A stretch of DNA of 64,000 nucleotides from Trichodesmium erythraeum GBRTRLIN201 (lineage in GTDB: Bacteria; Cyanobacteriota; Cyanobacteriia; Cyanobacteriales; Microcoleaceae), in the NCBI GenBank assembly GCA_018457135.1, contig JAGGDU010000164.1, positions 1-64,000 of the forward strand, given 5' to 3'. The notes below the pieces were generated by a model, which did not search any database, was not told the origin of the DNA, and saw only the letters and a list, made by a program, of their open reading frames with translations. This document shows positions 1 to 64,000 of the stretch, piece by piece. Both the position numbers and the translations under genes were made by a program. Position 1 is the first letter of the stretch, and every line of letters starts with the position of its first letter.

Positions 1-447
1 ATTTATTACCATAAAGCTAAGGAAATTTGGGCAGATAAAAATCAAAATCAGAATACTTTAAAGGTTGATATGAATTCTGATATCTCAGCCAAGTTAGAAG
101 CTGAATACGAGAATGGTTATCAACTAAATTCAGCAAAAATTAAAGATAAAGTTGGGGAAAATAAAAATCAAAATCAGAAGAGTTTAAAGGTTGATATGAA
201 TTCTGATATCTCAGCTAAGTTAGAAGCTGAATACGAGAATGGTGAGCAACTAAATTCAGCAGAAATTAAAGATAAAGTTTGGGAAAATAAAAATCAAAAT
301 CAGAAGAGTTTAAAGGGTGATGTGAATTTTAATATCTCAGCAAAATTAGAAGATAAATATCAGAATGGTCATCAACTAAGTGCAGCAGAAATTGAACGGA
401 AAAGTGGTGAATTACTGCAGTTGAATCAGATAGTGACAAATCAGATT
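1..447 (+). repeat. 126-bp in-frame tandem repeats in the N-terminal region
   Basis: Three units of 126 bp (42 codons) begin at 70, 196 and 322. The tail of a fourth unit occupies bases 1-69. The first two full units are nearly identical in DNA, and the third has drifted. Each encodes a charged, Asn/Gln/Lys/Glu-rich segment starting MNSDISAKLE. The unit length is a multiple of three, so copy-number change keeps the frame. Confidence 0.9.
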
Positions 448-3400
448 AATTATTCTCAAAAAGCAGAAGTTAAAGAACTATTAAAACAAGCTAAGACTTA
501 TTATTTAGAAGGATTGTTTTCTGAGGCGATCGCTATCTGCTATTCAGTAATTAAAGTTGAAAAAAACTCAGAAGCTTATCAGATAATGGGGAAAGCTTTT
601 CAACAGAAAAATCAATTAGATAATGCTATTAATTGTTATGCTCAAGCACTGAAACTAAATCCTAACGACTCAGGTGCTAATTATGAGATGGGAAATATAT
701 TAGCTCTTTTACCAGGAAAATTAGAAGAGGCTATTTCTTATTACCGTAAAGCTATTGAAATTGAGCCATACTTGACAGAGGCTTACTACTCTTTAGCTAA
801 TATTTTAGTCAACCAAAACCAATTAGAAAAAGTAGTAATTCTCTATGAAAAATTAATTGAAATTCAACCAAATCTCTGGGAACCTCATCATAACTTAGGG
901 GATATTTTAATTAAACAAGAAAAATTTTCCGAGGCCATTTCGGCTTATGGTCATGCCATAAAATTAAATCCCAACTCTTCTGTGTCTTATGTTAAATTGG
1001 CTGACATCTTGGCCAAGGTAGGGGAACTTTCCCAAGCAATAAATGCTTACTACAAAGCAATTGCAATAGACCCAGATTTTGTTGATGCTTATCAGTATTT
1101 GGGTGATGCTTTAAGAAACAAGGGGGAGAAAGAAGAGGCTATAAAGGTTTACAGAAAGGCCATTGAAATTCGGCCTCAATTATGGGAAGTGCATCATAAA
1201 TTAGGTAGTTTGTTCCAGGAAACAGAGGAGTTAGAAACGGCTGCTAATGCTTATAGGAAATCTATTGAATTGAATCCTGATTTTTGTTGGTCTTATAATA
1301 ATTTGGGGGATGTTTTAGTTAGGTTAGAGAAGTGGTCGGAGGCGACTGGTGTTTATAGTCGGGCTATTGAGTTAAATCCTGATTTTTGTTGGTCTTATAA
1401 TAATTTGGGGGATGTTTTAGTTAAGTTAGAGAAGTGGCCAGAAGCCAAGAGTGTTTATCATCAGGCTATTGAGTTGAATCCTGATTTTCCTTGGAATTAT
1501 TATAAGTTGGCAGATGTGTTGGTGAAGTTGGAAGATTGGGAAGGGGCGATCGCTGCTTACCAAAAAGCAATTAAATTAGATCCTGACAGGAAAGATATAA
1601 AACAGTATTTAGCAGATGCGGAAAATCAGCTTCAGGAAAAAATAGCTAATGCTAAACAGCAGCAAGAAGCTAATAAGAAGTTAACAAAGGCGGGGCAGTT
1701 TGGGAAAATATTAGCTACACAAAGTAAGTCAGATTTAGAAAAAATTGCTGTTAATAACACAATTAAAGTAGATGCAAATTTTGCAGAATATTACCATTTA
1801 CAAGGTGATACTTTGGTAGAAAAAGGAGAGAAAGAAAAGGCAATAAAGGTTTATAGAAAAGCCGTTGAAATGGAACCGGAATCATGGGAAGTACATCATA
1901 AATTAGGTAATTTATTGCAAGAAATAGGAAAGTTAGAAGACGCAATTGCTGCTTATAATGAATCGATAGAATTAAAGCCCGATCTTTCTTGGTCTTATAA
2001 TAATTTAGGGGATGTTTTAGTCAGGTTAGGGAAGTTGAATGAAGCAATAAAATATTATCAAAAAGCCATCTATCTAGAACCAAATTTTGCTTGGTCTTAT
2101 TATAACTTAGCAGAGCTTTGTTTCCTTTTAGAAAAATGGGATGAAGCAGTGAATGCTTATCGTCGATTCATGGAGATTCAGCCTGATTTTTCTCCTGAAG
2201 TAGAGGAAAAATTAAATCAAGCATTGCATCAGCAGGTTCAAGGGAAATTAGAGCAAGCATTAAGTTATTATCGGCAAGGGATCAGGAACGATCCGACAGA
2301 TGTGAAAAGTTATGAAAAGGCTTTAGAAATTAAGCCAGATGATGCTGAATTATATTTGGGATTAGGTCATGCTTGGATTGCAAAAGGTCAATCAGAAAAG
2401 GCAATCTTAGCATATCAAAAAGCTATAGATAAAAATCCCGATATTTTCGTCTGGTCTCGCCACAACTTAAAAAAAACGATGCAGGTAGGAGGATTGGAAC
2501 AAGCGTTCCATGCATTTCGTCAGGCAGCTAAATTAAACTCTCAATTTCAAACTCAGGAAGTAGAAAAAAACAAACAAGATTCACTACAGTTTGATACTCA
2601 AAACAACACCCAAACAAAAACGGTTTTTTCTACAACAAAAAAAAATCTTTTATCTAATCCACAATTCCTTAATTTAGAAGAACTTAACATTTGTGAGGGT
2701 AATATTGCTCCTAGAGACTGGGAATTAGTAATAAGACCTGAGTGGAAAGTTGCAACTCAATTTGTTCGTAATAAAGAGATACCTGAAATAAACAAAGAAC
2801 TGGTTGATAATGATAGTTTTTTTTATATTAAAACTCAAGATGTTAAACAAACTAATCCCAGATCTTATTTACGTCAAATTGTTAGAGGTATTAAAATATT
2901 TGAAGATACCATTATTACAAGCTCTGTACAACTTTGTTTGCAAAATACTAATAGATCGGAAATAGTCATAGCTATTTTTGCTGACGATAAATTGACTAAT
3001 AAAATTTATCAACTCTCTACTAAAGTCCATAGTAATTTCGGCTGGTCAACCACAAATATATCAATTAACCTCAACAAAGTAGTCAAGAATTTACCTGAAG
3101 AAGTACATATAGGGTTTTATATTAACCTACCGACAACCAGTGCTGGAAATTTGTGGTTAGCATTTTCTGAATTAATAGTTATAGATGCAAGTAGTGGCTT
3201 TAAACCAATTAATTTTTCCTTTTTTCCTTTTGGTAATTACTCTAAAGCTAGCGCTAGACTTAGGACTTGGAAACTAGTAGATTGCCTTCGCAAAGCAGGT
3301 CATCTAGTCACTATTGGTTATAGTGACAAGAGTGATGTTTATGTATTTCAGAAACTTCGGCTTTTCGATCAACTTAATGATCGATCAAAAATGCAACTTA

Positions 3401-4977
3401 GAGAACTCAAACATGAAAACAAAGTGGTTGTTTACGATTTTGATGATAATTATGTTTTACCTAATCAAGGAACACAAGAAGAGTTAGTAGCATTTATGAA
3501 TTCAGTTGATGTAGTTACAGTTGGTAGTCAATTATTAGCTGATTTTGCCAATAAATATCATCCTAATGTATTTGTTTTAGAGAACCCAGTCGATATCAAC
3601 ACAGATGATATAGTTAGAGAACCAACTCCTGAGCTGAAAAATATTGCCTGGTTTGGCGCTCCTGAGGGGATTTTACAGATTAAAAATGTAAACATTGAGG
3701 AAAAAATTACAACCATTACTAAAGGGGGGGATATTGAATTTGAGATCAATACTGTCGATCAGACTTTGACGGAGTTCGATCTTCTGATATTTCCTCTTGA
3801 ACCTACAGAATGGAACCTAGCTAAAAATGCCAATCGCATGATTAAAGCTATTGCTTTAGGTGTACCAGTATTAGCAACTGCAACACCAGAACATAGGAGA
3901 GTAGCTAGAGAATTTAATTTGGGTAACCATTTTTTAGTGAACTACGATGGTAATTGGAATGAAAAGCTGACTTATCTGAAAACAAATTTTGCCCAGGTAC
4001 AAGAAGAAATATTGGTTGCACGTCAACGTGCATTAGAGATATATTCAACTCAAAAGATTACAAAAAACTGGTTTAATAATGTGCTTGGTAGTCGAAAACG
4101 CTGGATACCAACTCAAGTAAAAAGAAATTTTACTAAAACTTATCAAAAAAACTTTTTATCCCAAGTTGCAGTTTTGATTTATGACTACTCTGTGACAAAA
4201 ACTTTTACTACTTGCATAGAGGAGTCAGAGGTCAACTGGTCAGATTTTGGTAGTCAATATATTGTAGCTACTACTCCTTATGAGCAAGAACTAAAAATAG
4301 AAAAGCACGGATTTCAGTATTTATTCCCTGAAAATGATTACTTAGAAATTTTCAAATATTTTCAACAAATTATAATAGAAGCAAACCAAGATTGGATTTT
4401 ATTAGTTTCTGGAAATTGTATTTTAACTCAAGGTATCTATGAAGAGTTAGATCGACATTTAAGTAAATCAGATGCAGAACCCGTTTTACTACTAAAGGTT
4501 CAATCTTATGGGTGCTTGCCAGATATTCAATCAAATTCAATATTTGATGGGATTAAATTCATGATCAATCCGAATACACCTGATGTTATGCTAATTAAGC
4601 GTAGTTGGGTAAAACCTTATATTCCTCTAATTCAAACACAACTTAACTATTGGGGTTGGAACATTACACTTTTGGCATTAAATAATCAACAGAAAAATAA
4701 CTGTTGTTATGTAAATATTCCTGTAGTATTGAGAGGAAACAGTGATATAGATAGTAATTTATCTAGGCAATATGTAAAATGGTTGGAAATATTTCCTCCT
4801 AAAATTCCGCCACAGATGCCTGATATCACAAATCAGTGGAGGCGAATCAAGCATGATATTATTCAGGATATAGTTACCAATTTTCCTGATGTTTTACCCA
4901 TATCTTTCACATCTGCACTAGAAAAAATAGATATATTAAATGATGAACTTAACAGACTCAAAAAGAAATCAAGATGA
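1..4977 (+). CDS. Giant TPR-repeat glycosyltransferase, 5' end outside window
   Basis: The frame is open from base 1. The first in-window ATG is at 70, but the codons before it continue the same repeat, so the true start almost certainly lies to the left. Counting from 70, residues 1-125 are 42-residue near-identical repeats. About 133-815 are tandem 34-residue TPRs of the W..H..LG/W.YNNLGD..V type. About 1050-1350 form a GT4/GT1-like Rossmann domain (VVVYDFDDNY near 1119, then VDVVTVGSQLL, and ALGVPVLATATPEHRR near 1260). Residues 1366-1635 are a further domain I do not recognise. No signal peptide is visible, though the N-terminus is missing. Large TPR-glycosyltransferases usually assemble or modify surface glycans or glycoproteins, and the neighbours fit that role. 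The TPR and glycosyltransferase calls are firm; the substrate is unknown. Confidence 0.85.
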   Translation: MYYHKAKEIWADKNQNQNTLKVDMNSDISAKLEAEYENGYQLNSAKIKDKVGENKNQNQKSLKVDMNSDISAKLEAEYENGEQLNSAEIKDKVWENKNQNQKSLKGDVNFNISAKLEDKYQNGHQLSAAEIERKSGELLQLNQIVTNQINYSQKAEVKELLKQAKTYYLEGLFSEAIAICYSVIKVEKNSEAYQIMGKAFQQKNQLDNAINCYAQALKLNPNDSGANYEMGNILALLPGKLEEAISYYRKAIEIEPYLTEAYYSLANILVNQNQLEKVVILYEKLIEIQPNLWEPHHNLGDILIKQEKFSEAISAYGHAIKLNPNSSVSYVKLADILAKVGELSQAINAYYKAIAIDPDFVDAYQYLGDALRNKGEKEEAIKVYRKAIEIRPQLWEVHHKLGSLFQETEELETAANAYRKSIELNPDFCWSYNNLGDVLVRLEKWSEATGVYSRAIELNPDFCWSYNNLGDVLVKLEKWPEAKSVYHQAIELNPDFPWNYYKLADVLVKLEDWEGAIAAYQKAIKLDPDRKDIKQYLADAENQLQEKIANAKQQQEANKKLTKAGQFGKILATQSKSDLEKIAVNNTIKVDANFAEYYHLQGDTLVEKGEKEKAIKVYRKAVEMEPESWEVHHKLGNLLQEIGKLEDAIAAYNESIELKPDLSWSYNNLGDVLVRLGKLNEAIKYYQKAIYLEPNFAWSYYNLAELCFLLEKWDEAVNAYRRFMEIQPDFSPEVEEKLNQALHQQVQGKLEQALSYYRQGIRNDPTDVKSYEKALEIKPDDAELYLGLGHAWIAKGQSEKAILAYQKAIDKNPDIFVWSRHNLKKTMQVGGLEQAFHAFRQAAKLNSQFQTQEVEKNKQDSLQFDTQNNTQTKTVFSTTKKNLLSNPQFLNLEELNICEGNIAPRDWELVIRPEWKVATQFVRNKEIPEINKELVDNDSFFYIKTQDVKQTNPRSYLRQIVRGIKIFEDTIITSSVQLCLQNTNRSEIVIAIFADDKLTNKIYQLSTKVHSNFGWSTTNISINLNKVVKNLPEEVHIGFYINLPTTSAGNLWLAFSELIVIDASSGFKPINFSFFPFGNYSKASARLRTWKLVDCLRKAGHLVTIGYSDKSDVYVFQKLRLFDQLNDRSKMQLRELKHENKVVVYDFDDNYVLPNQGTQEELVAFMNSVDVVTVGSQLLADFANKYHPNVFVLENPVDINTDDIVREPTPELKNIAWFGAPEGILQIKNVNIEEKITTITKGGDIEFEINTVDQTLTEFDLLIFPLEPTEWNLAKNANRMIKAIALGVPVLATATPEHRRVAREFNLGNHFLVNYDGNWNEKLTYLKTNFAQVQEEILVARQRALEIYSTQKITKNWFNNVLGSRKRWIPTQVKRNFTKTYQKNFLSQVAVLIYDYSVTKTFTTCIEESEVNWSDFGSQYIVATTPYEQELKIEKHGFQYLFPENDYLEIFKYFQQIIIEANQDWILLVSGNCILTQGIYEELDRHLSKSDAEPVLLLKVQSYGCLPDIQSNSIFDGIKFMINPNTPDVMLIKRSWVKPYIPLIQTQLNYWGWNITLLALNNQQKNNCCYVNIPVVLRGNSDIDSNLSRQYVKWLEIFPPKIPPQMPDITNQWRRIKHDIIQDIVTNFPDVLPISFTSALEKIDILNDELNRLKKKSR

Positions 4978-5080
4978 AAATTTTGTCTAATCCTGCTAAC
5001 GGTGTGGAAAATTAGAGATTTTATAGTGGAATCACAGGGTTATCTACAACAAAAAAAAATAAAAAGAATAAGAGAGACAA

Positions 5081-5746
5081 ATGAAACAATATATTATGCA
5101 AACATCAGAATATAACCTGATTAAAATAATCGACCAAACTGCTAAAGAGAAAAATTTATCCTTTTCTTCTTGTATTGAGTTTGGACCTGGCAATAACCCG
5201 TTACATGATTGGTTTAAAAAATACAATAAGGCGAAAAATGCTAAAGATTATATTTGCATAGAACTTGACAATAATATATCAAGTAAGTTACTTGCAAGGA
5301 ATATTAATACATACTCAGATATTATACAATCACCTCTGAAGATAGCCGATCTAACTTTGGCATTGGAAGTTTTGGAGCATATACCAGAAAATGATTTATT
5401 AATCTTTCTGGAAAAAATTAAAGCAGCTACCAATGTAATGTTTGCTTGCACAACTCCCAATTTTGAGCATTGGGATGAAACCCTAAAACCCTTGCCAGAA
5501 GTTAAAGAATGTAGGTATATTCCAGATCATTTTCCTTACTACAAACCAAAATCTACTAATCCACATCATCATAAAACAGCAATGACTCCAGAAAAGATGT
5601 TTAATCTGCTGTCTCAGGTTTTTCCTTTAGACACTTGGTATATTAATGTTTACCGTGCTTGGCCTTGGAAAATTAGTGATTTAGCTCGCAATTCTACCTA
5701 CCAGTTATATTTCAAATTGTTTGGTATGGTGGTGAAGAAGATTTAA
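5081..5746 (+). CDS. Class I SAM-dependent methyltransferase-like protein
   Basis: This 221-residue protein has the glycine-rich SAM-binding loop EFGPGN at about 33-38, an acidic residue after the second strand (CIELDNN), and the post-II motif LALEVLEHIPE near 92-102. These are hallmarks of the class I methyltransferase fold. A C-terminal HHHKTAMTPEKMF stretch may belong to the acceptor site. The start at 5081 has an AGAGAG Shine-Dalgarno-like stretch just upstream; a second ATG follows at 5096. It lies between a TPR-glycosyltransferase and another methyltransferase, so methylation of a sugar or glycan during surface-polysaccharide synthesis is a reasonable inference. The acceptor cannot be read from the sequence. 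Confidence 0.75.
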   Translation: MKQYIMQTSEYNLIKIIDQTAKEKNLSFSSCIEFGPGNNPLHDWFKKYNKAKNAKDYICIELDNNISSKLLARNINTYSDIIQSPLKIADLTLALEVLEHIPENDLLIFLEKIKAATNVMFACTTPNFEHWDETLKPLPEVKECRYIPDHFPYYKPKSTNPHHHKTAMTPEKMFNLLSQVFPLDTWYINVYRAWPWKISDLARNSTYQLYFKLFGMVVKKI

Positions 5747-5800
5747 ACATTACCTTGTAAGAGTTTTTAATAATTTATTAAATAAAAAAAATATCAAATT

Positions 5801-6661
5801 ATGCAAAAAATTAAGAGAAATAATATAGAAGTATTCAAAAAATGTATAGAACAATCATCAAACCATATGTCTTGTTTCTTTACTGAAACTTTGGTCAGGT
5901 TACTATTATCTTATGTGCCAATGCTTGATTATATAACTAAATATAATATCCAACCAAGAAAAGCTGGAAGTTTTGGCTCTGGAAGTTGCTCACATGAAGT
6001 ATTTCTTAGTCAAGCATTTCCTAATATGCAGATGTTTTGTTTCGATAAATCTTCAAAATATATACCTAAATATAATTGGAATTATATACTTGAGAATAAC
6101 AATATTGAGTTTGTAGACGTAGATTTAGATCATTATGAGTGGAGCAATTTGCAATCAAAGTTTGATTATACTTTTTCAATACAAACTTTGGAACACATAG
6201 AAGATTATCAAAGTGCGCTTGTCAACTTAAGTTCTTGTGTTATGCCTGGAGGATATATTTATGTAGATACTCCACATTATTCAGAAAAGGATGAACAAGA
6301 ATCTTCGGATTATTTAGTAAACGAAAGAAAAAGGCAGTGGGATAAACATAAGCACTACCATTTAGGTTTTTCTCGAAAAAGAATGATTGATAGATTAGGC
6401 AATCTTGGATTTGAAATCATAGATAGCGGGTATTATTCATACCATGAAGGTGATACAGAATTATTAAAAATAATTAGAAGTTCGGGTATATATGCTAAAG
6501 TTAAGGCAGAACCACTTTTGGCTATATTTATTAGCTATTTATTACAAAACATACTATCAAAGTACGAAGTTAAATATAGAAATATATTTGACACAATAGA
6601 TGAGGCAATGAATCAAAATCGTGTTGCCTCTGCTATTAGAATATTGGCTAGAAAAATTTAG
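5801..6661 (+). CDS. Class I SAM-dependent methyltransferase
   Basis: This 286-residue protein carries FGSGSCSHE near 58-66 (motif I), CFDKS (motif II), FSIQTLEHIEDY near 126-137, and PGGYIYVDTPHYSE. That order is typical of methyltransf_11/23-type enzymes. The N-terminal 55 residues are helical and the C-terminal 80 are probably substrate-specific. It follows the preceding methyltransferase gene with a 54-bp gap and precedes a glycosyltransferase on the same strand, consistent with a glycan-modification operon. It is not an obvious duplicate of its upstream neighbour: beyond the shared fold the sequences differ. The substrate is unknown. Confidence 0.8.
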   Translation: MQKIKRNNIEVFKKCIEQSSNHMSCFFTETLVRLLLSYVPMLDYITKYNIQPRKAGSFGSGSCSHEVFLSQAFPNMQMFCFDKSSKYIPKYNWNYILENNNIEFVDVDLDHYEWSNLQSKFDYTFSIQTLEHIEDYQSALVNLSSCVMPGGYIYVDTPHYSEKDEQESSDYLVNERKRQWDKHKHYHLGFSRKRMIDRLGNLGFEIIDSGYYSYHEGDTELLKIIRSSGIYAKVKAEPLLAIFISYLLQNILSKYEVKYRNIFDTIDEAMNQNRVASAIRILARKI

Positions 6662-6716
6662 TTTTTAGAGTGATTTTTAGACAAATAATAAAAAACAAAT
6701 AATATATCATAACAAG

Positions 6717-7652
6717 ATGCAAATATCGCTTAAAGCAAGGTTGAATATTATTAAATATCCCTGGCATGTTGCCCATGATTATGAGTTGTGTAAATTACCT
6801 CACAATATGATATTTTTAACGAACACTCATCGTCGCTGGAATGTAAATTACAGACCTATTCCACCATATGTAAAATTTGCCAATAATATAGAATCAGTAG
6901 AAACAGATTTAATGATTTTGCATGTAGATCAGTGGACTTGGCATGAATTAGATAAACGGTTACTATTTTTGCGTTATCGTAATATGTACAAAGGCAAAAA
7001 AATAATCATTAATCATGGCTGTAACATGGTTGATGGTTGTACTTCTGAAGAAATTAAAGAGTTAATAGGCGATAATTTTATGGTGTGTAATAGCAGCACG
7101 GCTCATCACCTTTGGGGTATAGAAAATTCCCGATTTATTCGTCATGGGATGAGTCCTGAAGAATGGCCTCAAAGTAATTATGGTCGTGGAAATATAGTTG
7201 TTAATCAACCTCCAGGGAAAATACATAATGAATATCGTAACAACAATGCAGTGATTAAATTTGAAGAAAAAACGGGCATAAAAGTTGACTGGATTGGAAG
7301 AGATTACAAATTTAGCTCATTTAGTAAATATAGGACTTTTCTCTCTACCTCCTCAATCCTATTTAGCCCCTCATACGCATCACCAAATCCAAGAGCTAGG
7401 ACTGAAGCAATGTTATGTGGTATGGCTCTAGTGACGACTAATTTTCATGGTGAAAGTGAGTACATTGTTAATGGTGAAAATGGTTATGCTTCTAATAATA
7501 TGTCTGAGCTTTATGAATATTTAAAGTTTCTCTATTATAATCCAAAGGAAGCTAGAAGAATTGGTCATAATTCTCGTAATATGGCAAAAAATGTTTTTCA
7601 TATTGATAAATTTATTGCACAGTGGCAAGAAGTCTTGAAAGAGGTTGTCTAA
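6717..7652 (+). CDS. GT4-type glycosyltransferase
   Basis: This 311-residue protein has the C-terminal nucleotide-sugar-binding region of retaining GT4 enzymes. SPSYASPNPRARTEAMLCG near 215-234 is followed by MALVTTNFHGESEYIVNGENG, which holds the conserved acidic residue, an A/G-rich turn and the I-x-N-G-x-N-G loop. The final 30 residues (LYYNPKEARRIGHNSR) are the usual family helix. The N-terminal half is shorter than in standard GT4 enzymes, with HGMSPEEWP in the middle. Its position after two methyltransferases and before a TPR-GT2-GT4 gene supports a role in surface glycan synthesis. Donor and acceptor are not predictable. Confidence 0.8.
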   Translation: MQISLKARLNIIKYPWHVAHDYELCKLPHNMIFLTNTHRRWNVNYRPIPPYVKFANNIESVETDLMILHVDQWTWHELDKRLLFLRYRNMYKGKKIIINHGCNMVDGCTSEEIKELIGDNFMVCNSSTAHHLWGIENSRFIRHGMSPEEWPQSNYGRGNIVVNQPPGKIHNEYRNNNAVIKFEEKTGIKVDWIGRDYKFSSFSKYRTFLSTSSILFSPSYASPNPRARTEAMLCGMALVTTNFHGESEYIVNGENGYASNNMSELYEYLKFLYYNPKEARRIGHNSRNMAKNVFHIDKFIAQWQEVLKEVV

Positions 7653-7821
7653 TAGGGATGATATTCACTTAATATTTGATACAAAATAAGTTTTGAAAGC
7701 ATTATCTTTTTTTTTACAGCTATCAACCTAGTTTATGAAGTAGTTTTATTTTTTTATTCGCACTTATATTTCCTCCTTGTAATAAAAGGGATGTGGAACT
7801 TTTTGACTAAAATTTAAGAAT

Positions 7822-10296
7822 ATGAAAACTTGTGAAAATTACCTAGAAGAAGCCAAAGATTTCTACAAGAATCAGAGCTGGTCAGAAGCGATCGCTGCCT
7901 ACCAACGCGCCCTCGAACTCAACCCCAACCTCCCAGGAATACACAAAAAAATCGGGGATGCTCTACAACAACAAGCAAAAGCAGAAAAAACCAATCTGCT
8001 GAACTATTACAAACAGAAAATTCAACAAAACCCAGACGATCTACAAACCTACTATCAAACATTAGAAATTTCTCCCAATGACGCCGAGGTTTACCTGGGC
8101 TTAGGAAAAGCGTTGACCAAAAAAGGATTCTTCGACAAAGCTCAACTCGCCTATCAAAAAGTTCTCCAACTGCAACCCCACCATCCCTTAGCAGAGAGTT
8201 TTCAATGTGCTCCAAATTCCACCATTAGATCCCCAGACCCTTCTCTCCCCCAAACCCCCCAACTAGACCAAGCAAAACAAACTCTTGATACTCTTAACCA
8301 AATCACTCTTGATAGCTTCCTCAATACCAACTCTCAACTAAACTTTCCCCTGGTTGAAAATCCAGAAATTAGCATCATTATTATTCTCTATAACCGAGCA
8401 GAAATAACTTTAAGCTGCTTATATTCCCTTTTGAGAAACCCCTTTCAATCTTTTGAACTGATATTAGTCGATAACAACTCCACTGATACCACCCGTCAAC
8501 TGTTACAACAGATAAACGGGGCCAAAATTACCCTGAATCATCAAAATCTTCATTATCTTCTGGGATGTAACCAAGGTAGCAAAATTGCCCAAGGAGACTA
8601 TCTCCTATTTTTAAATAATGATGCTCAAGTTTTAGGTAATAGTATCCCCTCCGCTCTCGAAACTATTAAATCTTCAGATGATATTGGTGCAGTGGGTGGA
8701 AAACTAATCCTTCCCAATGGCACTCTCCAAGAAGCAGGAAGTATTATTTGGCAAGATGGAACTTGCTTAGGATATGGACGTGGAAACTTACCCACTGCAC
8801 CAGAATATCAATTTCAACGTGCTGTTGATTATTGTTCGGGAGCTTTTCTCTTAACTCGACGAGATTTGTTTTTACAATTAGAAGGGTTTGATAAAGATTA
8901 TCAACCAGCTTATTTTGAGGAAACCGACTATTGTGTGCGACTGCAAAAATTAGGAAAAAAAATTATTTACGACCCCAATGTAAATATTCTCCATTATGAG
9001 TTTGCTAGTTCCAGTCATACAGGTTCAAGCGAGCAGGCGAGCGCTCTGATGGAAAAAAATCAAAAGATATTTCAACAAAAACACAAAGACTGGTTTTCAT
9101 CTCAATATCTTACCGAACTCAAGAATTTAATATTTGCTCGAACTCAAGCTAGAGAAAGACCAAAACCCATATTATTTATTGATGATAGAATTCCTCATCC
9201 TTGGTTAGGTCCAGGTTATACTCGCAGTCATTCTATTCTCTGTAATCTTGTTAAATTAGGCTATTTTGTTACCCTTTACCCAGGGGATCTGCGTCATCTC
9301 GAAGATTGGTCAACTGTTTATGCCGATATTCCCCAAACTGTTGAAGTTATGCGAGGATATGGGTTAATTATGTTAGAAGATTTTTTAAGAGAACGCAAAG
9401 GATACTATGATTTAGTTTTTATTAGTCGCCCTCACAATATCAAACATTTAAACTCTATTTTAGTTAAAGAAAATTTACTCAAATCAGCAAAAATTATTTA
9501 TGATGCTGAAGCAATTTTTAGCATTCGAGACTATGAATATAAACGTTTAAATCAAACTTATTTTACTGAAATAGAACGTCAAACAGCCATTAAAGAAGAA
9601 ATTAAACTGGCAAAAAATAGCCATCATATTATCACCGTTTCCTCCCCAGAAAAACAACAATTTATTGAGCAAAACTATGCCAATGTCAGCTTGTTAGGTC
9701 ATTCTCTGTCTGTTTATCCCACACCTCAATCTTTTTTGTCAAGACAAAATTTCTTATTTGTGGGTTCAGTTTATGAAAAAGAATCTCCCAATGCTGATTC
9801 TATTTTATGGCTAACTTCTGAAATATTTCCTCTAATTCAGAAACAACTAACTCAAGATGTTGAATTAATAATTATTGGGAATAATACTGTAGAAGAAATT
9901 CAACAAAAAGTAAATAGTTTAAACAATACATCAATCAAAATTTTAGGAAAAGTAGATGATATCAGACCATTTTATAATCAGGCGAGATTATTTCTAGCTC
10001 CCACTCGATATGCAGCAGGAATTCCTCATAAAGTACATGAAGCAGCAGCTTACGGTTTACCTATTGTTACCACATCCTTAATTGCTCAACAATTAGGATG
10101 GAAACATGAAACAGAATTATTAGTTAGCGATGATCCAATAAATTTTACTCAACAATGTGTCAAGCTTTATCAAGATTCAAGCTTATGGAATAAACTGAGA
10201 AAAAATGCCATAAAGCGAGTTCAAACTGAATGTTCTCCTGAATTTTTTTCAGAAACTTTAAAGTCGATCTTAAAATCTTTAGAAAATTCAATATAG
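7822..10296 (+). CDS. TPR-GT2-GT4 bifunctional glycosyltransferase
   Basis: This 824-residue fusion has three parts. Residues 1-125 hold TPR units (SWSEAIAAYQRALELNPN). About 178-420 form a GT2 (GT-A) domain with PEISIIIILYNRAE, VDNNSTD, the DXD-like FLNNDAQ near 265, and FEETDYCVRLQKLG, the acidic catalytic-site motif. About 448-824 form a GT-B/GT4 domain with FVGSVYEKESPNAD, LGKVDDIRPFYNQARLFLAP and GIPHKVHEAAAYGLPIVTT. Two catalytic modules in one chain could add two sugars in sequence. The 170-bp spacer upstream has no other gene. The protein is soluble, with no membrane segment seen. The domain calls are strong; the sugar specificity is unknown. Confidence 0.88.
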   Translation: MKTCENYLEEAKDFYKNQSWSEAIAAYQRALELNPNLPGIHKKIGDALQQQAKAEKTNLLNYYKQKIQQNPDDLQTYYQTLEISPNDAEVYLGLGKALTKKGFFDKAQLAYQKVLQLQPHHPLAESFQCAPNSTIRSPDPSLPQTPQLDQAKQTLDTLNQITLDSFLNTNSQLNFPLVENPEISIIIILYNRAEITLSCLYSLLRNPFQSFELILVDNNSTDTTRQLLQQINGAKITLNHQNLHYLLGCNQGSKIAQGDYLLFLNNDAQVLGNSIPSALETIKSSDDIGAVGGKLILPNGTLQEAGSIIWQDGTCLGYGRGNLPTAPEYQFQRAVDYCSGAFLLTRRDLFLQLEGFDKDYQPAYFEETDYCVRLQKLGKKIIYDPNVNILHYEFASSSHTGSSEQASALMEKNQKIFQQKHKDWFSSQYLTELKNLIFARTQARERPKPILFIDDRIPHPWLGPGYTRSHSILCNLVKLGYFVTLYPGDLRHLEDWSTVYADIPQTVEVMRGYGLIMLEDFLRERKGYYDLVFISRPHNIKHLNSILVKENLLKSAKIIYDAEAIFSIRDYEYKRLNQTYFTEIERQTAIKEEIKLAKNSHHIITVSSPEKQQFIEQNYANVSLLGHSLSVYPTPQSFLSRQNFLFVGSVYEKESPNADSILWLTSEIFPLIQKQLTQDVELIIIGNNTVEEIQQKVNSLNNTSIKILGKVDDIRPFYNQARLFLAPTRYAAGIPHKVHEAAAYGLPIVTTSLIAQQLGWKHETELLVSDDPINFTQQCVKLYQDSSLWNKLRKNAIKRVQTECSPEFFSETLKSILKSLENSI

Positions 10297-10484
10297 ATAG
10301 CTTTTAGTAAATCATTTTCAATATACTAATCTTTAGGGAACTTATTAGTAAAAAAACATGATCTTCACCTCTAAATAAATTTAGCATATATTCTGCTTTA
10401 GCTAAATGATAATACTAAATCCGTTTTCATAGACTAGCTAACTTCTTATTCCCCGTTATTTTTATAACACTCCTACTGTCCAAC
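10297..10484 (-). pseudogene. C-terminal scrap of a second Uma2-family gene
   Basis: Read on the minus strand, about 10357-10420 encodes YHLAKAEYMLNLFRGEDH. This matches the C-terminus of the adjacent Uma2 remnant (VYNLVEAEYVLNLFRYQNV). Nothing else of the gene survives here. It appears to be the tail of a formerly duplicated Uma2 gene. Confidence 0.5.
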
Positions 10485-11045
10485 TTAAAAAATTTGTTCA
10501 GCAATCAAATTAAGTTCTGGAAAAGTAGGTGAAGCCACCACATTTTGATATCTAAATAAATTCAGCACATATTCAGCTTCAACTAAATTATAAACCGAAA
10601 TAGTTGCTTGTTTCAAGTCTCCAATATAGCGCCTACCTCCCCACCCTAAATAATCAACTATCCAATATTCGTTTATACCTAACTTTTCATATTCTGTCAG
10701 CTTAATTAAATAACTATTTTGCCAATTAGTACTTACTACTTCTTCCGCTAATTTAATACTCATACCTTTAGTAATAGTAGATCGCTTGTTCCACATTGAC
10801 TCCTGAGCCATAGCATTTTTATCCAAAACCATCACCTCAGAAATATAAGCATATTTATCGGAATATATAGCTTTAATTAATTCCTGTATAGGGTAAAAAA
10901 AGGCAAGTTTAAGCGTTTAATTTCCACACCTAGTTCCAAAGCCAGAAAACCAGCTACTTTTTCATGGGTTCCAGTAGTTTGCAGTTGAAAAATCTCTCCG
11001 TTACTTAATTAAAATCGACCATAACTATCAGGATACTACTCTCAA
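10485..11045 (-). pseudogene. Uma2-family (DUF820) PD-(D/E)XK protein, broken
   Basis: The last 116 codons (from the ATG at 10835) encode the Uma2 C-terminal half: ITKGMSIKLAEEVVSTNW, then KLTEYEKLGINEYWIVDYLG, including the catalytic EVVS and EYWIVD strands. The N-terminal half is still readable upstream (YGRF-stop-LSNGEIFQLQ, then HEKVAGFLALELG). It is interrupted by an in-frame TAA at 11009-11011 and by a one-base deficit in a seven-A tract at 10895-10901. Restoring one base there joins LPFF to YPIQELIKAIYSDKYAY. Uma2 proteins are very abundant in filamentous cyanobacteria and of unclear function. This copy is decayed, although a short protein from 10835 could still be made. Confidence 0.75.
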
Positions 11046-11223
11046 AATCCCTCTAAAGTAATCAACTAAATACCCTATTTTTATAGAAAATTAGTAGCTT
11101 ATATTTCTATAACAAATATATTCATACTCCTCATAATTTCAGCTATAAATATATTGACTTTCCTTGAAAAAATTACTGTTTATCCTGAAAAAAAGTTGGC
11201 TATATTAACAGAATAGGTAATTG

Positions 11224-11841
11224 TTAATTTTTGAACCCTACTGCCTCTTTAATTATGTAAATTAAAATCCCCAATAAATCCTCTAAATTACCAATAAAAT
11301 GCTCCCATGCTTCAATATCAACTTGGTTTTTTCTCAGCCTTAAAAACTTCCAATTACTGCCAGTTGTAATAATTCCATAAATACAAGAAATTTGATTGTT
11401 TTTTTGTTGGTTAAATAACTGAGCAGCGAGCATTTCTGCTATACATTGGGCTATTCCAGATTTAATATTATCGTTTTTTGCCTCAACAATTGTCACCACA
11501 GGGGCAGTTATTTCTAATTGTTTGGGAGAATAACTAATTAAAAAGTCACATCTTCCTGTTAATCCTTTAGATTTATCTACATTAAATTCTGTTCCAGAAA
11601 ATAAACTAATTTGGCGATTAAAATATTTTCTAAGTTCGACTATAATTGGAGAAATAATCAATTCAGAACGTGCTTTTTCTGTATCAATTTCTAATGCTAA
11701 AGGAATATTTTCAGCTAAAATTTCTTTCAGTAAAGCACTAGGATTTACAGATTCTATTGACTTGAATAATTCTACTCTTTGCTGAAGTATAAGATTAAAT
11801 TCAGATTCTAATTGTGAGAGAGTAAATTCACTGTAAGACAT
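11224..11841 (-). CDS. PD-(D/E)XK-nuclease-like hypothetical protein
   Basis: This 205-residue protein has no named family that I can assign with certainty. Residues 97-122 contain GRCDFLIS followed by VVTIVEAKNDN. The spacing of D99, E120 and K122 is that of a PD-(D/E)XK nuclease core, and similar conserved proteins occur in cyanobacteria. The N-terminus (SYSEFTLSQLESEFNL) and the C-terminal YGIITTGSNWKFLRL resemble restriction-enzyme-fold proteins that sense or cut DNA. The start ATG at 11841 is unambiguous. It sits among decayed Uma2, XisHI and toxin-antitoxin remnants, which suggests accessory DNA. Nuclease activity is an inference from the fold. Confidence 0.6.
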   Translation of the reverse strand: MSYSEFTLSQLESEFNLILQQRVELFKSIESVNPSALLKEILAENIPLALEIDTEKARSELIISPIIVELRKYFNRQISLFSGTEFNVDKSKGLTGRCDFLISYSPKQLEITAPVVTIVEAKNDNIKSGIAQCIAEMLAAQLFNQQKNNQISCIYGIITTGSNWKFLRLRKNQVDIEAWEHFIGNLEDLLGILIYIIKEAVGFKN

Positions 11842-12013
11842 ATTATGAAAGAAGAAATAAAGAAGTTATAAAAACCCTATCTAAAAATTTATTCTAGCAA
11901 ATATTAGGTAATAGGTAGAGACATTTTATACAACATTCTAAAAGAGAAAGAAATAAGGTGAAGAAATTTCCATAAATTCGTAAGGACTCAGGTGAAAGCG
12001 ATCGCCTCACCAA

Positions 12014-12286
12014 TTAAAATCTAGTATCATTCAATAAATATTCCCTGAGTTGACAAAAAATCAAACTACAGTTAAATTCAGCATCTGCATAAATAATAGT
12101 ACCATAAACATGACGACGATTTTCCCATCCTTAATGAAGTAACATAAAATGGTTGTGTTCTTGACTAATAATTACAAAAGTTTTCACATCACCATAGCAG
12201 TAATAAATATCAGCATAGTATGGCAAAATTTTTGAGAGAGTGTCGCGCCACCCCTCTACATCTAAGAGTCGAACTGTGGTTTCCAT
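12014..12286 (-). pseudogene. XisI-like protein gene with internal stop
   Basis: From the ATG at 12286 the frame encodes METTVRLLDVEGWRD, then YGDVKTFVIISQEHNHF and MLLH. A TAA at 12131-12133 follows, and the same frame resumes as GWENRRHVYGTIIYAD. The H-N-H-F...L-H-x-G-W-x-x-x-R-x-Y-G pattern is that of XisI, the fdxN-element excision controlling factor family. The reading ends at a TAA at 12014-12016, shorter than the family's roughly 110 residues, so the C-terminus is also lost. It overlaps the end of an XisH remnant in the arrangement normal for xisH-xisI pairs. Confidence 0.6.
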
Positions 12287-12398
12287 TGAATAATTTTTTC
12301 CATCAAAACATCAAAACTAAACAGGGGAAAACCAGCTTCAGCTATAAAAATTTTCCTGCTTTTTTTACAGTATTATGATAAAGTTGTTTGGCAAGCAT
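12265..12398 (-). pseudogene. XisH-like gene reduced to its two ends
   Basis: The ATG at 12398 opens MLAKQLYHNTVKKAGKF and then stops. The start matches the conserved XisH N-terminus (A-K-D-x-Y-H-x-x-V-K). A second frame close by encodes AGFPLFSFDVLMEKIIQWK, resembling the XisH C-terminus (VFD...E.I..W). It runs over the xisI start. The central part, about 100 codons, is missing, so an internal deletion probably fused the ends. XisH/XisI families are expanded in filamentous cyanobacteria, including species without heterocysts. Confidence 0.5.
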
Positions 12399-12693
12399 TG
12401 AGCTTTTTTTTTAACTAGATAAAATTGAGCTTTGTCAATTATTTTTTATTGAGTATTATAGCAAATAATGGTAATTAGTCATCTAAACATGACTTCTGTT
12501 GCGAGCCAAGAAATTTATTTATTGGCAGTAGACATTGCCACAAAAATTTATATCCAATGTCTTGCTAAAGCAGGTTTTGAGGAATAATTTTAGCACTTAC
12601 TTAACTAACTAATAGATAATAATTAATCCAGACCAAGCCAGAAAATAATAGAAGGAAAAAATATTGCATCCTCAGAAAATTTGTACTTTACCA
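12299..12693. other. Spacer with XisH and toxin remnants
   Basis: Apart from the XisH remnant and the toxin stub listed separately, a 39-codon plus-strand frame (12468-12587, starting MVISHLNMTS) is open but unrecognised and may be chance. Confidence 0.3.
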
Positions 12694-12694
12694 T
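12622..12694 (-). pseudogene. Truncated ParE/RelE-type toxin gene
   Basis: An ATG at 12694 overlaps the antitoxin stop codon by one base (TAATG), the usual coupling of antitoxin and toxin genes. It begins MVKYKFSEDA, close to the consensus N-terminus of ParE/RelE-superfamily toxins, but stops after 24 codons. No downstream toxin sequence was found before the XisH remnant, so the toxin appears deleted. Confidence 0.5.
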
Positions 12695-12951
12695 TATTCT
12701 AATCCATATTCATTTTTTAATCTAGCTTGTAACTGCTCAAAAACTAATTCGCCATCTGTTACATTCCCTGCTAAAATTTGCTCAGTTGCGCCATCAATTT
12801 TTTGGCGTAATTCCTCTAATTGACTATCAACTTCGTTCTGTTCTTCAGCTAAAATAATGATTTCCACTTTTTGACCTGCTGAAAATGGCAAATCTGATAA
12901 AACTAACTGCTGAGGATTATCAATTATTACATATTTTTTGTAAGCATTCAT
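12694..12951 (-). CDS. ParD-like antitoxin, probably orphan
   Basis: This 85-residue protein has an N-terminal half that looks like a DNA-binding strand/helix (MNAYKKYVIIDNPQQLVLSD, then AGQKVEIIIL). Its C-terminal half, with KIDGATEQILAGNVTDGE then VFEQLQARLKNEY, resembles the toxin-wrapping tail of ParD-type antitoxins. An AAGGAG Shine-Dalgarno sequence lies about 11 bases before the ATG at 12951. Its toxin partner immediately downstream is a 24-codon stub, so this antitoxin is probably a relic of a type II toxin-antitoxin module. It could still autoregulate or cross-neutralise related toxins. Confidence 0.6.
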   Translation of the reverse strand: MNAYKKYVIIDNPQQLVLSDLPFSAGQKVEIIILAEEQNEVDSQLEELRQKIDGATEQILAGNVTDGELVFEQLQARLKNEYGLE

Positions 12952-13096
12952 TCATTTGATTAACTCCTTAATATGTCTGTCGGTTTAGGCATTTCTCTTT
13001 ATACTATATCATAATTATAGGAAGTAAAATTAATCGAGGTTCAATCATTCAAAGTTAGGCTATATCCAACAAATAATTTATCACAATTTTTCAGAT

Positions 13097-13324
13097 ATGA
13101 ACAACTTCAAGATTTTCAAATCTCCCTATTTCTGGTGTTTTTGCTTCACCATAATTTTCCTACTTTCCCTAGACTTCTGGTCATGGAAACAAACAATTTC
13201 CTTTTCATTTCTCCATCTCCCACCCTGGGTTTTCTACTTTATTACTTTGCAAATTATCCTCGCCTGTGCTCTTTTTATCTTCTCTCAAACTTTCTGGAAA
13301 TCTGAAACTGAAGAGGAAAATTAA
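13097..13324 (+). CDS. Small two-helix membrane protein, symporter partner
   Basis: This 75-residue protein has two hydrophobic segments (about 10-26, WCFCFTIIFLLSL; and about 44-63, VFYFITLQIILACALFIF) joined by an aromatic loop with PPW. A short acidic tail (ETEEEN) follows. It ends three bases before the sodium:solute symporter ATG. Small two-helix subunits of this kind (DUF3311/DUF4212-like) are commonly encoded next to SSS-family transporters and are thought to form a complex with them. The specific family is not certain. The tight spacing makes translational coupling likely. Confidence 0.65.
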   Translation: MNNFKIFKSPYFWCFCFTIIFLLSLDFWSWKQTISFSFLHLPPWVFYFITLQIILACALFIFSQTFWKSETEEEN

Positions 13325-13326
13325 TC

Positions 13327-14751
13327 ATGATCAAAAACCTAATTCCCTACTTATTTATTAGTGCATATTTACTCCTGACTTTAGTCATCGGAATTATTGG
13401 TTATCGTAGCCAAAAAAATACACCAGAAGATTACTTTCTAGCAGAGCGAAAAATCGGTTCCATAGTTCTATTTTTTACCCTCATTGCTACCAACTTTAGT
13501 GCCTTTGCTTTTCTCGGACTTTCTGGTGCTGGTTATCGTATTGGTATAAGTTATTATCCGATGATAGGATTTGGTACGGCCCTTGTCGGAATTACATTTT
13601 ATTTTATCGGTTATAAAGTTTGGCTTTTAGGTAAAGAAAAAGGTTTAATTACTCCCTCAGAATTAATCGCAAATTGCCTCCCAAGTCAACCACTAAAACT
13701 AATATTTTTAGCCGTGATGGTAATTTTTACCATACCTTATTTAACCCTACAACCAATTGGTGGGGGTTATATGATTGAAAATTTAACTAATGGGCAAATT
13801 CCCTATTTTTGGGGAGCAGCTTTTTTAACTTTCATCATTGTTTTATATGTGTTTATCGGGGGAATGAAAAGTGTAGCTTTAACCGATGTTTTACAAGGAG
13901 TATTAATGTTGATTTTAATGATAGTTGCAGTAGTGACTATTTCCCAAAGTCTCGGTGGCTTGACTGAAGCTAATCAAACTGTTCATAAACTCAAACCAGA
14001 GCTTTTTTCTCGTTCTGGTACCAATGATTTTTTCACTCCCCACAAATGGTTTAGTTATATGTTGCTTTGGGGTTTAAGTGTACCGATGTTCCCCCAAATG
14101 TTTATGCGCTTTTATACTCCTAAAAATCCTAATTCCCTCAAACTTTCTGCTAGTTTATATCCATTAATTACTTGCATAATGTTTATTTGCCCTGTTTTAA
14201 TTGGAATGTGGGGTCATATTAATTTTCCTGATTTAGTTGGAAAAGAAGCAGATAAAATTTTTCCCATGATGTTAGCTGAATATACCTCAACTACCATGGC
14301 TTCATTAGTAATGGTAGGAGCTTTAGCAGCGTTTATGTCAACCCTTGATTCTCAACTTTTAGCATTAAGTTCTATGATTACTAGGGATATTTATATTGTT
14401 TATATTCGCCCCCAAGCAACCCTGACAGAACAAACTTTTGTGGGCAAAATTTTAATTGTTATTTTAGCAATAATTGGTTTGATTTTAGCAGCAAATCCTC
14501 CGGCAACAATTGCAGCGATCGCTACTCAAGCTTTTACAGGTTTAGCAGTATTATTTCCCACAGTTATTGCCGCTTTATATGGGAAAAATATTTCACCTTT
14601 GAGTTGTATAATTTCCATTATTTTTGGAGAAATAGCAGTTATTGGTTTTCAGGTAAATATTATTCCTAAAAGTTGGGCTTTAGGATTTCTGCCAGTAGTG
14701 CCGATAGTGTTAATTTGTAGTTTAATTATTGTCGTTTTTTTGAGGAAGTAG
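13327..14751 (+). CDS. Sodium:solute symporter (SSS family)
   Basis: This 474-residue polytopic inner-membrane protein has about 12-13 hydrophobic helices. It opens with NLIPYLFISAYLLLTLVIG and the SSS signature YRSQKNTPEDYFLAER. ATNFSAFAFLGLSGAGYR follows in TM2-3, then GGMKSVALTDVLQG and AAFMSTLDSQLLALSSM near 340, which holds the Ser/Thr residues of the Na2 site. The family moves solutes such as proline, pantothenate, monocarboxylates or sugars with Na+. The substrate cannot be deduced here. It is cotranscribed with the small membrane protein just upstream. No strong terminator was seen after it. Confidence 0.88.
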   Translation: MIKNLIPYLFISAYLLLTLVIGIIGYRSQKNTPEDYFLAERKIGSIVLFFTLIATNFSAFAFLGLSGAGYRIGISYYPMIGFGTALVGITFYFIGYKVWLLGKEKGLITPSELIANCLPSQPLKLIFLAVMVIFTIPYLTLQPIGGGYMIENLTNGQIPYFWGAAFLTFIIVLYVFIGGMKSVALTDVLQGVLMLILMIVAVVTISQSLGGLTEANQTVHKLKPELFSRSGTNDFFTPHKWFSYMLLWGLSVPMFPQMFMRFYTPKNPNSLKLSASLYPLITCIMFICPVLIGMWGHINFPDLVGKEADKIFPMMLAEYTSTTMASLVMVGALAAFMSTLDSQLLALSSMITRDIYIVYIRPQATLTEQTFVGKILIVILAIIGLILAANPPATIAAIATQAFTGLAVLFPTVIAALYGKNISPLSCIISIIFGEIAVIGFQVNIIPKSWALGFLPVVPIVLICSLIIVVFLRK

Positions 14752-14949
14752 AGACCTGACATCTAACGCCGTTATTAATAGTAATTCGGGTTTTAGGAAA
14801 TATAATTTGCTCAATTAAAGTATGATATTATAAAAGTTGCGATCGCTCTCACTATCAGATAATTTGTATTATTTGAATAAGGAGTTAGCACATCTCTAAA
14901 TTTGAGATAGTGAATTAATAATTGAATAGAATATCTGAGCATTTATGCT

Positions 14950-15849
14950 GAGGATAAAATAACACAGAGTTTGACGATATCACTTTGGCTTGAGATATAT
15001 TATTAATCTAGTATTTTCACCAACAAACTTAAACCATATATGTTTTACTAATAATGTGATCTCAAGCTCTGAATAAAGTTTGGGTAAACTTTCCATCCAT
15101 CTGTCACATAAAAATAGGACTTCAATTTATTAATAACTTCCCATCATGGAGTCAAAGTTTAGGCACATTAGTCTCCTAAAACCTATCCTAAAATACCCCA
15201 TTTAAAGTCGTCCATGTTATCTATAGCCAAATTTTGCTGAAATTGATCCTATAAATGTTTCCAACTCATCTAGTTCTCCCACCTCTGGAGCTTCCTCTGG
15301 GTCATAAAGATCAGGTGAGAGTTTCCATACTTGGCCACACAAAATTAATGTGTTTTTATTATCATACTTTCTTTGATTTGTCAATCAATTTCTCATCCCA
15401 TCCCATTTTCATACATTTTTAGACAGTCTTTTTTTTGAATCTTGAGAGTAACCTTTACCAGGCTCCTAAAATTCTATCCCACATTCCGTACTTCAATTTC
15501 TAACATAAAAATTAGTATAAAAGCTGTAGCTTGCTTAAGTATTTATACTAGAAAAATTATCTTCATTTATCTTGATTAGGAGTCAAATTCTCAGAAAAAT
15601 TTTAAGTATAAATACTTACTAAATTGTTAACTCTTATTGACTACTATAATTTTCTTTAAATTGTGGTCACTTCCCCCCCCCCTTGGCGGAATAAAGGGGG
15701 GTTGACTTTGGACTTATATTTTGATATTGCATTTCGTCCTGAGGAATGTAGGCCATATAAATTTTCGGCCACAATGGACATAAATATAGTTTTGTTTTCC
15801 TTTTTTATGACCATCTTTATTGATCTGATTGACATTTAGGACATTGCAT
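14950..15849 (-). pseudogene. Decayed IS1-family transposase, interrupted
   Basis: Minus-strand fragments follow the order of an IS1-type transposase across several frames and stops. From 15849 come QCPKCQSDQ, then INKDGHKKGKQNY and HCGRKFI (the InsA zinc finger). Near 15432-15390 comes DCLKMYENGMG. Near 15300 come LSPDLYDPEEAPEVGELDE and LETFIGS. Near 15120 comes FYVTDGW. Near 15030-14960 come VGENTRLIIYL and RQTLCYF. About 300 bp at 15435-15740 have no counterpart in the transposase and look like a later insertion. No intact terminal repeats were identified. Confidence 0.7.
15435..15740. repeat. Insert within the IS1 remnant, with inverted repeats
   Basis: This stretch splits the IS1-type transposase remnant. 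It contains a perfect 14-bp inverted repeat (TAAGTATTTATACT at 15536-15549, and its complement at 15605-15618). It also contains a C10/G6 stem-loop at 15673-15701. It is probably a small non-autonomous element, but its exact ends were not found. Confidence 0.45.
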
Positions 15850-16413
15850 CATTTTTAATTTTAATAAGTTGATTTGAAAAGCGATCGCTATTTTCCATCA
15901 TCATACCCACTCTTGAGCAACTCTTAATTCTTGAGTATTCTCATTTATAGTGGGAAGAAGCAATAAGAAAAAAAGGTTGAAAATACTCCCTATAACCCCC
16001 TTTTTTGATCAGTATCAAGTAGGTTGAAAACCTATAATTAGAAAAGTCTCAAATCTAATAGGCGAAAGAGCAAAAGCTAAAGTAAAACATCCTTATAAAT
16101 GCTTATAAAGCATCTAATTCCGCCATAATATCTATAAGGGGTTAATAATAAAACTCTTATCTTGCAGCTACTTGTCTGTTAATTATTTACCTAACGGGCA
16201 GTGGTAAGTACTGAATATTTATCAATTTGTTGAATTGAGAACCGAAAAAACATTACGATAACATAAAGACCCCACTCAAGGTCAGAAGTTTACAAACTTA
16301 GTTCAGTCTCATACTGTGGCCTTTATGTTTAGAAGATTGTTTTGGCACCTGAAAAAAAACTATATAAACTGAACTAAAGTAGTTTTTAATTGATAAAATT
16401 AAAGAGGGAATAT
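15850..16413. other. Intergenic region
   Basis: No gene is seen. A 15-bp palindrome (ATGCTTATAAAGCAT) lies at about 16099-16113 and could form a hairpin. One HIP1 site is present near 15880. Confidence 0.4.
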
Positions 16414-16860
16414 ATGGATGAATTAAAGTATCTTGCTAATTGGGTAAAAGAACAACACGCTCAAGAATATATTTTAACTTGGTTATTAAACCAGCCTGGA
16501 CTTTGGTGGTCTGATGGAGAGGCATATCAGGCAGCTTTACAAAAATCTGGGAAGTTATTAAAAGAGTATGTTCAAAAAAACCAAACAGGGGATTTATTCC
16601 AAGGTATTGCGGAAAAAATTGTAGATGATGAAAATTGGGATGAAGTAGCTGAGTCTCTAACCAGAATTATCTCTGTTTATCAAGATGAATTGCTGAGATT
16701 ACAGGATTATAGTCGGCGGAAAAATAGTAGACATATTTTAAAAAAAAATATAAATAGTGATAATTTATCTGTTAAAAATTATGATAAAGATAATGAAGAA
16801 ATGGAAATACAACAGGCTTTGCCAGACCCATTTACTGATGCTTTGACAGGGGAAGTATAA
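16414..16860 (+). CDS. Conserved-looking hypothetical protein
   Basis: I do not recognise this 148-residue protein. The ATG at 16414 is preceded by AAAGAGGG at good spacing and is preferred over an upstream in-frame TTG at 16390. The protein is soluble and mostly helical. Residues 1-100 are rich in Trp, Glu and Leu (YLANWVKEQHAQEYILTW, then PGLWWSDGEAYQAALQKSG). Residues 110-148 are a charged linker ending DPFTDALTGEV. There is no membrane or secretion signal. It stands alone between two long gene-free stretches, so the context gives no clue to function. Confidence 0.55.
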   Translation: MDELKYLANWVKEQHAQEYILTWLLNQPGLWWSDGEAYQAALQKSGKLLKEYVQKNQTGDLFQGIAEKIVDDENWDEVAESLTRIISVYQDELLRLQDYSRRKNSRHILKKNINSDNLSVKNYDKDNEEMEIQQALPDPFTDALTGEV

Positions 16861-17922
16861 AAAGTTTTTACATTTGAATTTAATACAGTAATTTCTAAAT
16901 TTTTATAGTGGTTATATTTAGAGTTTTAAGAAGTAGGAAATAGAGAGAAAAGATGTATGATAAGATAATGCTAATTACTAAGTCTAAATAATTATATAAT
17001 AATTCAATATTGTACATAAATTGTACATTTTTTTCATCTAATTTAATCAATTTTAGAGATTTATTAGAGGTAGATAAACAATAAATATTAAGTCAATCAA
17101 AACCAGGTTAAAAGTTAATAATCAGCATCAAACAATACTTGCTAAACACACAAAAATTGCGCGCCATGTTTATAATTAGGGATTAGCAACTTTTAACCAT
17201 TGTACTAAAGCATCAGTATCTGATATCTCCGATTAATTAAAATATTATCAGACAATATCAACTACTTTAAATAATTACCACATCAAAATTCCTAAAATAA
17301 CTATCGCAAGTTGACTATAGATAGCACCCTGAAAAAAAGAGTTCTCAAGTTCAAGAAAATTTATCCGTCAATTATTACCAAGATTTCCTCGTCAACCTCG
17401 CCGAAACCATCAAAAGCAGAAAAAGAAAACAGATGGAAAAACAGAAAAACAGGATTTGTTCGAGTCAAAGCGATCTAGATTATCTATGGTACATAACCAA
17501 CTCTTGAATGGAAATATGTTTGAGCTTGACCAAAAAAATTAATGGGGACTCTAGAAAATACTATAGTCTTGGTCAATTTTTGTTTTGTCCGTCTCATACT
17601 TAAGAAATAAACGTTTCCCTGAGCGGCATGAAATCTCAAGCATTGTGTTAGTAGTATCGCCTAAATTTCTTGAGATACTTTTAGGTGGTCTATAAACCAG
17701 GTTTCTGGTAACACTTCACTCCCACAGAAATTTTCTCTGATATCAAAAAAATGTACTCTTTCATCTCCAGAAATTAAATATTCTTTTCTAAAACCCTTTT
17801 AGGGGTCTTCGATGAAACATCCCTACATTCTTTTTTGGAGATGTCTAATTAAAATTTATTGCCACATTTAGGACAAAAATTATTAGTAGCAACATTTTCA
17901 GAGTTACAATTATTGCAAGTAA
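16861..17922. other. Intergenic region with degenerate coding scraps
   Basis: No intact gene is seen. On the minus strand near 17170-17240 a short reading ISDTDALVQWLKVANP looks like a decayed C-terminus of unknown family. A Cys4 zinc-ribbon fragment (CNNCNSEN, then FCPKCGNKF) lies at 17846-17916, directly after ilvB in another frame and without a usable start codon. The sequence around 17800-17830 (GGGGTCTTCGATGAAACAT) resembles one near 57510, suggesting an interspersed repeat. Confidence 0.4.
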
Positions 17923-19686
17923 TTATTCCACCGCTTGCTCAAGCTGTTTGCGAATAGGTAAACCAATCATTTGAGCATTACTCTTACCAGGAGCAACCAT
18001 TGGATAACAATTTTCATCCCTGGTCACATGAGCATCCATCAAAACAGGTTGATCGTATGCTAACATTTCCTCTATCGCCTCCTTGAGCTGATCACGATGA
18101 GAAATCATCATCCCTTTCACCCCATAAGCTTCAGCCAACTTAACAAAATCAGGCATTCCTACTTCCATATTAGACGAAGAATAACGCTCGCCAAAAAATG
18201 CCTGTTGCCACTGGCGCACCATACCCTGCCAACCATTATTAATAATCACTGTTTTAACATTAATACCATAATGGGCCAGAGTACCCAACTCCTGAATATT
18301 CATCTGAATACTAGAATCACCACTAATACAAATCACCTCTCGGTTTGGCAGTGCTACTTTCACACCTATAGCAGCAGGCATCCCATAACCCATCGTGCCC
18401 AAACCTCCACTAGAAACCCATTGCCGAGGACCATTTTTGAGAAATTGAGCTGCCCACATTTGGTGCTGACCAATATCAGTAGTATAGTAAGCATCTGGAG
18501 CCATTTTACCTATTTGATCAATCACCTCTTGGGGCGACATACTATCTGAGTAGTGGGGAACAACTAATGGATAATCTTGTTTCCAACGTTTAATACGTTC
18601 TAACCAAGTTTGGGTTTGATTAGAACTAACATTAGTATCAATCTTCTGACAACGCTCTAGCATATCGATCAAAACTTGGCGCACATCTCCGACTATAGGA
18701 ACCTCAGGGCTCCGGTTTTTACCCACTTCTGCGGGGTCAATATCAATATGAATTACTTTCGCGTAAGAAGCAAATTGGTCCAACTTTCCTGTGACTCGGT
18801 CATCAAAACGAGCACCAACAGCAATTAACAAGTCACACTCACTCACAGCATAGTTGGCATAAGCAGTGCCGTGCATTCCTAACATTCCCACTGATAGGGG
18901 ATGATGTTCATTAAAAGCACCTTTACCCATCAATGTAGTAGTCACAGGAATATTAAAACGTTCTGCTAATTCTTGAATTTCTCCATGAGCACTAGCAGAA
19001 ATTGCACCACCACCTATATATAATAAAGGACGACGTGCTTCTTGGATTAAATTAATTGCTTGATTAATCTGGCGAGGGTTCCCTTTTATAGTGGGACGAT
19101 ATCCAGGTAGTGTGATAGAATCAGGTTCTACTGGTTCATACTCAAATTCTTCTAATCCCACATCTTTAGGTATGTCAATCAAAACTGGACCTGGACGACC
19201 TGTACTAGCAATATGGAATGCTTCAGCCACAATTCTGGCCATATCCCTGGGGTCTCGGACGACATAAGAATGTTTGACTATGGGTAAGGTAATACCATAA
19301 ATGTCTGTTTCTTGGAAGGCATCAGTACCAATCATTGGTCGGCCTACTTGCCCTGTAATTATAACCATGGGAATTGAGTCCATATGAGCAGTAGCAATAC
19401 CTGTTACTAGGTTTGTTGCTCCAGGACCGGATGTAGCAAAACATACACCTACTTCACCAGTAGCACGGGCATATCCATCAGCGGCATGGGAAGCTCCTTG
19501 TTCGTGTCGGACTAAGATATGTTGTAAGTCTCCTGCTGCTTCTGCGCGGTAAAGTTCATCATAGATGGGCAAAATAGCACCACCTGGGTAGCCAAATATG
19601 TGTTTAACTCCATGGCGCTTAAGACTATCTATTAGTGCAAAGGCACCAGTAGCTTGCTTGATGCTTACTTTAGTTTGTAACTGCAC
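17923..19686 (-). CDS. ilvB: Acetolactate synthase large subunit
   Basis: This 587-residue ThDP-dependent enzyme condenses pyruvate with pyruvate or 2-oxobutyrate, the first common step of valine, leucine and isoleucine synthesis. The N-terminal PYR domain has [15 protein letters not shown] and [18 protein letters not shown], with the catalytic Glu in HEQ. The central domain has [12 protein letters not shown]. The C-terminal PP domain has [12 protein letters not shown] and [14 protein letters not shown] then NNGWQG, the ThDP/Mg site. Length and motif order fit the family. The regulatory small subunit (ilvN/ilvH) is not in this window. It is transcribed away from glnB across a 280-bp divergent spacer that may hold both promoters. 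Confidence 0.96.
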
Positions 19687-20308
<622 letters not shown>

Positions 20309-20389
20309 TCCTAGAGACAGATTTTGTCTTATGTGTTAGGTAATAGGTAGTTAGTCACCTGTTATCAGTAAGACACTCATGAAAAATTC

Positions 20390-20492
20390 AGGACTTAGGC
20401 TCTTAAACAAGGAAACAGATTTATTGCTCTAATTATTCTATACAGCGCTCATGAGAAATTTCGTCTCATAAGCCTGTTTCTTCGTAAGTTCT
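20390..20492. repeat. Small inverted-repeat element, AGGACTTA family (copy 1)
   Basis: It begins AGGACTTAGGCTC and ends CGTAAGTTCT, an imperfect version of the ends seen at 50934, 55293 and 58648. It spans 103 bp and has no coding capacity. This copy is the most diverged of the four. Confidence 0.5.
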
Positions 20493-21038
20493 AAGATAAT
20501 TTTTTTGAGACCTAAAACCTAACACTTTTTTCCTATAAAATAATTTGTAAAGCCTACTTTTTCTTTGAGCAATAACATTAAAAAAAATATCTATTGAGAC
20601 TATCTAAAAATTTATAACCTTGAAAATTTCAGCGACTGCCAAGGTTATACAATAATTCATTCCAAACCGAGTATTACAGATTCAAGCTAACAAAAATTGG
20701 GAATTTATTCTCATAAAACGGTTTCTTTTTAATACTAATTACGATAAACTTTGCTATACTTAATTTTTCTGTTTTGAACATATTATTAGTTGGATGAAAA
20801 AAAAGTTATTTTTCCAATTTTTCAAAAATGGCAATACTTTTGATAATTACTATAAGTATGATTAAACTTAACTAAAAATTGGTACAGCTAAAGATTTATA
20901 TATTTCACTAGAAAAAGGTTAAAAATTATCATGTTTCACCATTCAATCACAAAGCAATCTAATTTGTAATGGTACTGTTGGTAGGTGGAGGTAAGCTGAT
21001 TTTTCAAACACATCTAGTGTCAACATAGCTTTTCTATT

Positions 21039-21191
21039 TCATCTTTTATCATAAATTACTAATCTTAATTTAGCTACATAATTTTTGACAATTTTATTAT
21101 TTATTTTATTCTCTTTTTTGGAATCTAGTAATTGTCTACTGAGACTAGATATTTGGTCAAATATTGGTGCTAAATTTACTAAATAATTCAT
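21039..21191 (-). CDS. Possible 50-residue small protein
   Basis: From the ATG at 21191 the frame encodes 50 residues, starting MNYLVNLAPIFDQISSLSRQ and ending in a Lys/Asn-rich helix. A GGGGA motif lies about eight bases upstream. I do not recognise it. It might equally be the N-terminal scrap of a decayed gene, since the surroundings are full of such pieces. Confidence 0.3.
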   Translation of the reverse strand: MNYLVNLAPIFDQISSLSRQLLDSKKENKINNKIVKNYVAKLRLVIYDKR

Positions 21192-21692
21192 GATAAATCC
21201 CCAACTTTTGTGATGTTATTAATGTTACTTATCCAAACATCTAATAATCAGTAATCAATACAAGGTGGAAGTAGTAAAAATTATCAGGTTTTTGAAACAA
21301 ATATTCAAAACTTTATTGATGTAAAAACACAAAATTGTGATGTAATTATTGATATGTTAACTGAAGAAAATTTAGATAATATTGAATATTATTAAATAAT
21401 ACTTTTTTTATGACTTATTAAAACCTTCAATATCTCAGTTAAAATTTAACTGATTACCTTGAGTTTATTTTTGTTTTTCCGCAGGTTTTAAAAAATCATA
21501 ATTCAGCTTAATATCTAGGCGTTTTGTGTATTATAAAATTTCTTGAATAGTTACTATTTAAATTTTACCCACAATTTTACTCATATATTTACTAAATTTA
21601 AAATCTTTGCTTTTAGTATATAAAAAAATTATCTCATGTTTTTTAAGAAAACCATGTCGCAGTCTACCTCCTAATTTCTAACACCAAATAAT

Positions 21693-22018
21693 TTAATTTT
21701 GAAAATTTCCACCTTGAGGACAAAAAACTACATCTAATACTAATCTTAAATAGTGACTCGCTGTGGGGTTGCAATGGAGATAAAAACTAACCATTCGTTT
21801 TAAAGCTAAATAAATTTATGCCGCTAGTAGAGTCATACTAATCAAATAAGCAAGTAAAATATCTTTGTCTAAAACTTTTATTAAACCTGGGATTAAATCA
21901 AGACTTTTAAAAGTCAATGTACATTTAAACTTACATTTGTAAATTTCCATAATTCCTGCTCAACCTTGATTAGCTAAATCATCCCAAATCAAAGTATCAA
22001 TGGTTGTGTTTGTGCTCT
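21693..22018 (-). pseudogene. Unrecognised decayed gene fragment
   Basis: One minus-strand frame reads through about 108 codons with two in-frame stops. The pieces are TTTIDTLIWDDLANQG, stop, then a stretch with LDLIPGLIKVLDKDILLAYL, stop, and then IYLALKRMVSFYLHCNPTAS continuing to VFCPQGGNFQN. The amino-acid composition is protein-like. The family is not recognised. Confidence 0.35.
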
Positions 22019-22645
22019 ATTATTATGAACAAAATTATTATAAATTTGATTATAGTTACCCTTATAATTAAAGGGAAGAACTATAAACATAAATCCACAG
22101 ATTCGTCTTTAATATATCTGCATAAAACCTCTAATTAATCACCGTCAAAAAGTTTATTTACCATCTTAAAAATTTGATAAAATTTTATTCTATTTAATTT
22201 AAAAGAAAGGTGATTCTGTAACATTTGAAGAATATCCTTACTCTTCTAGCAAATATTTAAATTTTCTTAGTAGTCACCCATATTGAACATATGCATGCTG
22301 AGTTGAACGAGAATCTAGAAATAATATAGGTGTTTCTTAAAAAAATATGTCTATTTGTCTTTTCATCCTCTACCTCCTTCATCAATATAAAAAAATATTT
22401 TCGTAAATTATATACTACTAATAATATAACCATAAATGTTATAATATAAGCTTAAATAATAATAATAATAATTTCATAAAATATTGCTACAGTAGTTTGA
22501 TATGCTAATGGTAATTTAGAAATTAATACTGTAACAACCTTTTTTGCATTTAGTATAACTAAAGTAACTTTGTCCAATATTCAAACACTTAAATTAAGAT
22601 ATATTGCCATAAAACATTTACCATAACCATAAAATCATATCTCAA

Positions 22646-22739
22646 GCTTCCCCTTTCAAGGGGATGAAAAAGAAAATTCAGGTTTTCAAGCTTCCGGCTT
22701 CAGCGGTCGGCACCGATAACTAATAACTGATAACTGAAA
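22646..22739 (+). repeat. Interspersed repeat upstream of mnmG
   Basis: The segment has a CCCCTTTCAAGGGG stem, CTTCCGGCTTCAGCGGTCGG and tandem GATAACT-type heptamers running up to the mnmG start. A related copy (CCTCCGGCTTCAGAAGTCAG and AAAACTGAAATG) lies upstream of fghA at about 28700-28769. Confidence 0.55.
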
Positions 22740-24652
22740 TGAACCAAACTTTTGACTTCCAAGATGAATACGACATCATCGTAGTAGGCGCAGGCCACTC
22801 TGGGTGTGAAGCTGCTCTCGCTACTGCACGCCTCGGTTGCCACACCCTACTACTAACTCTAAACCTTGACAAAATTGCTTGGCAACCATGTAACCCGGCT
22901 GTTGGGGGACCTGCAAAATCTCAACTTACCCATGAAGTGGATGCCTTGGGTGGAGAAATAGGTAAAATGGCAGACCGCACCTACCTGCAAAAACGTATTC
23001 TCAATTCTTCTCGCGGACCTGCCGTTTGGGCGTTACGAGCTCAAACCGACAAACGAGAATACGCTACCATTATGCGTAACATTGTCGAAAACCAAGAAAA
23101 CCTCAGAGTTCGCGAAAGTATGGTAACAGACTTAGTTTTGGGAGATAACGAGGAAATTATTGGAGTTGAAACCTACTTCGGCGTCGCCTTTAAATGTAAA
23201 GCTGTCATCCTGACCACAGGAACTTTCCTTGGTGGAGTTATCTGGGTAGGCAATAAGTCAATGCCTGCGGGCCGCGCCGGAGAATTTTCTGCTATTGGTC
23301 TGAGTGAAACCCTAAATAAACTTGGTTTTGAAACCGGACGACTAAAAACAGGTACTCCTGCCAGAGTTGACAAACGTTCTGTTGACTACACCGACCTGGA
23401 AGCTCAACCAGGAGATGAAAAAGTACGTTGGTTTACCTTCGACCCAGAAGTCTGGGTGGAAAGAGAACAGATGTGTTGCTACCTGACACGCACTACTCCA
23501 GAAACTCACAAGTTAATTCGCGATAATTTGCATTTGTCTCCTGTTTATGGTGGGTGGGTGGATGCGAAAGGTCCGCGCTATTGTCCGAGTATTGAAGATA
23601 AAATTGTCCGGTTTGCGGATAAACATAGTCATCAAATATTTATTGAGCCCGAAGGTCGTGATATTCCTGAACTTTATATTCAGGGGTTTTCTACTGGTTT
23701 GCCAGAGAAATTACAACTGCAAATGTTGCAGAGTTTACCTGGTTTAGAAAATTGTTTGATGTTACGACCTGCTTATGCGGTAGAATATGATTATTTACCT
23801 GCTACCCAATGTTATCCGACGTTGATGACTAAGAAAATTGAAGGGTTATTTTGTGCTGGTCAAATTAATGGTACGACTGGATATGAAGAAGCAGCAGCTC
23901 AAGGTCTTGTGGCGGGAATAAATGCAGTTAAATTTGTTAAGAATGAAGAGATGATTATTTTCCCACGGGAACAAAGTTATATTGGTACTTTAATTGACGA
24001 TCTATGTACAAAAGATTTGCGAGAACCCTATCGAATGTTAACTAGTCGTTCGGAATATCGTTTGATTTTACGGTCGGATAATGCTGACCAAAGATTAACT
24101 CCTTTGGGTAGAGAAATTGGTTTAATTGATGACCGTCGGTGGGAGTTATTTGAGAGTAAACAAGCTAATATTAATTCTGAAAAATCTAGGTTAAATTCAA
24201 CTCGAATTAAAGAACTAGATGAGGTTGCTATTAATATAGTCGCTGATACTCATACAAAAATTAAGGGTTCGATTACTTTAGCAGATCTGTTGCGTAGACC
24301 TGGTTTCCATTATGTAGATTTGGAAAAGTATAATCTGGGGAATTTAGATTTAAAATTAGTTGAAAAAGAGGGCGCAGAAATTGATATTAAATATTCCGGT
24401 TATTTGCAAAGACAACAGAATCAAATTGATCAAATTAGTCGTCAAAAAAATCGTAGGTTACCTACTAATTTAGATTATTTATCTATTTCTACTTTATCCC
24501 TAGAGGCACGGGAAAAATTATCGAAAGTTCAGCCTTTAACTATTGGTCAAGCATCTCGAATTGGTGGAGTAAATCCGGCGGATATTAATGCTTTATTAGT
24601 TTATTTAGAGGTGCAATATCGACAGTTTCAATTAACTTCTGCTAATGTTTAG
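22739..24652 (+). CDS. mnmG: tRNA uridine-5-carboxymethylaminomethyl modification enzyme MnmG (GidA)
   Basis: This 637-residue FAD-binding protein partners MnmE in forming (carboxymethyl)aminomethyl-uridine at wobble position 34 of certain tRNAs. Near the N-terminus is the dinucleotide-binding loop [19 protein letters not shown], then [13 protein letters not shown]. The family motifs [17 protein letters not shown]-like [23 protein letters not shown] and [19 protein letters not shown] follow. The C-terminal helical domain ends with [18 protein letters not shown]. The length is typical. Read-through from the repeat-rich upstream region is possible. No partner gene is adjacent. Confidence 0.96.
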
Positions 24653-27118
<2,466 letters not shown>

Positions 27119-27501
27119 ATAAGCAAAGCAAGAAAGATTATTTTTGTAGATTTGGTTGAGGTAAAAAAAACCAAAATTATCAACTTAAAATTAAAAGTTA
27201 AATCTTAAAAGATAGAGTCTATGAAACTAATAGAGTTTTATAAATTTTACAATTTGCTTATTAGCTTAAGATTATAGCAGTTTTTATCCGCAGTGAGTTA
27301 ATTGCATTGGTTCGTTGGGAGGAAGTAGTTAGGGACATTATATGCAATATCCCTAGGTCATAGTCAGAATAGAAAAGAAGAAAAACAACTGTAACTGAGT
27401 AATTTGAGAAATGCTACAGCAGATTTCAGATGAGAGAGGTAGACAAAGTGCCCAGGTTACAAAAGTTTATACAGTTAAGTCAATAATTAACAATAATTTG
27501 A
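27119..27501. other. Intergenic region
   Basis: This gap lies between convergent genes. No gene or convincing terminator is seen. TGCATTGG and TATGCAATATCCC near 27300-27360 are loosely repeated. Confidence 0.3.
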
Positions 27502-28143
27502 TTAACATTCAAGAAAGGAATTATTTTTTCTATATGAACTATTTGGATTTAATAAGGGTGATTGTAAAACCTCAATCCAATCTATCAGTTGAAAATCTGT
27601 TTCTAAATCTGAATCATCTTTAAATGCAAGAGTTAAGAGTTGATTCACTGCCTCAGCAATAAAATGTTCAACTAACCAATGAGAAGTCCGTTCTAAATCC
27701 TTGTCAAACTCCAAATAAATTACACCTATTAGAGCTTCAAACATTTGAGCTAACATTTTATTTTTCTCACTTTTATGTTTCCATTTATAACTTTTTCCTA
27801 ATTGAGAAAATTGCCTCAATTTTAAATCTTTAGCAAATTCAGAAAGCATCTTTATACTAACAAGATCGCTTTCTATAATAATCAGGGTTGCCTTGCCTAA
27901 ACTAGAAAAATTTTTTGATAAATACTTACTAATCACTCGACTAAAAACTACATAGCCGAGGTTGGCCAAACCTTGATGTTCCAGAACCTGTTGTTTTTGT
28001 TGTGGCCTGATAATATTAGTCCTATCATAGATGTGATTTGGATGAGTTAGAGCAATCTCCAATAGTTCAGGATGTTTAAATTTGGATATCGGGATGCTCG
28101 ATTTTTTGAAAGCTTCAACATTTAAGCCCATAATATTATCCAA
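27502..28143 (-). CDS. RNase III-like protein lacking catalytic residues
   Basis: This 213-residue protein fits the RNase III endonuclease fold: HPELLEIALTHPNHI (22-36), a mid-region LEHQGLANLGYVVFSRVI (54-71), LVSIKMLSEFAKDLKL, and FEALIGVIYLEF (135-146), followed by a helix. In active RNase III the signature is E-x-L-E-F-L-G-D. Here the aligned stretch is GLANLGY, so the second Glu is replaced by Ala and the Asp by Tyr. The later D-x-x-E is Q-x-x-E, with E136 kept. No double-stranded-RNA-binding domain follows. It is probably a non-cleaving paralogue that may bind or dimerise on RNA; the role is unknown. The ATG at 28143 is one of two close Met codons. Confidence 0.65.
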   Translation of the reverse strand: MDNIMGLNVEAFKKSSIPISKFKHPELLEIALTHPNHIYDRTNIIRPQQKQQVLEHQGLANLGYVVFSRVISKYLSKNFSSLGKATLIIIESDLVSIKMLSEFAKDLKLRQFSQLGKSYKWKHKSEKNKMLAQMFEALIGVIYLEFDKDLERTSHWLVEHFIAEAVNQLLTLAFKDDSDLETDFQLIDWIEVLQSPLLNPNSSYRKNNSFLEC

Positions 28144-28347
28144 TTCTCCATATAAATTCTAATTTAATTGATTTTTACTACAATTGTCTACCAAATAATT
28201 ACGGAATAGCTAATAACTTAATAAGATTTATCTCAAAAAAATAGTAATTTACATAACCAAACTCCTACTTTTTTGATATACAGTTGGTTTGACATCTCTG
28301 ACAAATTCAAACTTTAATATATAGTTGATAAACAATCTATTAACTTC

Positions 28348-28584
28348 AAGCTATGTATTTCTCAGTAATTCTACTGTTTTTGATTATTAAATAAATTGTC
28401 ACCAAGAAAGAGAGCCCTCATAAAAAAAGCTATATACTTATCAGCAATTCTACTGTTTTTGATTATTAAATAAATTGTCACCAAGAAAGAGAGTCTTCAT
28501 GAAAAAAGCTATGCATTTCTCAGTAATTCTACTGTTTTTGATTATTGAATAAATTGTCACCAAGAAAGAGAGCTTTCATAAAAA
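28348..28584. repeat. Three tandem 79-bp repeats
   Basis: Units start at 28348, 28427 and 28506, each with AAGCTAT near the start, CAGTAATTCTACTG or CAGCAATTCTACTG, and ATTGTCACCAAGAAAGAGAG. They differ at only a few positions. The period is not a multiple of three and no long frame persists, so they are non-coding. They lie 190 bp before fghA. Confidence 0.9.
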
Positions 28585-28773
28585 TCAGCCTTAGTAAGAG
28601 GATATTTTTTAAAGTTACAGCCTTTGGTAAATAAAGCTTCGTGCTATCATACAAGCCTATTTTTACCTGTATTTCCCTTATGCGCTTTCTCTTATTCAAG
28701 GAAATAAAAAAAATCATGTTTCAAACCTCCGGCTTCAGAAGTCAGCATTAATAATAGAAAACTGAAATGACTT
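28585..28773. repeat. Leader region of fghA with interspersed repeat
   Basis: It contains TTCAAGGAAATAAAAAAAA and CCTCCGGCTTCAGAAGTCAG, a diverged copy of the block before mnmG. It may carry the fghA promoter; none was identified. Confidence 0.4.
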
Positions 28774-29622
28774 ATGTCTACAAAAATTAAATTGGTTAAA
28801 AAACATCAATGCTTTGGTGGTACAGTAAGCTATTATTTCCACTCATCTTCCACCTGTAATACTGAAATGCGTTTCTCAATTTACCAACCATCGCTAGCAA
28901 AATCACAACCTCTTCCTATTCTGTATTTTCTCTCAGGTTTAACCTGTACTGAAGAGAACTTTATGGCTAAAGCAGGAGCGCAACAATTTGCTAATAAATA
29001 TGGGTTAATTTTAGTTGTACCAGATACAAGCCCACGAAATACTGGTACTTTTGGAGAGGATGATGATTGGGATTTAGGTACAGGTGCAGGATTCTATATT
29101 AACGCTACTGTAGAACCTTGGAAAAAGCACTATCAAATGTATAGTTATGTCGTCGAAGAACTACCAGAAATTATTGCCAAAAATTTTCCTGTACAACCAG
29201 ATAAGCAAAGTATTTTCGGTCACTCTATGGGAGGTCATGGAGCACTAATTTGTGCTTTGAAAAATCCTGAAAAATATCAATCTGTTTCCGCCTTTGCTCC
29301 AATTGCAGCACCTATGCGTTGTTATTGGGGAAAGAAAGCTTTTAGGAATTATTTAGGTACAAACACAAAAAATTGGCGTGATTATGATGCTAGTGAATTA
29401 GTTTTAACTTATAAGTATAATCGTCCAATTTTAATTGATGTAGGAACTGTAGATCCTTTTTTAGCTCAAAAGCAATTACTCCCAGAAGTGTTTGAAAGTG
29501 CTTGTCAAAAAGTTGGTTTACCACTAACTTTAAGAATGCTAAAAAATTATGATCATAGCTATTATTTCATTACATCTTTTATTGAAGATCATATTCGTTA
29601 TCATTCTGAATTTTTAAACTGA
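28774..29622 (+). CDS. fghA: S-formylglutathione hydrolase
   Basis: This 282-residue alpha/beta-hydrolase of the esterase D family hydrolyses S-formylglutathione to formate and glutathione, completing formaldehyde oxidation begun by frmA. It has PILYFLSGLTCTEENF with the oxyanion-hole region, KAGAQQFANKYGL, TSPRNTG, the nucleophile elbow FGHSMGGHGAL (Ser near 149), DVGTVDPFL with the acidic residue, and NYDHSYYFI with the catalytic His. The length is normal. The fghA and frmA genes share a strand but are far apart, so cotranscription is uncertain. Confidence 0.95.
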   Translation: MSTKIKLVKKHQCFGGTVSYYFHSSSTCNTEMRFSIYQPSLAKSQPLPILYFLSGLTCTEENFMAKAGAQQFANKYGLILVVPDTSPRNTGTFGEDDDWDLGTGAGFYINATVEPWKKHYQMYSYVVEELPEIIAKNFPVQPDKQSIFGHSMGGHGALICALKNPEKYQSVSAFAPIAAPMRCYWGKKAFRNYLGTNTKNWRDYDASELVLTYKYNRPILIDVGTVDPFLAQKQLLPEVFESACQKVGLPLTLRMLKNYDHSYYFITSFIEDHIRYHSEFLN

Positions 29623-30190
29623 ATCAAAACTATAAGCACTTAAACACTCATTGCAGGCCTCGGCTAATTTGATGTGAGAGATATAGTATAAGTAATTCGG
29701 CTTGGAAAAATGTGTAGTTAATTTTATCCACCTGCTTAATAGCAAAAGTAAAAAAAACAGACTTTTTTTTTAAGATGATGATATTCCAGTATGACTACCC
29801 ACCGTTACAAGAAAATCAGTTTATTACCCTTATTATTTATTGTTTGTCAAATCAGGAAATTTAGTCGATAAACTTGGTTTATGGGTAACTCCTCAATATA
29901 TGTAGCACTTTTGAGATTGATGAACTACGTTGTATCAATAAAACTTTGTAGGAAACCCCTACTGTGAACCACTGTCAAATCAAATAGTAGATTTCACTTA
30001 TACTCAATGGTTTATTAATGTTTTACACATTGTTTGAGACTAACTCCCAGCAAATAATTTTAACCTTCTAACTTACCCTACTCAACTTAAATAGGAAAAA
30101 TTGAGTTTCAAGCCTGGCCAATAATCCAGGGAAAATCCATGTTTAAATAAAATTTGGTTTCGCAACCAGCCTTCTCTGATAAATACTGTA
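29623..30190. other. Intergenic region
   Basis: No intact gene is seen. Minus-strand DNA around 30100-30210 gives a protein-like but unrecognised reading (HGYFQGTSFSTVFIREGW, then NQILFKHGFSLDYWPGLK). Plus-strand 29790-29910 has a short open stretch without a start. Confidence 0.3.
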
Positions 30191-30204
30191 GAAAAAGAGG
30201 TTCC

Positions 30205-30485
30205 TTGAAAATATCCGTGGGCCCTTAAGTCTAACTTGGGAAGCTTTCAGGTTTTAGAGCAGTTTGTGCCCTAAAGGCAAATTAAAGACCCACAAGAATT
30301 TTTGGTAAGTCGCCCTCGGGAATTCCGAGGCTCTAAATGAAGGCAGAGACCCGCTTAATACATCCCCAGCAATAGGGGTGAGTGCAGGGTTTTGAGACTT
30401 TAACCCGCATCAGAGGGACGCCTGGGTTGTTTCTCTGTACCTAACAGTCAGGAATAATATCAAACCTAAGGCCTTTAGGGTATGG
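30205..30485. ncRNA. Candidate structured RNA / GC-rich stem-loop island
   Basis: A block clearly richer in G+C than its surroundings contains several nested complementary segments. GTGGG near 30210 pairs with CCCAC near 30290. GCC-CTAAA-GGC is a local hairpin. CCTCGG-GAATT-CCGAGG forms a perfect 6-bp stem near 30315. CAGAGA near 30345 pairs with TCTCTG near 30436, and this stem encloses CCCC-AGCAATA-GGGG and GGGTT-N10-AACCC. That is the layout of a multibranched RNA. I matched it to no family by eye: not RNase P, SRP, tmRNA, 6S, a cobalamin riboswitch, or group I or II introns. It could be the RNA part or end of a vanished transposon. The strand is undecided. Confidence 0.45.
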
Positions 30486-30621
30486 CAATAATCATCTCAT
30501 CCTGCTCAAATTACAGTATATTTTCGATTCAGTGAGGTACACCTGTAGGCGGTTAGAAACCAAATAAACAAAGATTTTTAATAAAAACCCTGATAATTAA
30601 TCTGCTGAGAGTTGACTGTAA
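30486..30621. other. Spacer downstream of cysH
   Basis: A CTAAGGCCTTTAG near-palindrome is at about 30468-30480. There is no convincing T-rich terminator for cysH on the minus strand. Confidence 0.3.
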
Positions 30622-31425
30622 TTACAATAAACTAGAATCAAGACTTTGAGCCTCTTCTTGTGTTTGAGGCAAATGTAGCCCACACTCCTGCTTAAGACCA
30701 TAAAAGCGAGTATCCCGTTCATCTTGATCATCAGTAGTAAGAGGCCGACTAGAATGCCAATCTCCTACAGTAGTGTATCCCAAATCAAAAAATGGATGAT
30801 ATGGTAAATTATGAGCAGTTAAATATTGATAAATATCCCGTGCATTCCAATTGAGTATTGGTAAAATTTTATATATATTCGACTGTTTACTAATGCGATC
30901 TAAACTTTGGCGGTGCTTGGTTTGTTCTCCCCTTAACCCAGCTAACCAAGCAGTGGCCTTCAGCTCTCTCAATGCTCGTTGCATGGGTTCTACTTTGCGA
31001 ATTTGGTCATAGCGGTTAAGAGCCTCAAGATCTTTTTCTGCCCAAAGTCTGCCATATAAAGCTTCCATCCGACCTGGACTAATATGTGACTGATAAACTT
31101 TCACATTAAGTTTCAGTCGTTCTATCAACTCTTCAGCAAATTTATAGGTTTCGGCTGGTAAATATCCTGTATCAATCCAGATAACAGGAATATTAGGTAT
31201 AACACTTGTAACTAGGTGTAACATAACAGCAGCCTGAATACCAAAACTGGTACTCATAACCAGACCTTCCTTAAAAATTTTTAACCCCCACTGTACTAAA
31301 GTGTGAGGATCTGCTTGACTAAGTTCCTGATTAACAACCCCAAGATCTAGTTCTGGTAAATACCTGTAATCTTGATAATTGTATTGTCCATTTTTATTGA
31401 GTCTGATTAAACTCTGTTGTAGCAT
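30622..31425 (-). CDS. cysH: Phosphoadenylyl-sulfate (PAPS) reductase
   Basis: This 267-residue assimilatory enzyme reduces PAPS to sulfite with thioredoxin or glutaredoxin. [17 protein letters not shown] is the PP-loop-like nucleotide-binding site. [17 protein letters not shown] and [15 protein letters not shown] follow, then the C-terminal catalytic ECGLH motif (Cys near 248). The CC...CC pairs that bind the Fe-S cluster in APS reductases are absent, which points to PAPS as substrate. The ATG at 31425 is preferred over an in-frame TTG at 31437. It is encoded alone on the minus strand, downstream of the NFACT gene's terminator. Confidence 0.93.
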
Positions 31426-31913
31426 AGTTATTACCAATAAAAAAACTGGGTATATTGGGTTAAAAGGATTATCATTGATCCTATTTTATTAATACCCTTC
31501 AATAAGAGACTATTTATACCGTTTTTTATCTATGGATTACCTTGTCTGACAAAGACTAAGCACAAATCTAATTAAAACCCATACTTTGTGTTTAAGTTCT
31601 GAGTTTAGCCCACTGTTTTGGAAATAAACGTTATTTTGGTCATAATACGTCGGGATAGGGGGCTAGTTCGGGCCTCTCTTCTTTGGTATGAAATAGGTAA
31701 AGAAAGCTTTTTTGTGATATTATCGATATAATAAAAAAACCAGCTTGAGAAAACTGGCTTAAATTTTATTATATCTTCCGTTGTTGTTTCTGTGAGATTA
31801 ACCTATAGCTATAGCTACGCATTCCCAAGTCTGCAGCTTTTACTTTAGGGGTTTTAATTATCTCACTTACATCATATTAACAAACTATTGATCAATTTTT
31901 TATAAAAAAAAAT
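31426..31913. other. Spacer upstream of cysH
   Basis: It holds the terminator of the NFACT gene and presumably the cysH promoter. No gene is seen. Confidence 0.4.
31733..31762 (-). terminator. Rho-independent terminator of the NFACT gene
   Basis: On the minus strand AAGCCAG, then a ten-base loop, then CTGGTT is followed directly by a run of T residues. The hairpin lies about 150 bases after the NFACT stop codon and before cysH. Confidence 0.65.
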
Positions 31914-33665
31914 TTAATTAAAGGGTGTAGTTGACTTTTGATTGATGTGGACTGCTGCACTTTGTGGTTTACCCCACAAAACCTGCTCTTGATTATAAAT
32001 GACCATACCAGGTTTTGCTCCCTTTGGTTTATATACAAACTTAGGTTTGGTGTAAATAACTGGAACTACTTCACTTTGACGCCCACGACTATAGAAGGCA
32101 CTCATATCTGCAACAAACTGGAGGTCAACTTCGTCTGGTATAGTACCTGCATCCAGTCGCAACAGGAGGTGACTCCCTGGTATCTCCTGAGTATGGAACC
32201 ATAGATCATAATCTCCTGCTACCCGAAAAGTCAAGAGATCATTTTGACGGTTATTACGACCTACTAATAATTCTAGTCCACTAGGAGTTTGGTAACGATA
32301 AAATTCTGTATCTTTTCTATTATTTTGCTGATGATGTTCTGGGGCATTAAGTATCCCTTGTTGGATCAACTCTTCCCGAATTTCCTCCAAAGTCTGTAAA
32401 TCTTCTGGACTGCGATAATTATTTAACTGAGATAAAAAAGCTTCTACTTGTTCCAAATAGTGAATTTCATTTTGAACTTCTGCTAAAAGTGGCTTAACTA
32501 TGGTATGTGCCCTTTTCAATTTTTGGTACTTCTTATAAATGCTTTGAGCGTTCTGCACTGCATTTTTTTCTGGGTCTAACTTGATAAATATAATTTCTCC
32601 TGTTTCAAAGTCTGGAAGGGAAATATTTTTCATCCCTGGCTGCCATTCCTGAAGATTGGCCATAAGTAAATCAGCTTGCGATCGCAACAACTCTGCCCCA
32701 TCGGACTGCTCTAAACGTTGAGTGAAAGTCTGGGCCTTTAGCTGTAACTTAGCTGTAATACTATTAACTTTTTGACTAATTTGATGATGTAGTTGAGTAA
32801 ACTCTTGCTGGTTAAGCTGTTGAGTATAATAGTGATTCAATAATTCACCAACACTATCAACACATTCAATAGCTTTCCAGCCCGTTACTGTGTAACCTGT
32901 AGATGTCCAACCAGGATTAAAGATTAACTTATCAAGAGCTTGTAACCATTTTTGCCAAAGTTGAAATAATTTCTCCCAGTCTGAGTTATTAAGACTATTT
33001 GTCAGTTGTTGTGGGTCTAGACCGGCAGTTTTAATCATTGGTTCTACCAATGCCTTACTCAAACCACGATAATTTTTAATGACATTTCGGGATAATGAGC
33101 CAGGAACTAAGCTAATTCGTTCTTGCCAGTGCTGTTGAGTTTCTGACACTCTAGGAATAGAGTTAGTCAAAGATGGTGGCAGTTCATAAGGTTGACCAGT
33201 TTGAATTTGACGGACGCTAGACTGTTGAATATTAATTTGACGAGCACAGGTAATAACTAAATTATCTACAGTAGTTAGAATAACATTACTATATTTAGTC
33301 ATAACTTCTACATAAAGATGCCAAAGAGGTTTTTCTCCAGGGCGTTTCGCAAATTGAAAATCCAACACCCTCTCCCATGGTGAAACTTCAGCAATGGCTA
33401 TTAAAGCTAAACCATTTAACTGATGTTTTAGTTGTTGGCTAAAGGTAAATGTATCAGGGATGCGAGGAGGAGGATCGCCGATACAGATGCGAGCTGCTTG
33501 AGGATGCCAGGAAATATCTAACCAACCTCTTTTTTTGAGAGTTCGCAGGGCAAGAGAAATGGTAAAGCGATCGCGCTGTATAACATGTTCTAACCTGGCC
33601 GGTAACCATTGAGACCGGAGTTGAGAACAAGAAGCTATAAGAGTGGTATAATCAACAGGTTGCAC
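31914..33665 (-). CDS. NFACT family protein (RqcH/FbpA-like)
   Basis: This 583-residue protein has the NFACT-N domain (MQPVDYTTLIASCSQLRSQ, then GKRPGEKPLW-like KRPGEKPLWHLYVEVM), a helical coiled-coil middle (about 280-420, ending in LEQVEAFLSQLNNYRSPED), and an NFACT-R domain with GLELLVGRNNRQNDLLTF and DLWFHTQEIPGSHLLLR. In bacteria RqcH binds obstructed 50S subunits and recruits tRNA-Ala for alanine tailing. Earlier annotations call such proteins fibronectin-binding. The C-terminal KPKGAKPGMVIY is also characteristic. It is divergent from the DUF370-gmk operon. A terminator follows. Confidence 0.9.
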   Translation of the reverse strand: MQPVDYTTLIASCSQLRSQWLPARLEHVIQRDRFTISLALRTLKKRGWLDISWHPQAARICIGDPPPRIPDTFTFSQQLKHQLNGLALIAIAEVSPWERVLDFQFAKRPGEKPLWHLYVEVMTKYSNVILTTVDNLVITCARQINIQQSSVRQIQTGQPYELPPSLTNSIPRVSETQQHWQERISLVPGSLSRNVIKNYRGLSKALVEPMIKTAGLDPQQLTNSLNNSDWEKLFQLWQKWLQALDKLIFNPGWTSTGYTVTGWKAIECVDSVGELLNHYYTQQLNQQEFTQLHHQISQKVNSITAKLQLKAQTFTQRLEQSDGAELLRSQADLLMANLQEWQPGMKNISLPDFETGEIIFIKLDPEKNAVQNAQSIYKKYQKLKRAHTIVKPLLAEVQNEIHYLEQVEAFLSQLNNYRSPEDLQTLEEIREELIQQGILNAPEHHQQNNRKDTEFYRYQTPSGLELLVGRNNRQNDLLTFRVAGDYDLWFHTQEIPGSHLLLRLDAGTIPDEVDLQFVADMSAFYSRGRQSEVVPVIYTKPKFVYKPKGAKPGMVIYNQEQVLWGKPQSAAVHINQKSTTPFN

Positions 33666-33853
33666 AGTTAGGTAACAATCAAAAAATCTTAGTTAAAGTA
33701 AATCTTGGTTTTGCTGATACTATGAAACAAAAACCTGAAGCCTCCTGTTAAGAAAGCTCTTGAGCTTTGTGAAGTTGGGGAATGTCCCCATGTCGCAATT
33801 GCCCATTTATTTTCAGGAAGATTTCATTTCAATCTATGTCATTATAATCTCTT

Positions 33854-34105
33854 ATGGATACCCAGTTCATTAACATTGGTTTTGGTAATATTGTTTCTGC
33901 TAATCGAGTTGTGACAATTGTTAGTCCAGAATCAGCTCCTATTAAGCGGATAATTAATGATGGACGAGAAAGAGGCCAATTAATTGATGCTACTTATGGT
34001 CGACGCACTAGAGCTGTAATTATTACAGATTCTAATCATGTTATTCTTTCTTCTATTCAACCTGAGACAGTGGCAAATAGATTTTTATTTAATAAAGATG
34101 ACTGA
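33854..34105 (+). CDS. DUF370 / RemA-family regulator
   Basis: This 83-residue protein has the DUF370 core: [20 protein letters not shown], then [20 protein letters not shown] and [18 protein letters not shown]. In Bacillus the homologue RemA is a DNA-binding activator of biofilm-matrix genes. In many other bacteria, including cyanobacteria, the gene sits directly before gmk, as here, with a 132-bp gap. The basic RERGQ and YGRRTR segments fit nucleic-acid binding. The role in cyanobacteria is not established. The ATG at 33854 gives the normal family length. Confidence 0.88.
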
Positions 34106-34237
34106 TGGCTAATTTTGAAAGGCATAAGGCTTCAGTACTACCCAGAACTCAGAAGTGAAATTCACAAGAGATAAGAAATTTGAGAACTTGAGGATATCTT
34201 AAAATGTTTTGGCGACTACTTTACTATAAGCAAAATT

Positions 34238-34798
34238 ATGCAAACTGGTAAATTAATTGTTTTAACTGGACCGAGTGGTGTAGGTAAGGGAACTTTGTTA
34301 AGCTGTTTGTTACATCGCCATCCCGGATTGGCTTTTTCTGTATCTGTTACGACTCGTTCTCCTCGACCAGGGGAGGTGGAGGGAAAGAGCTATTTTTTTG
34401 TAGACCATGATCAATTTCGAGAAATGATTGAAAGTGAAGAATTATTGGAGTGGGCAGAATATGCAGGTAATTTTTATGGTACACCACGTGTTCCTGTGAT
34501 TGAAAATATTGAACAAGGTAGATCAATGATCTTAGAAATTGAGCTACAGGGTGCACGACAAATTCAAAGGACTTTTCCTGATGCCTTACGCATATTTATT
34601 TTACCACCTTCGATGGCTGAATTGGAAGAACGATTATGGGGTAGGGGACAAGATTCGGAGGAGGCGATCACTAAACGTCTACAACGGGCGACTGAAGAGC
34701 TTGAGGCTGCTACAGAGTTTGATATCCAATTGGTGAATGATAGTATAGAGGATACTTTGCAAAATTTGGATAAAATATTATTTCATTTTAGGGAGTAA
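34238..34798 (+). CDS. gmk: Guanylate kinase
   Basis: This 186-residue enzyme phosphorylates GMP to GDP with ATP, in purine nucleotide recycling and GTP or (p)ppGpp supply. The P-loop is LTGPSGVGKGTLL at the N-terminus. VSVTTRSPRPGEVEGKSYFF is the GMP-binding region, with EWAEYAGNFYGTP next. LEIELQGARQI and IFILPPSMAELEERL then LWGRGQDSEEAI form the lid and adenine-side elements. The length is typical. It is downstream of DUF370 and probably cotranscribed. Confidence 0.96.
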   Translation: MQTGKLIVLTGPSGVGKGTLLSCLLHRHPGLAFSVSVTTRSPRPGEVEGKSYFFVDHDQFREMIESEELLEWAEYAGNFYGTPRVPVIENIEQGRSMILEIELQGARQIQRTFPDALRIFILPPSMAELEERLWGRGQDSEEAITKRLQRATEELEAATEFDIQLVNDSIEDTLQNLDKILFHFRE

Positions 34799-34848
34799 GG
34801 AGTAGTTAAATTGGATTAAAAATCGGTCATGAAAGGATCAATAATTGT

Positions 34849-35997
34849 TTATTGAATATGGACGGGTTGACGAATTTCTTGCCATAATTTTTGGTACTGT
34901 TCAATTGTACTATTTGCTAATGGAGCCAGAAATTCACTTTTTTCAATAATTTCTTGTGGGAGTAATAATAAGGGATTATTTTTGATGTCTGAAATTAATT
35001 CATTGGGATTAATTTTTGGCATAATTGGTGAACTAGTTTGGGTTATTATTGACATTTGTTGTGCTACCTGGGGTTGCCAACAAAAATTAATCCATTTTTC
35101 TGTTAAGGAATTCTCTGGACTGGCAGCAGGTTTAACCCATAAATTAGCCCATAAAGCTGTTCCTGACTGAGGAACAACAGCGGCAATTTTTTTACGTTTT
35201 TTGAGTAATGGTAATATATCATTGGACCAACCAACTGCTAACCAAGTATCTCCAATAATTAATGGTTGTAAATAATTATTGGAACTATAGAATTTAACTT
35301 GTTGATTGAGTTTAACTAGTTCTGCTTTTAATTTTTCTACTTGATCAATGTTTTTAGTATTGTAGGATTTACCTAGTTTTTTTAGGGTTAAACCAATAAC
35401 TTCTCTGGCTTGATTTAGCAAAGAAATATTACCTTTCAATTCAGGTCGCCATAGGTCGCTCCAGTCTTTAGGTTCCCATCCCAAAGCTTTAAATTTATCA
35501 ACTCGATAAGCAATTAAAGTTGTGCCCCACTGATAAGGTGCTGCCCAAATTTTTCCTTGGGGATCTACATAACCTTGATTATTACGTTTGACTAGTTCGA
35601 GCCATTTTTCTGGTAATTTATTCCAATTTGCTAAAGATTGAGAATTAAAAGGTTGAATTAATTCTTGTTTAATTGCATTTGCTAACCAATAATCTCCTAA
35701 GGTAACCAGATTAGCTATATTTATATTTTCTGTTTTGTTTATAGATGATTGCTGTTTTTCTAATAAAAGTTTTTTTTGCCAATTTTGCAGTAAATAAAAT
35801 AATTCATTTAAGCTTTCTATTGGTTGAAAACTTGATTTAATAGGAGATTGTAATTCCCCTAGAAATTTTGATGCCATTTGAGCCGGAATACTATTTTTTA
35901 ACAGTTTAACTTTTAAGTCTGCTTGTGTTTCACATCCTGCTAAAAATTCAGCTAAAGTTATTGCCGTTGCCCCAATTAAAAAATTCCGTCGCTTCAC
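34849..35997 (-). CDS. Polyamine-type ABC transporter substrate-binding lipoprotein
   Basis: This 382-residue protein has an N-terminal KRRNFLIGATAITLAEFLAGC. The twin arginine followed by a lipobox Cys suggests Tat export and lipid anchoring. The mature part follows the PotD/PotF-like extracellular solute-binding fold: VTLGDYWLANAIKQELIQPF, AAPYQWGTTLIAYRVDKF, GDTWLAVGWSNDILPLL and LWVKPAASPENSLTEKWINF. It is an orphan with no permease or ATPase nearby. The nearest permeases are potB and potC 24 kb away, which have their own potD. Substrate assignment is weaker than family assignment. Confidence 0.78.
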   Translation of the reverse strand: MKRRNFLIGATAITLAEFLAGCETQADLKVKLLKNSIPAQMASKFLGELQSPIKSSFQPIESLNELFYLLQNWQKKLLLEKQQSSINKTENINIANLVTLGDYWLANAIKQELIQPFNSQSLANWNKLPEKWLELVKRNNQGYVDPQGKIWAAPYQWGTTLIAYRVDKFKALGWEPKDWSDLWRPELKGNISLLNQAREVIGLTLKKLGKSYNTKNIDQVEKLKAELVKLNQQVKFYSSNNYLQPLIIGDTWLAVGWSNDILPLLKKRKKIAAVVPQSGTALWANLWVKPAASPENSLTEKWINFCWQPQVAQQMSIITQTSSPIMPKINPNELISDIKNNPLLLLPQEIIEKSEFLAPLANSTIEQYQKLWQEIRQPVHIQ

Positions 35998-36722
35998 GTT
36001 TTTTGATTATTTAAAATACGTTTTTCTAGATCTTGAGGGATCTTTTTTTGCTAGTACGGGAAACAAAAGTTTGTTCTGTCTAGTATTTATGCTTGATTTT
36101 TTTGAATTTATTTTTCAAATCTGGGTCTATTGTACTTGATTTTTAGATTTAATGTGTTAAGTTTAGAATAGATTATTTTCTGAATATAATAGAAAAAAAA
36201 TATGGCCAAATAGTCCTAAATATACTAACATGAATCTTCTCTATTTGAATAATACTGTTGGACTTTAAGACTGTTTTTTCTTAATAAATATGGGTTCTTG
36301 AGTGAATAACCCAACTTACATGAGAACTATAAATTATTACTATTTTAGAATTGTTTAACTTATGGAGCTGAATTAATTCTATAAGTTATGGGTTTCCTGT
36401 GTGGGAAAGTTTGATTGTTAAATGATTAATTGTTTCTCGGGTATCCTCTTCAGGTAAAGCAGAGTAATACTTCTTTCATTAATTTAGGTTATATTACAGT
36501 TTCTATAGAAATTATCTAAATCTTTGCTGATAATTCCTATAGAAATTATCTCAAGTTTTGCTATGCTGAGAGAGGTAATTTATTAGAATAATTTGATTGT
36601 TAACTAGTTTTCGTGATTTGTCTAGTTATTTTTTTGATTACCTTCCCAGCATAGAATGACTTGTAAGGAATATTATTATACTGATAATATGAGATAGTTC
36701 TTCACGTTACTAAAACATATTG
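35998..36722. other. Intergenic region
   Basis: An AGATC-TTGAGG-GATCT stem followed by T7 at 36028-36049 looks like a plus-strand terminator, but no plus-strand gene is near it. A direct repeat CTATAGAAATTATCT occurs twice near 36500-36550. No gene is seen. Confidence 0.4.
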
Positions 36723-36935
36723 CTAAAGGGTAAAAGTTTTAAACTGATAATCTCGTTTTTTCTTTCCCCTATTGAGGGGGGTAGAAGTAGAGGGAGAGTT
36801 AGATTTTAATATCCGCAAAACGCTATGACGTCCTAGGGAATTCCATTGACCTTTAGTAGACCGTTGAAAATATTCAGTAATTGTTAACTGTAGAAAGCCT
36901 GATTCTTGTTGGTTATAAATTACATCTAATTCCAT
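36723..36935 (-). CDS. Small hypothetical protein
   Basis: This 70-residue ORF starts MELDVIYNQQESGFLQLTIT and continues EYFQRSTKGQWNSLGRHSVL. An AGAGGA ribosome-binding site lies nine bases before the ATG, which supports translation. The last 25 codons run through a CCCCTATTGAGGGG interspersed repeat, so the C-terminus may be derived from inserted DNA. The family is not recognised. Confidence 0.4.
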   Translation of the reverse strand: MELDVIYNQQESGFLQLTITEYFQRSTKGQWNSLGRHSVLRILKSNSPSTSTPLNRGKKKRDYQFKTFTL

Positions 36936-37761
36936 TGATTTTTATCCTCTTGGTCAGAGTTTCGTCAGATTAATACAACTTTTTTAAATTGTCAAAGTTA
37001 TTTTAAATCTGGTTACATTTTCAATATATACTATTTTTTTTGAAAGGTGTTGAGATGTACTGCGAATTAATCATTATAGTATTAAGCTATACAACTAAAG
37101 GTTTTCACTTATTCTTAATTACAGTTTAGCGTAAGGTGCTAACTAAAAAATTTAATATAGTTTAAATAATTAAATATTCGTGGTGATATTGTGGGTTTAT
37201 TTCTAATTTATGAGGGGAGACAAGCGATCGCTTTTAATGAAATAAATAAAGATAAGTGAAATGCTAACGACTAGTAAGAAAGAATATTGGCAGGAGCATG
37301 AGGGGTATCTTTCCTGATTAATTGTTTGCTGCTTGTGGGTTTCATGTAGATAGAGATTTTAATGTTACGATGAAGCCAGGAAAACTATGTGCACTAGTAA
37401 CTTGCTGTTTCAAGGGGTTTTCAGGCTGTGGAGGGATAAGTTACAGACTGGGGTGAATGGTTCTTAAATTGAGGATGGATATATGGATCAAGGCAGGAGG
37501 CAGGAGGCAGGAGGCATAGTAAAAAAAAAGGTACTGATGGGAGGCTCTTACGGGAGACAGTTAGTGTTTTTGTGTGAGTCCTGAAAGTTTGAGACGAATA
37601 GTATTTTAATTATCAAACTATGTTCTAACTGTGGTATACATCTACTATTGCTTGGCTCACTAAAAAATCTCTGAGTACTTTTTTCTAAAGGGGTGAGGGT
37701 TTAATTTTCTAGTATTATCCCTAATAGGGATAATTGTATGATGAAACGGTGGGATATTTTT
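36936..37761. other. Intergenic region with TnpB remnant
   Basis: It contains a transposase scrap (listed separately) and a short microsatellite of AGGAGGC heptamers at about 37491-37516. No complete gene is seen. Confidence 0.4.
37318..37470 (+). pseudogene. TnpB-like C-terminal remnant
   Basis: The plus strand encodes ACGFHVDRDFNVTMKPGKL, matching the C-terminal zinc-ribbon and catalytic-Asp motif (C-G-x-x-x-D-R-D-x-N) of IS200/IS605-type TnpB proteins. The upstream three-quarters of the gene are gone or unrecognisable. Confidence 0.5.
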
Positions 37762-38277
37762 TTATTCTTTAGTAAATTTATGGATAATATCTTTCAGTTG
37801 AGGATATTTCTCTGATAGTGTTTTTCTTTGTGCTGACTCAAAATCATCAAAATGAAATCCTGGAGCTACTGTACAACCTATCAAAGCGTAGGAATATTCT
37901 GCTTCTACGTTAGAAGCAAACCAACATTCGGCAGGAATAACTAATTGGGGTTGTTCTCCATTCTCTAGATCCATACCAAGTTTACGCTTAAGATAGTTTC
38001 CTTCTTGGCTGATAGTATGAACGGTAAGTGAACTTCCTCCATAAAAATGGTATATCTCATCTTGCTTGACTTTATGAAAGCCAAAAAAGTCTTCTGAGGT
38101 TAATAAAGAATAAATACTGGTACAATATGAGCGATCGCCTGAAAATTTTTGGCTTAATGCTGTTTTAGGAATGATCCCTTGACTACGATATACTTCTTTA
38201 TAAAACCCACCTCCTGGATGGGGTAATAGTTGTAAGTTTTCTAATAAATTTTGTATCAATTGATTTTTTTCGGGCAT
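37762..38277 (-). CDS. Cupin, DUF985 family
   Basis: This 171-residue single-domain cupin has LQLLPHPGGGFYKEVYRS near 16-33, RSYCTSIYSLL, FFGFHKVKQDEIYHFYGGSS with the first cupin motif (H..DE..HFY), and LIGCTVAPGFHFDDFE with the second. The domain matches DUF985/cupin_5 proteins, which bind metal or sugar-like ligands and are of unsettled function. The length is normal and the ATG is clear. It stands alone between two long spacers, so context adds nothing. Confidence 0.88.
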   Translation of the reverse strand: MPEKNQLIQNLLENLQLLPHPGGGFYKEVYRSQGIIPKTALSQKFSGDRSYCTSIYSLLTSEDFFGFHKVKQDEIYHFYGGSSLTVHTISQEGNYLKRKLGMDLENGEQPQLVIPAECWFASNVEAEYSYALIGCTVAPGFHFDDFESAQRKTLSEKYPQLKDIIHKFTKE

Positions 38278-39438
38278 TTTTAGTTTCCTACTTATAAGTT
38301 TTTTAGCTGTACTTTATCTTTTTAACATGAGTTTGATACACTAGACAAAAATATTATGCTTATGTTGGGTTGATAAAGGAGGTTTGTTGAAAAGGTAGGC
38401 TAAATGGCAAGCTAGGGGACTAGTAACACTATTGATGTCTAGTCTGGTAGCATTGGTGTAAATATAGCGGAGAAATTTGGTTTATGTGAAATGTTTATGA
38501 TCATAAGGCTAATTTTTGATTAGTTTTGTTTCTGATCACACTGGAACATAAGGGGAGTTGATGGCTTTCCTATTTTATCATATATTATTAGCCGGAGTAG
38601 TTAAGATTTTTAACTATCTAAAGTACCTAAAGTACAGAACTATACTGAAAAATACTCTAGATGCTTTCGGCTAAATAATTGATGTTCTAATGGTATAATA
38701 GGAGGGGAATAACTGTGATGACTCTGGAAAACTGCTAAATAATTACATAAATGATATTAGAAAGATCAATGGTGTTTTCTAGTTGGGGTTTTGTGACTAT
38801 TTCTGAGTTCAATTATTTTGTTACTGTTTCCCAAAAACTATAAGTTCTAATTCTTAGTCAAAGGTTTTTTTATTAATAAAAAAGTTTTTTGTTTGTAGTA
38901 GAGCTTTAGCCTGAAGTGATGTGTGATTAATTTTTGAGTGGCGATCGCTACTGGGGAAAATTTATCTAAAATTTATCTAAAATTTATCTGATGAGTTGTA
39001 AGTTGAAGTTCGTAGTAGAGCTTTAGCCTGAAGTTATATTTGATTAATTTTTGATGGCGATCGCTACTGGGGAAAATTTATTTAATATCAAGTCCCCTAG
39101 GTTCAAAGCTATATTATTCCTTGCTTCATTATGTAATGGCTATGGGCAAATGCCATAACCTCCTACAATAATGCTAAATAATACGGATGCTACCATGTTT
39201 TATCTAACCCAATAACTTTACTGACCACAAGAGGTAGTGCTATAGGTAGAGCAAAAGTTTTACTACACACTATATTGATGAGTCGGTATTATAGGGGTTT
39301 AACAGCTTTTGCCTCTAATTTTTTTTGATAATTTGTTACTTAGTTTCAATATCTCAAAAAAAATTTTTTTTTCCAGAGCACCAGGGAAGGAAAAAGAAAA
39401 AGAGAGGATAAAGAGCAAAAGGGAAAAAGAGAAAAGGG
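38278..39438. other. Spacer partly duplicated with 41640-42120
   Basis: From about 38930 to the end, this sequence is a diverged copy of 41640-42120. Shared blocks include GGCGATCGCTACTGGGGAA (present twice in each), ATGGCTATGGGCAAATGCCA, CTACAATAATGCTAAATAA and TACTACACACTA. It is the 3' flank of a tandem gene duplication. No gene is seen. Confidence 0.6.
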
Positions 39439-41313
39439 TCAAAGAGTTCTCCCGATATCGCAGATAACGCGAAAACCTGTAGTGCTGCTGCGTTCGCCAC
39501 GACTATTGAAGTAGAGGCGAAACGAAGAACGGCAAAGATCAGGATAGTTGACTAAGGAACCACCCCGCTGCGGTGAGAGGTTTTCATTTCCATTTAGCCA
39601 AACACTACCATCTGTAGGAGCACCATAATAGTTGTTATGCCATTCATCGGCACACCACTCCCAGACATTACCATGCATATCATATAAACCAAATGCATTG
39701 GGTGGAAAAATTCCTACGTTTGTTGTTTTTTTTCGATATGTTCCTTTGGGAGCATCAGCATAAGTAAAGTTGCCATAATAGTTAACTAACTCAGAGGTTA
39801 TAGTCTCTCCAAAATAAAATGGTGTTGTTGTTTCGGCTTTACAAGCATATTCCCATTGACTCTCACTGGGTAAACTATATTTTTTTCCTGTTATTTGTGA
39901 GAGTTTCTGACAAAATTTTTTCGCTTCATCCCAACTTACTCTTTCCACAGGAAGACTTGCACCTTGAAAACAAGAAGGGTTATTTCCCATAACTGCTCGC
40001 CATTGTATTTGAGTAACTACATACTTTCCCATGAAAAATTCTGGCACATTTACATAGTGTTGCGGACCTTCATCGTCATATCTTCCTGCTTCTGTTTTTG
40101 GAGAACCCATCAGAAAACTACCTCCGGGAATTTTTACCATTTCTAGAGAAACTCCATTACCTAGGTTTTCTGTTATTACTTCTGCTTGACCTTGAGTACG
40201 ACTTATTATTTCCCCTCTTCGGTTAACTGTGACAGTAGTAAATGTCTGAATAGAATTTTTTGGTGGTTTTTGACGGTTAACTGTGACGGTAGTAAATTTC
40301 TGAGTGAGGGTTTTTGGTGGTTTTTGATTGCAAAATCTCCCCATCAACTTACTTTCTGCTGGATCTCTTAGTTGTGTTATGGTGTTATTAGGGAGGGGTT
40401 GGGATGGGTTGACGTTTACTGTCGTTTTTGCTGTTGGTCTCTGTTTTGGTTTAGGTGGGTTTATTTTTCCTTTTGCTCCTAATAAAACATCTAAGACTTC
40501 CATGGCATTTTCATAACGCTGGGGAAAATATTCATGCACCATCTTATCTAGTATATTTGCCAGATGGTTGCTTACTTGAGCTTCATTTCGCCAGATCACG
40601 TTTCCTGTTTTGGGGTCTGTGAGTAAACTCTGGGGCTTTTTACCTGTCAATGCTCTTATCCCTACCATTCCTACTGCATATATGTCACTACTGAGCTTCG
40701 GTTTACCATTGCTTTGTTCGCTGGGCATATAACCAGGGGTTCCCACTGCAACGGTTAAAATTGTTTGACCGTTTTGGTCTGTACTCAATACGTCTATTTC
40801 TTTGACTGCTCCAAAGTCTATTAATACTATTTTATTGTCTGACCTACGGCGCATCAAATTTTGGGGTTTAATGTCTCGGTGAATTACATTATTTTGATGA
40901 GCAACTGTTAATGCTTCTAATATTCCTTTGAGTAAAGCAATAGTGTCAGACTCACTTAATTTTTTTCCGGGAGTCATCTCCCGACTTATATCTTGCCCTT
41001 CTATATGTTCTTGTACTAGGTAAAATTCTCTTTGTTCTTGGAAATGGGCAAGTAATTTTGGTATTTGGTCTGAGTCGTTGCCTAGTTTGTATAAGGTGTC
41101 TGCTTCTCTTTCAAATAGTTTTCTAGCAACATTTAGAACTCTAGGATCTAAGTTTTTTGGTTTAAGGTGTTTGACGACACATTTTGGATATCCTGGTAAG
41201 TCTATATCTTGAGCTAAGTAGGTATCCCCAAACCCTCCATTGTTAATAGATTTAATGATTTTATAATGGTTTCTCAGGACTTTTCCAGACTGCATAGTTT
41301 TTTGAGTGATCAA
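39439..41313 (-). CDS. Ser/Thr kinase-FGE-sulfatase fusion protein (copy A)
   Basis: This 624-residue protein opens with a Hanks-type kinase domain (about 14-280). GGFGDTY is the P-loop, the VAIK-type Lys is K48, HRDIKPQN is at 145-152, DFG at 166-168, and GTPGYMPSEQ is the activation segment. A linker at about 285-385 contains a duplicated TFTTVTVNR motif absent as a duplicate in copy B. The C-terminal 235 residues form a formylglycine-generating-enzyme/sulfatase-modifying (C-type-lectin-like) domain: IPGGSFLMGSP, then KYSLPSESQWEYA and YDMHGNVWEWC. Its last 60 residues diverge sharply from copy B. Such fusions are known targets of cyanobacterial DGRs. The FGE part is probably a ligand-binding scaffold rather than a sulfatase activator. 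Confidence 0.9.
   Translation of the reverse strand: MITQKTMQSGKVLRNHYKIIKSINNGGFGDTYLAQDIDLPGYPKCVVKHLKPKNLDPRVLNVARKLFEREADTLYKLGNDSDQIPKLLAHFQEQREFYLVQEHIEGQDISREMTPGKKLSESDTIALLKGILEALTVAHQNNVIHRDIKPQNLMRRRSDNKIVLIDFGAVKEIDVLSTDQNGQTILTVAVGTPGYMPSEQSNGKPKLSSDIYAVGMVGIRALTGKKPQSLLTDPKTGNVIWRNEAQVSNHLANILDKMVHEYFPQRYENAMEVLDVLLGAKGKINPPKPKQRPTAKTTVNVNPSQPLPNNTITQLRDPAESKLMGRFCNQKPPKTLTQKFTTVTVNRQKPPKNSIQTFTTVTVNRRGEIISRTQGQAEVITENLGNGVSLEMVKIPGGSFLMGSPKTEAGRYDDEGPQHYVNVPEFFMGKYVVTQIQWRAVMGNNPSCFQGASLPVERVSWDEAKKFCQKLSQITGKKYSLPSESQWEYACKAETTTPFYFGETITSELVNYYGNFTYADAPKGTYRKKTTNVGIFPPNAFGLYDMHGNVWEWCADEWHNNYYGAPTDGSVWLNGNENLSPQRGGSLVNYPDLCRSSFRLYFNSRGERSSTTGFRVICDIGRTL
39466..39567 (-). other. 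Putative DGR variable region of copy A
   Basis: The coding-strand order is RGGSLVNYP, CRSSFR, then a variable stretch (LYFNSRGERSSTT), then GFRV. Against copy B the frame C-R-S-x-x-R-x-x-x-x-S-x-G-x6-G-F-R is kept while the x positions differ. In the 17 codons from the CRS Cys, 10 end in G or C. Confidence 0.6.
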
Positions 41314-42122
41314 TTGTTTATTTTTAATTATAAAGGTTTTGATGATCGGCTAGCAGTAGATAATGTTTCAGATTATTAATTTTATACAGCATATTTGTGA
41401 GACGGATGGGTGGTGTTGAGATTTTTTTGTCTTCTGGCTGCTAATTTTTGTCTTTTGGCGGTTTTTTTTGCCTTTTTAATAAATTTTCTGATGTTAACTA
41501 GATGTAGTGTTTATCACTTTTTCCCCATAGCTCCCCAACTTACCTGGGATAAATAGTTACCAATAGCACTGTTGCTAGCTCCCAAAAATTAATGAGTTAT
41601 CTGTTGAGGTTCCTAGTAGGGTAAAGGTTGGATGTATTATTTGATTGGTTTTTGAGCGGCGATCGCTACTGGGGAATTTTTATCTTATCAGTTGTCTTTT
41701 GAAGTTCCTGGATGGGCAAAAGTTGGATGTATTGTTTGACTGTTTTTTTGAGCGGCGATCGCTACTGGGGAATTTTTATCTCATATCAAATGCCCTGGGT
41801 TCTGAAGGGTCTTATTCTGTGGTTCATTATGCAATGGCTATGGGCAAATGCCAGAAACCCCCTACAATAATGCTAAATAACACTGATGCTGTCATGTTTT
41901 ATTTAACCTAATAAGTTCTCTTGACTACAAGATGTGGTTCTATGGGTAGGGCCAAAGTTCTACTACACACTACATGTTTCATCAGCCTAATATTATAGGG
42001 GGTTAACAGTGTTTGCTTATATTTGTTTTTTATAATTTGTTACGTTGTCTCTGAGTCTAAAAAAATTTTTCCCGCAGAGCGGGAATGAACCACAAAGGGC
42101 AAGAGGGCAAAAGGGCAAAGGG
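41314..42122. other. Spacer, second copy of the duplicated 3' flank
   Basis: About 41640-42060 duplicates 38930-39320. A roughly 105-bp internal direct repeat starts at about 41650 and 41755, each unit carrying GAGCGGCGATCGCTACTGGG. No gene is seen. Confidence 0.6.
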
Positions 42123-43922
42123 CTATTCAAAAGTCCTGGGGGGGAAACTCACAAGACGAAAACCAATACCGATGTAGTCCGCCCCGACCGAGTCATAGTT
42201 GATGCGGTCCGCAGAGCGACACCTCCCAGGATAGTTGACCCAGGAGCCGCCACGACAGACTCTTCTACTACTATCACCTCCAGTTTCCCAGGCACTGCCA
42301 TCAGTAGGTGCTCCATTATAGTTTTCATGCCCAACATCCTGACACCACTCGTACACATTCCCATGCATATCGTACAAACCAAATGCATTCGGTGGAAAAA
42401 TTCCCACATCTGTTGTTTCTTTTCGATATTTTCCTTTCGGAGCATCAGCATAAGTATAGTTGCCATTGTAGTTAACTAACTCAGAGGTTATAGTTTCTCC
42501 AAAATAAAATGGTGTTGTTGTTCGGGCTCGACAAGCATATTCCCATTGGCTCTCACTGGGTAGACTATATTGTTTTCCTGTTATTCGTGAGAGTTTCCGA
42601 CAAAATTCTGTCGCATCATTCCAACTTACTTTTTCCACAGGACGGTTTGCACCTTTAAACCTAGCAGGGTTATTTCCCATAACTGCTTCCCACTGTGCTT
42701 GAGTAACTGCATATTTTCCCATCAAAAATTCTGGCACATCTACATAATGTTGCGGACCTTCCTTGTCAAGTCTTTCTGCTTCTTTCTTTGGAGACCCCAT
42801 CAAAAACCTACCTCCGGGAATTTTTACCATTTCTAGAGAAACTCCATTACCAATATTTTCTGTTATTACTTCTGCTTGACCTTGAGCGCGACTTATTATT
42901 TCTCCTCTTCGGTTAACTGTGACAGTAGTAAATGTCTGAATAGAAATTTTTGCTGGTTTTTGATTGAAAAATCTCCCCGCAAACCAACTTCCTCCTTGAC
43001 CCCGGGGTTGGGATGGGTTGACGTTGAGTGTGCTTTCTGCCGCTGGTCTCTGTGTTGGCTTAGGTGGGTTAGGTTTTTTCCTCGCTTCTTGTAAAACATC
43101 TAAGACTTCCATGGCATTTTCATAACGCTGGGGAAAATATTCATGCACCATCTTATCTAGTATATCTGCCAGACGGTTGCTTACTTGAGCTTCATTTCGC
43201 CAGATCACATTTCCTGTTTTGGGGTCTGTGAGTAAACTCTGGGGTTCCTTACCTGTCAATGCTCTTATCCCTACCATTCCTACTGCATATATGTCGCTAC
43301 TGAGCTTCGGTTTACCATTGCTTTGTTCGCTGGGCATATAGCCAGGAGTTCCCACTGCAACAGTTAAAGTTGTTGCACCTTGTTGGTTTATAGTCAATAC
43401 ATCTATTTCTTTTACCGCCCCAAAGTCTATTAATACTATTTTATTGTCTGACCTACGGCGCATCAAATTTTGGGGTTTAATGTCTCGGTGAATTACATTA
43501 TTTTGATGAGCAACTGTTAATGCTTCTAATATTCCTTTGAGTAAAGCAATAGTGTCAGACTCACTTAATTTTTTTCCCGGAGTCAGCTCCCGACTTATAT
43601 CTTGCCCTTCTATATATTCTTGTACTAAATAAAATTCTCTTTGTTCTTGGAAATAGGCAAATAATCTTGGTATTTGGTCTGAGTCATTACCTAATTTGTA
43701 TAAGATATCTGCTTCTCTTAGAAATAACTTTCTAGCAATATTTAGAACTGTAGAGTCCGGGCTTTTTGGCTTCAGATGTTTGACCACGCATTTGGGATAT
43801 CCGGGTAAGTCTAGATCTTCAGCTAAGTAGGTATAGCCAAACCCTCCAGTTCCTAGAGATTTAATGACTTTATAACGGTTTCTCAGAATTTGTTCAGACT
43901 GCATAATTTTTTGAATTATCAA
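42123..43922 (-). CDS. Ser/Thr kinase-FGE-sulfatase fusion protein (copy B)
   Basis: This 599-residue tandem duplicate of copy A has the kinase domain at about 14-280: LGTGGFGYTYLA as P-loop, K48, HRDIKPQN and IDFGAVKE. Long blocks are identical to copy A between residues 95 and 275. The linker is shorter, with one TFTTVTVNR motif. The FGE-sulfatase/C-type-lectin-like domain spans about 350-595: VKIPGGRFLMGSP, YSLPSESQWEYACRA and YDMHGNVYEWCQD. Cytoplasmic or membrane localisation is unclear, as no transmembrane helix was seen. The gene is 820 bp from copy A in the same direction. Together they suggest kinase signalling coupled to a ligand-binding module that varies. Confidence 0.9.
   Translation of the reverse strand: MIIQKIMQSEQILRNRYKVIKSLGTGGFGYTYLAEDLDLPGYPKCVVKHLKPKSPDSTVLNIARKLFLREADILYKLGNDSDQIPRLFAYFQEQREFYLVQEYIEGQDISRELTPGKKLSESDTIALLKGILEALTVAHQNNVIHRDIKPQNLMRRRSDNKIVLIDFGAVKEIDVLTINQQGATTLTVAVGTPGYMPSEQSNGKPKLSSDIYAVGMVGIRALTGKEPQSLLTDPKTGNVIWRNEAQVSNRLADILDKMVHEYFPQRYENAMEVLDVLQEARKKPNPPKPTQRPAAESTLNVNPSQPRGQGGSWFAGRFFNQKPAKISIQTFTTVTVNRRGEIISRAQGQAEVITENIGNGVSLEMVKIPGGRFLMGSPKKEAERLDKEGPQHYVDVPEFLMGKYAVTQAQWEAVMGNNPARFKGANRPVEKVSWNDATEFCRKLSRITGKQYSLPSESQWEYACRARTTTPFYFGETITSELVNYNGNYTYADAPKGKYRKETTDVGIFPPNAFGLYDMHGNVYEWCQDVGHENYNGAPTDGSAWETGGDSSRRVCRGGSWVNYPGRCRSADRINYDSVGADYIGIGFRLVSFPPRTFE
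42150..42255 (-). other. Putative DGR variable region of copy B
   Basis: The coding strand reads RGGSWVNYP, CRSADR, then INYDSVGADYIGI, then GFRLV. In the 17 codons from the CRS Cys, 14 end in G or C. In 17 codons shortly upstream (HENYNGAPTDGSAWETG) only 4 do. N-N-C codons are expected when AAC codons of a template are mutated at adenines. A similar tail (AGGACTTTTGA here, AGAACTCTTTGA in copy A) follows both and could be a homing site. Confidence 0.6.
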
Positions 43923-44122
43923 TTATTTGTTATTAATTATAAACACTTAAATGCTCAGGCAAAAGTAAGTAATATTTTAGATTATTAATTTTATACAGCA
44001 AATTTGTGACACAAATAGACAGCTTTCCCGCTCCTAGTTCCTGAGTCTTAGCTCCTGACTCCAGGCTCCTGGCTTCTGGCTTACCTTTTTAATAAACTTT
44101 TGTAAACCAGACTTACTATTAA

Positions 44123-46252
44123 TTACCATTTCCCCATAGAACCCCAAGTTGCCCCAGAAAAACAGCCACAAAGAGCACCTAAACCAGCTCCAAAAATTGT
44201 TGAAAAAATTGAAGTCCAGTCTCCATTAACTCGCATAATTTCTACTAAGTCTATTGACACTATTTGTGGTAAAAAACCACCGCAAATTATGCCAATAATT
44301 GTACCTAAAAAACACCCCCAAATTCCACCTAATAAAGCACCTCTAGCCCCGGATAAATTATTAGACAAAGGCAAAGTAGGAGCACCTAAAATTGGTCCTA
44401 AAATTACACCCCCTATAACTCCACCCATAGCACCGACACCCATTGCCGAAATCATACTACTTATTAATATAGATACCAATTCATCCCAAGAATTACTATT
44501 ATCATTCATAGCTTCCTGAAAGACAAAAATTCCAGCTAAAATAGCTCCAATAACTGTACCTAAAAAAGCACCCCAAATTACACCTAAAAATAAACCTCGT
44601 CTACCCAAAACTCGCCCAGGAACAGGAAACGCTAAAGGTGGTTTAAAATAACTCCAAACACTACCCCAAATAGTACCTAAAAATCCTCCTAATACGACTG
44701 CTTGGCCAAATGCACCAAGACGGTTACCTATTCCATAAACAGCACCAGTAATAGCAGCAGCCAGAAACCCTCCCCAGAGCCCCCCTGTTAAACCTAAACT
44801 AGCACTAGATGAGTTCATAGGGATAACATATTGGCAAGCGATCGCGAAAAAAGCACCCCAAAATATTCCCATAACAACACCACCTAAAATAGCAATGCTA
44901 CTGTTAACTATGCCTAAGACCAGACCTGCTACTGCCGCCGCCAGCAAAACTCCCCAAAAACCACCAAAAATAGCATCTTGAGCAATACCAAGAAGACCTT
45001 TACCACCCCCTGGCAAAGGAATTATTGGTAAAGAGGGGGGCTTAAATTTAGTAACAACAGGAGTCAGTAAAGGTTGATATTGCCCCATGGGTCGAGTGAT
45101 CACAATTGGTTTTGGTGGAGCTGGTTTTTGAGAAGGAGTAGCTTTTGGTGACTTTAAAGGTAAAAGTTTCCCTTTTTTGAGAGCAGGTTCCAAATGTTGC
45201 TTATTTCTAACTGCTTCCCTTGATGGAAAAGGGTCTCGTCCTTTTAAAAGTTTAGTCCGCGCGCACCAAGGACAAGACTTTAGGTAGTTTCCATACCAAT
45301 GCTGATGATTTTTTTGACAGTGCACTAGACTATCTTCTGACTCTCGCAACCCCTGTAACCAAGCCTTAGCATCTGGGCGCAACTCTGGGCGTTCATGCCC
45401 TAACTCAAAACAGTTAATGAATAGCTCTTGTATAGTGGGGTGTAAAATTTCCCAATGTAGTGCCGTTGGAGTCGTGCGATAGGGAACTCGCTTTTGACTA
45501 TAGGGAAAATGACCAGCCTGGATCCGAGCTTCAAGGTTGGGGGGTTCTCCTCTACCTTTGTAAATTCCTGCAAAAGGGTGAGTTCCCTCCATCAAAAGTT
45601 GAAATATTAATACTGCCATGCCAAATAGGTCATGTTCAGGTTTGCGGTCAATTTTCCGGAAACTCTGACCTTGTAGTTCTGGGGGAGTAAATTCTAGTTT
45701 GCCGACGGGGCAACGGTAAATTTCTTTGGTGTAGGGGTCGCGCACTTGAAAGGAGTCTGTGTCAACTAGGGTAACAAGAGCAGTATCGGTGACGAGAATA
45801 TTTGATTCATTGATGTCACCAATAGTATATCCACTGTTATGTAAAGCGTTCACGGCTGCGACGAAGTTACGAGCTGTGCGATGGAGGTAACGATAGTTGA
45901 AAAGAGGTTTTTGTTCTCGACGGTTGCGAGGGTTATAGAATATATGTAGGGGTTGTGCTCTGGAAACCCGAGGCATTAAAAAACCAACTATTTGATGTTT
46001 GTTATTAGTAGTGCGCAATAGATCTATAGGCCATGCGATCGCTGCATGTCCGCTTCCTATGGGTACATCTGGTGGATGAGAGAACATTACGGTCAGTTTA
46101 TCGGCGTCCTCGTCTGTCGGTTTATGGTAAATTTTGGCCACTAAGGAGGGGTTTTTGAGCACAGGATAGATACGACCTTCACCACCCCCACCAATGGGGT
46201 TTTGGGTATCCAAGGTTATAATTTGTTCACTGAACTGACGTTGCAACCGCAT
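44123..46252 (-). CDS. YegI-like atypical kinase with glycine-rich membrane domain
   Basis: This 709-residue protein has an N-terminal kinase-like domain (about 14-300) of the COG4248/YegI type: IGGGGEGRIY as P-loop (20-29), VAKIY with K40, GYTIGDINESNILV (catalytic D146) and LVDTDSFQV (DTD in place of DFG). A Cys/His cluster follows near 317-337 (CQKNHQHWY, then CPWCAR), then a Pro-rich linker. Residues 425-709 are hydrophobic and glycine-rich, with at least six G-x-x-W-G units (GGFWG, GIFWG, GGLWG, GTIWG, GVIWG, GGIWG) spaced along predicted helices. It is probably an inner-membrane kinase-like signalling protein. It lies just upstream of the two kinase-FGE genes on the same strand. Confidence 0.78.
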   Translation of the reverse strand: MRLQRQFSEQIITLDTQNPIGGGGEGRIYPVLKNPSLVAKIYHKPTDEDADKLTVMFSHPPDVPIGSGHAAIAWPIDLLRTTNNKHQIVGFLMPRVSRAQPLHIFYNPRNRREQKPLFNYRYLHRTARNFVAAVNALHNSGYTIGDINESNILVTDTALVTLVDTDSFQVRDPYTKEIYRCPVGKLEFTPPELQGQSFRKIDRKPEHDLFGMAVLIFQLLMEGTHPFAGIYKGRGEPPNLEARIQAGHFPYSQKRVPYRTTPTALHWEILHPTIQELFINCFELGHERPELRPDAKAWLQGLRESEDSLVHCQKNHQHWYGNYLKSCPWCARTKLLKGRDPFPSREAVRNKQHLEPALKKGKLLPLKSPKATPSQKPAPPKPIVITRPMGQYQPLLTPVVTKFKPPSLPIIPLPGGGKGLLGIAQDAIFGGFWGVLLAAAVAGLVLGIVNSSIAILGGVVMGIFWGAFFAIACQYVIPMNSSSASLGLTGGLWGGFLAAAITGAVYGIGNRLGAFGQAVVLGGFLGTIWGSVWSYFKPPLAFPVPGRVLGRRGLFLGVIWGAFLGTVIGAILAGIFVFQEAMNDNSNSWDELVSILISSMISAMGVGAMGGVIGGVILGPILGAPTLPLSNNLSGARGALLGGIWGCFLGTIIGIICGGFLPQIVSIDLVEIMRVNGDWTSIFSTIFGAGLGALCGCFSGATWGSMGKW

Positions 46253-46691
46253 GGGGTTTGGGTAAGTTTTCTAAGGGTGTTTTACAGTTTATAGTATAGC
46301 TTGAGTTTTTTAATTTTGTTAATAATTTTTTTCTAAAATTTTATTGAAAGACTCAGAATAAAGTTTAGTCTATTAGCTGTTTATTTTTTTTGTAGTTAGG
46401 TTTTAGTATTTCCCATATTTATGTTGGGGCTAAAACCTGACTATGAGTCATCTAAAAATATAATGCTTAAAGGAATTTATCAGGGATAAGTATTGTTGAC
46501 TAAAACTTTTTCTAATTAGATTTTGCTGCTCATAATTATAGATTATCAATAAAAAAAATAAAAAAAATTGCTGTATCTATTTTTGAGTAAAAAGTACCTT
46601 TGAAAAGGTTATATATTCATTAGTTAATGCTGATTTTCACTTTTAAATGTGAGCTAAAATTACTGTTAAAAAACATTTTTTTGGCCTATTT
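46253..46691. other. Intergenic region
   Basis: AT-rich. No gene, terminator or repeat was recognised. Confidence 0.3.
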
Positions 46692-48047
46692 TTAATTGTT
46701 GAATTTAAAAGTTTTATTAAAGTAAAAATAAGCTCCAATACCAACTACTAAATTCGCAAAACAAGTCCCATAAAAAATACCATTGATACCCAATAACCAA
46801 CTTCCCAAATATGTTAAAGGTACATACAAAAATAACACTCTTATGAGACTCATCATTACAGAAGGTAAAGGTTTTCCCAGAGCATTGAAAGTTGCACTAG
46901 AAATTAACGTGATCCCAAGGGTACCATAACTAATAGGCATTATCAGTAGATATTTAGTAGCGACCTCGATAACTTCGGGATCTGAATCAAATATTGAAAC
47001 TAACCAACTCCCGCCTATAGCTAAAGCGATCGCTATTATAGCTCCCCAAAAAAGACTAAACTTAAACCCTAAGTTCCCACCTAAATACACACGGTTATAC
47101 TGTTTTGCTCCCCAGTTTTGCCCCACAAAAGGAATAAAGCTACTGGATAATGCCAAAAATACTATAAAACAAAATACCTCTATCTTAGAAGCAATGCCAA
47201 AAGCTGCCACTGCTGCAGTGCCATAAGTTGCTATCAAACTAGTAATAAAGCTGACAGAAATTGGTATGATTATATTTTGACCTATATTAGGTATAGCTAT
47301 AGAAAGGATATTTTGCCAATTTCGGAGAAGAAGCTTAAAGCTAGGCAGCTTCCAACAGATCATTTGTTGGTGATAGTGCAGAAAAAACAAAGAAGCTGCT
47401 AAGGTAGCTACCATACTAATAACCGTTGCCAACGCCGCTCCTTGTAACCCCATCCCTGAAATTGGACCGACTCCAAAAATTAGTATTGGGTCTAGCACAA
47501 GGTTAACAATACCTGCTACAGTCATCACCACACTGGGAACGAATGTATTACCAGTAGCGCGAATAATACTATTACCAACTATTGGCACTACTGCAAAAAT
47601 TCCTCCTAAATACGAAGTTTTCATATATTGTCGAATTAGAGGCAAAGTTTCTGCTTTTGCCCCTAGAGCAGTAAATAGCGGCTCAATAGTTGCTAAACCT
47701 AGAATGACTAAAATTGCCCCTACTAGTAAAGATAAAATTAAACTATCTGTAGTAAGTCGCTTAACTTTATAGTCATCGCGATCGAGGACAGGAGTTTGAA
47801 CGCGCTTTCCAATAGCCCTTGAAATACAAGAACTAACACCTATTCCCAGACCTATTGATACACTATTTAAGAATGTTATTACTGGGAATGTGAAGCTTAT
47901 TGCTGCTAGCTCTTTTGTTCCCAGTTGAGCGACAAAGTAGGTATCAATAATACTGAAACCTAGCAGCGCCAAAATTCCCCAAACTGTCGGCAGTGTTAGC
48001 TTTAGTAAGAGTGTGCTTATTTTACCTTCTGTTAGTTTTTGTTTCAT
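46692..48047 (-). CDS. MATE-family efflux transporter
   Basis: This 451-residue inner-membrane protein has about 12 helices and belongs to the multidrug/toxin extrusion superfamily, which exports cationic drugs or metabolites using Na+ or H+ gradients. TLPTVWGILALLGFSIIDTY near the N-terminus is the MatE signature, followed by FVAQLGTKELAAISF. IRATGNTFVPSVVMTVAGI and DPILIFG in the first repeat recur as FNALGKPLPSVMMSLIRVL in the second. The family is unambiguous; the substrate is unknown. A HIP1 site interrupts codons without changing the frame. Confidence 0.92.
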   Translation of the reverse strand: MKQKLTEGKISTLLLKLTLPTVWGILALLGFSIIDTYFVAQLGTKELAAISFTFPVITFLNSVSIGLGIGVSSCISRAIGKRVQTPVLDRDDYKVKRLTTDSLILSLLVGAILVILGLATIEPLFTALGAKAETLPLIRQYMKTSYLGGIFAVVPIVGNSIIRATGNTFVPSVVMTVAGIVNLVLDPILIFGVGPISGMGLQGAALATVISMVATLAASLFFLHYHQQMICWKLPSFKLLLRNWQNILSIAIPNIGQNIIIPISVSFITSLIATYGTAAVAAFGIASKIEVFCFIVFLALSSSFIPFVGQNWGAKQYNRVYLGGNLGFKFSLFWGAIIAIALAIGGSWLVSIFDSDPEVIEVATKYLLIMPISYGTLGITLISSATFNALGKPLPSVMMSLIRVLFLYVPLTYLGSWLLGINGIFYGTCFANLVVGIGAYFYFNKTFKFNN

Positions 48048-48283
48048 TTTTCAGCAATAATATTTCTTAATGTTATTTACAAAACTTTACCATTTATTTT
48101 TCATTTTGGGCAACTGCATCTAAATTTTCCACAACACAAACAATAAGCAGAGAGAGTGTATAGGGCTATACAAGTCTTGAGGACATTTTTAAACTATCTT
48201 CCTGAAACTGTTGACAGCTTTTGTTTTGCAGTTAGTCAGTTATGATTTTAAAAGAAGTAGAAGAGAATTAAAGTGAATAAATA

Positions 48284-48977
48284 TTGTGAAGGAAAGTACG
48301 GGTGACTATTTTCAGTATTTTCCCGAGAAATTTATTGAGCAATATGCCTTTGAATATGGTGTTAAAAAAGATGATATAGCCATTATGTCGGCTCTTTTGT
48401 TAAGTAAGTCTTACCAGGAAATAGTTGATGAAAAAGGTTAGGATATTGGGAGGGTAAGCAAGCACATGAATTTTGTTTATGAGAAGCTTAAAGTCGCACC
48501 GAGAGAAAAAAAGAGCAATTAAACTGCAGTGGTTACAACAACAATTTTTAACTCAATATCAGGTCAAAAAAAATTAATTATCAGGCAAAAAAAAAGGGAG
48601 GTAACTATGACATAGAAAAAGAAAAAAATAGACCTAATAAAATGAAAACAGAAAATGAAGTTGTTTGGAGTGGTAGATCCAATATAAGTTCTTTTGTTAT
48701 GATAGAAGAAGAATTAGAAATACTAACAAGATGGATCCTTGAAGATAAGTTTCGTTTAGTAACTATTTTTGGTTTAAAAGGTATCGGCAAGAATTTTCTT
48801 TCTGTTAAACTTACTGAAAAAATCAAGGATAAGTTTGAGTTTGTTATTTGGCGATCGCTTTCTTTAGACCCAAAAATTCGGCTTTTATTGACTTGGTTGA
48901 TTTTTACACAAGTCCTTAATAAATTTCAAATAATCTCAACCAGAAAACTTTTATTTAGTAACTTCAACAAATGCTAG
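48284..48977 (+). pseudogene. HTH/NB-ARC ATPase gene, decayed
   Basis: The first part, from a GTG at 48284, encodes YFPEKFIEQYAFEYGVKKDD and SKSYQEIVDEKG. A TAG at 48439-48441 follows, then DIGRVSKHMNFVYEKLKV, resembling the N-terminal helix-turn-helix of cyanobacterial NB-ARC proteins. A second part, from 48642, encodes the start of an NB-ARC domain (EEELEILTRWILEDKFRLV, then FGLKGIGKNFLS and FEFVIWRSLSLDP). The Walker A normally reads G-M-G-G-I-G-K-T; here the final Thr is Asn. After about 90 codons the match is lost. A WD40 or TPR sensor would normally follow and is absent. Confidence 0.65.
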
Positions 48978-50787
48978 AAATTCCAAACAAAAATCAAGAC
49001 ATTCATCGGTTTACTATTTCTAGGGTAGTACGTTTTTTAGTAGGAGTTATATTATGTTGTTTATTAATTCTGACCAGTGGTTGTCAGCCAAAATTGTTAA
49101 ACTATGAGAATAATAACTCAAGATTAGTTTTAGTTAACCCTAGTCCACCTAACACTTTTAACTATGCCATATCTCGTTCTCCATACGAAATTTTTAGATT
49201 TATTTACGAAGGATTAATATCAGAAAATGGCTTAACTGGAGAATTAGAACCTGCCTTAGCAGAATCTTGGGTTTTGTCTGAAGATAAAAAGCGGATTATC
49301 TTTACTTTGCGGTCAAAATTAAAATGGTCTGATGGAAAACCTCTTACTGCTGATGATGTTATCTTTACCTATCAAGATATTTATCTCAACCCCAAAATTC
49401 CCACTATCTACAGAGACTTTTTAAGAATTGGCAGTAGTGGTGCTTTTCCCTCAGTTAAAAAAATAGATCGGCGCCGAGTAGAATTTATTTTGCCCGAACC
49501 TTTTGCCCCATTTATCAGATATGTAGAAAAATTAAAAATTTTACCAGCTCATGCTTTGCGGGATACTATTTTCTCAACTGATGCTGATGGTAAACCTCTA
49601 TTTTTATCAACCTGGAATACAAATACACAGCCACAAAAAATTATTAGTAACGGTGCATTTAAACTAGCAAATTATATTCCTTCCCAAAGAATAATTTTAG
49701 AAAAAAATCCTTTCTATTGGCGTAAAGACTCAGCCGGTAATTCTCTTCCCTATATTGATCAACTTATCATTGAAATTATTCCATCAACTGATAATCAATT
49801 AATCAGATTTCGTTCAGGAGAATTAGATAGTATTGGAGTAGATCCCGAAGCATTTCAATTACTTAAGCGAGAAGAAAAACGAGGTAAATATAAGATTTAT
49901 AATAGCAGTGCTCTAGGCTATAGATTTGTTGGTTTTAATCTTAATCAAGGTAAAAATTCAGAAGGAAAACCTCTTTTAGACCCTATTAAGTCTCGTTGGT
50001 TTAATAATTTAGCCTTTCGGCAAGCAGTTGCTTATGCTATTAATCGCCAACAAATTAATAATACTATTTATCGAGGTTTGGGGAAAATACAACATTCTCC
50101 TCTTGGAGTACAAAGCCCCTATTACTTATCTCCAGAAGCAGGATTAAAGGTCTATAAATATAACCCTGAAAAGGCAAAACAATTATTGTTAAATTCTGGT
50201 TTTCAATATAATAATGCCAATGAATTATTAGATGAGAATAGTAACCGAGTAGAATTTACAATTTTAGTAAAATCTGAAGACAAACTACGTATAGATACAG
50301 CAGTTAAAATTAAAGAAGACTTAAGTCGTATCGGGATTAAAGCTAATTTACAAGTACTCAACTTTAATACTGTTTCACAAAAGCTATTCTATAGTCGAGA
50401 TTGGGAATGTTATGTCGGAGCTTTTGGTGTTCGTGGTGCTGACTTTGAACCTAATTTACTATCCTTATTTTGGTTAAGTAATGGTTCATTTCATCAGTTT
50501 AACCTAGGTTCTAAACCTGGTGAATCAAGAATGAAAAATTGGCAAGTTTCTGATTGGGAAAAAAAATAGACCGTTTGTTTATTGCTGCTTATCAGACTGT
50601 AGATGAAGATAAACGTCGGGAAATTTACGGTGAGTTTCAACAAATTGTTTCCGAACAATTGCCTGTATTTTTTTTAGTCAATTCTCTAACACTCCAAGCA
50701 GTTCGTAATCATATTGATAATTTAAAAATTTCTGCTCTTAGTGGTGCTTTTTGGAACATTTATGAATTGAAAATTAAGGATAAATAA
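48971..50787 (+). pseudogene. ABC peptide-binding lipoprotein with frameshift at an A8 tract
   Basis: This is a family 5 extracellular solute-binding protein (DppA/OppA-like). It has a signal peptide and lipobox LILTSGC (Cys38), SRSPYEIFRFIYEGLISENG, LKWSDGKPLTADDVIFTYQD, GNGAFKL-like SNGAFKLANYIPS, and NLAFRQAVAYAINRQQI. The frame stops at 50567-50569. The missing C-terminus (KIDRLFIAAYQTVDEDKRRE, then QLPVFFLVNSLTLQAVRNH) continues one frame over to 50787. One extra A in the eight-A run at 50559-50566 would restore a protein of about 605 residues. This could be a true mutation, transcriptional slippage or a sequence error. No permease or ATPase genes are adjacent. Confidence 0.8.
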
Positions 50788-50933
50788 GTTAAGAATTTAG
50801 CTATCAACTATTAGTTTTCACTAATTCCTCATTCCCGATTTAATTTGATAATTAATAAAACTTTCTCTAATCCCTATTCCCTATCCCTATATTCCCTATT
50901 TTTCCAACCATATTCTTCAAAAATAGCTTTTAT

Positions 50934-51035
50934 AGGACTTACCCATAAACCTGGTTATGAGACTAAGTTTTGTGAGGGGCAAAAAACAATAATCAGGACA
51001 ATAAACCCAGTTTCTTGTTTGGTTGCGTAAGTCCT
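50934..51035. repeat. Small inverted-repeat element, AGGACTTAC family (copy 2)
   Basis: This 102-bp element begins AGGACTTACCC and ends GGTTGCGTAAGTCCT. Internal segments AACCTGGTT and AACCCAGTTTC are related. It lies about 50 bp before a lipoprotein gene and could affect its expression. Confidence 0.65.
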
Positions 51036-51083
51036 CTTTTAGTGGTATTATAATTAAAAGATTTATTTCTTGGCAGAGGAAAT

Positions 51084-51749
51084 ATGAAGAAAACAAAACT
51101 AGTAATAACATTAGCTACAGTTGTTTTTCTAGCAGCCTGTGATGTTGGTAATAATAGTCATATTAACCTGAGAAACTATGGTTATCCAAATAGAATGAAT
51201 CAGAGAAAAATGAGATTAAAAAATTATTATCAAACAAATATTGATGCCAATTATGTGGTAAGTTCTTGTCAAGAATTGATGGAAGATGAAATGGGATTTC
51301 CTAAAAATGGTCAGTGGTCATCCGTGGAAGATATAACTAAAACTCAATCCGGTTGGCAATGGCAAGGTTGGGTAGAATTTGATGGGGAAAGAAATAATTT
51401 TCTCTGCAATGTTGACAACAATGAAGTCGTAGCATACCCCTACAAAAAAGAAATATATCCTGATAGTTTTCCTGATAATTTATCTGAATCTAAAAATTTG
51501 AATGCCAGTAGTGTTGTGACTTCTTGTCAAGAATTTATGGCATATGAAATGGGGTTTCCGAAACATGGGAACTGGTCTTCTCAAAAAGATGTGAGAAAAA
51601 CTAGAAAAGGTTGGGAGTGGCAAGGATGGGTAGATTTGTATGGAGAACGAAATAAGTTTGTATGTACTGTTGATAATAATGGGGTTGGAGTCAGTACTAA
51701 TTTTGAAGATTCTTATAATTATGAATATGAATATAACTATACTTATTAG
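51084..51749 (+). CDS. Lipoprotein with duplicated Cys/Trp domain, unknown family
   Basis: This 221-residue protein starts with a short signal peptide and lipobox (VFLAAC, Cys19), so it is probably a periplasmic or outer-membrane lipoprotein. Two copies of a domain of about 60 residues follow (about 57-115 and 142-200). Each reads V-V-x-S-C-Q-E, then E-M-G-F-P-K-x-G-x-W-S-S, then G-W-x-W-Q-G-W-V, then G-E-R-N-x-F-x-C-x-V-D-N-N. The paired Cys in each copy could form one disulfide per domain. The tail is Tyr/Asn/Glu-rich (YNYEYEYNY). An AGAGGA site precedes the ATG at 51084. I do not recognise the family. Confidence 0.7.
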   Translation: MKKTKLVITLATVVFLAACDVGNNSHINLRNYGYPNRMNQRKMRLKNYYQTNIDANYVVSSCQELMEDEMGFPKNGQWSSVEDITKTQSGWQWQGWVEFDGERNNFLCNVDNNEVVAYPYKKEIYPDSFPDNLSESKNLNASSVVTSCQEFMAYEMGFPKHGNWSSQKDVRKTRKGWEWQGWVDLYGERNKFVCTVDNNGVGVSTNFEDSYNYEYEYNYTY

Positions 51750-51827
51750 TAGGTATCTATCCTAAAGTTCGTGTATGATTTTATCTGCGTGGATCAGTCC
51801 TAAATATTAAGTTGACTATCCAGTAAA

Positions 51828-53393
51828 ATGAGGTTAAATTACCAAAACTATTTAAACTATTTAATAATGAACTTAATCAGCAAACTATTAGCTAAAATTC
51901 CCAAAAACATTCACTTTCGACGCAAAAATCTCCTCTGGAGTTGCTTCCTAATATTAGGACTAACTCTGACTCAAATGTCTAGCTATTTACCCACCAGCAG
52001 GGCTCAACAACCTTCCTCCTTTTCCCCTAGAGAATTTCGTGGGGTCTGGGTAGCATCCGTTGCTAACATTGACTGGCCTTCTCAACCAGGCCTACCCGTT
52101 ACCCAACAAAAAACAGAATTACTTAACATCCTCAACCGGATGCAGGAACTAAACCTTAATGCTTTAGTATTACAAGTTCGTCCCAATGGAGACGCTTTCT
52201 ATAACTCCACCATTGAACCCTGGAGTGGTTGGTTGACTGGAAAACAGGGAACTCCTCCTCAACCCTATTATGACCCTCTAGAATTCGCGATCGCTGAAAG
52301 TCATAAACGTAACATTGAGCTCCATGCTTGGTTTAACCCCTATCGTGCTCAACTCAGTCCTAATGATGGTTCCTTTGCCTCTAACCATGCAGCAGTAAAA
52401 TATCCCCAATATGCCTATAGATATGGCAAATATGTTTGGTTAGACCCGGGAGCGAAAGTAGTTCAAGACCAAACTTTTAACACCATCATCGATGTGGTAC
52501 GCCGTTATGATATTGATGCTGTTCACTTTGATGACTATTTCTATCCCTATCCTCAAGGTGGGCAAGAGTTTCCTGACTATCAAACCTACAATAGTTATAA
52601 AGCATCTGGTGGCACTCTTTCTCTATCTAACTGGCGACGACAGAATGTGAATAATATGGTGGAACGTCTCTACCAAGGTATTCATGCCGAGAAACCTTAT
52701 GTCAAATTTGGCATCAGTCCGTTTGGAATTTATCGCCCTGGTAACCCTCCTGGTATTGTAGGTTTAGATCAATATGAAAGTTTATATGCTGACGTGAAGT
52801 TATGGTTAGCAAAAGGTTGGGTAGATTATTTGGCACCTCAACTTTATTGGCGCATCGACCCGCCTAAACAGAGTTATCCAGTGTTGTTAAACTGGTGGTT
52901 GCAACAAAACCCCCAACGTCGTCATATTTATGCGGGAAACTTTTTAAGTCAATTACAAGTTTCTGGTTGGCCTGTGTCTGAGTTTGAGAGACAAGTTGCA
53001 ATTTCTCGTCAGAGAGCGAGTCAACTTTCTTTGGGAAATATTTTTTATAGTATGAAGATGTTTCGAGATAATGTGGCGGGTGTCAATAATGTGTTCAAAA
53101 ATTATGTTTACCCAACTCCAGCATTACCTCCAGCGATGCCATGGTTAGATAACCAACCTCCGGCACCACCTATGGGAGTACAGGTTAATTCTGATGTTAT
53201 TAGTTGGAATGTTGATAATATTGAAGATGTTCGTTCTTGGGCTTTATATCAGCAAAATGGTAATCAATGGGAGCTGTTGCAAGTATTAAATTCTGCTACT
53301 AATGCGGTGAGAGTTAACCCAGGAACTTATGCTTTGCGGGCAGTTGATAGGTTGGCAAATGAAAGTTTAGAAGAAGTGGTAACGGTGCAATAA
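51828..53393 (+). CDS. GHL10 / DUF187-type glycoside hydrolase, secreted
   Basis: This 521-residue protein has an N-terminal signal segment after a basic stretch (FRRKNLLWSCFLILGLTLTQ). It then has the glycosyl-hydrolase-like 10 TIM barrel: FRGVWVASVANIDWPSQPG, then LNALVLQVRPNGDAFY, ELHAWFNPYRAQ, DAVHFDDYFYPYPQ with candidate acidic catalytic residues, KFGISPFGIYRPG and GWVDYLAPQLYWRID. A short Fn3-like C-terminus follows. Homologues are thought to act on peptidoglycan or bacterial polysaccharides. Starts at 51828 and 51867 are both possible; the second places the basic region nearer the N-terminus. No clear Shine-Dalgarno sequence distinguishes them. Confidence 0.85.
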   Translation: MRLNYQNYLNYLIMNLISKLLAKIPKNIHFRRKNLLWSCFLILGLTLTQMSSYLPTSRAQQPSSFSPREFRGVWVASVANIDWPSQPGLPVTQQKTELLNILNRMQELNLNALVLQVRPNGDAFYNSTIEPWSGWLTGKQGTPPQPYYDPLEFAIAESHKRNIELHAWFNPYRAQLSPNDGSFASNHAAVKYPQYAYRYGKYVWLDPGAKVVQDQTFNTIIDVVRRYDIDAVHFDDYFYPYPQGGQEFPDYQTYNSYKASGGTLSLSNWRRQNVNNMVERLYQGIHAEKPYVKFGISPFGIYRPGNPPGIVGLDQYESLYADVKLWLAKGWVDYLAPQLYWRIDPPKQSYPVLLNWWLQQNPQRRHIYAGNFLSQLQVSGWPVSEFERQVAISRQRASQLSLGNIFYSMKMFRDNVAGVNNVFKNYVYPTPALPPAMPWLDNQPPAPPMGVQVNSDVISWNVDNIEDVRSWALYQQNGNQWELLQVLNSATNAVRVNPGTYALRAVDRLANESLEEVVTVQ

Positions 53394-53409
53394 AGGTACA
53401 TTTCAACAT

Positions 53410-53640
53410 TGTTGGGAATGTCTGAATAAAGTCTCTAAAAGTTTGTCCGAACTGTGGCATTCATGCCCTAAATGTTGACAATAACTAGACAGAAACTATA
53501 ACTCGGCACTTCTAATGTAGAAAATTGGATTGTTATCAACACAGGGGGAAGGCTTTAACCTCTTTCAAAACAGCGGTTAGGGCTTTCCCAGGCTCAAAAA
53601 TCTTGCATTGTCGTGTAAGCCCAATATCGGGGGTATTTCA
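53410..53640 (+). pseudogene. TnpB-type transposase C-terminal remnant
   Basis: The plus strand reads SKSLSELWHSCPKC, stop, Q, stop, LDRNYNSALLM, stop, KIGLLSTQGEGF. The C-P-x-C plus D-R-x-Y-N-S-A pattern is the terminal zinc finger and last catalytic Asp of IS200/IS605-type TnpB. Stops are frequent and the rest of the gene is missing. Confidence 0.55.
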
Positions 53641-54368
53641 AATTAGTATGTATTGATGAATCATATGATATCAGCTTGCCCTGAACATGATATGAGCAGA
53701 GTTATATCAGATGAGTATGTTTAGTTAACTCTTTTAATTTATATCACCAAGGCAAGCATGCTGAGTTAATTCTTCGTAATCTTTATCTGAATGGTTTTTT
53801 CCATAAATTTGGTTGATCAGTCATGAGCTGTAGTTAATATTTAAGTCTAAGCTTGGTAAGTCAAAAGGTAAAAAATTAAAGGGTGAACCAAAGCGATCGC
53901 TCCAAATAATCAATAAAGAGTTTTACTAAATCAGGGTATAATATAATGTACAGTTAAATAGTTATAATTAAAGTTCATCGTAAAACAAGAAACATAACTG
54001 TATCTACCCAAAAAGCCTTACTACAAACTATATACTTTATTGATTACTGATGATCCGGACATGATATAAAAACTCGCTTAGTCCATAGTCCAATTTCTGA
54101 TTTTGCAAAGCAAAGGTTGTAATATCATCTCTAGCTAAATAGTTATAATCATAGTGTACTTTTCCATGACATCTCATTTATATTCAAAATCATTTAGGAT
54201 TAATATATTGCTATAATAACTAACAACTAATAATTGATAATTAATAACTGATAACTAGTAATATATATTCCAAAAATTGAAAATTCCTGGTAGGGTTTTG
54301 AAATAAGAGTTGGGAGACCAAAATTCTAGACTCTACTAATATTGTTTTTCGCTTATATTCAATTAACC
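53641..54368. other. Intergenic region
   Basis: AT-rich with one HIP1 site. Tandem AACTGATAACT-like heptamers near 54215-54265 resemble those before mnmG. No gene is seen. Confidence 0.35.
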
Positions 54369-55133
54369 ATGCCTAAAAATCAACTCAAACAAAAGCTAAA
54401 AAATGGTGAAGTTGTACTCGGACCTTTTATGAATTGTGCTTACCCTGCATTCGTAGAAATTTGTGGTCTAGCAGGATTTGATTTTGTAGTTATTGACCTA
54501 GAACACGGACCTTTAAATATTCTAGTTGCAGAAGACCTTTGTCGTGCTGCTGACTGTGTAGGTATTGCTCCTGTTGTCAGAGTCAGCAAAAACGATCCTG
54601 CACAAATTCAACGGGCTCTTGATATTGGTAGTACGGGAGTACAAGTTCCACAAATAGAAACAATAAGTGATGCAGAAATAGTAGTACAAAGTGCTAAATA
54701 TAATCCTATTGGTTGCCGTGGTTTATCATTTGGAACTCGTGCAGGACTTTACACTTCAGCAGGTAGCAATATTACTAATAAATTAAATGCAGAATCTTTA
54801 GTTGTAGTTCATGTAGAAGGTACAAAAGGCATCGAAAATATGGAAGAAATTGTTAAAGTTCCTGAGATTGATGTGATTTTTCTCGGTCCTTATGACTTAT
54901 CCCAGTCTTTAGGTATTCCTGGTCAAGTTAATGATATTCGAGTAGTTGAGTTAATGCAAAAAGCGGTAGAAATTATTCGGAGTTCTGGTAAAGTTGTCGG
55001 TACTTTTACTAATAATTCTGAGGCAGCAAAAAAATGGATTGACTGTGGAGTGCAGTATATTGGATTAGGTATAGATGTGAGTATTTTTCTCCAAGGTTGT
55101 CAAGCTTTAGTTAAAGGGGTAAGAGGTAAATAA
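54369..55133 (+). CDS. HpcH/HpaI-family aldolase
   Basis: This 254-residue class II (metal-dependent) aldolase fold cleaves or forms 2-keto-3-deoxy acids such as 2-dehydro-3-deoxyglucarate or 4-hydroxy-2-oxoheptanedioate. It has FVVIDLEHGP (Asp/His of the active site), PVVRVSKNDPAQIQRALD (Arg), GVQVPQIET, GCRGLSFGTRAGLY, HVEGTKGIEN (metal-binding Glu) and FLGPYDLSQSLGIPGQ (metal-binding Asp). The ATG at 54369 (MPKNQLKQKL) matches the family N-terminus and is preferred over an in-frame TTG at 54342. The exact substrate cannot be assigned and no pathway neighbours are present. Confidence 0.88.
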   Translation: MPKNQLKQKLKNGEVVLGPFMNCAYPAFVEICGLAGFDFVVIDLEHGPLNILVAEDLCRAADCVGIAPVVRVSKNDPAQIQRALDIGSTGVQVPQIETISDAEIVVQSAKYNPIGCRGLSFGTRAGLYTSAGSNITNKLNAESLVVVHVEGTKGIENMEEIVKVPEIDVIFLGPYDLSQSLGIPGQVNDIRVVELMQKAVEIIRSSGKVVGTFTNNSEAAKKWIDCGVQYIGLGIDVSIFLQGCQALVKGVRGK

Positions 55134-55888
55134 GGTGTTATATTTTAGATGCTATATTTTAGCTATTAGATGTAATATTTCAGGATAAATTATTTTCTCT
55201 TACATTCATTCAGTATTCATAATAAGGAGTCATTTTTTTCTGCCTATTCATAAATCAAGTTACTTTAATATTACGGATAATTAATTAATTATACAGGACT
55301 TACGCTCAGAATATAATTGTAGTGTAAATCTCTGAATAAATTACCCAATACACTAATAAACTATATATATTAGTACTGCGTAAGTCCTGTTACACCTGTT
55401 ACAAATCAAGACAAGTCTTGCTAACCACTCTGAAAAAAGTAAACTCCTAAAATTTCTCATTTTTAAGCTATATTTGATAAATATATTTATTAGCATAAAG
55501 AATACTTTTTTTTGATTACTTAAGTAGTTTTGCATAGCTACTATGCCTTTTTCCTTTCTCCCCTACTCTATGCTCTCTTTCTAGCCACAAAGTTTTCATA
55601 AGTTCTTGATCAGGAATAGCTTTTAACGGAGATAGTGGAGGATAAAAAAGTTATTTATACATCATCAGGAACTTTGAAAACATCTTTTAAATAAAAATCT
55701 AATTCTTTTTTTTATAAATATTCAAGCTAAGATAAATCAATGATTATTTGAGTAATAGGATACATTTTTTCATAAAAGTTAACAGTTTGTATACTGTTTA
55801 GCAGTACTTTTTATAAAGCCGAGCTATAATAAAAATATAAACAATATAAAACTCAACTTTTACTCAATAAAATGGGGGGTAAATATAT
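55134..55888. other. Intergenic region
   Basis: Apart from the inverted-repeat element at 55293-55390, no gene or regulatory site was recognised. The dioxygenase gene has GGGGGG at about 55873-55878, a plausible ribosome-binding region. Confidence 0.35.
55293..55390. repeat. Small inverted-repeat element, AGGACTTAC family (copy 3)
   Basis: A 98-bp element has perfect 13-bp terminal inverted repeats: ACAGGACTTACGC at the left, GCGTAAGTCCTGT at the right. The interior is AT-rich and non-coding. This is the best-preserved copy in the window and defines the family ends. Confidence 0.8.
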
Positions 55889-56560
55889 ATGCAAAAAATT
55901 TTAGAATCAATTAATTTAGATTATGCTTTTATGTTTACTCATAAAAAAGTAAACTCAATTAGCATGGAAGGTTTTGATCCGTTTTTTGCCGACCTTCCTG
56001 TTGATCCCTACATGAAAGCTAAGTATCGTTATAGAAGACTTTCTCGTTTTATTCTCTCAGGGGAAAAAGTAATAAAGCAGCCTCATGGTTATATTTTTCA
56101 AGGCAAAAATTATAATCCTCTTCCAAATTATGGGGATGTTAAAAGAGAATATGCTGAAATAGATGATAAACTTGTTGCCTTAGACAACTTCAAAAAAATG
56201 ATTTTAGCCTTCTGTGATTCCTGCAAAATACATCCAGAAGCAGAAATTGGAATACATCAAATTAGAACTATTTGCTACCCTAATAGTTTAGGTAATCCAG
56301 CACCAGAAGGTATTCATCAAGATGGCACAGATTTTATTGGTATATTTGTAGTGAATAGACATAATATTCAAGGGGGTGCAACTCATCTTTATACTGCTAA
56401 AAAAGAAAAGCCAGTATTTAGTAAAATTCTCAATCCTGGAGATTTATTACTGGCAAATGACCATGAATTTTTCCACTTTACCACTCCCATTAAACCTGTG
56501 ATAGAAGAGATGGGATATCGGGATGTCTTTGTGTTAACTTCTCCTAGTTTGATTCATTAA
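55889..56560 (+). CDS. 2-oxoglutarate/Fe(II) dioxygenase (BsmA/IDO-like)
   Basis: This 223-residue protein matches the bacterial 2OG-Fe dioxygenase family that includes L-isoleucine hydroxylase and BsmA. The iron triad is visible: EGIHQDGTDFIG with H143 and D145, and FFHFTTPI with H196. R211 in GYRDVFVLT is placed to bind 2-oxoglutarate. Conserved flanking segments are HQIRTICYPN (about 123-132), NIQGGATHLY and NPGDLLLANDHEFF. Known members hydroxylate free amino acids. The particular amino acid cannot be told. It is not in an evident operon. Confidence 0.85.
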   Translation: MQKILESINLDYAFMFTHKKVNSISMEGFDPFFADLPVDPYMKAKYRYRRLSRFILSGEKVIKQPHGYIFQGKNYNPLPNYGDVKREYAEIDDKLVALDNFKKMILAFCDSCKIHPEAEIGIHQIRTICYPNSLGNPAPEGIHQDGTDFIGIFVVNRHNIQGGATHLYTAKKEKPVFSKILNPGDLLLANDHEFFHFTTPIKPVIEEMGYRDVFVLTSPSLIH

Positions 56561-57623
56561 ATAAGAAAGAACGAGATAAGCATTAGTAGAGTATGTTTCA
56601 ACTGTAGAGTTTTGGTCTCCAAACCCCCCTCACAAAATTAGCGAAAAAAACTATAGGGGTTTGGTCTCCAAACTCTATTTCAACTCTAGTGGAGCGATCG
56701 CTTGACTATATGTGATATGACTGTTTTTAAGACAGCAAATGTCAATATTTCCCATATTTATATAAATTTTTGATATTGTAGCCATTAAAATTAAATTTCT
56801 GTCAAGATGAAATCATAATCATATATTAAACTGGTAATGGGAGTTTTTTGAAAATTAATATCCTTGATGATACCTGATCAGCCTCCTTTCAGTAAAAAGT
56901 CACTTATACTATTTCTCAAAAAAAAATGCTTTACTTCAATAGATAGAAAAACAGTAAATAGCATGGTGTGTATTGTTAAACTAGATATTCTTGAATCAAT
57001 AGTATTTAGAGATTTACCAGACCTTTTGAGAATTTGTTTCATCCTACTAAATATTAACCATAATGTTATAGTTTCATTAACAGGATAACAGTTCATCATT
57101 GAAGCATTAGAAAAAGCAAGTATACCGGGAAATTTTCATTGACCTGCTCCGACTGTTTAAGGAATGGGGATAAAATATGATCCACAAATATTGGCGTTTG
57201 AGTATGGCACTGAAATGCTCCTGTGGAGAAAATCACCGAAGTTAATAAATTCTCATTCCTAAGCAAATTAGCAATAATGTTTGCCATAGTTTTTGCGATC
57301 GCATATATAAAGTTTTTTTACACATATTCTTTTACACATATATGATAGCAATATCAAGCATAGTATTATTTTTGAGAAATAGTATAATAACCTATCTCTA
57401 GAGGGCAAATAGCAATTAAACCCTACTAGAGACGGCGGTTATGGGTCAGTCCTATCTATTATACAGCGCTTTTCAGGATAAATTACATTGTCACAACCAA
57501 AACCTTGTAGGGACTTTCCATGGAACATCTCTACTGTTTTCTACTAAAATGAAAACCGCTGTAAGTAAGTTTAAATAGGTATCCATCAACATTGGAAAGC
57601 TCCCACATTCTGTACTTCAAATA
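56561..57623. other. Intergenic region with short repeats
   Basis: A direct repeat with an internal dyad, TTTGGTCTCCAAAC, occurs twice at about 56613 and 56660. An inverted-repeat element lies at 57462-57563. ORFs of about 73 codons overlap on both strands at 56870-57100; neither has a recognisable family. Confidence 0.4.
57462..57563. repeat. 102-bp element with TACAGCG inverted ends
   Basis: TACAGCGCTTTTCA at the left and TGAAAACCGCTGTA at the right are inverted repeats with one mismatch. The interior is non-coding. It includes GGGACTTTCCATGGAACAT, related to sequence near 17805-17825. Confidence 0.55.
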
Positions 57624-58082
57624 TCAATTCTGGGATAAAATTGTCATTTTCCATTGCTCAGGATCAGCCACTAACCAAGTCGCAGAATCTTTCCTCTCAG
57701 ATATTTGAAATTGAACATAAATTAATTGATGTCCCAAAATTCGTTTACCTAAGTGAGAATTAACCAAATGAACGTCTTGTATGCTTTGGGTGGGGATAGT
57801 AATATCATCACGTTTGATAAAGGGACTAAACCACAATTCATTTGGTGTGAGTACCAATGCCCCATTTCCTCAAATTTGAAAGGAACCGCGAGATTCCAAA
57901 CCCAAGAAATTGGCACTTGTTTCCGAAAGAACAATTGCCTCCCTAGGGAAAAGCTCTTGGATACGTTCAATACCACTAATCTGCATTTGATTCCAGAAGA
58001 CGGAGAAGAAAATAGCCATACTTACCCCGACAACCACAATAACCACAGCCGCGATCGTTCATCCTAAAGCCAGTCCTTTCAT
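57624..58082 (-). pseudogene. Membrane-anchored PH-like domain protein with two in-frame TGA codons
   Basis: From the ATG at 58082 one frame runs 153 codons to 57624. It is broken only by TGA at 58059-58061 (after MKGLALG) and TGA at 57870-57872. Between them are a transmembrane helix (TIAAVVIVVVGVSMAIFF) and ERIQELFPREAIVLSETSAN. After the second stop, GNGALVLTPNELWFSPFIKR then QSIQDVHLVNSHLGKR resemble a bacterial PH-like domain. Each stop is one base from a sense codon. Decay is the simplest explanation. The upstream neighbour on the same strand ends 28 bases before this start. Confidence 0.6.
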
Positions 58083-58109
58083 AATATTACTCCAGTCTGA
58101 CTTAAATTT

Positions 58110-58545
58110 TTAAGGGAACTTTAGCCTTTTGAGCTTTTTGGGAGAGTTAATTAGCAGGTTCCCTCGCAAACTGATGACGGTGTAATTGGTAGGGAGATCC
58201 ACTGCACTATCGAGAATAGCAATGCTGAGATAAAAGGTACGATCGTAGAGAACTAACTCTGCTTCGATAAACCGCTCTAAAATTCCTTGAACCTCTATAG
58301 TTGTCAGTTCTTCACCAGGAGTTCCTCGTAATTTTCTGAGAACCTGTTTCAAGGAAGTGGGACTATCAATTATCTGGTAGACATTTGCTTCTAGGGTATT
58401 AAACGTGAAAACCTTAGACGTAACCCAGCGAATATCTTCAATAAATAACTTCTCATCTGTCGTGATACGATAACTGAGTCGAGGGAGCATTGGTGACTTT
58501 TGCAAAACGCGAATCCACTCAATGACCGCAGATACAACGTAGAAT
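58110..58545 (-). pseudogene. C-terminal-domain fragment, possibly of a radical SAM protein
   Basis: The frame is open from about 58545 without a good start. The first ATG is at 58505. It encodes IEWIRVLQKSPMLPRLSYRI, then FTFNTLEANVYQIIDSPTS, then LERFIEAELVLYDRTFYLSI. The pattern 'L-E-A-x-V-Y-x-x-I-D ... L-V-L-Y-D-x-x-Y-L-S' resembles the small C-terminal domain following the catalytic barrel in B12-type radical SAM RiPP-maturation enzymes. No barrel or CxxxCxxC motif is present. It is probably a truncated gene; the family call is tentative. Confidence 0.35.
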
Positions 58546-58647
58546 GTTTCTTACCTAAATACTTTGCTAATAAATATATTACCGAAAAATTGGAAATGAG
58601 ATTCAATAAAAAAAAGGTTCCCAAAATTTGGAAACTTTGATAGTACT

Positions 58648-58736
58648 AGGGCTTACATAATATTGCTATGTGTAGTGGATAATTTAGTCATTATTCCAGA
58701 TATAACCACTACAATTATTTTTATTGCATAAGTCCT
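58648..58736. repeat. Small inverted-repeat element, AGGACTTAC family (copy 4)
   Basis: This 89-bp element begins AGGGCTTACAT and ends TGCATAAGTCCT. An inner dyad TGTAGTGG / CCACTACA lies inside it. It separates the 58110-58545 fragment from the small ORF at 58799. Confidence 0.6.
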
Positions 58737-58798
58737 GAGTAATTAATTTTTATCATATTGATAGGTTTTTACCCATCTTGCTTAACCTGATATTGTTT

Positions 58799-58987
58799 TT
58801 ATCTAAAAGTATGAGCAACCCAAACCTTTGGTTTCAAAGATTTTGAATCAGATGTGTTTTCAGGAATATTTGCTATTGTTGTCACAACTTTTACCTCTTC
58901 TATGTTTCTAAAATATCCTTTTCTTTTAGTTTTAACGATATTTTTTCCCTCAAGAAATTCCTGGTTATTTATATCAGTTTTTTTCAT
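58799..58987 (-). CDS. Possible 62-residue small peptide
   Basis: The frame starts MKKTDINNQEFLEGKNIVKT and ends SLKPKVWVAHTFR. It is highly charged at the N-terminus, with a less charged Thr/Ser/Pro-containing tail. Size and position, upstream of a possible radical SAM C-terminal fragment on the same strand, would fit a peptide substrate, but no core motif or protease site is recognised and no strong ribosome-binding site is seen. Confidence 0.3.
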   Translation of the reverse strand: MKKTDINNQEFLEGKNIVKTKRKGYFRNIEEVKVVTTIANIPENTSDSKSLKPKVWVAHTFR

Positions 58988-59636
58988 AATTTTTTACTAA
59001 AGCTGAATTATTTTTAAGTCCTACACTTTTCACATTTTCCTTATACCATCACACAAATTAATTTTCAGGATAAAAAATTTAAAATTTGACTAATCTCTAT
59101 AATACTTATTTTAACCTGTTTTGTGTTTCTATTCTGTTGAATACCAATTTACATGCACTAATGCTATACTTAGGTAGCACTTCAGTTATTAAATAATTAA
59201 CATAAATATAATCATTTGATTTCTCTCTTTAGCTAAGTTAATATTAATTTTATAAATGTTTACTATTCCCCTGATCTCCTACTCTTGTACTTTTCAGCTA
59301 AAAAAAATCTAGAAAAGCTTTTGAAAAATGGTATGAGTCCTATTCACAGGGTTTTAGGAAAAAAAGATACTAAAAATCAGGTCAAAGTCTTATACAATAA
59401 CATTTTAACCTTAAATAAACCATTTTTTAAGTATATCTAGGCTTCAGCTATTTTTAGATATTTGGTAGTATTTCCGCTTATACTGGCTTTGAGACCATTT
59501 TCGGGGTAAAAAATCCTAAAGTGTCATTAAGACTAATCAAAAATTATTATACTGGCTTCAAAAAATACTACCAAAAATTATTGACAAATAAACATAAATA
59601 TGATGGTCATAATTTCTGACTTCTTGGCTAATTAAA
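58988..59636. other. Spacer upstream of potB
   Basis: AT-rich. It contains the inverted-repeat element at 59461-59575. No gene is seen. Confidence 0.35.
59461..59575. repeat. 115-bp inverted-repeat element before potB
   Basis: Perfect 13-bp inverted ends TTTGGTAGTATTT and AAATACTACCAAA flank a non-coding interior. TATACTGGCTT occurs twice inside as a direct repeat. It ends 61 bp before the potB start and could act as a transcriptional or RNA structure. Confidence 0.6.
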
Positions 59637-60518
59637 ATGTGGCAACCTCAGAAAAAACAGTCAACCTCAAACATTGAAAAATCTCAACTAAAAAAATTAC
59701 TAATTCTTCTATTCCCTGCAACTATCTGGCTATTAATTTTTTTCATCATCCCGTTAGTAATTGTTTTAATTTACAGCTTCCTAGAACGAGGTACTTATGG
59801 CGGTGTCGTTTGGAAATTTACTCTAGATAACTATCAACGACTAGGTCAAGGAATATACTGGGGAATATTTTGGCGGTCTTTATTCTTTAGTTTAACTACA
59901 ACTATAATGTGTTTATTAATTGGCTACCCTTTAGCATATTTTATTGCTACTATTAGACCACCTTGGCGTAATGTTTTATTGATGTTAGTTATTATTCCTT
60001 TTTGGACTAATTTTTTAGTACGTACTTATGCTTGGATAGTCCTGCTTCGGACTGAAGGAATATTTAATATTGCCTTACAAAGTTTACAGCTAACAGACAA
60101 ACCTTTAACTATTTTATTTACACCCTTTGCTGTGACTATTGGTTTAGTTTATGGCTACTTGCCGTTTATGATTTTACCTTTATATGCCACAATTGAACGC
60201 TTTAATTTTTATTTATTAGAAGCTGCTCAAGATTTGGGAGCTAATGATTTACGCACCTTTTTTCGTATATTTTTACCATTAACAATTCGAGGTATAGTTG
60301 CAGGTTGTTTACTAGTTTTTATTCCGGCATTTGGTGCTTTTATTACTCCTGATATTTTAGGTGGTGCAAAAACTATGATGGTAGGAAACTTGATTCAAAA
60401 TCAATTTATTAAAGCTAGAAATTGGCCGTTTGGTTCGGCACTATCAATTGCCTTGATGATAATTGTATTAATTCCAGTTATCATCTATTTTGCAGTATCG
60501 GAAGAGGAAAATAATTAA
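59637..60518 (+). CDS. potB: Spermidine/putrescine ABC transporter permease PotB
   Basis: This 293-residue inner-membrane protein has six predicted helices. It has the binding-protein-dependent permease signature EAAQDLGANDLRTFFRIFLP near 196-215, the EAA loop that docks on the ATPase. It has FFIIPLVIVLIYSFLERG in TM1 and FIPAFGAFITPDILGGAK near 222-239, typical of PotB. The length is normal. The next gene of the set, potC, begins 755 bp downstream, an unusually long gap for an operon. No potA is nearby, so the ATPase must be encoded elsewhere. Confidence 0.9.
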   Translation: MWQPQKKQSTSNIEKSQLKKLLILLFPATIWLLIFFIIPLVIVLIYSFLERGTYGGVVWKFTLDNYQRLGQGIYWGIFWRSLFFSLTTTIMCLLIGYPLAYFIATIRPPWRNVLLMLVIIPFWTNFLVRTYAWIVLLRTEGIFNIALQSLQLTDKPLTILFTPFAVTIGLVYGYLPFMILPLYATIERFNFYLLEAAQDLGANDLRTFFRIFLPLTIRGIVAGCLLVFIPAFGAFITPDILGGAKTMMVGNLIQNQFIKARNWPFGSALSIALMIIVLIPVIIYFAVSEEENN

Positions 60519-61273
60519 GTATTCAGCTATTAGGAATAAGTAACAGATAATTACAAGTATATGATTGAAAAATATTAATAATAAAATATTTATAGCACAG
60601 GTATATTGCCTGTGATATTTATACCTCAATCAGATGAAATATATCTATAAAAAAAAGGATAGGAACTGGGTTTATATGAGAGTTTATTTATCAAGTAAAT
60701 ATTAAGATATTGAGTTTATTACTATGCTGAGGCTTTGCCATTTATTTGCCAGTAAAACCAAAATCACTAAAAGCTAGGTAATATAAGACTCTCAGCTAAA
60801 TTTATAAATCAGCTCTTAAATGTTCTACAATACTAATAATATCTACCTCCCATAAAGCTGATTTATTAAACACTTAATTGGAAAGAGTATTTGATATTAT
60901 TAACTCATTATATTGGAAAGAGGAATTAGTCTCCAAAAAAAATTAAAATTTATATCTGCCCACTATTACCCAGTAAAGAAAAAGATGATTTCAGTTAAGT
61001 ACCTCGGAAAAATTAATTACAATTGTTTATTACCTGTAATTTTTGACAAAGGTTGTTCAGGAAAAGCAATTATCTGTAATTTATTTTGGATAAACATTTA
61101 TCATCTATTAGTTATCACTACATCCTACTGAATTATGAATCAAGAAAACTTTAGATTTTTTTTATGATTTTAAAAGAGTAGCTTTCATACTTTATTTATG
61201 CTTCATTAATTAACCTTAAGGTAAGTTTTCTGTAAGGTTATTACCATTTATCACACTCAAGATAAAAGCGAGA
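60519..61273. other. Spacer between potB and potC
   Basis: A 72-codon open frame at 60913-61131 includes KINYNCLLPVIFDKGCSGKA, which resembles a reading near 62270-62345 (EINYYDLIPIIFTTAGFSAE). The two spacers may share a decayed repeat. No real gene can be supported. Confidence 0.4.
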
Positions 61274-62137
61274 ATGAAACAAATTGATTTATTTATTCGT
61301 TCTGTTGGCAAATTCGGTTTATGGCTAAATGCGACTTTTAGTTTCGCCTTTCTTTATCTACCTATTTTGATATTAGTAATTTACTCCTTTAATAATTCCC
61401 GTTTTAATGCTGTATGGCGAGGTTTTACTTTAAAATGGTATGACAATTTATTACAAGAATTTTCGGCTAATGCTATTAGCAATGTGATGATTTGGGAAGC
61501 CCTAACAAATAGTCTTTTTGTAGCAACAATTTCAACATTGCTAGCAACAATTTTTGGTACTATGATTGCTTTAGCATTAGAACGTTTTCGTTTTCCCGGA
61601 CGTAATGTTTTAGAGGCCATACTTTTTTTGCCGATAATTATACCCGAAATTACTATTGGTATTTCTTTATTAGTTTTCTTTTCCTTGGGGTTTCAGCTAA
61701 TCGAAAATATTTTAGGTATTCGTTTAGTTTTAGGTTTGCCGACAGTAATTATTGGTCATATAGTGTTTAGTATCTCTTTTGTTGTTGTAACTGTCAGAGC
61801 GCGAGTAGCTCAACTTGACCCGGCTTTAGAAGAAGCTGCTTTAGACCTGGGTGCTAATGAATGGAAAACTTTTTTTCAGATTACTTTACCTTTAATTTGG
61901 CCGGCAATTTTTAGTGCTGCTTTGTTAGCTTTTACCTTGTCATTAGATGATTTTGTGATTACTTTTTTCACTGCTGGAGTCGGCTCAACAACATTACCAT
62001 TATTTGTTTATGGTATGATTAAATTTTCGGTAACTCCAGCCATTAATGCTATATCAACTTTGATGTTAGTAGCTTCTTTAATTTTGGTGGCATCTTCTCT
62101 TTTTATTGATAAATTGGGCAATAAAAAAAATGCCTAA
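61274..62137 (+). CDS. potC: Spermidine/putrescine ABC transporter permease PotC
   Basis: This 287-residue six-helix permease partners PotB. It has LPILILVIYSFNNSRFNAVW in TM1, LALERFRFPGRNVLEAILF, and PIIIPEITIGISLLVFFSLG. The EAA loop is EEAALDLGANEWKTFFQITL near 188-207, followed by DDFVITFFTAGVGSTTLPLF. All are typical of PotC. AAAGCGAGA precedes the ATG. It is followed after 373 bp by potD on the same strand. Confidence 0.92.
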   Translation: MKQIDLFIRSVGKFGLWLNATFSFAFLYLPILILVIYSFNNSRFNAVWRGFTLKWYDNLLQEFSANAISNVMIWEALTNSLFVATISTLLATIFGTMIALALERFRFPGRNVLEAILFLPIIIPEITIGISLLVFFSLGFQLIENILGIRLVLGLPTVIIGHIVFSISFVVVTVRARVAQLDPALEEAALDLGANEWKTFFQITLPLIWPAIFSAALLAFTLSLDDFVITFFTAGVGSTTLPLFVYGMIKFSVTPAINAISTLMLVASLILVASSLFIDKLGNKKNA

Positions 62138-62510
62138 AATTACCGAAAAAAAAGAAAGAATAAAAAGGGAAGATGGAGGCAGGAAAAAGGAAAGTAGATA
62201 AGTCTATAGACCAATACAGTTTAGTTAAGATTTTTTTGCATTTATGTAATCTCAAAAGCTAATCTAAGTGGCTAGACGAAATTAATTACTATGATTTAAT
62301 TCCTATAATTTTTACTACTGCAGGCTTTTCAGCAGAAGCAAGTATGTAATTAATTTTGTACAATTACTTAATGGTTGAATACCATAATTGTTTTGGTCTT
62401 ATCTGAACTGTTGAATTTGAGAAGTCTATCTCTATCATTTTTCCCCTTTGTTGAGAATTTTATCTTTCTTACTTGTGCCTTTTTTCACAAATATTTATCA
62501 CGCTTAGTCT
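62138..62510. other. Spacer between potC and potD
   Basis: It contains a short A/G-rich run and the decayed segment related to 61000-61060. No gene is seen. Confidence 0.35.
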
Positions 62511-63575
62511 ATGAAAAAAATTATTCTTTTCTTATTGATATTTACAATCGCATTAACTTTACCTATTGCTTGTAGTAATAATCCCAATACTTCAGAAAAT
62601 AATGTTCTGAGTATATACAATTGGTCTACATATATTGCTCCTGGAGTAATGACTGAGTTTGAGAAGAAATTTAATGTCAAAATTCAGTACGATACTTATG
62701 AAAGTAATGAAGACTTATATGCAAAAATTAAACCTGGAAATCCTGGTTATGATGTGGCTTTTCCCGGTGATTACATGGTGAAAACTATGGCATCTGAAGG
62801 ACTGTTAGAGGAACTTAATAAAGAGAATATTCCTAATATAAAAAATCTCAATAATAAGTTTACTAATCTTCCATATGATCCGGGAAATAAATATAGTATT
62901 CCTTACCAATTGGGTACAATGGGAATAGGTTATAATATTAAAGCAACCGGAGGTGAAATTAATAGTTGGTCAACTATGTTTGATGAGAAATTTAAGGGGA
63001 GAATAGCATTATTAGATGATATGCGTAGTAGCTTTGCTATTGCTTTAATTTCTCTTGGTTATAACCCGAATACAACTAACCCTAAGGAAATTGCTCAAGG
63101 GAAAGATTTTCTGATTAAAAATAAACAGGCGATCGCTGTTTTTGCCCCAGATACTGGTCAAAACTTATTAGACCAAGGTGAGGTAGATTTAACTTGTGAA
63201 TGGAGTGGAGATATTTTCCAAGTTATGAAAGAAAATGCTGACCTTCGTTACACTATTCCCAAAGAGGGAAGTATTATTTTAACTGATAATATGGTTATTC
63301 TTAAAGGAAGTAGAAATAAAGAGCTGGCAGAAAAATTTATTAACTTTATTCTTGAACCAGAAATAGGGGCAAAAATATCTAATTTTATTAAGTATGCTAC
63401 TCCAAACCAAGCAGCAAAAGACCAAGGTTTAATTGAAGCTAATGACCTGAATAATTCTGCTATTTATCCACCAGCAGAATTATTTGCTAAACTTAATTAT
63501 CTTCAAGATGTTGGTGAAGCTACAGTTTTGTATGATAAAGCTTGGACAGAAGTTAAGTTAGAAGTTAGTAAATAG
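62511..63575 (+). CDS. potD: Spermidine/putrescine-binding lipoprotein PotD
   Basis: This 354-residue lipoprotein has a signal peptide ending LPIACSN (lipobox Cys21). The mature part is a family 1 periplasmic polyamine-binding protein: LSIYNWSTYIAPGVMTEFEK, QYDTYESNEDLYAKI, YDVAFPGDYMVKTMASEGLL, IPYQLGTMGIGYNI and VDLTCEWSGDIFQVM. Conserved aromatic and acidic residues for diamine binding are present (YNWS..Y, the D in FPGDY). It delivers polyamine to PotBC. A second PotD-like protein is encoded at 34849-35997 in the same window. Confidence 0.92.
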   Translation: MKKIILFLLIFTIALTLPIACSNNPNTSENNVLSIYNWSTYIAPGVMTEFEKKFNVKIQYDTYESNEDLYAKIKPGNPGYDVAFPGDYMVKTMASEGLLEELNKENIPNIKNLNNKFTNLPYDPGNKYSIPYQLGTMGIGYNIKATGGEINSWSTMFDEKFKGRIALLDDMRSSFAIALISLGYNPNTTNPKEIAQGKDFLIKNKQAIAVFAPDTGQNLLDQGEVDLTCEWSGDIFQVMKENADLRYTIPKEGSIILTDNMVILKGSRNKELAEKFINFILEPEIGAKISNFIKYATPNQAAKDQGLIEANDLNNSAIYPPAELFAKLNYLQDVGEATVLYDKAWTEVKLEVSK

Positions 63576-63695
63576 TTTTTTTTAACATTCAACTATTAAT
63601 AAACTGACTCTAAAAAAACTTAGTTGATAGTTATTAATTATTAGCTTATTATTACACTTCTAAGAGGAATTAGTTTCCCAGGATAATTAAAAGGT
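63576..63695. other. Spacer after potD
   Basis: GAGGAATTAGTTTCCCAGG near 63665 resembles GAGGAATTAGTCTCC near 60918, another trace of shared repeat between the pot spacers. Confidence 0.35.
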
Positions 63696-64000
63696 CTATT
63701 GAATATTCAAGGGATAAATGGCAACTTATTATCTGAATAAATATTAGGATTTGACGATGCTAGTATTTATCTAGGTTTGCGGTTTAAATTTAATAAAATT
63801 ATTAAGTCTTTTGATGATATTAGACTAGAAAATATTCTGCTGCTGGAATAAGCTGCAGGGTATTTCTTCAATTATGGTTAAGTTAATTATCCAGAAATAG
63901 ATGACCAATCAAATCATATTTTTTGCTAGGAAGCGATCGCTAAATTTATCGCTGATAATTAAATCATCAGAAAGTACAATTTACTCATAAATGGAAAATA
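63695..64000 (+). pseudogene. Unrecognised decayed gene running off the right edge
   Basis: A single plus-strand frame reads like protein across at least 100 codons with about five in-frame stops: LNIQGINGNLLSE, stop, then a stretch including GFDDASIYLGLRFKF and FDDIRLENILLLE, stop, AAGYFFNYG, stop, VNYPEIDDQSNHIFC, stop, EAIAKFIADN, stop. The family is not recognised and the end lies outside the window. Confidence 0.45.

Follow-up and report, generated by a model that had tools for sequence, protein, structure and literature searches.

TnpB, a transposon protein ancestral to Cas12, works with a guide RNA, the reRNA or omega RNA. This reRNA is described as an RNA derived from the 3' end of tnpB together with the transposon right end, with about 16 nt of flanking DNA as guide (PMC8612924). 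In IS200/605 elements its scaffold is reported to stop at the transposon boundary (PMC10711439), and TnpB is reported to process its own mRNA into the reRNA (PMC10278001). Palindrome-associated transposable elements (PATEs) were described in Haloquadratum walsbyi (PMC3119063), and a PATE-like element of 271 nt in Halanaerobium consists, as described, of a left end, the last 58 nt of tnpB and the whole right end (PMC7290912). In the literature searched, of which coverage was partial, we found no report of cyanobacterial non-autonomous IS605 elements that bear an reRNA. Here we analysed a feature of Trichodesmium erythraeum GBRTRLIN201, a filamentous cyanobacterium of the Trichodesmium/Okeania lineage (Microcoleaceae), in a stretch of 64,000 nucleotides, the whole of which is called the window. 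From the ends that it shares with tnpB transposons, the homology of its right part, the covariation of the reRNA in its relatives and its decay, we conclude that it is very probably a decayed, full-length, PATE-type non-autonomous element of the IS200/IS605 family with a worn reRNA-encoding part.

The feature is flanked on the left by an S-formylglutathione hydrolase gene (28774-29622, + strand), which shares 89% identity with its counterpart in Okeania sp. SIO3I5 and 85% with that in Trichodesmium sp. MAG_R02, and on the right by the PAPS reductase gene cysH (30622-31437, - strand). Exact 2-kb stretches are common to the records of these two and two genomes of the genus (G002 and G006). An initial annotation had pointed to a GC-rich island in AT-rich surroundings at 30205-30485, and this was borne out: its GC content is 46.3% compared to 33.9% in the window and 31.4% at 29623-30094, and it is equalled or exceeded by 2% of sampled 281-bp windows. 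The extent was drawn too narrowly, as the actual unit spans 30095-30464, most of which is covered by the island. The remainder of the gap between the two genes is a mosaic of three further dispersed repeats with many matches in the genus: no. 1 at 29631-29741, no. 2 at 29807-29902, which also matches window positions 50934-51018 on the - strand, and no. 3 at 29904-29952. The 64-kb window contains no Rfam match at gathering score, a scan of 29600-30640 at E≤5 returned a single irrelevant snoRNA match, and a tRNA/tmRNA search returned none. The annotation had named no matching family, and the scan of 29600-30640 at E≤5 shows nothing relevant either. Group II introns, IscB omega RNA (HEARO) and 6S RNA, considered as identities, do not appear in the Rfam scans run.

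The search for other copies, which the annotation had proposed, placed the feature within a dispersed family. At E≤0.001 a 501-bp query found 15 matching places in the own genome, its own position among them and several of them partial, and it had matches in six of the seven genomes of the genus that were searched, the own genome included. The dispersed element measures about 350-425 bp; its copies share a start corresponding to window position 30095 and the full ones end at 30463-30464. Thirty-nine copies can be aligned over their full length, which is near-constant, and have the middle module in common. These copies are at odds with reading the feature as a plain tnpB pseudogene fragment that arose by a chance deletion and never multiplied, a reading in favour of which one can put the match of the right 160 bp to the 3' end of tnpB and the 92 TnpB matches in the own genome, many of them broken, and which we consider highly improbable. 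Pairing left and right ends in the fetched loci yielded three groups: S elements of 232-284 bp (n=20, non-redundant), M elements of 312-398 bp (n=23, including the window copy) and A elements of 1.16-1.68 kb (n=13), which carry a tnpB that is intact in some and broken in others; a single end pair of 511 bp fits none of them. The S elements appear to have arisen by direct deletion of tnpB and resemble the described composition of the Halanaerobium PATE-like element (PMC7290912). In one genome (G047, loci L262-L266) near-identical M-type elements are cut by the ends of four contigs and by a gap in a fifth, a hint that they moved there recently and in high copy number.

Both ends of the M elements are those of tnpB transposons. 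A profile of the M elements matched all 13 A elements in the right part (E 4e-42 to 8e-25) and all 13 at the left end (E 5e-13 to 9e-7). The motif TTAC precedes the left end in 17/20 S, 17/23 M and 8/14 A elements and the right terminus GTCAA is found in 15/20 S, 14/23 M and 13/14 A elements, in sets that differ slightly from the end-pair groups and with the window copy outside the 23 M elements counted. The TnpB of the one long element tested (locus L142) gave matches to PF01385, PF07282, PF12323 and NF040570 and is ISDra2-like (ISDra2 TnpB, PDB 8bf8, E 3.8e-71). In 12 of the 13 A elements about 100 bp separate the left end from a tnpB-like start, a distance that leaves no room for a preceding tnpA. 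The own genome has eight Y1 matches, and at least one intact TnpB gene of this subfamily is present among the TnpB matches listed (G000:C195, 441 aa, 69% identical). At G000:C231:483-1392 a broken tnpB (- strand) lies beside a broken Y1 tnpA (+ strand) with a weak left-end match nearby (E 0.01), possibly what remains of a complete element in which these ends enclosed both tnpA and tnpB. For movement of the short elements, we propose that TnpA supplied in trans would recognise the hairpins of the left and right ends and insert the element after TTAC.

Within the window, the element occupies 30095-30464 on the + strand, as do all its parts given below, and matches positions 10-378 of the 380 positions of the family profile (nhmmer, 269 bits). 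It is 70.8% (257/363) identical to the majority of the 38 other copies, the fourth lowest value of the 39. The left end (30095-30140), homologous to that of the tnpB elements, contains a palindrome that can be read from the sequence (CCTGG 30113-30117 and CCAGG 30126-30130), and the TTAC found before most copies is not readable ahead of it. It is followed by a decayed extended -10-like site (TGTTTAAAT, 30141-30160), by the middle module (30161-30311) and by the homology to the 3' end of tnpB and the transposon right end (30306-30464, start approximate), the latter detected with nhmmer in the 13 tnpB elements. The element thus resembles PATEs in being too short for a transposase gene (370 bp), in its near-terminal palindromes and in its IS605-type boundaries, and both its ends are related to an IS605-type transposon of the same lineage. 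It differs from them in that the M class adds a module of about 150 bp without detected tnpB homology and in that the right-end reRNA covaries in the kept copies of the family.

To describe the RNA encoded by the right ends, we drew a structure on locus L143 after the ISDra2 architecture (PMC10097598), consisting of stem 1, a GAC/GUC pseudoknot, a small hairpin, stem 3 and a UUUA-capped stem 4. Pairs were counted in a chosen subset of the right ends, the 38 from A, S and M elements whose tail has the short hairpin and GATGTNAA at its end. In these, 91.4% of 908 cells are paired compared to 21-51% in slid versions of the structure, a percentage that is partly circular, since these sequences, which are related to one another, also served to fit the structure. 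Double changes carry more weight: 11 of 24 pairs are double-changed compared to 4.2 in shuffles, with 28 double-changed cells compared to 9.5, and none of 500 shuffles scored as high on any measure. The relatives thus possess the pseudoknot and the stems of such a scaffold. When RNAalifold folded this alignment freely, it recovered stem 1 but paired much else differently, with 8 of 21 pairs double-changed. The consensus fold of the 39-copy alignment, in which the variable hairpin aligns badly, is weak (11 pairs, -2.69 kcal/mol). Folding of the last 175 nt gave mean z values of -1.18 for M (n=39), -0.88 for S (n=20) and -1.31 for A elements (n=13), with 10 M, 3 S and 2 A copies below -2; these modest values imply that energy alone cannot carry the claim of an RNA.

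Searched with a covariance model that lacks the pseudoknot (R1), the 64 kb gave the decayed reRNA scaffold of the window copy at 30334-30463, with a low score of 22.2 bits (E 0.0018); other copies in the own genome range from 11 to 95 bits. The match overlies the 3' end of tnpB and the right end and stops at 30463, the location of a TnpB reRNA. Eleven of the 17 aligned pairs are standard (stem 1 4/5, stem 3 2/5, stem 4 5/7), stem 4 being an imperfect right-end hairpin that, with the terminal TCAA, occupies 30431-30463, as placed by alignment, R1 match and pair check. The pseudoknot retains one of three pairs and the small hairpin is replaced, so that the window copy lacks the scaffold with pseudoknot and stems of its relatives and keeps stems 1 and 4 in part. 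Because little of the pseudoknot and of stem 3 still pairs, we expect the window copy to be an inert fossil and not an active RNA gene. Compared to ISDra2, the likeness resides in the TnpB of the tested long element and in stem 1, the pseudoknot, stem 3 and the UUUA-capped stem 4, which can be drawn in similar places; the window element differs by being without tnpB and by its lost pseudoknot, and the left-end motif is TTAC here instead of the TTGAT of ISDra2.

In elements of all three groups a GC-rich palindrome (CCCACCCC..GGGGTGGG) takes the place of the 5' pseudoknot arm and the small hairpin of the reRNA; its carriers are L145, L147, L153 and many M copies. From the alignment, the paired-cell counts and the contexts, the CCCC/GGGG hairpin of the window copy (30364-30378) is probably a remnant of this insert. 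In the fetched, partly redundant loci a loose pattern count gave 21 occurrences in reRNA context and 26 elsewhere. The insert resembles the small repeats described as invading PATEs and IS605 elements of Haloquadratum (PMC3119063).

The initial annotation had read the island as a folded RNA with nested stems or as the RNA component of a lost mobile element. The letters of all its stems are present: the outer pairing CAGAGA (30344-30349) with TCTCTG (30432-30437), the hairpins CCCC (30364-30367) with GGGG (30375-30378), GGGTT (30387-30391) with AACCC (30402-30406) and CCTCGG (30314-30319) with CCGAGG (30325-30330), and the pairing GTGGG (30217-30221) with CCCAC (30289-30293). Island and stems therefore stand as observations, but exceptional folding does not: on the + strand z was -1.19 with 25 of 200 shuffles equally good, and on the - strand a marginal -2.14 with 5 of 200. 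Among cells with letters in the 39-copy alignment, 90% are paired for the CCCC/GGGG stem and, less consistently, 75% for the outer pairing, so these two are kept in most relatives, but the other three are not (GGGTT/AACCC 55%, CCTCGG/CCGAGG 46%, GTGGG/CCCAC 14 of 91 cells). As a set the stems are paired in 62% of cells compared to 38-46% in slid versions, an excess that is partly expected of stems taken from one of the aligned copies. Together with the GC island and the marginal - strand value, this excess is what can be put forward for a new host structured RNA unrelated to transposons, against which stand the dispersal of the copies, a slid control biased towards any structure that one of the copies itself supplied, and a middle module that folds like shuffled sequence; the end homology to tnpB elements largely refutes this reading, which we consider extremely improbable. 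As to the two halves of the original interpretation, the mobile-element half was essentially right, since the right 160 bp are a decayed TnpB reRNA scaffold with the transposon right end, but the folded RNA with those nested stems was mostly wrong, given the weak energy test and a covarying pairing in relatives that differs from it and survives here only in part. The match to an ordinary coding remnant that the annotation had named as grounds for dismissal applies in part, in that the homology spans the last tnpB codons, yet the reRNA lies there too.

The middle module of about 150 bp showed no tnpB or Y1 homology in comparisons with the 13 A elements and loci L104-L141 (best E 3.1). It is apparently non-coding (at most 2 of 39 copies are open in any single frame across it), folds much as shuffled sequence does (mean z -0.44, 2 of 39 below -2) and is as conserved (0.849) as the ends (0.854 and 0.836). 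A query centred on it gave long matches in 11 of 61 genomes of the family, all of the own genus or genus g10, so that it is known so far in two genera; a further 18 of the 61 gave short matches alone, nearly all to the 3' part of tnpB. In a class-wide sample of 388 genomes, with two candidates scored each, the own genome and one 22-bp match were found. A phage search for a source of the module gave no match and a plasmid search found the left end alone, in three records. Just past the left end, 14 of 39 M copies, which are not independent, carry an exact TGnTATAAT, compared to a mean of 0.17 and a maximum of 2 in mononucleotide shuffles, and a two-hexamer promoter scan of one M copy found none.

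The promoter-like site bears on a further reading, which extends the PATE-type explanation without contradicting it and in which the window copy would be a dead member. The better-kept M-class relatives would be guide-RNA-only transposons, transcribed from their own extended -10 into a reRNA that takes the right flank as guide, and borrowing TnpB and TnpA from other elements; as orphan reRNA genes of the Trichodesmium/Okeania lineage that have acquired a non-tnpB module and possess a promoter, they would outnumber intact TnpB genes and recruit TnpB and TnpA in trans for their upkeep. The covariation in the 38 right ends, the TGnTATAAT sites well above shuffles and the number of R1 matches in the own genome (at least 83 at E≤1, with 150 of 1058 candidates scored), set against the one intact TnpB gene of the subfamily among the TnpB matches listed, are consistent with it. 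Nevertheless, the promoter scan was negative, the palindromic insert removes the 5' pseudoknot arm in many M copies and the covariation could be an inheritance from the tnpB elements, so we regard this reading as tentative and rather unlikely. In the PATE-type explanation itself, the retained, worn 3' end of tnpB with the right end would be the part encoding the reRNA, the DNA immediately to the right of the element would be the guide, and intact M copies might produce the reRNA and use TnpB in trans.

Moreover, the right ends of relatives share a likeness with HgcC (RF00062), an archaeal ncRNA in Rfam: the 3' end of its consensus (a UUUA-capped GC stem and GGAGG..GUCA) aligns with theirs. The best match reached 29.4 bits in L160 (E 5.2e-5 in 451 bases). 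HgcC was rejected as the family, since no tested copy reached its gathering score of 50 and the window gave no match. Sub-threshold matches lie on right ends of TnpB elements at L160:161-329, L146:162-245 and L286:226-345 (all - strand), L293:491-657 and L269:435-605, and on the right ends of G003:C615, G003:C114 and G005:C432; in further loci, 4 of 20 gave a match at E≤1. In T. kodakarensis, HgcC1-3 are described as transcribed in sense from within transposase genes (PMC4247193). HgcC may be a TnpB reRNA; no paper joining HgcC with TnpB, IS1341 or sotRNA was found in the literature searched, which was covered in part.

Both neighbouring genes are kept in six loci (L163-L168), and the M element is absent from the gap in all six; in Okeania hirsuta the equivalent gap is about 300 bp. 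Short left-end-like matches occur in four of the six syntenic gaps (E 8e-9 to 0.011). No empty site exact to the base was found among these loci because their flanks have diverged too far. The absence from all six gaps speaks for the PATE-type explanation; against it can be put the missing exact site, the four left-end-like matches, the low R1 score of the window copy, the Rfam scan at E≤5 that gave no relevant match and a middle module for which no source was found.

A fossil guide-RNA gene can thus underlie a GC island between genes that folds unremarkably, and only its relatives reveal it. Transcription of the intact relatives, if it occurs, would make them natural transposons of the guide-only kind and a test case for the persistence of non-autonomous IS605 elements. 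The non-coding fraction of Trichodesmium is described as large, about 40% of the genome, and largely transcribed (PMC4649490), and such elements may help to explain it.
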